Source: Dysgonamonadaceae bacterium (lineage in GTDB: Bacteria; Bacteroidota; Bacteroidia; Bacteroidales; Dysgonomonadaceae). Taken from it: 32,539 nt of DNA. The notes below the pieces were generated by a model. It was not told the DNA's origin. It ran no database searches and saw only the letters and a list, made by a program, of their open reading frames with translations. Where the stretch lies: assembly GCA_031272205.1 (NCBI GenBank), contig JAISUH010000022.1, positions 1 to 32,539 on the forward strand, written 5' to 3'. Positions 1 through 32,539 of this stretch are shown one piece after another. Numbering within the stretch: position 1 is the stretch's first letter; each line of letters starts with the position of its first letter. The translations under genes were made by a program, and so were the position numbers.

Positions 1-1389
1 GATGAGTACGGTATTCTCGTTTTTCAGGATTTGTGGGGTTCGGGCGACTGCAACGGCGCTTGGGAAGATGCTATGAAACTGCACTCGCGCGAGCGGCGTT
101 GGGAATATCCTGATAATCATACGCTTTTCATTGCTTCGGTCGAAGATCAGGTGAAGATGGTGCGCAATCATCCGAGTCTGTGCCTGTGGTGCGGCGGCAA
201 CGAATGGCCGCTGGCCAAAGATATTGACGAAAAACTGAAAAACGAGGTCTTCCCGCGTCTCGATCCGGAACGGCTTTTTATTAGTTATTCAACTGATACA
301 GTGTTGATTGGCAATGATAAAACAGGCGTTGGTGATGGACCTTACGGCATTCAGGAATTGGAATGGCATTTTGAGCATCAATATCCGACATTCAATCCCG
401 AAGCCGGCTCGGTCGGCTCGCCCGAAGTCGAGAGTATGCGATTGATAATGACCGAAAAAGAATTGGCAGAGTTTCCGCGCAACGGACGAACATTCGATGC
501 CACTTGGCGTTACCACAAAGACCTCGGCTATGGCAATCATCTCGAACGCTACGGACAGGTTACCAATATCGAGACCTATTGCAAATATGCTCAGGTAGTT
601 AACTACGACCAGTACCGCGCGTTTATGGAAGGACGGGCATCGCGAATGTGGGAATGGTACACCGGCATCCTTATATGGAAAACGCAAAATCCGTGGACTT
701 CGCTGCGCGGGCAGATGTATGACTATTATCTTGATGTAAATGCCTCATTATACGGAACAAAGAAAGGCTGCGAACCGTTGCATCCCGCTTATAACCGCGC
801 AAGCCGTAAGGTAGAACTGTTGAACACCGGACTTGGCAAACACAGCGCCACTACCGTCAAAGCACAGATTTATGACCTGTCGGGCAAGGTGGTATGGGAA
901 AAAGACGCTGCCGCGCCGATCGAAGCGAACAGCACAGTGCGGCTGTTTGAAGTCCCCACGCCCGATACAACTCAAATCAAAGGCGCTTATTTCCTGAAAC
1001 TTACGCTATTGGAAAACGGCGCAAAACGGACCGACAACGTCTATTGGCTGACGACTGTCGAAAACGACTTCACGGCGCTGACAAAGATGCCGCCGAGTAA
1101 ACCCGAAGTCGCTGTAAAACTCGACAAATCAGGCGACAACTATACGGGCACGGTGCATCTGAAATCCGACGGCAAAATTTCGTTCTTCAACCGCATCAAG
1201 GTATTCGACCGACAGACCGGCGAACGCATCCTGCCGGTGCATTATTCCGACAACTATATCACGCTGATGCCCGACGACGAAGCAAGCGTCAGCATCGAGT
1301 TCACGTCACCAATTCCAAAAGATCGCATCGAGATTGCTATCGACAGCTGGACTGCAGAACGTTTAATAGGGGGATATGGCAAAGAATAA
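1..1389 (+). CDS. GH2 exo-beta-D-glucosaminidase-like hydrolase, C-terminal part (5' end outside window)
   Basis: The reading frame is open from base 1 and begins DEYGILVFQDLWGSGDCNG, the conserved segment just before the catalytic region of GH2 beta-mannosidase/exo-glucosaminidase enzymes, so the N-terminal sugar-binding and Ig-like domains lie to the left of the window. The HPSLCLWCGGNEW motif carries the likely acid/base Glu (codon 202-204). FNPEAGSVGSPE carries the likely nucleophile Glu (codon 400-402), aligned by position with the nucleophile loop of mannosidases. After the barrel come the YCKYAQVVNYDQYRAFMEG and LIWKTQNPWTSLRGQMYDYY segments and then Ig-like domains, an arrangement I recall from CsxA-type exo-beta-D-glucosaminidases, which release GlcN from chitosan ends. 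Beta-mannosidase is the main alternative. No signal peptide can be judged because the start is missing. Confidence 0.8.
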   Translation, partial: DEYGILVFQDLWGSGDCNGAWEDAMKLHSRERRWEYPDNHTLFIASVEDQVKMVRNHPSLCLWCGGNEWPLAKDIDEKLKNEVFPRLDPERLFISYSTDTVLIGNDKTGVGDGPYGIQELEWHFEHQYPTFNPEAGSVGSPEVESMRLIMTEKELAEFPRNGRTFDATWRYHKDLGYGNHLERYGQVTNIETYCKYAQVVNYDQYRAFMEGRASRMWEWYTGILIWKTQNPWTSLRGQMYDYYLDVNASLYGTKKGCEPLHPAYNRASRKVELLNTGLGKHSATTVKAQIYDLSGKVVWEKDAAAPIEANSTVRLFEVPTPDTTQIKGAYFLKLTLLENGAKRTDNVYWLTTVENDFTALTKMPPSKPEVAVKLDKSGDNYTGTVHLKSDGKISFFNRIKVFDRQTGERILPVHYSDNYITLMPDDEASVSIEFTSPIPKDRIEIAIDSWTAERLIGGYGKE

Positions 1390-1521
1390 TCCACATTATT
1401 CGTAGGGCGAAAAGAAGGCGCCTCCCCTCACCCCTGCATCTGCGCGACCACTAAAAAAAGAAACAAGGCCTTTTCTTTTCCATCAGCAGGCCGTGGTTGC
1501 CCGCTTCCGCTTTTTTTATAA

Positions 1522-1971
1522 TTACGACAGCAGTTTCTTCACCGTGTCGGAAATGGCTCGTCCTTCGGCTTTTCCGGCAAGCTGTTTCGATGCCGCGCCC
1601 ATCACCTTTCCCATCTCTTTCATCGATGTAGCGCCGGTCTGAGCAATGATTTCCTTCACGGCCGCTTCCAAAGCTTCGGGCGAAAGCTGTTCGGGCAAGA
1701 AAGACTGTATGATTTTCACTTCGGCCAATTCTTTTTCGGCCAATTCGGGTCTGTTTTGCGAGAGGTAAATCTCGGCGCTGTCTTTGCGCTGTTTTACCAT
1801 TTTTTGAAGGATAGAAGTTGCCGTATCATCCGATAACTCGTCATTCGCCCCTTTTGCCGTTTTAGCTTCCAAAAATTCTTTTTTCACGCCTCTCAAGGCA
1901 TCAAGACGCACTTTATCTTTAGCCAGCATGGCTTTTTTTATCTCTTCGCTTATTGTTTCAAACAATCCCAT
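1522..1971 (-). CDS. yqeY: GatB/YqeY domain protein
   Basis: This 149-residue protein has the size and sequence of the stand-alone YqeY family, which resembles the C-terminal tRNA-binding helical domain of GatB. Family-typical segments are the start MGLFETISEEIKKAMLAKDK, DALRGVKKEFLEAKTAKG, a mid-protein KQRKDSAEIY and the end GKAEGRAISDTVKKLL. A cytosolic tRNA-related role is assumed for the family, but its function is not well established. It lies 30 bp downstream of ftsZ on the same strand and is probably the last gene of the dcw transcript, a common order in Bacteroidales. The ATG at 1971 is the only good start. Confidence 0.9.
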   Translation of the reverse strand: MGLFETISEEIKKAMLAKDKVRLDALRGVKKEFLEAKTAKGANDELSDDTATSILQKMVKQRKDSAEIYLSQNRPELAEKELAEVKIIQSFLPEQLSPEALEAAVKEIIAQTGATSMKEMGKVMGAASKQLAGKAEGRAISDTVKKLLS

Positions 1972-2001
1972 AACTATTTAATTTTATATGTTTTACATTA
2001 T

Positions 2002-3318
2002 TTATTTCGAATATTTTTCCAAGTCGAACAACGATGCCTGCTTAGTGCGCTCTTCGTTGTGGTAAGCTCTCGGATTGAAGTCGCTCTCGCGTTTGAAGAC
2101 AGGTGTTTTTTCCAAGGCCTCAATAATTTTATCGTCATCCATTTCTTCGAGCGTCAATACAAAGGGCTCGAGATGCGAAGTGGTTGTAAGGATACTCTTC
2201 AAACCCTCTTTACCGTAATATTTCTCAATCAGCTTCTGTTCCTGAAGTATGCGTTCGCGTTCGACATCTTCGCGTATCTTGCGTTCCAATTCCTCAGCTT
2301 TGTTCTCGATGTCGCGTTGTTTTTCAATACCCGGCACATTAGCAATAGAAAATCCGGTGGCGAGAAGCGTAACTTTCACATCCTCACCTAATTCATCTTC
2401 AACGGCTGCACCCCAAATCACTTCAATATCGCGTCCAAACTTCGACATAAACTCGTGCATCGCGTTCATTTCATCCATCATAAGCGGATGCTCTTCCCCA
2501 AACGAAATGTTGATGAGAATTTTTTTCGCGCTGAACACATCGTTGTTGTTCAACAAGGGTGAGTGCAACGCATCTTTTATAGCCTCGTTCACACGGTCTT
2601 TGCCTCTTCCCACTCCACGGCTCATAATGGCTACGCCGCCATCTTTCAAGGTCGTATTCACGTCGGCAAAATCAAGGTTCACATGACCATGAATAGTGAT
2701 GATTTCGGCTATGCTCTTTGCAGCGATGGCCAGCGTGTCATCAGCGCGGGCGAAAGCGTTGAGCATGGTCAAATCGTGGTATATATCACGAAGCCGTTCG
2801 TTATTGATAACCAACAGCGCATCCACATTGGCTGCAATTTCTTCCACTCCTTTCAGAGCCTGAATGATTTTCGAAGATCCTTCAAATACAAAAGGGATGG
2901 TAACGATACCTACGGTAAGAATTCCCATCTCTTTGGCTGTACGAGCCACGACTGGAGCTGCTCCCGTACCGGTTCCGCCGCCCATTCCGGCGGTGATGAA
3001 TGCCATGCGCGTGCCGTCGCTCAACAAATCCTGAATCAGGTAGAGGCTTTCTTCCGCCGCACGTCGAGCTACTTCGGGTTTGTTTCCGGCGCCCAAACCG
3101 CCTGTCGTTTGCCCACCCAACTGCACTTTCACGGGCACGGGCGATTTCATCAATGCCTGATTATCGGTATTGCAAAGTGCAAAAGAAACATCGTGAATAC
3201 CTTCCTGAAACATGTGATTCACGGCATTTCCGCCGCCGCCGCCTACGCCAATCACTTTGATGATGGCTTCCGTGCGACTTTGTAGTTGAAAATCTAATAA
3301 ATCTATATCGTCACCCAT
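2002..3318 (-). CDS. ftsZ: cell division GTPase FtsZ
   Basis: FtsZ is the tubulin homologue that polymerises into the cytokinetic ring. The GTP-binding glycine loop VIGVGGGGGNAVNHM is at residues 22-36, the tubulin signature GGGTGTG at 113-119, and the T7 synergy loop NLDFADVNT, which supplies the catalytic Asp residues across the filament interface, at 214-222. The 438-residue length is longer than the E. coli protein because of a charged, coiled-coil-prone linker after about residue 330 (many E, K and R). The tail EERTKQASLFDLEKYSK holds a hydrophobic patch that could be the conserved FtsA-binding peptide. It follows ftsA by 45 bp. The N-terminus has about 15 residues before the core, normal for the phylum. 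Confidence 0.97.
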   Translation of the reverse strand: MGDDIDLLDFQLQSRTEAIIKVIGVGGGGGNAVNHMFQEGIHDVSFALCNTDNQALMKSPVPVKVQLGGQTTGGLGAGNKPEVARRAAEESLYLIQDLLSDGTRMAFITAGMGGGTGTGAAPVVARTAKEMGILTVGIVTIPFVFEGSSKIIQALKGVEEIAANVDALLVINNERLRDIYHDLTMLNAFARADDTLAIAAKSIAEIITIHGHVNLDFADVNTTLKDGGVAIMSRGVGRGKDRVNEAIKDALHSPLLNNNDVFSAKKILINISFGEEHPLMMDEMNAMHEFMSKFGRDIEVIWGAAVEDELGEDVKVTLLATGFSIANVPGIEKQRDIENKAEELERKIREDVERERILQEQKLIEKYYGKEGLKSILTTTSHLEPFVLTLEEMDDDKIIEALEKTPVFKRESDFNPRAYHNEERTKQASLFDLEKYSK

Positions 3319-3363
3319 AATATTGTGTTTTTTATTTTGTTGTATATCAATTATCTGAATTTT

Positions 3364-4770
3364 TTATTCTTCTTCATCCTCATCGTCTTCTTCATGGAAC
3401 ATTTCATTGAAGAAATGCCCCAAAAAACCGCCTTCGTTATTCGAATGTTCTTTTTCCTTCCTCTCTTTCTCTTCTTTCTCTTTCCGTTCTTGCAACTTTT
3501 TGAGTCTTTTTTCTTCTTTTTTAAGTTCCTCAATCTGCTTTTTTTGTTCGTTTCTCTGGCCGTGATTCCAAGGAAAAGACCATGATGATTTCGATTTATC
3601 GCTTTCTCCGTCCGCCGCTTCTTCGATAAGTATCTTTTCACAATCTTCTTTCGCGAACAGCAGCATACCCAAGGCCTGGGTCATAGCGGGATTGTTTACG
3701 ATTTCGGGCGAATTGTTTACCATTGTTTTTTTAGCAGAGGCTTTCCTTACAGGCATTTTCAGTTTTTCGGTCAGATACAAATCGAGATTCCTCAACTGCG
3801 AAGCCCCTCCGGTAATAATCAATCCGGCGCCCAATTGTCCTTCGTAACCCGAAAGGCGGATTTGCTCTTTCAAATTGGCGGTAATTTCGTCCAAACGCAT
3901 ACGGATGACTTTGTTGAGTTCCACCAGATCGATTTCGGGTTTCTGCGAAAAGGGGGAGAACAACCCGTTGTCCTGATTATCTTTTGCCTTGCCGAATTTG
4001 GTTTTGTATTGCTCTGCGTCGCTCTCCACAAAATTGAGTTCGCAAATATCTTTGGTTATGGTGCTCCCACCAAAAGGAATAACCGCAAGATGACGGAGAA
4101 TGCCGTCTTTGTAAACCGAGAGTGTAGTGGTGCCCGCGCCAAAATCGACAAAAGCGCAACCCAACTGTTTTTCTTCGTCGTTGAGCGTAATGGCGGCAGA
4201 GGCAAGCGGCCCAACAATGTAATCAACAATCGGTAAGCCCAACTTTTCCTCGATGCTTTTTTTAATGTTTATCATCAGGGTGGGACGGCCAACGAGGATT
4301 TCAAAACCGGCTTCGATTTGCGAGCAAGTTACCCCTACCGGATTGTTTTCCGGACGGTCATCAACAAAATACTCCACATCAGCTACCGCATACTTGCGGT
4401 TTAATTCGGGCTTGTAGTCTTCGGCTTTTCGGCGCAATTGTTCAATCACCTCCTCTGTAACGATGCCCGACGAGGTTAATTGCTTCATTTCCCGATATTT
4501 TTCGGTGTGGAGCGACTGTCCGCCGAGCGAAACATAAACCCGTCCAATTTTGCGCGGCGGTTGCAATTTATTTTCCAACAGGTTTATCAATTTTTTGACA
4601 ATCCCGCTCGTTTTTTCAATGTTATACACTAAGCCGCGGCGAATGCATCCGTCGGAAGGAATACTTACGCTTTCCGACACCGAAATGACGTTGTTTTCGT
4701 TCATCCGCCCTACAATGCCCCTGATTTCCGAACTCCCAAGGTCAATGGCTACTATAAATCCTGTTTGCAT
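3364..4770 (-). CDS. ftsA: cell division protein FtsA
   Basis: FtsA is an actin-like ATPase that tethers FtsZ filaments to the membrane. The N-terminus AIDLGSSEIRGIVG is the phosphate-1 motif. SLGGQSLHTEKYREM marks the 1C domain specific to FtsA, AFVDFGAGTTTLSVYKDG is phosphate-2, and LIITGGASQLRNLDLYL is the adenosine motif. At 468 residues it is longer than most FtsA proteins. After the core comes a low-complexity Lys/Glu linker of about 35 residues, then GGFLGHFFNEMF, which could be the amphipathic membrane-targeting helix, and a final very acidic stretch of Asp/Glu. The gene lies between ftsQ and ftsZ in the standard order. The T-rich and A-rich DNA of the linker produces spurious ORFs on both strands. 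Confidence 0.96.
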   Translation of the reverse strand: MQTGFIVAIDLGSSEIRGIVGRMNENNVISVSESVSIPSDGCIRRGLVYNIEKTSGIVKKLINLLENKLQPPRKIGRVYVSLGGQSLHTEKYREMKQLTSSGIVTEEVIEQLRRKAEDYKPELNRKYAVADVEYFVDDRPENNPVGVTCSQIEAGFEILVGRPTLMINIKKSIEEKLGLPIVDYIVGPLASAAITLNDEEKQLGCAFVDFGAGTTTLSVYKDGILRHLAVIPFGGSTITKDICELNFVESDAEQYKTKFGKAKDNQDNGLFSPFSQKPEIDLVELNKVIRMRLDEITANLKEQIRLSGYEGQLGAGLIITGGASQLRNLDLYLTEKLKMPVRKASAKKTMVNNSPEIVNNPAMTQALGMLLFAKEDCEKILIEEAADGESDKSKSSWSFPWNHGQRNEQKKQIEELKKEEKRLKKLQERKEKEEKERKEKEHSNNEGGFLGHFFNEMFHEEDDEDEEE

Positions 4771-4826
4771 TCTATTTTGTTGTTTAAACTGTTATCATCA
4801 GTGTTATATAATTGAATATCAATATT

Positions 4827-5558
4827 TTATTTTTTCGTACAAACCACTTGATTGTCGTATTTCAAATTAACTTCGGAATATCGGTTCCATCCCACAACAT
4901 TCAATCCTTTTTCGATAAAAAGGGTGAATTTGGCCAATTTGGCAGGGTAATTATCCAATTTTCCCAACACAATGCGAAAATCGCCAATGCGAGGCACAAT
5001 CTCCACATCGCGGTTTTTCCGCACTACAATTTGATCAACCCACGCATCCCAATCGGGATTGTTGTTCAGGAACTGTGCAAAATCGTACAATTCATTTTTG
5101 GCGTAATCTTCCTTGACAGATCCCGTTACTAACGGAACATAAACGGCATAGCTCAACGAAACAGGCATCCGTTCGCGGTTGTTATCGATATAATAACTGG
5201 CTCCCGCATCGGGGATAACCCGCAAAACGGGTTTCCGCTGATAAATAGTTGCCACGACTACACCCTGCGCTGTGGTATATACATCGGCCGATTTCACCAA
5301 ACGGTTGGTCAGGATAGCTTCTTTTATCGCAAGAGTATTCACTTCCCGCAAAAGCTTGCCCACAGGGTTCAGACCTTTTTGCTTCACGAGCGCTTCCACC
5401 TCGGACGATTGGATAAATTTGGTATTGACACTGTCTTTCACGATGACCTCAAAACCGTCGCACACCTCTGTCTGTGATGTTTTTCCAAAATAAAACACCG
5501 CAAAAACGAGGTAGCCGACAATCAGCAATGCCCCAAATATGACCAAGAACTTCTTCAT
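4827..5558 (-). CDS. ftsQ: cell division protein FtsQ/DivIB
   Basis: This is a single-pass inner-membrane protein with a periplasmic POTRA domain, which in other bacteria forms the FtsQLB scaffold. The 243-residue sequence has a short cytoplasmic start (MKKF), a transmembrane helix at about residues 5-27, a POTRA-like segment from about 35 (FEVIVKDSVNTKFIQSSEVEALV) and a beta domain with the FtsQ-type segment VYTTAQGVVVATIYQRKPVLRVI. Sequence conservation in FtsQ is low, so the call rests on topology, length and its position between murC and ftsA. A perfect TAnnTTTG -7 element just upstream suggests it may also be transcribed separately. Confidence 0.9.
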   Translation of the reverse strand: MKKFLVIFGALLIVGYLVFAVFYFGKTSQTEVCDGFEVIVKDSVNTKFIQSSEVEALVKQKGLNPVGKLLREVNTLAIKEAILTNRLVKSADVYTTAQGVVVATIYQRKPVLRVIPDAGASYYIDNNRERMPVSLSYAVYVPLVTGSVKEDYAKNELYDFAQFLNNNPDWDAWVDQIVVRKNRDVEIVPRIGDFRIVLGKLDNYPAKLAKFTLFIEKGLNVVGWNRYSEVNLKYDNQVVCTKK

Positions 5559-5570
5559 ATATTCTATTTA

Positions 5571-5578
5571 CAAAGATA
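5571..5578 (-). promoter_or_regulatory. possible internal -7 promoter element before ftsQ
   Basis: On the minus strand the bases read TATCTTTG, an exact match to the Bacteroidota -7 consensus TAnnTTTG, 12 bases before the ftsQ start codon in the 92-bp gap after murC. I see no TTTG at the expected -33 spacing. A transcript from here would have only about 6 untranslated bases. This is suggestive only. Confidence 0.35.
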
Positions 5579-5650
5579 CATCAACTATTTCAAAAAGAAG
5601 CCTTAAAAGCCTTTGTTTTATTCAAATTATATGCGAGGATGCCAAAAAAA

Positions 5651-7024
5651 TCACGACTGTTTCCCTTTCAATATCTTTTGAATATCGGGCAACAGAAATT
5701 CGATGTCGCCCGCACCAAAGGTTACCAACACCTCTATATTGTTCTTCCCCTGCAAATAATCCAACAATTCCGATTTCTTCAACATCACTTTATTTTTCGA
5801 TGTCATTTTCTCGAAAATCAATCCCGATGTAACGCCCGGAATAGGATCTTCCCTCGCCGGATAGATGTCGAGAAGGATCACATTGTCCAACTTAGACAGG
5901 CTCGCGGCAAAATCGTCGGAGAAATCGCGTGTCCGCGAATACAGATGGGGCTGGAAAACGCCCAAAATCCGCTTATCGGGATACAACATCTTTATGGAGT
6001 CTATGGAGGCCGACAACTCGTCAGGATGATGCGCATAATCATCGATGAAAACGGCGTTTTTGGTCTTCAAATGAAAATCGAAACGCCGGCGAGCGCCGGC
6101 AAAAGATTTCATCGCGCAGCGCAACTCATCGGCGTTCACTCCGCACAAGCTTGCCGCAGCAATGGCCGCCACCGCGTTTTCTATGTTTATTTTCACAGGG
6201 ACACCCACCTCTATGTCGGGAATGCGTTGGCCGGGCGAGACAAAATCAAAAACAATCGTCCCGTTTCCGATGCGGATGTTTTCGGCATGAAAATCGCCCT
6301 CCGTTTCGGAATAGGTGAAAATGCGAACCGACTCGGAGCATTGAGGCCTTACATCAATATCTTTTTTGATGATCAAATAACCGTCAGGACGGATGAGCGA
6401 GGTGAATTTCTCGAAACTCTCCCGATACGCCTCCGGCGTCCCGTAAATATCGAGGTGATCGGGATCGGCCGAAGTGATAACGGCAATCCAGGGGTGCAGC
6501 CAATGGAAGGAACGATCGTATTCATCGGCCTCGACCACCGTAATGGCGCTTTTATCGGACAGCAGCAGGTTATTATCGTAGTTTTTGAGGATTCCCCCAA
6601 GGAATGCACTGCAATCGATGTGCGACTGTTTCAGCAAATGTGCCGTCATGCTCGAAACGGTAGTCTTTCCGTGTGTTCCGGCAACGCAGATGGCATCGCT
6701 AAACTTGGTGATTTCACCCAATACCTGCGCACGCTTCATCAGGGCAAATCCGTTTTTGCGAAAATAGCCCATTTCACCGTGAGAATCCGGTACTGCCGGA
6801 GTATAAACAACTAAGGTTTTCTCCTTGTCGAGAAATTCGGTAGGGATAGCATTTGTGTCATCGTCGTAATGGACGAAAGCGCCCTCTTTTTCAAGCATCT
6901 CAGTCAGCTGTGTGCGCGTGCGATCGTAGCCGCCCACGCGCTTGCCCTGCGACAAGAAATAACGGGCGAGATTACTCATCCCGATACCGCCAATCCCGAT
7001 GAAATATATTAATTCATAATTCAT
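5651..7024 (-). CDS. murC: UDP-N-acetylmuramate--L-alanine ligase MurC
   Basis: MurC is a cytosolic ATP-dependent ligase that adds L-Ala to UDP-MurNAc, the first peptide step of peptidoglycan synthesis. The N-terminal UDP-binding glycine motif is IGIGGIGMSNLARYFL, the P-loop is CVAGTHGKTTVSSM, and the middle domain has VVEADEYDRSF. The C-terminal domain shows DDYAHHPDELSASI, and the segment RILGVFQPHLYSRTRDF is typical of MurC rather than MurD, MurE or MurF. The length of 457 residues is standard. Its start codon lies inside the 3' end of murG (11-base overlap), so the two are probably translationally coupled. Confidence 0.97.
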   Translation of the reverse strand: MNYELIYFIGIGGIGMSNLARYFLSQGKRVGGYDRTRTQLTEMLEKEGAFVHYDDDTNAIPTEFLDKEKTLVVYTPAVPDSHGEMGYFRKNGFALMKRAQVLGEITKFSDAICVAGTHGKTTVSSMTAHLLKQSHIDCSAFLGGILKNYDNNLLLSDKSAITVVEADEYDRSFHWLHPWIAVITSADPDHLDIYGTPEAYRESFEKFTSLIRPDGYLIIKKDIDVRPQCSESVRIFTYSETEGDFHAENIRIGNGTIVFDFVSPGQRIPDIEVGVPVKINIENAVAAIAAASLCGVNADELRCAMKSFAGARRRFDFHLKTKNAVFIDDYAHHPDELSASIDSIKMLYPDKRILGVFQPHLYSRTRDFSDDFAASLSKLDNVILLDIYPAREDPIPGVTSGLIFEKMTSKNKVMLKKSELLDYLQGKNNIEVLVTFGAGDIEFLLPDIQKILKGKQS

Positions 7025-8165
7025 AACCGACCTGTGATGAGCAATTTTTCACTTTTATAATTTTATCTATCTCATCCACAATTCGTTTTGCCGAATCGTG
7101 TTGCGCTAATTTTGCTATGTTGCGACTCAATTGTTTCAATTGATTGTCGTCGTTTATCAAATTCAACGCAACGTCGAAAAGATGAGCCGGAGCCTCGATG
7201 TCGGCAACCATTACGGCAGCGCCTTTATCCGTCAAAGCCTGTGCATTTTTTGTTTGGTGGTCTTCGGCCACATTGGGCGATGGCACAAGGATTACAGGTT
7301 TTTCGAGCAGGCAAAACTCCGAAATCGAACCGGCGCCGGCACGCGAGATGACCAAGTCAGCCACAGAATAGGCGTAATCCATACGCGAAACAAAGTCGAA
7401 AAGATGCACATTAGCAGGGATTTTCCCTTCTGTTTGCAATTTCAGCATCTCGTTGTAGTAATATTTTCCGCACTGCCAGATGATCTGCACGTTTGATTCG
7501 CCAATTTTCGGGAATGAGCCGACGATACTTTGGTTTAACGTCCTTGCTCCGAGGCTTCCGCCCACCATGAGCGCCGTTTTTCTATCGGGGTCGAGGCCAA
7601 AAAACTCAACACCTTTTTTTCGATTTTCGTCCGAAACCAGCAAATCCTGACGGCAAGGGTTTCCCGTGAGAACTATTTTTTCTTTTGGAAAAAAACGTTC
7701 CATTCCGTCGTAAGCCACGCAAATACAAGCTGCGCTTTTTGCCAATATTTTGTTGGTTACGCCCGCGTATGAATTTTGTTCCTGTATGAGCGTCGGTACG
7801 CTCATCGATGCGGCAGCCTTTAAAACCGGGCCGCTGGCATATCCCCCCACGCCCACGGCGATATCGGGCTTGAAATTGCACACGATTTTTTTCGCCATGC
7901 GCAAGCTTTTCAGCAATTTCAGGACGACGGAAATATTTTTGAGCAGGCTCTTACGGTCGAAACCGGCCACAGGCAGTCCAACAATTTTGTATCCCGCCGC
8001 AGGAACACGTTCCATCTCCATGCGGTTTTCCGCACCCACAAAAAGAATTTCGGCATCCGGCCAATGCACTTTCACGGCATTGGCTATGGATATGGCGGGG
8101 AAAATGTGGCCGCCGGTGCCACCACCGCCAACAATTACGCGAGGATTATAACGGGTATTGTTCAT
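7014..8165 (-). CDS. murG: UDP-GlcNAc:lipid I GlcNAc transferase MurG
   Basis: MurG is a peripheral membrane GT28 glycosyltransferase that converts lipid I to lipid II on the inner leaflet. The N-terminal glycine loop GGGGTGGHIFPA starts at residue 13, with a second loop GGYASGPVLKAA. The C-terminal UDP-GlcNAc site includes MVGGSLGARTLNQSI and VISRAGAGSISEFCLLEKPVILVPSP, the diagnostic MurG segments. The length of 383 residues is normal. It lies 32 bp after ftsW and overlaps the murC start. Confidence 0.97.
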   Translation of the reverse strand: MNNTRYNPRVIVGGGGTGGHIFPAISIANAVKVHWPDAEILFVGAENRMEMERVPAAGYKIVGLPVAGFDRKSLLKNISVVLKLLKSLRMAKKIVCNFKPDIAVGVGGYASGPVLKAAASMSVPTLIQEQNSYAGVTNKILAKSAACICVAYDGMERFFPKEKIVLTGNPCRQDLLVSDENRKKGVEFFGLDPDRKTALMVGGSLGARTLNQSIVGSFPKIGESNVQIIWQCGKYYYNEMLKLQTEGKIPANVHLFDFVSRMDYAYSVADLVISRAGAGSISEFCLLEKPVILVPSPNVAEDHQTKNAQALTDKGAAVMVADIEAPAHLFDVALNLINDDNQLKQLSRNIAKLAQHDSAKRIVDEIDKIIKVKNCSSQVGYEL

Positions 8166-8197
8166 ATCTTAATATTTTTTTCATAATCAACATTTTA

Positions 8198-9529
8198 TCA
8201 AACTTTTATCACCTCAAATTCAACTTTATCTTCCAACTCTTGAATAAGTTTTGGAGCATTTTCTTCCTCAACGAAATCGTCGTTTTCGGATTTGCCTTTT
8301 CCCGAATTTCCGCCCTTTTTGCCCTTTTTCTTGACTTTACCAAAACGGTCAGCGCTAAGAATGAGGCCAAAATAAGCGCAGGTGATGAGTGTGGACGTCC
8401 CACCACGGCTAATCAATGGCAAAGGCTGTCCTGTAACCGGAATCAGGTGTACGGCTACTGCCATGTTGATAAAAGCCTGAAACGAAAGCATCATAGCCGA
8501 GCCCAAAACGAGGTATTTAGGGAAAGGATTTTTGATTCTTTTCACGATCAAGCCCGCACGAATAAGAATGAAAATGTATAGTAAAAGTACGCCAATTCCG
8601 CCAATAATGCCCATTTCTTCGATGATAATGGCATATATGAAATCGGAATAGGCCTGCGGAAGAAAATCACGCTCGGTGCTGTTTCCGGGAAATTTCCCGA
8701 TAATGCCCCCATTAGCAATAGCTATCTTGGCATGCGCTACCTGATAATTTTCATCGGTAATCACAAATTCATCGGTTTCATTGGCTAAGTCTGTCCCTCC
8801 AAAACGTTCGATACGAGCTTTCCAGGTACTGAAGCGGCTCAACGGACCGCTTTCGGTCGCCGATTCGGGGATTATCTTCAACATCAAGACCGATACAACA
8901 GCCAATGCTACTACCGCTATGGCTACTTTGGCCAAACGCATGAATTTCACATCGCCGACAAACATCAGCATGAAACAAACCGTAAACAACAAGATGGCCG
9001 TGGAAAGGTTATCCATGGCAATGATGCCGCAGACCACCACCATCAAGCCTATCATCCACTTAAACAAGGTGGAATCGTTATCCCCTTTTTGCCGGCTTAA
9101 CAGCCATGCTATGGTGCCCATAAGCGATATTTTTGCAATTTCGGACGGTTGTATGGTAAACCCGAAAATGGAAATCCACCGTTCCGCACCATTGACGGTG
9201 GTACCGATGAATGGTGTTAAAATCAGCAGGAGGATAGAAACCAGCAAAATAAAAATCAACGACGAGAAATATCTGTACTTTACATTGTGAATCAGCAAAA
9301 TCATGCCGATACCGCCAATCAAAAACATGGCATGCCGCAGAATCGGGCCCCACTGGTTTTGCTGGCGGTAAACAATAGTGCTCGTCGCGCTGAAAATTTC
9401 CACCAACGAAATTACGCAAAGCGTTAAAAATATAGCCCAAACAACCTTATCGCCTTTAAAAATTTTGCCGAATTTCGACATTCGAGGTTTGGGATCGGGT
9501 TCGGGAATATGGATATCATTTTCTTTCAT
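8198..9529 (-). CDS. ftsW: division-specific lipid II polymerase FtsW (SEDS family)
   Basis: This is a polytopic SEDS glycosyltransferase that polymerises lipid II with its partner FtsI. About ten hydrophobic helices can be counted between residues 29 and 400. Family segments are NGAERWISIFGFTIQPSEIAKISL, a long extracytoplasmic loop with AHAKIAIANGGIIGKFPGNSTERDFLPQAYSDFIYAIIIEEMG, and the end PVTGQPLPLISRGGTS. The Asp in the DFIYAIIIEE region corresponds to the family's catalytic loop. It differs from many homologues in a Lys/Gly-rich, then acidic cytoplasmic tail of about 45 residues. Position between murD and murG supports FtsW over RodA. Confidence 0.95.
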   Translation of the reverse strand: MKENDIHIPEPDPKPRMSKFGKIFKGDKVVWAIFLTLCVISLVEIFSATSTIVYRQQNQWGPILRHAMFLIGGIGMILLIHNVKYRYFSSLIFILLVSILLLILTPFIGTTVNGAERWISIFGFTIQPSEIAKISLMGTIAWLLSRQKGDNDSTLFKWMIGLMVVVCGIIAMDNLSTAILLFTVCFMLMFVGDVKFMRLAKVAIAVVALAVVSVLMLKIIPESATESGPLSRFSTWKARIERFGGTDLANETDEFVITDENYQVAHAKIAIANGGIIGKFPGNSTERDFLPQAYSDFIYAIIIEEMGIIGGIGVLLLYIFILIRAGLIVKRIKNPFPKYLVLGSAMMLSFQAFINMAVAVHLIPVTGQPLPLISRGGTSTLITCAYFGLILSADRFGKVKKKGKKGGNSGKGKSENDDFVEEENAPKLIQELEDKVEFEVIKV

Positions 9530-9558
9530 AAGTTATTTACTATAAGGTTATCAAGGCA

Positions 9559-10893
9559 TTACAACCTTCTCACACATTCTTTAAATTGGTCTCCCCTGTC
9601 TTCGTAGTTTTTAAACAAATCGAAGCTGGCACAGCAGGGCGAAAGCAAAACGGTATCGCCCTTTTGAGCCAATCGATAAGCTTTACTAACCGCTTCCTGC
9701 ATCGAAGAGACATCTTCAATCGCATCGGCTTTGCCATCGAAAAAAGCGTGCAGCTTGCGGTTGTCTTTTCCCATAAAAATGAGCGTCCGCACTTTCGCCT
9801 TTACCAAATCTTCAATTTCGGTATAGTCGTTACCTTTGTCTGTCCCGCCAAGAATCAAAACCACTTTCGTGCGCATGCTTTGCAGGGCATACCAGCAAGA
9901 ATTGACATTGGTCGCCTTGGAATCGTTGATATATTGCACGCCTCTTACCACAGCGACCTTTTCCAAGCGGTGAGGAACGCCCTTGAAATCGGCCAACGAC
10001 TGGCGGAGGTTTTCGTCCGAAATATCGAGGAGCTTAGCCACGATACCCGACGCCAACGAGTTATACAAATTGTGAGTCCCTTCGAGTGCAAGTAATTCCT
10101 GTTCCATATCGAATCGATGTTTTTTTACATTGATTACCATTTTATGGTTTTCCAAATAGCCCAAGGCTTCGCCGTGTTTGGTTTCTGCAAACGGATAAAG
10201 CGTGGCCGAAGGCTTCAGTTTTTCGATTTCTTTCGTTACGACGGGATCGTCCATCCAATATATGAAAGCGTCGTCAACCTGCTGGTTGCGAATGATGCGC
10301 ATCTTGGCATCCACGTAGTTTTGCATGTTGTGGTCGTAACGGTCTAAGTGATCGGGTGTGATGTTCATTAACACCGCGATATCGGCTTTGAAATCGTAAA
10401 CGCCTTCCAACTGGAAGCTGCTCAATTCCAGCACATAATAATCGTAATTCTCTTCTGCTACCTGAAGTGCGAAACTTTTTCCGATATTCCCGCCCAACCC
10501 CACATTCAATCCGGCAGATTTAAGAATGTGGTAAATCAAACTTGTGGTGGTGGTTTTTCCGTTACTGCCTGTGATGCAAATCATCTTGGCATTGGTGTAA
10601 CGTCCCGCAAATTCGATTTCCGAAATCACACGGATTCCTTTCGTTTTTATTGTTTGCATCAACGGTACCGTATCGGGGATTCCGGGACTTTTCACTATTT
10701 CGTCGGCAGAGAATATTTTATCTTCCGAATGACCATTTTCTTCATATTCAATTGCGTAACGGCCAAGTATTTCCTTATATTCCGGCTTAATAGCGCACGA
10801 ATCGGACAGAAACACGTCGAAACCTTTCTTTTTGGCCAACACCGCCGAGCCAACACCGCTCTCGCCACCACCCAAAACTACGATTCTCGACAT
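9559..10893 (-). CDS. murD: UDP-N-acetylmuramoyl-L-alanine--D-glutamate ligase MurD
   Basis: MurD is a cytosolic ligase that adds D-Glu to UDP-MurNAc-L-Ala. The start MSRIVVLGGGESGVGSAVLA is the family N-terminus, so I place the start at 10893 and not at an upstream in-frame ATG (10983) that would add 30 unrelated residues. The P-loop is MICITGSNGKTTTTSL, followed by YYVLELSSFQLEG and NITPDHLDRY. The C-terminal domain has YINDSKATNVNSCWYAL, the MurD-specific ligase motif, and VLILGGTDKGNDY. The length is 444 residues with the chosen start. The 120-bp gap after mraY holds only the rejected extension. Confidence 0.96.
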   Translation of the reverse strand: MSRIVVLGGGESGVGSAVLAKKKGFDVFLSDSCAIKPEYKEILGRYAIEYEENGHSEDKIFSADEIVKSPGIPDTVPLMQTIKTKGIRVISEIEFAGRYTNAKMICITGSNGKTTTTSLIYHILKSAGLNVGLGGNIGKSFALQVAEENYDYYVLELSSFQLEGVYDFKADIAVLMNITPDHLDRYDHNMQNYVDAKMRIIRNQQVDDAFIYWMDDPVVTKEIEKLKPSATLYPFAETKHGEALGYLENHKMVINVKKHRFDMEQELLALEGTHNLYNSLASGIVAKLLDISDENLRQSLADFKGVPHRLEKVAVVRGVQYINDSKATNVNSCWYALQSMRTKVVLILGGTDKGNDYTEIEDLVKAKVRTLIFMGKDNRKLHAFFDGKADAIEDVSSMQEAVSKAYRLAQKGDTVLLSPCCASFDLFKNYEDRGDQFKECVRRL

Positions 10894-11013
10894 CACAGTC
10901 GATGTATGCTCGGTTGGTCTAACGTTTTTCTTTATATGTCTCTTAAAATTAAATACAAATCCCATACAGTTTCTTTTTTTCAATTCTCGTTGTGAAAATT
11001 TAAATCGCCTATT

Positions 11014-12273
11014 TCACCTCATTTTCAATGTCGCCAAACCCAAGACCACAAGAATGATGGTTACCAACCAGAAACGGATTACGATTCTCGATTCCGGCAG
11101 TGGCGTCAAGGGCTTTTGAATCAGCGCGTCAATTCCGTCATTTCCCTTTTTTTGGAAATGATGGTGCAGAGGTGTCATCTTAAAAATGCGTCGTCCCTCG
11201 CCGTATTTCTTTTTCGTGTATTTGAAATAACCCACTTGAAGAATTACCGAAAGACTCTCCATGAAAAACACGCCGCACAATATCGGCAACAGCAATTCTT
11301 TATGTATCAGCACGGCAAAAACGCCGATAATCCCGCCCAACGTAAGACTTCCCGTATCGCCCATAAATACCTGCGCCGGATAGGCATTGTACCAAAGAAA
11401 ACCGACAGTCGCCCCGATGAAACAGGCGGCAAAAACCATCAATTCCTCACTGCCGGGGATGTACATGATGTTCAGATAGGCCGAAAAATTGACGTTACCC
11501 GACACATAAGCCAAGATTCCCAACGCAACGCCGATGATACCCGAAATGCCGCCGGCCAAACCATCCAGCCCGTCGGTCAGGTTCGCGCTGTTGGAAACAG
11601 CCGTAACAATAAGGATGACCACGACGACGAAAACCACCCAAACGGCTTTATCGGCAAAATCGCCCATAAAAGACACTAATGAGTTGTAGTCGAAGTTATT
11701 GTTTTTCACAAAAGGAATGGTCGTCTGCGTGGTCTTCAACTCTTTTTCGCCATAACGCACATCTTCGATGACGTTGTTCACACGAACTTCGGTATTCTGC
11801 CGGGTAACAATATCGGGGCTCAGGTACATCACCAAACCTACAATTAATCCCAAACCCACTTGCGCCACGATTTTGAATTTGCCTTTCAGTCCCTCTTTGT
11901 CTTTTTTGAATACTTTGATATAGTCGTCGGCAAAACCCAGCGTTCCCAGCCAAATAGTACTGATAATCATCAAAATAACATAGATATTCTCCAATTTTCC
12001 GAACAACAAAATCGGCACTATGATGGAAATGATGATGATGACGCCGCCCATCGTAGGCGTGCCCCGTTTGCTGTATTGCCCTTCCAAATCGTAGTTTCGA
12101 ATCGTTTCCCCAATTTGTTTCTTTTGCAATATATCGATGATTTTCCGCCCGATGACAATGGCGATAAACAAGGCCAAAACAGCACCCAAAGCCGATCGGA
12201 AGGTTACGAACTGAAACATTCCCGCTCCGGGGAAATCCAATTGATCGAGATAATTGAACAAATAGTATAGCAT
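11014..12273 (-). CDS. mraY: phospho-MurNAc-pentapeptide translocase MraY
   Basis: MraY is an inner-membrane transferase that makes lipid I from UDP-MurNAc-pentapeptide and undecaprenyl phosphate. Signature segments are [32 protein letters not shown] (the Asp pair), [14 protein letters not shown] and the histidine motif [11 protein letters not shown]. At 419 residues it is about 60 longer than E. coli MraY. The extra sequence is an extracytoplasmic insertion after the DDYIKV helix (roughly residues 155-215, charged and Asn-rich), which I recall as common in Bacteroidota. It lies 14 bp after murE; no murF lies between them. Confidence 0.97.
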
Positions 12274-12286
12274 ATTCTATATTTTT

Positions 12287-13747
12287 TTACTTTTTACTTT
12301 TCATTATAGCCTCCACTTCTTCCCGATCATCGAAATGATGCTTCACGCCCTTCACTTCCTGATAATCCTCGTGTCCTTTTCCGGCAATGAGAATCACATC
12401 ACCCGGTTTTGCCAATGCGCAAGCCGTTTTGATAGCTTCGCGCCGATCGACAATCGTCAACGAGTTGCGCTTCTGTTCATCGGACAAACCCGCAAGCATA
12501 TCGTTGAGAATATCCTGCGGCTCTTCAAAACGAGGGTTATCGGATGTAAAGACCGTTTTATCGCTCAAATCCACGGCTTCACGCGCCATAATGGGGCGTT
12601 TGGTCTTGTCGCGGTTTCCGCCGCATCCCACCACGGTGATGACGTCGCCTTTTTTTTCCAACACTTCGTGAATAGCATTCAGAACGTTTGTTAGCGCGTC
12701 GGGCGTGTGGGCATAATCGATGATGGCGGTGATATTTTCAGACGAACGGATGGTTTGGAAACGCCCCGCCACGGGAGTAAGTGTGGAAAGCACACGTAAA
12801 ACCTCGTCGGATTCTAATCCCAATAATACGCTCGCGCCGTAAACCGCCAACAAATTATACACATTAAATACGCCGACAAAACGCACCACCAATTCTTTTC
12901 CATTGATTTCGATGTCGGTACCATCGAAATGTTTTTCAAAAATCCGCGCCTTAAAATCGGCCATGCTTTTAACCGAATAGGTGTATTTTTTGGCTTTAGT
13001 GTTTTGCAACATCACCAACCCGTTTTTATCATCCGTATTGGTAAGCGCAAACGCCAAAGCAGGCAGATCATCAAAAAACGACTTCTTCACATTGCGGTAC
13101 TCAAGCATCGTTTTATGATAATCGAGATGATCCTGAGTGAGATTCGTAAAAATACCGCCCTCAAACTGCAATGCATGCACCCGTTTTTGGTGAATGGCGT
13201 GAGAACTGACTTCCATAAACGCATATTCGCATCCGGCATCTACCATTTTGCGTAGCATCGAATTGAGGTGGATGGGATCGAGCGTGGTATGCGTGGTAGG
13301 AAAAACCTCATCGTTCACGTAATTTTTTACCGTGGACAGTAAGCCTGCACCGTAACCGAAGGCGCGGAACATGCGATATAGCAAGGTCGCGACGGTTGTC
13401 TTTCCATTGGTTCCCGTAACGCCTACCAATTTCAACCGCTTCGACGGTTCACCAAACCATTTCGAGGCGATTTCGGCGAGCGCAAGCGCAGAATTTTCAA
13501 CCTGCACGTAAGTCGCACGCGAAAAAAATTCCTCTATCATCGGTTTATCGTAAACGATAACCGAAGCATTTTGCTCTATGGCTTTGCCGATATAAGCATG
13601 CCCGTCGGTGAAAATTCCCTCCACGGCAACAAACAAAAATCCGGGCTGAATCTCGCGCGAATCGGCCGAAATTCCCGTAACAGCTACATCCTCTTTGCCT
13701 TTTACGGCAACCGTTTTAATACCCGAAAGAAGCTCGTTTAATTTCAT
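12287..13747 (-). CDS. murE: UDP-MurNAc-L-Ala-D-Glu--meso-diaminopimelate ligase MurE
   Basis: MurE is the cytosolic ligase for the third stem-peptide residue. It shows the MurE N-terminal domain ([20 protein letters not shown]), the P-loop [33 protein letters not shown] and [13 protein letters not shown]. The C-terminal domain has [13 protein letters not shown] and [10 protein letters not shown]. The DNPR motif is the known marker for meso-diaminopimelate specificity (Lys-adding enzymes differ here), so this organism most likely has DAP-type peptidoglycan. The length of 486 residues is normal. It lies 14 bp after ftsI. Confidence 0.97.
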
Positions 13748-13761
13748 TTTATTCTATTATT

Positions 13762-16005
13762 TTACTGTAACGATATGTTGATTGTCGTCCCTTTGGTCAA
13801 TTTGCTTCCGGGCGGGAACGATTGGGCAACCACTTTCCCTGCGCCCGAAAGACTTACCCTCAATCCCGATTTTTCGAGAAGGTAAACCGCGTCACGCGCC
13901 CCCATACCTTTCACGTTCGGCACCACCTGAGCTTTTACCTCCAAGGGCTGCACTTCCAACTGTGCGCTGTCCTGTTTTACCTGTATCCATTCCGAATGAT
14001 GTCCCTGATTGGAATAAGGCAATTTCAATTCCGCCAACAGCCGTTTGCTCTTGTCCCAATTGCCGTTTTTCACGGCAGGCGTTTTTTGTAAGGTGGAATC
14101 TATTTCAAAATCGTCCATGGTGAAACGTGTATTGCGTGCATGTATTTGTTCAGCTATATTTTTGAGTACCAGCGCCGTTTGCCAGCCATAAGCCATTCTT
14201 TGGGGCTTCCGCACCCCGATAAAGCAGGTATATTGCGGATTTTCGGCAGGGAAATATCCGCAAAACGACACATAACTGCCGCCTCCATATCCGCCGCCGG
14301 ATGCGATGAGCGCCGTACCCGTTTTGCCTGCGATATGGAAAAGTTCTGATTTCGCCTGCGAAGCCGTTCCCCGAATCACAACACCTTCCAGCATATCTTT
14401 TATTTGCGCAAGCGTAGAATCCTTACACATTTTCGGATTAACCACCTCAGCCTCAAATTCTTTCAATATTTTCCCGTTTTTCATAAACCGCTTCGTGAAA
14501 AACGGCTTTATCATCTTTCCTCCGTTCGCGATGCCGTTGTAAAACATGATCATATAAATGGGAGGGATCCGAGTTTCGTATCCGAAGGACATCCACGGCA
14601 AAGTGGTTTTCGACCAATAATTGTTTTTATCGTCGGGATAACGGATAACCGAAGTCCCCTCTATGCCGTGTACCGGCACATCCCACGATAATTTTTTCCG
14701 AAGTCCGATACGGTCGATGGCGTCAACGTATTTTTTGGGATTGTCATTATATCCTTTTATGGCGATCTTACTCATTACAATATTGGATGACATTTCAATC
14801 CCCTCTTTAACAGTTAGATACCCACGATTACGTCCTTGCCGCCAATAGTGGTCGCGCACCCATTTTCCTTTGTACTCATACAAGCCTGTGCCTACGTAAA
14901 AAGAATCGGTGGGCGTAACAATCCCGTCGTCCAACGCGGCCATCACCGTAACGGTTTTGAAGGTCGAACCGGGTTCGCTCGTATAAGAAAACGCATTCGG
15001 ATTGCCTTCCGCATAATATCCCGAAGATAAGCGGTCTAAATTCACCAAGGCTTTCACCTCGCCCGTTTTCACTTCCATCACGATAGCCGTACCCGATTCC
15101 GCTTCGGTTTCGATGAGCTTGTTGCGCAGGGCGCGTTCGGTAATATCCTGTACGCCGGCATCTATTGTCGTAACAATATCGATACCGTCAACGGCTGGAA
15201 TTTCAACTACGTCCATCCATTTCCCCTGTATTTTTTGGCGGTTTTTCACGCCATCCACACCGCGCAACAACGAATCGTATTTCAATTCCAATCCGCTGGC
15301 GCCGCCTTTCGCCAAATCTTTATAAACGCTGCCCACGGTGCGGGTAGCCAAATTGCCGAAAGGTTTTTTGCGCGAATTTTTTTCCTCCGAAATCAACCCG
15401 CTGCGATTGGAACGCTGTTTGAGGAAGGGATAGGTTTGTATCTCTTTCAAATCGACGTATGAAATGTCGGGACGGATAATCCGCACGTAACGAGAACGGA
15501 GTTTCACCTTTTTTTCGATGCCGCGAGCCTTATTCTCGGCAATCTGCTGTTCTTCTTTTTCGCGAAGTTTCCATCCTTCAACTATACTGTTTTTATATTG
15601 TGCGGCGGTACGGTCGGGAAATTTTTTCGATAAGGCCACCGACAAGTCGTCCACGTATTTCATGAGGGTGTCTTTTTTCATACCGTCAGCCCAAAAATCC
15701 ATATATATGCCGTAGAGGGGTTCGCTGGTAGCCAACAATTTCTCGTCGCAAGTATAGATGTTTCCTCTTTTAGGCAAAATGACGCGATTTTCGATAAGGG
15801 TCTCGCGTTTACCCACTTCGCGCCATTTTTTCCCTTCGGGAGTGAAAACTATTTTTCCGGCAAAAGTAACGATGGAGATGGCAAACAGCAACATAATAGT
15901 AACAATTAAACCATATCGCTTCAAAATATTTTCGCCTCCTGCAAACTGCAATATATCGTTGACGATTTTCTTTTTTAGTTTGACGATTTTGCTCTTCAGT
16001 TTCAT
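13762..16005 (-). CDS. ftsI: division transpeptidase FtsI (PBP3-type) with C-terminal PASTA domain
   Basis: This is a class B penicillin-binding protein that cross-links septal peptidoglycan. The N-terminus is a positively charged cytoplasmic stretch, then one transmembrane helix at about residues 31-53 and a pedestal domain (RGNIYTCDEKLLA). The transpeptidase motifs are intact: SxxK at S347-K350 (SEPGSTFKTVT), SxN at S406-N408 (EMSSNIVMSK) and KTG at 561-563 (HIAGKTGTA). One PASTA domain follows from about residue 690 (VVPNVKGMGARDAVYLLEKSGL). A single PASTA is typical of Bacteroidota FtsI and absent from the E. coli protein. It lies 50 bp after ftsL. Confidence 0.95.
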   Translation of the reverse strand: MKLKSKIVKLKKKIVNDILQFAGGENILKRYGLIVTIMLLFAISIVTFAGKIVFTPEGKKWREVGKRETLIENRVILPKRGNIYTCDEKLLATSEPLYGIYMDFWADGMKKDTLMKYVDDLSVALSKKFPDRTAAQYKNSIVEGWKLREKEEQQIAENKARGIEKKVKLRSRYVRIIRPDISYVDLKEIQTYPFLKQRSNRSGLISEEKNSRKKPFGNLATRTVGSVYKDLAKGGASGLELKYDSLLRGVDGVKNRQKIQGKWMDVVEIPAVDGIDIVTTIDAGVQDITERALRNKLIETEAESGTAIVMEVKTGEVKALVNLDRLSSGYYAEGNPNAFSYTSEPGSTFKTVTVMAALDDGIVTPTDSFYVGTGLYEYKGKWVRDHYWRQGRNRGYLTVKEGIEMSSNIVMSKIAIKGYNDNPKKYVDAIDRIGLRKKLSWDVPVHGIEGTSVIRYPDDKNNYWSKTTLPWMSFGYETRIPPIYMIMFYNGIANGGKMIKPFFTKRFMKNGKILKEFEAEVVNPKMCKDSTLAQIKDMLEGVVIRGTASQAKSELFHIAGKTGTALIASGGGYGGGSYVSFCGYFPAENPQYTCFIGVRKPQRMAYGWQTALVLKNIAEQIHARNTRFTMDDFEIDSTLQKTPAVKNGNWDKSKRLLAELKLPYSNQGHHSEWIQVKQDSAQLEVQPLEVKAQVVPNVKGMGARDAVYLLEKSGLRVSLSGAGKVVAQSFPPGSKLTKGTTINISLQ

Positions 16006-16055
16006 TTTGCAAGTAATAATTTTTTGTACTCCTGAATTTTAATATACCCCGTCTT

Positions 16056-16397
16056 TCATTTCCGTATTCGGTAAACGGGATCTTGCGAAATTTTCAATCC
16101 CATGCCTTCTTTCTCAACCATTTTTTCGATTTCGCCCTGACGGCTTGCTTCTGTCAAATCGGAAGCGATATTCAGCGATTCATATTTGGCGTCTTTCAAC
16201 TCCCGCTGCAATTTTTCGATTTCCGACATTTGGTGCAACACCGTGTAGCGGTGGCTGATAAAAACAAGCATGATAATGATTATCACAATGATAAACCGAA
16301 TGTTACGAAGGAATAAATCGCCCGTAAGAACTTTTCCTCCAAACACATGGACAAACGATTTCTGTATTTCTTTGAAATTAATTTTCATCTTCGACAT
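16056..16397 (-). CDS. ftsL: cell division protein FtsL
   Basis: This is a small bitopic divisome protein of 113 residues. A cytoplasmic segment of about 30 residues is followed by a very hydrophobic helix (IRFIIVIIIIMLVFISH) and an extracytoplasmic coiled coil (MSEIEKLQRELKDAKYESLNI). The call rests on topology and its place between rsmH and ftsI, since FtsL sequences diverge widely. The start overlaps the end of rsmH by 20 bases; a second ATG at 16388 would reduce the overlap to 11. Both imply coupled translation. Confidence 0.88.
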   Translation of the reverse strand: MSKMKINFKEIQKSFVHVFGGKVLTGDLFLRNIRFIIVIIIIMLVFISHRYTVLHQMSEIEKLQRELKDAKYESLNIASDLTEASRQGEIEKMVEKEGMGLKISQDPVYRIRK

Positions 16398-17298
16398 TCA
16401 ATTTTTTCGCAATGCGCAACTTCGCGCTTCGCGAACGAGGGTTTTCAATCTGCTCCTGTTCCGACGGTACAATCACTTTTCGATTCACAACCTCGAAAGG
16501 CGTAATGGGGTTTCCGTAGAAATCCTTTATCGTCTCTCCTTCAAAATTTCCGCTGCGGAAAAAATTCTTCACCAATCGGTCTTCGAGCGAGTGATACGAA
16601 ATAACACTCAAGCGGCCGCCCTCACACAACACTTCCAACGCCTGCCTCAACATCTGTTTCAAAGCCTCCATTTCGTCGTTTACTTCGATGCGCAAGGCCT
16701 GAAAGGCCTGCGCGAGAATTTTCTTTTCCTTGTCGCGGAACGCAAAAGGCTCCATCACGGAACGGAAATCGGCAACCGTTTTGATCGGTTCTTTTTCGCG
16801 GCGCAACACAATGGCTTGCGCTATCTTACGCGCAGATTTCAATTCGCCGTAGAAGAAGAAAAGATTTGACAACTGCTCTTCGGAATATCCGTTCAAAACA
16901 TCGGACGCGCTCTTGTTTCCCCAACGGTTCATCCGCATATCCAAATCACCATCGAAACGAAACGAGAAGCCCCGCGACGAATCGTCGAAATGATGCGACG
17001 AAACGCCCAAATCGGCCAACACGCCGTCAACATGCGCTTCGCCGTAATAACGGAGGAAGTTTTTTAAATAGCGGAAGTTGCTCCGTACGAAAACAAAACG
17101 GTTGTCATCGATGCGGTTTTCATAAGCTTCGGAATCCTGATCGAAAGCATACAGACGACCGTTTTTCCCCAAGCACCGCAAAATCTCGCGCGAGTGGCCG
17201 CCGCCGCCAAAAGTAACATCGACATATACCCCTTCGGGTTGAATATTCAGCCCTCCCACGCTTTCGTTCAGCAAAACAGGTGTATGGTATTCCGTCAT
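16378..17298 (-). CDS. rsmH: 16S rRNA (cytosine-1402-N4)-methyltransferase RsmH (MraW)
   Basis: RsmH is a cytosolic SAM-dependent enzyme that methylates N4 of C1402 in the ribosomal P site. The start EYHTPVLLNESVGGLN is highly family-specific. The SAM motif is VDVTFGGGGHSREIL, followed by VDGVLADLGVSSHHFDDSSRGFSFRFDGDLDMRM and, near the end, LSVISYHSLEDRLVKNFF and NPRSRSAKLRIAKK. The length of 306 residues is normal. It is the second gene of the dcw cluster, 60 bp after mraZ. Confidence 0.97.
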   Translation of the reverse strand: MTEYHTPVLLNESVGGLNIQPEGVYVDVTFGGGGHSREILRCLGKNGRLYAFDQDSEAYENRIDDNRFVFVRSNFRYLKNFLRYYGEAHVDGVLADLGVSSHHFDDSSRGFSFRFDGDLDMRMNRWGNKSASDVLNGYSEEQLSNLFFFYGELKSARKIAQAIVLRREKEPIKTVADFRSVMEPFAFRDKEKKILAQAFQALRIEVNDEMEALKQMLRQALEVLCEGGRLSVISYHSLEDRLVKNFFRSGNFEGETIKDFYGNPITPFEVVNRKVIVPSEQEQIENPRSRSAKLRIAKKLNVEDEN

Positions 17299-17358
17299 TT
17301 ATCGGATTTTGATTTTGTCAACACAAAAACTCTTAAACGAATAACCGACAGGCCAAAA

Positions 17359-17802
17359 TCAACCCATCAGTTCCTGAATCTGCGCAGAGAAATCGTCGGG
17401 TGCAACCAAAGGTTTGTCTAATTTACTTTTTGCCCACACCTCAATGGTATCGTCCACGCCCAAAAAACGCACGTCGCTCTCTATCGACGCCAACTGCAAA
17501 TAGCGCTTTGAAATCAGGATGCGACCGACAGCGTCCATCTCGATGCGCTCCGCATCAAGCACAAACTGCCGGAAAATTTGCTGTTGTTCCCGATTCCATT
17601 TGTTGAGTCGGGCGCGAAGCGTTTCAATCTCCCGCTCCCAGACCGCTCCGGGATAAAGCACCAGACAATCCTGAAAAATATCCTTGCGCAGCACAAGAAA
17701 TTCCTCTCCCATGCACTGCAATTGTTTGCGAAAAACAGAAGGCACTACTACCCTCCCCTTCGCATCAATCTTTGTTTCGATATTTCCCAAGAACTGCGTC
17801 AT
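17359..17802 (-). CDS. mraZ: transcriptional regulator MraZ
   Basis: MraZ is a DNA-binding protein with two AbrB/SpoVT-like repeats that represses its own dcw operon in E. coli. The 147-residue sequence shows both repeats: FLGNIETKIDAKGRVVVPSVFRK near the start and RIEMDAVGRILISKRYL in the second half. It is the first gene of the dcw cluster. Three GTGGK repeats with 10-bp spacing lie 54-78 bp upstream, so autoregulation is likely here too. Confidence 0.96.
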   Translation of the reverse strand: MTQFLGNIETKIDAKGRVVVPSVFRKQLQCMGEEFLVLRKDIFQDCLVLYPGAVWEREIETLRARLNKWNREQQQIFRQFVLDAERIEMDAVGRILISKRYLQLASIESDVRFLGVDDTIEVWAKSKLDKPLVAPDDFSAQIQELMG

Positions 17803-17855
17803 TTATCCCTTATCACTCATTTACATTGTTCAACGCGGTAAAATTACAAAATATT

Positions 17856-17880
17856 CCCACATTCTACCACTTTTTCCCAC
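17856..17880 (-). promoter_or_regulatory. MraZ operator: three GTGGK boxes upstream of mraZ
   Basis: On the minus strand GTGGG (17880-17876), GTGGT (17870-17866) and GTGGG (17860-17856) are spaced exactly 10 bp apart. Read as TGGGA, TGGTA and TGGGA with 5-base spacers they fit the E. coli MraZ site, which is known to be TGGGN repeats separated by 5 bases. They lie 54-78 bp before the mraZ start codon. A TAATTTTA sequence (17846-17839, 7 of 8 to TAnnTTTG) just downstream could be the -7 element, which would place the boxes across the -33 region. Confidence 0.75.
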
Positions 17881-17984
17881 TTTTTTTACAAAAAAGTTAT
17901 CAACAGCATACATTACAGTGAAAATTTTATCCTCAATCCGACTATACCAACAAAAAAACATACGCGAAAACCGATGATTTTTAC

Positions 17985-17992
17985 TATTTTTG
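17985..17992 (+). promoter_or_regulatory. -7 promoter element for argS
   Basis: The bases TATTTTTG match the Bacteroidota -7 consensus TAnnTTTG exactly and end 25 bases before the argS ATG, which would give a short leader. I do not see a clear TTTG at the -33 position. Confidence 0.5.
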
Positions 17993-18017
17993 CATCCCGA
18001 AACAACACGGTAAACGG

Positions 18018-19811
18018 ATGAATATCGAAAATCAACTTCAGAACATTGTCGCTTCCGCCGTCAAAGAACTTTACGGCGCCGACGTAAACGCAACGCAGAT
18101 CACCCTCCAGAAAACGAAAAAGGATTTCAAGGGGCATTACACCTTAGTAACCTTTCCATTGCTCAAAATATCGCGGAAGAACCCCGAACAAACGGCACAG
18201 GAAATCGGCGGATACTTGCTTTCGAACACCGCGTTCATCTCCGATTTCAACGTTATCAAGGGATTCTTGAACCTGATCATCGCATCGAAGGTGTGGATCG
18301 ATTTATTGGAAAACATTGACGCAAATCCCGATTTCGGATTGACGCCCGTTGGCGACGACGCGCCGCTTTTTATGGTGGAATATTCGTCGCCCAACACCAA
18401 CAAACCCCTGCACTTGGGGCACGTGCGCAACAACCTGCTCGGCCATTCGCTTTGCGAAGTACTGAAAGCCAACGGAAAACGGGTAGTAAAAACCAATATC
18501 GTGAACGACCGTGGCATCCACATCTGCAAATCGATGCTGGCGTGGAAAAAATGGGGCGGCGGTGAAACGCCCGAATCGTCGGGCAAGAAAGGCGACCACT
18601 TGATTGGCGACTATTACGTGTTGTTCGACAAAAAATACAAGTCCGAACTGACCGAACTGCAATCCAAAGGCTTATCGAAAGAAGAAGCCGAAGCCCAATC
18701 GCCGCTCATGCAGGAGGCTCGCGAAATGCTGCGCCTGTGGGAGGCCGGCGACGAAAAAACTGTAGCTTTGTGGCGCATGATGAACGAATGGGTTTACGCC
18801 GGATTCGACGAAACCTACTACCGCCTCGGCGTGTCTTTCGATAAAATATACTATGAATCGGACACCTACCTTATCGGGAAAGAAACCGTGCTGAAAGGTC
18901 TCGAAAAAGGGCTTTTCTACCAAAAAGAAGACCGTTCGGTGTGGGCAGACCTCACTCCTTACGGATTGGATCACAAGATCTTGCTCCGCAACGACGGCAC
19001 TTCGGTCTATATGACGCAGGATATCGGCACAGCAAAGCTCCGCTTCGACGATTACCCCATCAACACCATGATTTACGTGGTGGGAAATGAGCAAAATTAT
19101 CATTTTCAGGTGCTGTCCATCCTCCTCGACATGCTCGGCTTCGAGTTTGGGAAAGGATTGGTGCATTTCTCCTACGGCATGGTGGAACTGCCCGAAGGCA
19201 AAATGAAATCGCGCGAGGGAACGGTGGTGGATGCCGATGACCTGATTGACGAGATGATTGAAACCGCTCGCGAAACATCGAAAGAACTTGGCAAGCTCGA
19301 CGACTGTACAGCCGAAGAATCCAACGATATCGCCCGCATAATCGGCCTCGGCGCATTGAAATACTTCATTCTGAAAGTCGATCCCAAGAAAAACATGACC
19401 TTCAATCCGAAAGAATCCATCGACTTCAACGGAAACACAGGCCCCTTTATTCAATATACCCACGCACGCATCCGCTCCATTTTGCGCAAAGCGGCGGAAC
19501 AGAGCATTGCGATTCCCGAAAAACTCGATAAAACCATCACTTTGTCGGAAAAAGAGGAGGGTTTGGTGCAGATGCTCGCCGAATTTGATACGGTAGTGAA
19601 ACAGGCCGGAACGGAATACAACGTCTCGCTCATCGGCAATTACGTGTATGATTTGGTGAAGGAATACAACCAGTTTTACCACGATTTCTCCGTCCTCCGC
19701 GAAGAGAACGAAGCCTTACGCGCCTTCCGTTTATCGCTGTCGAAAAACATCGCGCTAACCATCAAAAAAGGGATGCGCCTGCTCGGAATCGACGTGCCCG
19801 AACGAATGTAA
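18018..19811 (+). CDS. argS: arginyl-tRNA synthetase
   Basis: This is a cytosolic class I aminoacyl-tRNA synthetase that charges tRNA-Arg. The N-terminal additional domain covers about residues 1-100, followed by VEYSSPNTNKPLHLGHVRNN, where HLGH (132-135) is the HIGH motif. The KMSKS equivalent is KMKS at 395-398 in EGKMKSREGTVVD. The anticodon-binding domain contains GPFIQYTHARIRSILRKA and ends with the family-typical LLGIDVPERM. The length of 597 residues is normal. It is divergent from mraZ and convergent with tyrA, with 24 bp between the stop codons and no clear terminator. Confidence 0.97.
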   Translation: MNIENQLQNIVASAVKELYGADVNATQITLQKTKKDFKGHYTLVTFPLLKISRKNPEQTAQEIGGYLLSNTAFISDFNVIKGFLNLIIASKVWIDLLENIDANPDFGLTPVGDDAPLFMVEYSSPNTNKPLHLGHVRNNLLGHSLCEVLKANGKRVVKTNIVNDRGIHICKSMLAWKKWGGGETPESSGKKGDHLIGDYYVLFDKKYKSELTELQSKGLSKEEAEAQSPLMQEAREMLRLWEAGDEKTVALWRMMNEWVYAGFDETYYRLGVSFDKIYYESDTYLIGKETVLKGLEKGLFYQKEDRSVWADLTPYGLDHKILLRNDGTSVYMTQDIGTAKLRFDDYPINTMIYVVGNEQNYHFQVLSILLDMLGFEFGKGLVHFSYGMVELPEGKMKSREGTVVDADDLIDEMIETARETSKELGKLDDCTAEESNDIARIIGLGALKYFILKVDPKKNMTFNPKESIDFNGNTGPFIQYTHARIRSILRKAAEQSIAIPEKLDKTITLSEKEEGLVQMLAEFDTVVKQAGTEYNVSLIGNYVYDLVKEYNQFYHDFSVLREENEALRAFRLSLSKNIALTIKKGMRLLGIDVPERM

Positions 19812-19835
19812 GCCGGCTGCGGACTATCCCCCGCC

Positions 19836-20609
19836 CTATTCAATATTTTTCCTTACCCGCGTGAGGAAGGCTTTCATTTTTTCGCCATCTTTCGCCTCGA
19901 TGATGGCCAACAGTTCTTTCAGTTTCTCGCGGATCGACGTCAATTGCTGCGGCGTATAGGGGTTGAACAGGATTTCCGTCAGCAGAAAATCGTCTTCCGA
20001 CAACAATCCCCGCGCAATGTTCATGTGCTTTTTGAAGGTCGTTCCCGGCGCTTCCTGATGCTTCATCACCGACGCAAAAACCAGCGTAGAGGCAAACGGA
20101 ATGGAAAGCGAATAAGCAATGGTTTTATCGTGTTCTTCGAAGGTGTATTCAAAGACGCTGAGGTTGAGCCGCCGGTACAAATCGCGGAAGAACACTTTGC
20201 CGAGATGCGACGATTCCGAAATGATGATCGCACTCTGTGTGCTTAAATCGCTGAGGCTCGCAAAAGTCGGCCCAAACATGGGATGCGTGGAAACGTAGGG
20301 ACGGGCGCGTTCGGCATAAAACTCTTTCAATCCGGTTTTTACCGACGCGATATCCGACAAAATGCAGGTTTGCGGCAGATAGGGCAATACCGCGTTGAAC
20401 GCATCAATGGTATATTTCAGCGTCGCCGCATTGATGACCAATTCGGGAGCGAAGGCTTCCGTTTCGCGAGGGTCGGTCATGCGTTGCGTGTTGTAGGTGA
20501 AACGCAAGCGTTGCGGGTCGGTATCCAAAATGGCGATTTCGTGGTCGAAACTGAGCACATCAGCAAAAAACGAACCCATTTTTCCGGCGCCGAGTATAAG
20601 AATTTTCAT
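19836..20609 (-). CDS. tyrA: prephenate dehydrogenase
   Basis: TyrA is an NAD(P)-dependent enzyme that converts prephenate to 4-hydroxyphenylpyruvate, the Tyr branch. The dinucleotide loop ILGAGKMGSFFADVL is at residues 4-18, with ILSDIASVKTGLKEF and the catalytic-region STHPMFGPTF. At 257 residues it is the short form without an ACT or chorismate mutase domain. The mutase activity is fused to the upstream DAHP synthase instead. It is the last gene of the pheA-aminotransferase-DAHP synthase-tyrA run, so it probably shares the attenuator at the head of the operon. Confidence 0.9.
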   Translation of the reverse strand: MKILILGAGKMGSFFADVLSFDHEIAILDTDPQRLRFTYNTQRMTDPRETEAFAPELVINAATLKYTIDAFNAVLPYLPQTCILSDIASVKTGLKEFYAERARPYVSTHPMFGPTFASLSDLSTQSAIIISESSHLGKVFFRDLYRRLNLSVFEYTFEEHDKTIAYSLSIPFASTLVFASVMKHQEAPGTTFKKHMNIARGLLSEDDFLLTEILFNPYTPQQLTSIREKLKELLAIIEAKDGEKMKAFLTRVRKNIE

Positions 20610-20647
20610 TATCAGCTATTGGTATTTATTGTTTGCAAATTCAACGA

Positions 20648-21715
20648 TTAATCCCTCCCCGACATAACTACAAACTGTTGGCGTACCGACTCTTCATGGA
20701 TAGCCTCCAACACCTTGCGCATAAATTCGCCCGACATATCCATCTTCTCGGCCTGACTGCTGCGGTCTTTCAAAATCTCGTCGTAACGGTGCGTTTGCAA
20801 CACCGGCATCCCGTGTTCCTTTTTGTACATCCCTATTTCGCGAGAAATACGCATGCGTTTGGATAGGATTTGCAGAATTTCGTTGTCTAACTCATCAATC
20901 TGTCCGCGCAAAACCGACAAATCTTCCGTCGATTGCAGGGTATCGCGAACAACAAGCGATTGCATCACCTCGTTCAGCACACAGGGCGTAACTTGTTGTT
21001 CCTTATCGCTCCACGCATCGTCAGGCGAACAGTGCGATTCAACGATTAAGCCATAGAAATTCAAGTCCATAGCCTGTTGGCTCAATGTTGCAATCAGGTT
21101 GCGCTTGCCGCCGATATGGCTGGGGTCGCATATAATGGGCAAATCGGGGAAACGGCGTTTCAATTCGATGGGGATGTGCCATTGCGGGATGTTGCGGTAA
21201 ATGGTTTTGTCTGATGTGCTGAACCCGCGATGAATAACGCCCAATTTTTTGATTCCTGCATTATACAAACGTTGGATCGCGCCGATCCACAATTCCAAAT
21301 CGGGATTCACGGGGTTTTTGATGAGTACGGGGATATCCACTCCGCTCAATGCATCGGCGATTTCCTGCACGGCAAACGGATTTGCCGATGTGCGAGCGCC
21401 AATCCAAACCATGTCCACGCCGTGTTTCAATGCTTCAAAAACGTGTTTTTCGGTAGCTACTTCGGTGGCGGTGTACATCCCCGTTTCGGCCTTCACGCGC
21501 TTCAGCCACTGCAAGGCCGGCACGCCCATGCCTTCGAAGCCGCCCGGTTTGGTTCGCGGTTTCCAAACTCCGGCGCGGAAAATTTTCACGCCATTCGCCG
21601 CCAACTCGCGGGCTGTTTTCAAAACCTGATCTTCGGTCTCGGCGCTGCAGGGACCGGCGATGAGAAGAGGCCGCTTGTCCTCTATTCCCGGTAATAAAAT
21701 CGATTCGAATTTCAT
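20648..21715 (-). CDS. bifunctional DAHP synthase / chorismate mutase
   Basis: The N-terminal part, about residues 1-265, is a type I-beta 3-deoxy-D-arabino-heptulosonate 7-phosphate synthase, the first step of the shikimate pathway: LLIAGPCSAETEDQV, FRAGVWKPRTKPGGFEGMG, VWIGARTSANPFAVQEIADAL, PVLIKNPVNPD, CDPSHIGGKR and LIVESHCSPDDAWSDKEQQ. The C-terminal 85 residues are an AroQ-type chorismate mutase (LRGQIDELDNEILQILSKRMRISREIGMYK). The start at 21715 (MKFESILLPG) is preferred over an upstream in-frame start at 21784, which overlaps the aminotransferase gene and adds unrelated residues. One protein thus performs the committed step and the Phe/Tyr branch step. Confidence 0.95.
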   Translation of the reverse strand: MKFESILLPGIEDKRPLLIAGPCSAETEDQVLKTARELAANGVKIFRAGVWKPRTKPGGFEGMGVPALQWLKRVKAETGMYTATEVATEKHVFEALKHGVDMVWIGARTSANPFAVQEIADALSGVDIPVLIKNPVNPDLELWIGAIQRLYNAGIKKLGVIHRGFSTSDKTIYRNIPQWHIPIELKRRFPDLPIICDPSHIGGKRNLIATLSQQAMDLNFYGLIVESHCSPDDAWSDKEQQVTPCVLNEVMQSLVVRDTLQSTEDLSVLRGQIDELDNEILQILSKRMRISREIGMYKKEHGMPVLQTHRYDEILKDRSSQAEKMDMSGEFMRKVLEAIHEESVRQQFVVMSGRD

Positions 21716-21743
21716 ATTTTTCTTTTTTTTGATTGTTTCCTGA

Positions 21744-22928
21744 TTATCGGTTTCTTTCCGACATGTATTTTGCAATCCGGCCACAGGCCTCTTTCAGTTT
21801 TTCGGTCGGCGCTCCCAATGAAATGCGCACATAGCGTTCGCCGTTGCTGCCGAAAATAAAGCCGGGCGTGATAAACACACGGGCATGCTGCAAAATTTCG
21901 TCCACAAATTCGGCGCTGCTGCTTTCGGTTTCGTTCATCTTCCCCCAAACGAAGAGGCCGGTCTGCGACTTATCGTACTTGCAACCCGCCACGTCCATGA
22001 TTTTCTCCGCCCAAACACGCCTCTCGGCATAAAGCCGGTTCATCGATCGGTGCCATTCGGGTTTGTTGGACAACGCGGCGACAGCCGCAAGCTGCATCGG
22101 CTTGAACTGGCCGCTGTCGATATTGCTTTTGGCTTTCAACACCCACTTCACAAATTCGTTGTTCGATGCTAACATCCCCATACGCCAACCCGACATATTG
22201 TGCGATTTGCTCAGCGAATTAAGCTCGATGCAGATATCTTTTGCACCTTCTACAGACAAGATACTCAACGGTTTATCATTAAGGATAAAGCTGTACGGAT
22301 TGTCGTGGCAAATAACGATATTGTGTTTTTTGCCGAAGGCTACCAAACGCTCGAACAATTCGGGAGTGGCATTGGCTCCGGTGGGCATATTGGGATAATT
22401 GACCCACATCAATTTCACGTTCGACAAATCCATTTTTTCGAGCGCATCAAAATCGGGCTGCCAATTGTCGTTCTCCAACAGGTCGTAAGGGATGATTTTC
22501 GCACGGAGCAAAGCCGATACCGAGGTGTAGGTCGGATAACCGGGATTGGGTACCAATACGCCGTCGCCGATATTCAGGAAGGCCATGGAAATGTGCAAAA
22601 TACCCTCTTTCGACCCGATAAGCGGCAAAATCTCCTCCGTTTCCAAATCCACGCCGTAGCATTTTTTGTACCACCGGGCAAATGCCTCGCGCAATTCGGG
22701 AATCCCCGTGTAAGGCTGATAGGCGTGAACATCGGGACGTTTTGCGGTTTCAATCAGAGCTTCGATGGTTTCGTCGGACGGCGGCTGGTCGGGGCTACCC
22801 ACGCCAAGGCTGATAACGTTTTTGCCTTCGGCGTTCATTTTGGCTACTTCGGCGAGCTTGGTCGAGAAATAGTATTCCGATATGCTCTTGATGTGTTCGG
22901 CAGGCTGTATGCGATCGTTTGCTTTCAT
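21744..22928 (-). CDS. class I/II PLP-dependent aminotransferase, probably aromatic
   Basis: This is a fold-type I aminotransferase of 394 residues. ISLGVGSPDQPPS, AYQPYTGIPELREA, VPNPGYPTYTSV and WVNYPNMPTGA are family-typical. The likely PLP lysine is K241 in ELNSLSKSHNMSGWRMG, and RISLGAP near the end carries the carboxylate-binding Arg. The ATG at 22928 lies 4 bases after the pheA stop; the longer form starting at 22961 would overlap pheA. Flanked by pheA and DAHP synthase, it most likely converts phenylpyruvate and 4-hydroxyphenylpyruvate to Phe and Tyr. That specificity is inferred from context; the sequence also resembles LL-diaminopimelate and aspartate aminotransferases. Confidence 0.88.
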   Translation of the reverse strand: MKANDRIQPAEHIKSISEYYFSTKLAEVAKMNAEGKNVISLGVGSPDQPPSDETIEALIETAKRPDVHAYQPYTGIPELREAFARWYKKCYGVDLETEEILPLIGSKEGILHISMAFLNIGDGVLVPNPGYPTYTSVSALLRAKIIPYDLLENDNWQPDFDALEKMDLSNVKLMWVNYPNMPTGANATPELFERLVAFGKKHNIVICHDNPYSFILNDKPLSILSVEGAKDICIELNSLSKSHNMSGWRMGMLASNNEFVKWVLKAKSNIDSGQFKPMQLAAVAALSNKPEWHRSMNRLYAERRVWAEKIMDVAGCKYDKSQTGLFVWGKMNETESSSAEFVDEILQHARVFITPGFIFGSNGERYVRISLGAPTEKLKEACGRIAKYMSERNR

Positions 22929-22932
22929 TTTC

Positions 22933-23775
22933 TTATGAACGAATTTGTTTATCTTCCGCATATTCGCCCAAAATCTTCAGGTTGCCCACCAAGGGCAAAA
23001 TGGCGTCGAGCGATTGCTTGTAGCGGTTGTAATCGGTGAATGTGAGGTCGATGTAAAACTGATATTCCCATTCGCGGCCGATGATGGGCAGCGACTGTAT
23101 GCGGGTGAGGTTGATGTCGTAGAACGAAAGCACGGAAAGGACTTTCGACAAACTCCCCTCGCTGTGCGGAAGCACAAAAACCAACGACGATTTATCGATG
23201 GGCGCATTTTTGCGGATGTCCGGCAGTTGTTCTTCCTGCGCCAAAATCAGAAAGCGGGTAAAATTGCGCTTATTGGTTTCTATGGCGCTCGCCAAGGGCT
23301 GCAAGCCGTACATCTCCGCGGCATAAGCGCTGCAAATAGCGGCTTCGCCTGTCAGTTTCTTTTCCGCAATTTCTTTCGCGGCCAAAGCGGTATCGTCGTG
23401 CTCCACAATTTTTACGTCCAACAAGGTATCCAAAAAATCGCCGCACTGCATCAGCGCCATCGGGTGCGACATGATTTCGCGAATGTCCTCGATTTTTTGC
23501 CCCGGCAGGGCCGAAAGCGTGTGCGATATATGCAGTTTATACTCGCCTCCGATTTTTAAGTCATTTATTTTCAGCAAGTCGTGATTCTGCAACAAGCCGC
23601 CGGCTATGGTATTTTCGATGGCCATGATGCCGATGAGCGACGGGTCTTTTTCGGCCTCCGTAAAAATGTCACGGAAAGTCAGGCAGGGAACAATTTCCAA
23701 TTCTTCCCCGAAATATTTTCGCGCCGCAATCTCATGATAGGCGCCCGGAAAACCTTGTATAGCTACTCTTTTCAT
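22933..23775 (-). CDS. pheA: prephenate dehydratase with ACT domain
   Basis: PheA converts prephenate to phenylpyruvate, the Phe branch. The catalytic domain covers about residues 1-180: VAIQGFPGAYHEIAARKYF, MAIENTIAGG and the essential TRF motif at 173-175 (KRNFTRFLIL). The C-terminal ACT domain follows (SSLVFVLPHSEGSLSKVLSVL, then LTRIQSLPIIGREWEYQFYIDL), usually the site of Phe feedback inhibition. There is no fused chorismate mutase. It is the first structural gene of the operon. Its ATG lies 18 bases after the attenuator terminator. Confidence 0.96.
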   Translation of the reverse strand: MKRVAIQGFPGAYHEIAARKYFGEELEIVPCLTFRDIFTEAEKDPSLIGIMAIENTIAGGLLQNHDLLKINDLKIGGEYKLHISHTLSALPGQKIEDIREIMSHPMALMQCGDFLDTLLDVKIVEHDDTALAAKEIAEKKLTGEAAICSAYAAEMYGLQPLASAIETNKRNFTRFLILAQEEQLPDIRKNAPIDKSSLVFVLPHSEGSLSKVLSVLSFYDINLTRIQSLPIIGREWEYQFYIDLTFTDYNRYKQSLDAILPLVGNLKILGEYAEDKQIRS

Positions 23776-23793
23776 CCTTTATTGTTATTGTAC

Positions 23794-23830
23794 AAAAAAA
23801 ATCCCATCGTATCACCGACAGGATTTTTTT
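23794..23830 (-). terminator. intrinsic terminator (attenuator) in the pheA leader
   Basis: On the minus strand the RNA folds into a 15-bp stem: seven A, then UCC, then UGUCG, a 6-base loop GUGAUA, then CGAUG, GGA and a run of eight U. Two of the pairs are G-U wobbles. It lies 18 bases before the pheA start codon, after a leader ORF, so it is placed to stop transcription before the operon. The A-run/U-run symmetry means it could also act weakly on the other strand. Confidence 0.85.
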
Positions 23831-23904
23831 GAGATTAGTTCAGTTCATTTTCCTTACACATTCTACATATAAAATCCTGCCTTACCTCTACTAAAGTAAA
23901 AGTA
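23794..23904 (-). promoter_or_regulatory. alternative antiterminator and control hairpins of the pheA attenuator
   Basis: The strand at 23881-23871 (GGCAGGATTTT on the RNA-like strand) can pair over 11 positions, one of them a wobble, with AAAATCCTGTC at 23827-23817, which is the 5' arm of the terminator, so the two folds exclude each other. A third hairpin pairs UUUUACUUU (23901-23893, leader codons 14-16, Phe-Tyr-Phe) with GAGGUAAGG (23888-23880) and would occupy the first bases of the antiterminator strand. A ribosome stalled on the Phe/Tyr codons would free the antiterminator strand. One that reaches the stop codon at 23863-23865 would cover it and let the terminator form. Confidence 0.75.
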
Positions 23905-23940
23905 AAAGAAGAAAGAGTATGTAAAATAAGCAAGTTTCAC
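23863..23940 (-). CDS. Phe/Tyr-rich leader peptide of the pheA operon
   Basis: This 25-codon ORF has a GTG start and a TAG stop. It begins MKLAYFTYSFFFYFYF and ends with SRGKAGFYM: 12 of 25 residues are aromatic (7 Phe, 5 Tyr), with an unbroken block of seven at positions 10-16. There is no Trp. This is the composition of a control peptide for Phe/Tyr attenuation, comparable in design to E. coli pheL. It lies about 20 bases after the predicted transcription start and 32 bases before the terminator stem. There is no in-frame ATG upstream, so the GTG is the likely start. It is too short for ordinary gene finding. Confidence 0.82.
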   Translation of the reverse strand: MKLAYFTYSFFFYFYFSRGKAGFYM

Positions 23941-23966
23941 TATGAAAATCTTTGAAAAATTCGTTG

Positions 23967-24000
23967 CAAATTTACTACAAATTTTCAACAGAACAACAAA
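23967..24000 (-). promoter_or_regulatory. predicted promoter of the pheA operon
   Basis: The minus strand has TAAATTTG at 23974-23967, an exact match to the -7 consensus TAnnTTTG. Upstream is TTTGTTG at 24000-23994, of which the second TTG lies 19 bases before the -7 element, close to the usual -33/-7 spacing. Transcription would begin near 23960, about 20 bases before the leader peptide GTG. Confidence 0.6.
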
Positions 24001-24156
24001 ATTGCAGGAAAATTCAAAAAAATTATTGCAATCTTCAACGAATCGGATTGAAAAAGGTTATTTTGGGCTTTTCTTTTATTCATTCAAAATCAAATCCTTT
24101 TAATAAAATCGTTTTCTTTTTGCCGCTTTCCGGCACGGAGTAATACTGCTATTTCG

Positions 24157-24270
24157 TATCTTTGCTCCCGAGTTAATTGTTTTTTATTTTTCATACAACT
24201 ACAAAGTAAAAACTTTTTTCTCAATCTCAGGTTGGGGCATGCCCCAACCTGAGATTTCTTTCTTACTTTA
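24157..24270 (+). ncRNA. candidate small RNA with promoter and strong terminator hairpin
   Basis: TATCTTTG at 24157-24164 matches the Bacteroidota -7 consensus and would start a transcript near 24171. It would run through AT-rich sequence without a convincing ORF into the 34-bp palindrome at 24223-24256, followed by TCTTTCTTACTTT, giving an RNA of roughly 90-100 bases. No -33 element is clear and no family is recognised. The palindrome could instead be an isolated element. This is a hypothesis from promoter and terminator placement only. Confidence 0.35.
24223..24256. repeat. 34-bp perfect palindrome
   Basis: The left arm AATCTCAGGTTGGGGCA (24223-24239) is followed directly by its exact reverse complement (24240-24256). 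The flanks extend it imperfectly: CAACTACAAAGTAA (24196-24209) on the left resembles the reverse complement of TTACTTTAGTTG (24263-24274) on the right. It may be a bidirectional terminator or a miniature mobile or REP-like element. It is unusual because it stands between divergent promoters, not between convergent genes. Confidence 0.85.
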
Positions 24271-24315
24271 GTTGCATTTACTAATTGAACTTACGAAGGG
24301 CATTCATACTGTGCG

Positions 24316-24342
24316 CAAATTTAGACAAATTTGACCGAATTT
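24316..24342. repeat. three 10-bp-period CAAATTT repeats upstream of the S9 peptidase promoter
   Basis: CAAATTT at 24316-24322, CAAATTT at 24326-24332 and CGAATTT at 24336-24342 repeat with a 10-bp period, one helical turn, about 40 bp upstream of the predicted -33 element. Such phasing could be a regulator site or a curved A-tract region. On the minus strand the first repeat also reads TAAATTTG, a -7-like sequence. Confidence 0.45.
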
Positions 24343-24378
24343 TTATTTCTACAAAAAAAAAGAAAACAGCTCTCAAAA

Positions 24379-24409
24379 TTGAAAAAGAGTAGAATTTGTA
24401 CTATTTTCG
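24379..24409 (+). promoter_or_regulatory. predicted promoter for the S9 peptidase gene
   Basis: TTGA at 24379-24382 and TATTTTCG at 24402-24409 (7 of 8 to TAnnTTTG) have 20 bases between the TTG and the -7 element. Transcription would start around 24416, leaving a leader of about 15 bases before the ATG at 24430. Confidence 0.5.
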
Positions 24410-24429
24410 CAAAATAAAATTTGCATAGA

Positions 24430-27222
24430 ATGAACCCATCCTTATTTATTCAGATTGTTTTCGGCGCGTTATTCCTTTTTTCATCGGCCTCCGCGCAGAA
24501 AAAACAACTCGATCACTCCGTTTACGACGCTTGGAAGTCGCTAAAAGATATCTCCGTCAGCAACGACGGCCGCTTTGTGTCGGCCATTATCGCGCCTCAA
24601 GAAGGCGACAGCGCTCTTTTTTTACAGGATATGAAGAAAAAGCGGTCGATAAAAATAGAGCGTGTATCGTCATATACCCTGTCGCCGGACGGAAAATATT
24701 GCGTCGCACTTGTGAAAGCGCCGTTTGCCGACCGACGAAAAGCGCTCATCAAAAAGAAAAAACCGGAAGAAATGCCGAAAGATTCACTCGTCGTACTCAA
24801 CAGCGAAACTTTCGAAGTCTGGAAAACGGGGAATGTAAAATCGTTTCAATCGCCCAAAGAGATTGCTTCGCATATCGTCTATAAAATAGCGCCGCCGACA
24901 GACACGGCAAAAGCGATAAAGAAAATCGAGAAAGCCACAGAATTGCTCATCATCAGAAACCTGCGGACAAACAAAGAAGACACCCTGCGCAATGCAAAAA
25001 TGCTTGTTTTCAACAAGTTTGGAAATTCGTTGGCCGTATCCATTGAACCCGAAAAGAAAGACAGCCTCGACAAACCCTGCATTTTGTTTTTCGATTTCAA
25101 AAAAGGAACACAAAAACGCATCTCCAACGAAAGAGCCGAATACAAATCCTTCGCTTTCGATGAAAACGGCGAACAGTTGGTCTATCTCGCCACCAAAGAC
25201 ACTTCCAAAATAGAACAAAAAGTATTCGATGTCCGCTATTTCCGCATCAACAGCGATTCGGCTGTGGTTATCGCCGACAAAACCGCTTCGGGGCTTCCCG
25301 AAAAATGGATCTTCACCGATAACGCCGCACCCCGATTCAGCAAAGACGGACAGCGCATCCTTATTGGTTCCGCACCCAAACAGGCGCCCAAAGACACAAC
25401 CATCGTGAATTTTGAGGTAGCTTCGCTCGATGTATGGTCGTGGAAAGACCCCATTATACAGCCGCAACAGCTCATTGAGGCAAAAAGGGAACTGAACCGC
25501 GTTTATACCGGCATCATTTACCCCGGCCAACCCGGTAAATTTTACCCTATCGCGACGGAAGAGATGCCCAACGGCCGGATTTCGGACGAAGGAAACGGAC
25601 GCTTTGCCCTGTTAACTTCCGACCTGCCGTACCGCATTGAAAGCCAATGGGATTACACCCCAAAAACCGACGCATGGATATGGGATTCGCAAACAAACAA
25701 CATTCGGCAAATCGGAAAAGCGATAAAAGGTCGCCCAATGCTGTCGCCACAGGGAAATTACACTTGCTGGTGGAACGGTGAGGAAAAAGCGTGGTTCGCC
25801 TGCGATAACCGCGACGGCTCAACGGTGAATTTAACGGCAAACATCCCCGTGAATTTTTGGGACGAGAAAAACGATACTCCGATCATCCCCGGCGCTTACG
25901 GCATTGGCGCATGGGGCGAAAACGACCGCTTTGCCCTAATATACGACGCTTTCGATATTTGGCTCATAGACCCCAAAGGCCTGCAAAAACCCGAAAATAT
26001 TACCCGAAACGCAGGAAGAACCGACTCCATTACCTTCCGTTACATCAATACAGACCCCGAAAAACGTTTTATTGAGCCGGACGACTTGTTGTTGCTCTCG
26101 GCTTTCAACAACAAAACGAAGGAGTACGGATATTACACCTTGAAACAAAAAGGCCGCAGACCGCCGGAAAAACGCACAACGGAAAAATTCACCTTCTCTT
26201 CGCTCGTCAAAGCGAAAAATCGGGGCGAATTTGTGTATCAGAAATCAAATTTCAACACATCGCCCGATCTCTACGTAACGTCGGATTTTTGGAAATCGCA
26301 GGAGAAACTGACCGACATCAACCCGCAAATGCGCGATTACAATTGGGGCGCTGCCGAACTGTTCTCGTGGACGTCGTTCGACGGATTTCCCTTGCAGGGA
26401 ATCGTTTACAAACCCGAAAACTTTGACCCGACAAAAAAATATCCGGTGATGATTTATTTCTACGAAAAACATTCCGACAACCTCTATCAATATTTTGCAC
26501 CGGCGCCAAGCCGCTCAACCGTTAATATCCCGTTTTTCGTGAGCCGGGGATACATCGTCTTCACGCCCGACATCCATTACACGGTTGGTCATCCGGGACG
26601 CGATGCCTACAATTCCGTCGTTTCGGGGGCAGAAGCCCTTGCGAAAAATTCGTGGGCGGACAAGAACAACATGGCCATTCAAGGCCAAAGCTGGGGAGGT
26701 TATCAAGTCGCCTATTTGGTTACGCAAACCGATCTGTTTAAGGCGGCAGGCGCAGGCGCACCCGTGTCGAACATGACGAGCGCTTACGGCGGCATCCGCT
26801 GGGAATCGGGGCATAGCCGCCAGTTCCAGTACGAGCAGACACAATCGCGCATCGGGTCGGACATGAGCAGTTCCTTGAATTTGTATATCGAAAATTCGCC
26901 CGTATTCTTCGCCAAAAACGTAAAAACGCCCCTGCTCATCATGCACAACGATAAAGACGGCGCAGTGCCGTGGTATCAAGGTATCGAGTATTTCATGACC
27001 TTACGCCGCTTGGGAAAACCCGTGTGGATGCTTCAATACAACAATGAAGCTCACAACCTGAAGGAACGCCGCAATGCGAAAGATCTGTCGATACGCCTCC
27101 AGCAGTTTTTCGACCATTATCTGAAAGGCGCTCCCGCCCCGAAATGGATGACCGAAGGTATTCCCGCAACGGAAAAAGGGAAAACCTGGGGCTATGAATT
27201 GGAAGAAGATCAGACTCATTAA
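24430..27222 (+). CDS. secreted S9 family (prolyl oligopeptidase-type) peptidase
   Basis: This is a serine peptidase expected in the periplasm or at the cell surface. The ATG at 24430 gives a type I signal peptide (MNPSLFIQIVFGALFLFSSASA, probable cut after ASA); a TTG three codons upstream is unlikely. Residues from about 25 to 620 form a repetitive beta-propeller-like region with WD/DPP-type strands. The alpha/beta-hydrolase domain contains the triad: S754 in GQSWGGYQ, D843 in HNDKDGAVPW and H875 in NEAHNLKER. The length of 930 residues is larger than DPP IV but common for Bacteroidota S9 members. The substrate cannot be read from sequence. It heads a same-strand group with GH16 and GH105 genes. 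Confidence 0.92.
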   Translation: MNPSLFIQIVFGALFLFSSASAQKKQLDHSVYDAWKSLKDISVSNDGRFVSAIIAPQEGDSALFLQDMKKKRSIKIERVSSYTLSPDGKYCVALVKAPFADRRKALIKKKKPEEMPKDSLVVLNSETFEVWKTGNVKSFQSPKEIASHIVYKIAPPTDTAKAIKKIEKATELLIIRNLRTNKEDTLRNAKMLVFNKFGNSLAVSIEPEKKDSLDKPCILFFDFKKGTQKRISNERAEYKSFAFDENGEQLVYLATKDTSKIEQKVFDVRYFRINSDSAVVIADKTASGLPEKWIFTDNAAPRFSKDGQRILIGSAPKQAPKDTTIVNFEVASLDVWSWKDPIIQPQQLIEAKRELNRVYTGIIYPGQPGKFYPIATEEMPNGRISDEGNGRFALLTSDLPYRIESQWDYTPKTDAWIWDSQTNNIRQIGKAIKGRPMLSPQGNYTCWWNGEEKAWFACDNRDGSTVNLTANIPVNFWDEKNDTPIIPGAYGIGAWGENDRFALIYDAFDIWLIDPKGLQKPENITRNAGRTDSITFRYINTDPEKRFIEPDDLLLLSAFNNKTKEYGYYTLKQKGRRPPEKRTTEKFTFSSLVKAKNRGEFVYQKSNFNTSPDLYVTSDFWKSQEKLTDINPQMRDYNWGAAELFSWTSFDGFPLQGIVYKPENFDPTKKYPVMIYFYEKHSDNLYQYFAPAPSRSTVNIPFFVSRGYIVFTPDIHYTVGHPGRDAYNSVVSGAEALAKNSWADKNNMAIQGQSWGGYQVAYLVTQTDLFKAAGAGAPVSNMTSAYGGIRWESGHSRQFQYEQTQSRIGSDMSSSLNLYIENSPVFFAKNVKTPLLIMHNDKDGAVPWYQGIEYFMTLRRLGKPVWMLQYNNEAHNLKERRNAKDLSIRLQQFFDHYLKGAPAPKWMTEGIPATEKGKTWGYELEEDQTH

Positions 27223-27243
27223 AATTTAAACAAATTATTGATC

Positions 27244-28086
27244 ATGACACGCAAATTATTTTTTCTCGTCCTTAGCGCCTCTTTCTTTATCGATTGCGGC
27301 AATGCGGGATTCAAGCAACTCAGTTATCAAACCATCACAAGCCCTTCCGGAAAATGGCAATTGGTTTGGAACGATGAGTTCGATTACACGGGACTACCCG
27401 ACTCCGCCAAATGGAGCTACGATACACAGGGCAACAGTTGGGGATGGGGAAACAATGAAGCTCAATATTATACGGCATACGATTCGGCCAACGCATTGGT
27501 CAAGGATGGGGTCTTGACTATCGCGGCGCGAATCGACAGCAAGGGAGGCAAACGTTACACCTCTGCCCGGTTGGTTACCAAAGGAAAAGGCGACTGGCTT
27601 TACGGCCGTTTTGAAATCCGCGCCAAACTCCCCACAGGATTAGGAACATGGCCTGCTATCTGGATGCTTCCGAGCGACTATATATACGGTGGATGGCCCG
27701 ATAGCGGGGAGATAGACATTATGGAAAACGTGGGATACGACCCCGATGCCATTGTCTGTTCGGTTCATACCAAAAGTTACAACCACGTGAAAGGGACACA
27801 AAAAAGCGATAAAATAACGGTTTCGGACTGCTATTCCGAGTTTCATGTTTATAGCTTGGAATGGGAAGAAAACGAATGTCGCATCTTCGAAGACGATCAT
27901 CTTGTTTTTAGGTTCCAAAACGAAAAAACCGGTTTTGCAACCTGGCCTTTCGATAAACGATTTCATCTTTTGCTGAACTTGGCTGTCGGAGGAAATTGGG
28001 GCGGACAGAAAGGAATTGACGACACCCTCTTTCCCCATCGCTTCCTGATCGATTATGTGAGGGTGTATCAAAAAATTGAACCCTGA
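27244..28086 (+). CDS. GH16 endo-beta-1,3(4)-glucanase (laminarinase-like)
   Basis: This secreted beta-jelly-roll glycoside hydrolase of 280 residues has a hydrophobic N-terminus that works as a signal sequence. A Cys at position 18 is not in a good lipobox. LVWNDEFDYTGLPDSAKWSYDTQ begins the domain, and the active site is GEIDIMENVG with nucleophile E156, D158 and acid/base E161 (the ExDxxE form with an extra residue, typical of laminarinases, lichenases and agarases). Nearby are GTWPAIWMLPSD before it and LNLAVGGNWGG after it. Beta-1,3-glucan of fungi, algae or plants is the best guess for substrate. It starts 21 bp after the S9 gene, so co-transcription is likely. An earlier TTG at 27238 is rejected. 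Confidence 0.93.
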   Translation: MTRKLFFLVLSASFFIDCGNAGFKQLSYQTITSPSGKWQLVWNDEFDYTGLPDSAKWSYDTQGNSWGWGNNEAQYYTAYDSANALVKDGVLTIAARIDSKGGKRYTSARLVTKGKGDWLYGRFEIRAKLPTGLGTWPAIWMLPSDYIYGGWPDSGEIDIMENVGYDPDAIVCSVHTKSYNHVKGTQKSDKITVSDCYSEFHVYSLEWEENECRIFEDDHLVFRFQNEKTGFATWPFDKRFHLLLNLAVGGNWGGQKGIDDTLFPHRFLIDYVRVYQKIEP

Positions 28087-28187
28087 CGCAAGAACAAGAG
28101 GCTCAAATCCGTTTTCCAAATGAACATTTTTTCTGAACTCTGAAGTTTACATATCAATACTCTATCATTCAAAAACGCAACATCGAT

Positions 28188-29300
28188 ATGAAAAGACATT
28201 CAATCCCGGCGCTCGTCCTTCTGTTTTTTGCGCTGAACTCGGCAAATGCCCAACAAACGACCCGACAATCGGTGCTGGATTTGTCGGAAAAGGTTGCCGA
28301 ATGGCAGACAGCCACATTCAACGATAACCTGTACGGAAGAGATTATCCCAACAGTTGGGTTGCTGCTCCCTTTTACATAGGCTTGTTCGATTATGCCGAG
28401 CTAAGCAAAAACAACGTTTATTTCGAGTGGCTGAAAAAAACGTTCAACAGAACCTATTGGCAGGTGGCTGCCCGTATGTACCATGCCGATGACGTTTGCG
28501 TATCGCAGGCTTATATCGACATGTTCAACCGGTTTGGGGAAACGAAAATGATCATCCCTACGCTGGCGCGTATCGACTGGGTGATTGATAACCCGTCGCG
28601 GGCAAGCCTCTACCTCGATGAAAAAAACAGCTCCACATTGGAACGATGGTCGTGGTGCGACGCCCTTTTCATGGCGCCTCCCGTTTATTCGCGGCTGTAT
28701 GCGTACAGCGGCGACGAAAAATACATGGCTTTCATGGATCGGGAATTTAAAGCGACTTACAACCTGCTTTTCGATACAAAAGAATCTTTGTTTTACCGCG
28801 ATACGAGGTACTTCCCCAAAAAAGAAAAGAACGGAAAGAAAGTGTTTTGGGGGCGCGGTAACGGCTGGGTAGCGGCCGGACTGGCGGAAATCTTGAAATC
28901 TTTACCCCAAACCGACCATGTTTACCGTCCGTTTTACGAACATCTTTTCGTCCGGTTTGCCGAACGGCTTGCCGCATTGCAAACCAAAGACGGTAGCTGG
29001 CACGCCAGCCTCCTCGATCCGGACAACTATCCGGTCCCCGAAAGCAGCGCCACCGGATTCATCACGTATGCCATTGCTTACGGTATCAACAACGGGTATC
29101 TGTCGAAAAACAAATACCTTCCCGTTGCCTTGAAAGGCTGGAAGGTGTTGACAAATGCCGTAGAAGAAAACGGAAAAGTCGGCTGGGTACAGCCCATAGG
29201 CGCTGATCCTCAAAAAGTAACACGGGATATGACCGAACTTTATGGCACAGGGGCCTTTCTGTTGGCCGCTTGCGAAATTTACCTTTTGTTAGACCAATAA
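28188..29300 (+). CDS. GH105/GH88-type unsaturated glycuronyl hydrolase
   Basis: This is an (alpha/alpha)6-barrel hydrolase of 370 residues with a type I signal peptide (MKRHSIPALVLLFFALNSANA). It matches the YteR/GH105 family: RWSWCDALFMAPPVYSRL with the likely catalytic D158, and FWGRGNGWVAAGLAEIL, DGSWHASLLDPDNYPVPESSATGFITYAIAYGI and GTGAFLLAACEI. Family members hydrate the 4,5-unsaturated uronic acid left by polysaccharide lyases, usually unsaturated rhamnogalacturonides from pectin. No lyase is in the window. There is a 101-bp gap after the GH16 gene. Confidence 0.92.
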   Translation: MKRHSIPALVLLFFALNSANAQQTTRQSVLDLSEKVAEWQTATFNDNLYGRDYPNSWVAAPFYIGLFDYAELSKNNVYFEWLKKTFNRTYWQVAARMYHADDVCVSQAYIDMFNRFGETKMIIPTLARIDWVIDNPSRASLYLDEKNSSTLERWSWCDALFMAPPVYSRLYAYSGDEKYMAFMDREFKATYNLLFDTKESLFYRDTRYFPKKEKNGKKVFWGRGNGWVAAGLAEILKSLPQTDHVYRPFYEHLFVRFAERLAALQTKDGSWHASLLDPDNYPVPESSATGFITYAIAYGINNGYLSKNKYLPVALKGWKVLTNAVEENGKVGWVQPIGADPQKVTRDMTELYGTGAFLLAACEIYLLLDQ

Positions 29301-29317
29301 ACCGATTGAACCAACGA

Positions 29318-30166
29318 ATGGGAATAGAAAAAGCGATATTTCAACGTACCGAATTGCTGTTTGGCAATAGATTTATTGAATTGACCGCCGAAAAAAAAGT
29401 CATCATCTTCGGTATTGGCGGCGTAGGAAGTTGGTGTGCCGAGAGTTTGGTTCGTTCGGGAATCAAACATCTTACGATTGTCGATTCCGACCGCGTTTGC
29501 GTTACCAACGTGAACCGCCAGCTTATGGCAACAACCAAAACCGTGGGAAAAGTGAAGACCGAGGTCTTGAAAGAACGGCTGCTCGAAATCAATCCCACAG
29601 CGCAAATTACTGCGCTGCAAAAAATTTACAGTCCCGAAACGCACAATTCATTCGATTTGGCTTCTTTTGATTTCATTATCGATGCCATAGACAGCCTCTC
29701 AAACAAGGTATATCTCATTCAACAGGCCACGAAAACCGATGCGCAATTTTTCTCGTCGATGGGTGCGGCATTAAAAATGGATCCCACACGCATCAAAGTG
29801 GCTGAATTTTGGAAAGTGCAGGGATGCCCGCTGGGTGCGGCTTTGCGCAGCAGAATCAAAAAATCGGGAGGACTGTCGAAAAAATTCCTTTGCGTATATA
29901 GCGACGAATTGTTGCGGAACAAAGGACAAAACACATCCTGCGGCACCGAAAAGTGTATGTGCCCGAAAGCGCAGCGCGGCCCGGGCGACCCCGATTTGGT
30001 CAATCACGAATGGTGCAGCCAAAAAGCCAAAATCAACGGGACTACATCGTATATGCCCGCCATGTTTGGAATGACCATTGCGGGATTGGTGATACAGGCA
30101 ATCGAAAAAGAAGCCGAATCCTTGCAAAAAGCAACCGAGTGGATAAGCGACGAACAAAAGTTTTAA
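29318..30166 (+). CDS. tcdA: tRNA threonylcarbamoyladenosine dehydratase (TcdA/CsdL, ThiF family)
   Basis: This E1-like ATP-dependent enzyme cyclises t6A to ct6A at tRNA position 37. The start MGIEKAIFQRTELLFG at 29318 is the family N-terminus; an alternative in-frame start at 29270 overlaps the GH105 gene. The nucleotide-binding loop is VIIFGIGGVGSWCAESLVRSG, followed by IVDSDRVCVTNVNRQ and DAIDSLSNKVYLI. GAALKMDPTRIKV and the C-terminal Cys-containing segment (SCGTEKCMC) are also seen in TcdA. The length of 282 residues is slightly above the E. coli protein. It sits only 17 bp after the GH105 gene, although its job is unrelated. Confidence 0.92.
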   Translation: MGIEKAIFQRTELLFGNRFIELTAEKKVIIFGIGGVGSWCAESLVRSGIKHLTIVDSDRVCVTNVNRQLMATTKTVGKVKTEVLKERLLEINPTAQITALQKIYSPETHNSFDLASFDFIIDAIDSLSNKVYLIQQATKTDAQFFSSMGAALKMDPTRIKVAEFWKVQGCPLGAALRSRIKKSGGLSKKFLCVYSDELLRNKGQNTSCGTEKCMCPKAQRGPGDPDLVNHEWCSQKAKINGTTSYMPAMFGMTIAGLVIQAIEKEAESLQKATEWISDEQKF

Positions 30167-30282
30167 TTTGCAAGGCAGAAACTGACGCCGAGCATGAGTC
30201 GGCATTTATCATTCCTCTTTTATCGTATTCAGATATTGCATCGTTTCTGTAAAATCTTTGCTGTTTACGATATGAAGCGTTT

Positions 30283-30873
30283 TTATGCATCCGTAATTTG
30301 TGTTTTTATTTTCCGAATGTATTTTTCAGTTCGTCCAAAATCCATTTTGTTTACAATGTGAATGGATTTTATTTGCAAATCGGGATTGACAGTCAAAAAG
30401 AACGGAAGTCCCTTTTTTTCGAGTTCAAGCCCGAAATATGTGTTCTGTAACGTCAGTAAGGGTTTGTTGTAGCAATTTGTCCGAAATCGAGCCGGATAGT
30501 CCGGGGCGACAAGAACAATCCTGTCTTCATTTTCATAGTCAAAAAAAACATCCTTTATCACATCGATACATTGATCGATACATGGCGAACAGGTATTTAT
30601 GGAAAAACAAAAGAAAATCCTTTCTGTTGATACAAAATCTCTCAAATCCAAATAATTAGTAGAGTCATTTCCGATAAAGGCTTTTTGGTTTGTCAGTGTT
30701 TGATTTATGATCTTTTGTTCCCATTTTTTAATTTCTTCGGACAGGTATTTTTTAAAATCAACAGGCTGATTTTCTATACGTTTCTCGCTGTTAGAACAGG
30801 AGGCCGAAAATAGAATTAAAAACAGAATGCCGAGAGCACAAGCCAAAGGTGTCTTTTTGATATTCGGATTCAT
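30283..30873 (-). CDS. thioredoxin-like lipoprotein with CSPC motif
   Basis: This 196-residue protein has a lipoprotein-like signal (ILFLILFSASC, Cys26, with a non-ideal Ser at -3). After a Lys/Glu-rich helical segment it has the strand-motif RIFFCFSINTCSPCIDQC, in which C95-S-P-C98 fits the CxxC redox site of the thioredoxin/TlpA fold. KKGLPFFLTVNPDLQIKSIHIV carries the cis-Pro-like position and the last strands. It probably acts as a periplasmic or membrane-anchored thiol-disulfide protein. Its start overlaps the stop of the propeller gene (ATGA), so they are coupled. The DNA is more AT-rich than the genes to its left. The family cannot be named more precisely. Confidence 0.75.
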   Translation of the reverse strand: MNPNIKKTPLACALGILFLILFSASCSNSEKRIENQPVDFKKYLSEEIKKWEQKIINQTLTNQKAFIGNDSTNYLDLRDFVSTERIFFCFSINTCSPCIDQCIDVIKDVFFDYENEDRIVLVAPDYPARFRTNCYNKPLLTLQNTYFGLELEKKGLPFFLTVNPDLQIKSIHIVNKMDFGRTEKYIRKIKTQITDA

Positions 30874-31988
30874 TTGAAATAATACTTGATAAGAACGGGA
30901 TTACTGTCGTCTTTCAGGCTCTTTTTGATGGAGATATTCAGGCTATCCAATATTGCATCGGGCAGCGTATCGTCTATATGACCCCATTCATCGGCATAAT
31001 AACCGATAACAAAATCATCCTGCCACGATAGCGGATGGAAGGTCGCATTCTCCGATGTTTTATCAAAGATGTAATTTTTCTGATTTTTTTGGTCGTGAAA
31101 AATATGAATTTTTTTATTTTTTCTCACAACCCGTGAACATAAAAAATCAGAAAAACGCCCTTGCACGGTAAATATATAATTAATGATTTCCGAATTATGA
31201 ACCTTGGGGAACAAACTCATTGTATTATGTATATTATCGAACTTGCTTATTTGTTTTTTGCTGTTGTTTAATTTACCAAAATCCCATCGGTATTTCTCTG
31301 TCAATTCACAGCCCTGAGTGATTTCATATACAACATTGTCTGCTGAACGAAAAAAAGTTGTTTCATACGGAAATTCCAAAGTTATATTATAAAGCACATT
31401 ATCTTTTTCGGGATACAATTCTTTGAAAATAACGCCTTTACTTTTCGAATAAAATTTAAGCCTGTTATCGTAATCGAATGTAAAATACACCAAGGTATCT
31501 GTATTTAAATAGATAAAGCTTTTGTAGGCATTCGTTATACGCGGCAATTTGTATCTGGTTATAAAATTGCCGCTTAAATCGTATTCAAACATTGCATTGT
31601 TTATAGGGTCTAACACAACAATTCTATCGTTTTGTTTATCAATATCAAAATCGCTGATGTTTAGATATTCTTCGGGACCTTGCCCCCTGTCGCTGATTTT
31701 AAAGAGAAACTTTCCCGCCTCATCGAAGGTTAATATTTCGGCTTGCATGTAGTCAAAAACATAGTATCTATTGTTGTCGTAAACGACCTTATAAATATAT
31801 TTTATCAACGAACTATCGTTCGTTTCCAAAGGTATTATTTCAGCCCTTGAAAAGATATCAAAAAAAGAAACCTTGTCTATTTTTTCAATGTCGGCATAAA
31901 TTACGGGACAACCTTGTTCTTCCGCGCTTTCTTTACAGCCGTGCAATACGGAACATAGAATACAGAACAGGATAAATTTTTTCATCAT
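30870..31988 (-). CDS. six-bladed beta-propeller lipoprotein
   Basis: This 372-residue protein has a lipoprotein signal (ILFCILCSVLHGC, Cys18). The mature part begins with a Bacteroidota-typical opening (SRAEIIPLETNDSSLIKYIYKVVYDNNRYYVFDYMQAEILTFDEAGKFLFKI), followed by GQGPEEYLNISDFDIDKQNDRIVVLDPINNAMFEYDLSGNFI. These NHL/propeller-like strands identify the '6-bladed beta-propeller' lipoprotein family. No enzymatic residues can be assigned. I recall such proteins often next to small secreted NVEALA-type peptides, and here a secreted Cys-rich peptide gene lies 71 bp upstream. Two adjacent ATGs (31988, 31985) are both possible starts. Confidence 0.85.
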   Translation of the reverse strand: MMKKFILFCILCSVLHGCKESAEEQGCPVIYADIEKIDKVSFFDIFSRAEIIPLETNDSSLIKYIYKVVYDNNRYYVFDYMQAEILTFDEAGKFLFKISDRGQGPEEYLNISDFDIDKQNDRIVVLDPINNAMFEYDLSGNFITRYKLPRITNAYKSFIYLNTDTLVYFTFDYDNRLKFYSKSKGVIFKELYPEKDNVLYNITLEFPYETTFFRSADNVVYEITQGCELTEKYRWDFGKLNNSKKQISKFDNIHNTMSLFPKVHNSEIINYIFTVQGRFSDFLCSRVVRKNKKIHIFHDQKNQKNYIFDKTSENATFHPLSWQDDFVIGYYADEWGHIDDTLPDAILDSLNISIKKSLKDDSNPVLIKYYFK

Positions 31989-32059
31989 GAACGTTTTATA
32001 ATAGAGATTGTCCTGACAAGTTGCTACACTTTTTGGACAAGCTCCAAATGATTAAAAAA

Positions 32060-32487
32060 TCAATTAAGTATATCAAAAAGGTTCCAAAGACAAAATTGAT
32101 TTGGATTTCCGGTGAAGTGGCAATAGCAGTTTGGCAAATTGGTAACAAATCCATGCCAACAACGCCCCTCATTACTTCCACATGTTAATGTAAATTCACC
32201 CAGTGCGATGCCATCATCATTGTCGCAATCATCTCCTGATACACATCCGGCAGTGTCAGGCCAGTCGCAACATTTAATGGTGTTGTTCCAATGCAAACCT
32301 TCTTGACAGCTATGATGATATGCTATGCCATTAGAACATTCGTAATATTTGCTGCAACACGCGCGGGATCCGGAAAGAATATGGACATCCCAGTATCATA
32401 CGAAGGATATGGGAATGATCCCCCCACCACTAACGACAGCCCTGCTATCGCAACCGGCATAATTGAATTTTTTAGAATCTTTTTCAT
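32060..32487 (-). pseudogene. secreted Cys-rich peptide with peritrophin-A (CBM14)-like domain, interrupted by a frameshift
   Basis: The first frame (ATG at 32487) gives a signal-like start MKKILKNSIMPVAIAGLSLV and runs to IFFPDPA, then leaves frame and would stop at 32323. The second frame continues as CCSKYYECSNGIAYHHSC, then QEGLHWNNTIKCCDWPDTAGC, and ends at 32060. Together they read as a CBM14 chitin-binding domain: CSKYYEC, C-x5-C, x9, C, x11-12, C, then DWPxxxGC. Removing one CG from the CGCGCG at 32360-32365 restores a single 141-residue frame. The 99-residue second part has 13 Cys, 7 of them in the CBM14-like half. The first conserved Cys of CBM14 is missing and two Cys are doubled. 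It may be a real mutation, slippage or a sequencing error. Confidence 0.68.
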
Positions 32488-32539
32488 AGAAGTAACGTTT
32501 AAAAAATTAATACTATAATGAACTGTTTATTCTTTCGGT

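Follow-up and report, generated by a model that had tools for sequence, protein, structure and literature searches.

Judged from sequence comparison, it is highly likely that the pheA-aminotransferase-DAHP synthase/chorismate mutase-tyrA operon in the window (the whole 32,539-nt stretch of DNA analysed here, from a Dysgonamonadaceae bacterium) is controlled by a ribosome-mediated transcription attenuator that would sense charged tRNA-Phe and tRNA-Tyr. Leader-peptide control had been proposed in a preliminary description of this DNA, and the proposal is supported by a conserved leader ORF, a promoter motif, a terminator, and covarying pairings that exclude one another. The leader region has the four-segment anatomy of an attenuator, with a protector formed by segments 1 and 2, an antiterminator formed by segments 2 and 3, and a terminator formed by segments 3 and 4 (Table 1).

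Attenuation by leader peptides is textbook knowledge in the proteobacteria, where the pheA and trp systems of Escherichia coli are the classic cases. In E. coli pheL-pheA, a leader ORF rich in codons for the end product is combined with protector, antiterminator and terminator pairings upstream of pheA. The element in the window has the same logic and the same gene downstream as this system (Rfam Phe_leader, RF01859). However, its leader carries Tyr codons as well as Phe codons, it would control the aminotransferase, DAHP synthase/chorismate mutase and tyrA genes too, and its promoter motif is of the Bacteroidota type. The proteobacterial Rfam model RF01859 does not match the locus (15.2 bits, compared with a gathering cut-off of 55).

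The genes of the operon were assigned with Pfam, and the assignments agree with the Phe/Tyr biosynthesis operon of the preliminary description. The top NCBIfam matches of the aminotransferase are under their cut-offs, as is the match of tyrA to the NCBIfam prephenate dehydrogenase (6.4e-19). The listed ORF for the DAHP synthase-chorismate mutase fusion opens at a GTG, and the real start is likely a later ATG. Nearly all close relatives retain the order pheA-aminotransferase-DAHP synthase/chorismate mutase, with or without tyrA at the end. In other families a tyrA-like gene may lie between the aminotransferase and DAHP synthase genes, or none was detected by the search used.

Table 1. Features of the putative attenuator and of the operon downstream, in window coordinates.
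Feature	Position	Strand	Basis
Bacteroidota-type promoter: TTG (23996-23994), 19-nt spacer, TAAATTTG (23974-23967)	23967..23996	-	Sequence motif
Leader ORF	23863..23940	-	Translation and conservation in relatives
Segment 1, protector 5' arm, within the leader codons; covers both UUUACAUA and the Phe/Tyr run	23896..23934	-	MFE fold; counted on 67 relatives
Segment 2, protector 3' arm, with the antiterminator 5' arm GGCAGGAUUUU (23881-23871) inside it	23853..23891	-	Folds, duplex tests
Segment 3, AAAAAAAUCCUGUCG, used both as 3' arm of the antiterminator (23827-23817) and as 5' arm of the terminator	23816..23830	-	Folds, covariation
Segment 4, CGAUGGGAUUUUUUU, terminator 3' arm and U-tract	23795..23809	-	Stem energy, covariation
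pheA, prephenate dehydratase, first operon gene	22933..23775	-	Pfam PDT 3.5e-54
PLP aminotransferase class I/II, second gene	21744..22961	-	Pfam Aminotran_1_2 2.1e-63
DAHP synthase-chorismate mutase fusion, third gene	20648..21784	-	Pfam DAHP_synth_1 5.9e-39, CM_2 1.6e-24
Prephenate dehydrogenase-like tyrA, fourth gene	19836..20609	-	Pfam PDH_N 3.8e-6

The leader ORF lies directly before pheA and encodes VKLAYFTYSFFFYFYFSRGKAGFYM. It has a GTG start and a TAG stop, and translation confirmed what had first been read from it, namely 25 codons of which 12 specify Phe or Tyr, with codons 10-16 all aromatic (FFFYFYF). A search of NCBIfam with the peptide gave no match. Many close relatives have their leader stop after codon 16-18 (...FYFYFSR, then the stop). 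A 2-nt difference before this usual stop moves the stop 7 codons downstream in the window, which makes its 25-codon ORF a local variant of a leader that usually has 16-18 codons; the length first described is true for the window and is not typical.

When the 250 nt ahead of pheA were dinucleotide-shuffled, an equally aromatic 8-codon stretch arose in 13 of 5000 shuffles, so the window sequence by itself is suggestive only (p about 0.003), and it is conservation across the class that makes the evidence for the leader ORF decisive. Given these shuffles, and given that U-rich DNA favours Phe codons, the aromatic ORF could be seen as the noise of a U-rich tract, with the hairpin behind it acting as the terminator of another gene or as a bidirectional insulator. 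We give this almost no credence. Past the leader, the next gene points the other way (24421, + strand), which leaves no close upstream gene on the operon strand to terminate. ORF, arm and terminator also follow one another in the same order across the class, and the comparative data contradict this explanation.

The comparison began from a scan of genome contigs for pheA, which gave 80 relatives, and a wider draw over the order and class provided a less biased sample. An ORF of the form M...F(A/T)Y.F.FYFYF.R is found in almost all of the 80 relatives having enough upstream sequence. Dysgonomonas and Parabacteroides are among the genera with the element. A Phe/Tyr-rich ORF at this position in related genomes had been proposed as a check on the leader peptide, and the wider search did not refute it. 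Of the 58 Bacteroidales genomes that were testable, 52 have such an ORF ahead of pheA (one, L150, marginal), and 38 of the 41 genomes tested in the rest of class Bacteroidia have an aromatic leader at this place. Six order-level genomes have pheA but gave no leader, and one of these (L171/L232) is also without the operon. Three class-level genomes (L179, L187 and L189) have no aromatic leader within 1500 nt upstream of pheA; in these, pheA lies directly behind a coding sequence that resembles the end of aroA, with no intergenic region. Outside the class, the leader was present in four and absent in four of the eight best-scoring loci tested, a sample that is small and not representative.

Of the 186 pheA-upstream regions examined, 163 have an ORF in which 6 or more of 8 residues are aromatic. 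The same density is reached in 44 of 1860 shuffles and in 4 of 580 control windows taken from genomes. When 41 relatives were searched with a covariance model of the element, nearly every genome of the family gave one match above 95 bits, and the next-best matches reach at most 51 bits. Wherever the position of pheA is known (G133, G019, G002 and the window), the strong matches sit at pheA. One genome of the same family (G357) has a marginal match only. The draft genome G366 carries two copies of the Phe/Tyr leader element (L265 on contig C36 and L266 on contig C21), which represent either a second operon or contamination.

The start codon of the leaders is ATG in 158 of 172 loci and otherwise GTG. 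The peptide sequence drifts between relatives except for its aromatic content. A codon-position substitution test among close relatives was uninformative: RNA pairing constrains the third positions, and exchange between Phe and Tyr alters second positions. The absence of Trp, a further point of the preliminary description, holds in the window and fails in 45 of 172 relatives. For instance, the Proteiniphilum-type loci (L042, L044, L054, L057 and L060) have a Trp codon inside the aromatic run (SFWFYFYFSR), which perhaps adds Trp sensing over the common DAHP synthase.

The codon content of the leader points to dual sensing of Phe and Tyr. Alternatively, the attenuator may sense Phe only, and the Tyr codons would be passengers, given that UAU and UAC are one step from UUU and UUC and fit the pairing. 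Counted over the final 12 codons of each run, Phe does outnumber Tyr (926 vs 574), and the frequent exchange between the two at second codon positions implies that they may be interchangeable filler for RNA pairing. However, Tyr is present in the aromatic run of 169 of 172 leaders, across lineages with different RNA arms, and with tyrA and the common first enzyme both encoded in the operon, Tyr is a product of the regulated genes. We regard sensing of Phe only as unlikely.

The promoter motif lies about 26 nt 5' of the leader start codon, and from its position the transcript is predicted to start near 23960. The consensus promoter of the preliminary description was not borne out as a sigma-70 promoter, for which a scan gave no match at the leader; the motif there is of the Bacteroidota type. 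The motif TAnnTTTG occurs at most 90 nt upstream of 136 of 171 leaders, compared with 8% of shuffles. Both parts of the motif together precede 114 of the 171 leaders, compared with 0.7% of shuffles. A perfect 34-nt palindrome, AATCTCAGGTTGGGGCATGCCCCAACCTGAGATT, also lies past the leader promoter, at 24223-24256 in the intergenic region between the divergent genes.

The intrinsic terminator previously placed between the ORF and pheA was found at 23830-23795. It has a 15-pair stem with two G-U pairs, a 6-nt loop and an energy of -16.8 kcal/mol, and its end is 19 nt from the pheA ATG (23775). In relatives the terminator has a median energy of -16.2 kcal/mol and is located a median 30 nt before the gene.

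Pairing statistics were obtained from 172 loci that have both a leader and a terminator, and covariation from an alignment of 67 close sequences; related sequences were counted as separate, and the duplex and pair counts from both sets are therefore descriptive rather than independent tests. Complementarity between segments 2 and 3 beats that of shuffled versions of segment 2 at p<0.05 in 92% of the 172 loci (mean z -4.6), and segment 2 starts a median 9 nt past the last aromatic codon (10th-90th percentile 7-12). Between lineages, the antiterminator arm and its partner change together (GACAGGAUUUU/AAAAUCCUGUC, GAGCAGGAU/AUCCUGCUC, GCGAGGCUU/AAGCCUCG and CGAGACCU/AGGUCUCG). Among the 67 sequences, 92.6% of the antiterminator cells are paired, with 35 two-sided changes compared with 6 in shuffles and 2-11 when the arms are slid. 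For the terminator, 60 cells have two-sided changes, compared with 17 in shuffles.

The protector pairing, between the leader codons and segment 2, gives a duplex at p<0.05 in 66% of loci and in 80% of close relatives. Its covariation is moderate (81.5% of cells paired vs 80.9% in shuffles) and weaker than that of the other pairings, in part because this arm is also protein-coding. The clearest protector covariation involves the first base of an Ala/Thr codon, which pairs with segment 2 as GC in 31, AU in 20 and GU in 7 sequences; the GC/AU pair has 20 double changes.

The whole leader folds as protector and terminator (-49.7 kcal/mol, z -5.8), and when most of segment 1 is removed the antiterminator forms. 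The stop codon abuts the antiterminator arm in 89 of 172 loci, and in 78 of 172, including the window, the ORF runs through the arm. As modelled, both layouts would give the same switch.

The strong terminator and antiterminator, the long protector hairpin, and the putative status of leader translation could also fit a riboswitch-like region, in which the ORF is incidental and the terminator is controlled by a protein or ligand. This is very unlikely. A search of Rfam at the gathering threshold found no family in the window or in nine relatives, and across the class the RNA sequence varies, whereas the aromatic codons, the ATG or GTG start and the fixed arm spacing are kept.

From these features we infer that the attenuator is transcribed from the motif promoter, that ribosomes stall on the aromatic run, and that readthrough is regulated. 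In this scenario, RNA polymerase would start about 20 nt 5' of the leader ORF, and a ribosome would follow it and translate the leader; the mechanism depends on this coupling of translation to transcription. With charged tRNA-Phe or tRNA-Tyr in short supply, the ribosome would stall in codons 10-16. The stalled ribosome (about 23913-23893) would cover the inner part of segment 1 and leave the antiterminator arm at 23881-23871 largely free. Segment 2 could then pair with segment 3 to form the antiterminator, and the polymerase would continue into the operon. If both charged tRNAs were plentiful, the ribosome would reach the stop codon that abuts or lies inside segment 2 and mask this segment, so that segments 3 and 4 would pair and transcription would end 19 nt before pheA. 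If the leader were not translated, the expected outcome is likewise termination, as segment 1 would pair with segment 2.

Termination would be expected to release an RNA of about 165 nt, and either this RNA or the peptide might be an independent trans regulator (an sRNA or a small protein). The leader peptide peTrpL of Sinorhizobium has been reported to act in trans (PMC7298713), and the locus has a weak match to BTnc231 (Rfam RF04180), a Northern-validated sRNA of Bacteroides thetaiotaomicron (PMC7366714). We rejected identity with BTnc231: the match has an E value of 0.026 but scores 21.3 bits against a cut-off of 80.4, and the arms fit poorly. The BTnc231 consensus has no leader codons, the alignment shows terminator-like similarity only, and among the matches listed from 149 genomes of the order the positions are elsewhere than pheA. 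Given that this match appears to be a terminator-like chance similarity, and that the peptide is not conserved beyond its aromatic content, we consider a trans role in place of attenuation highly improbable.

Attenuation in cis may not be restricted to the Phe/Tyr operon. In the same genome, hisG is preceded by a His-rich leader ORF, MERNGLHHHHFHTCNQAR, and a terminator (L222, contig C16), with an antiterminator-like complement to the terminator arm (p 0.002). Similarly, an Ile/Leu/Val-rich leader ORF, MNNNNIDILVISILLLESFSV, and a terminator are found 186-120 nt before a leuA match (L223, contig C49), again with an antiterminator-like complement to the terminator arm (p 0.008). A leader ORF with a Trp-Trp pair, MNRILLNEYWWRPCNFQQVVR, precedes trpB (L201, C98:28992-29121); a simple duplex test did not recover an antiterminator at this locus. 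Given leader ORFs for his, leu and trp beside that for phe/tyr, leader-peptide attenuation looks general in the source genome, as far as can be read from its sequence.

The trpB leader lies in a match to the Bacteroid-trp RNA (Rfam RF01692) of 39.7 bits, under the cut-off of 49. Bacteroid-trp is a cis-regulatory motif of Bacteroidetes (Weinberg et al. 2010, PMC2864571). The element in the window is on a different operon and concerns a different amino acid, and RF01692 has no match there at the gathering threshold.

Leader-peptide attenuation is barely documented in the phylum Bacteroidota. The attenuator survey of Naville and Gautheret (2010) does not mention Bacteroidetes, and in the B. thetaiotaomicron map, sORFs resembling leader peptides are mentioned in general terms only (PMC7366714). 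A transcriptome study of Flavobacterium psychrophilum from 2021 describes structured 5' elements ahead of pheA and hisG that are conserved in Flavobacteriaceae and have no Rfam match, and it reports strong clues of attenuation by leader peptides at operons for amino-acid biosynthesis (PMC9723704). The F. psychrophilum pheA element shares its gene and phylum with the element in the window, and the class-level leaders found here (MSNNRFYFSNSFYFFFSRSKDCAMVI) are possibly the same element. The main text of that study does not provide the leader sequence or its amino-acid content, a pairing model, or the distribution beyond Flavobacteriaceae. It was the only paper on a phe leader in Bacteroidota, and the Phe/Tyr content, the pairing model and the class-wide distribution were not reported, in the literature searched, whose scope excluded most subscription journals. 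Given the Rfam, Flavobacterium and Bacteroid-trp precedents, the kind of element is known and its pheA member has been partly reported.

From the perspective of evolution, we lean towards the view that a dual Phe/Tyr attenuator was already present in the ancestor of class Bacteroidia, as part of a general strategy of leader peptides for phe/tyr, his, leu and trp. Translation initiation in these bacteria makes little use of Shine-Dalgarno sequences. If the attenuator is ancestral, the ribosome would follow RNA polymerase closely enough to control termination despite this.

The leader before pheA is a class-wide element without an Rfam family, and ordinary gene calling is likely to miss ORFs of this kind, with 16-28 codons. 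Based on the comparative sequence analyses presented here, attenuation logic of the proteobacterial type very probably controls the synthesis of aromatic amino acids through most of class Bacteroidia, in gut and environmental members. The pheA leader may serve as a simple tool for examining transcription-translation coupling in Bacteroidota.
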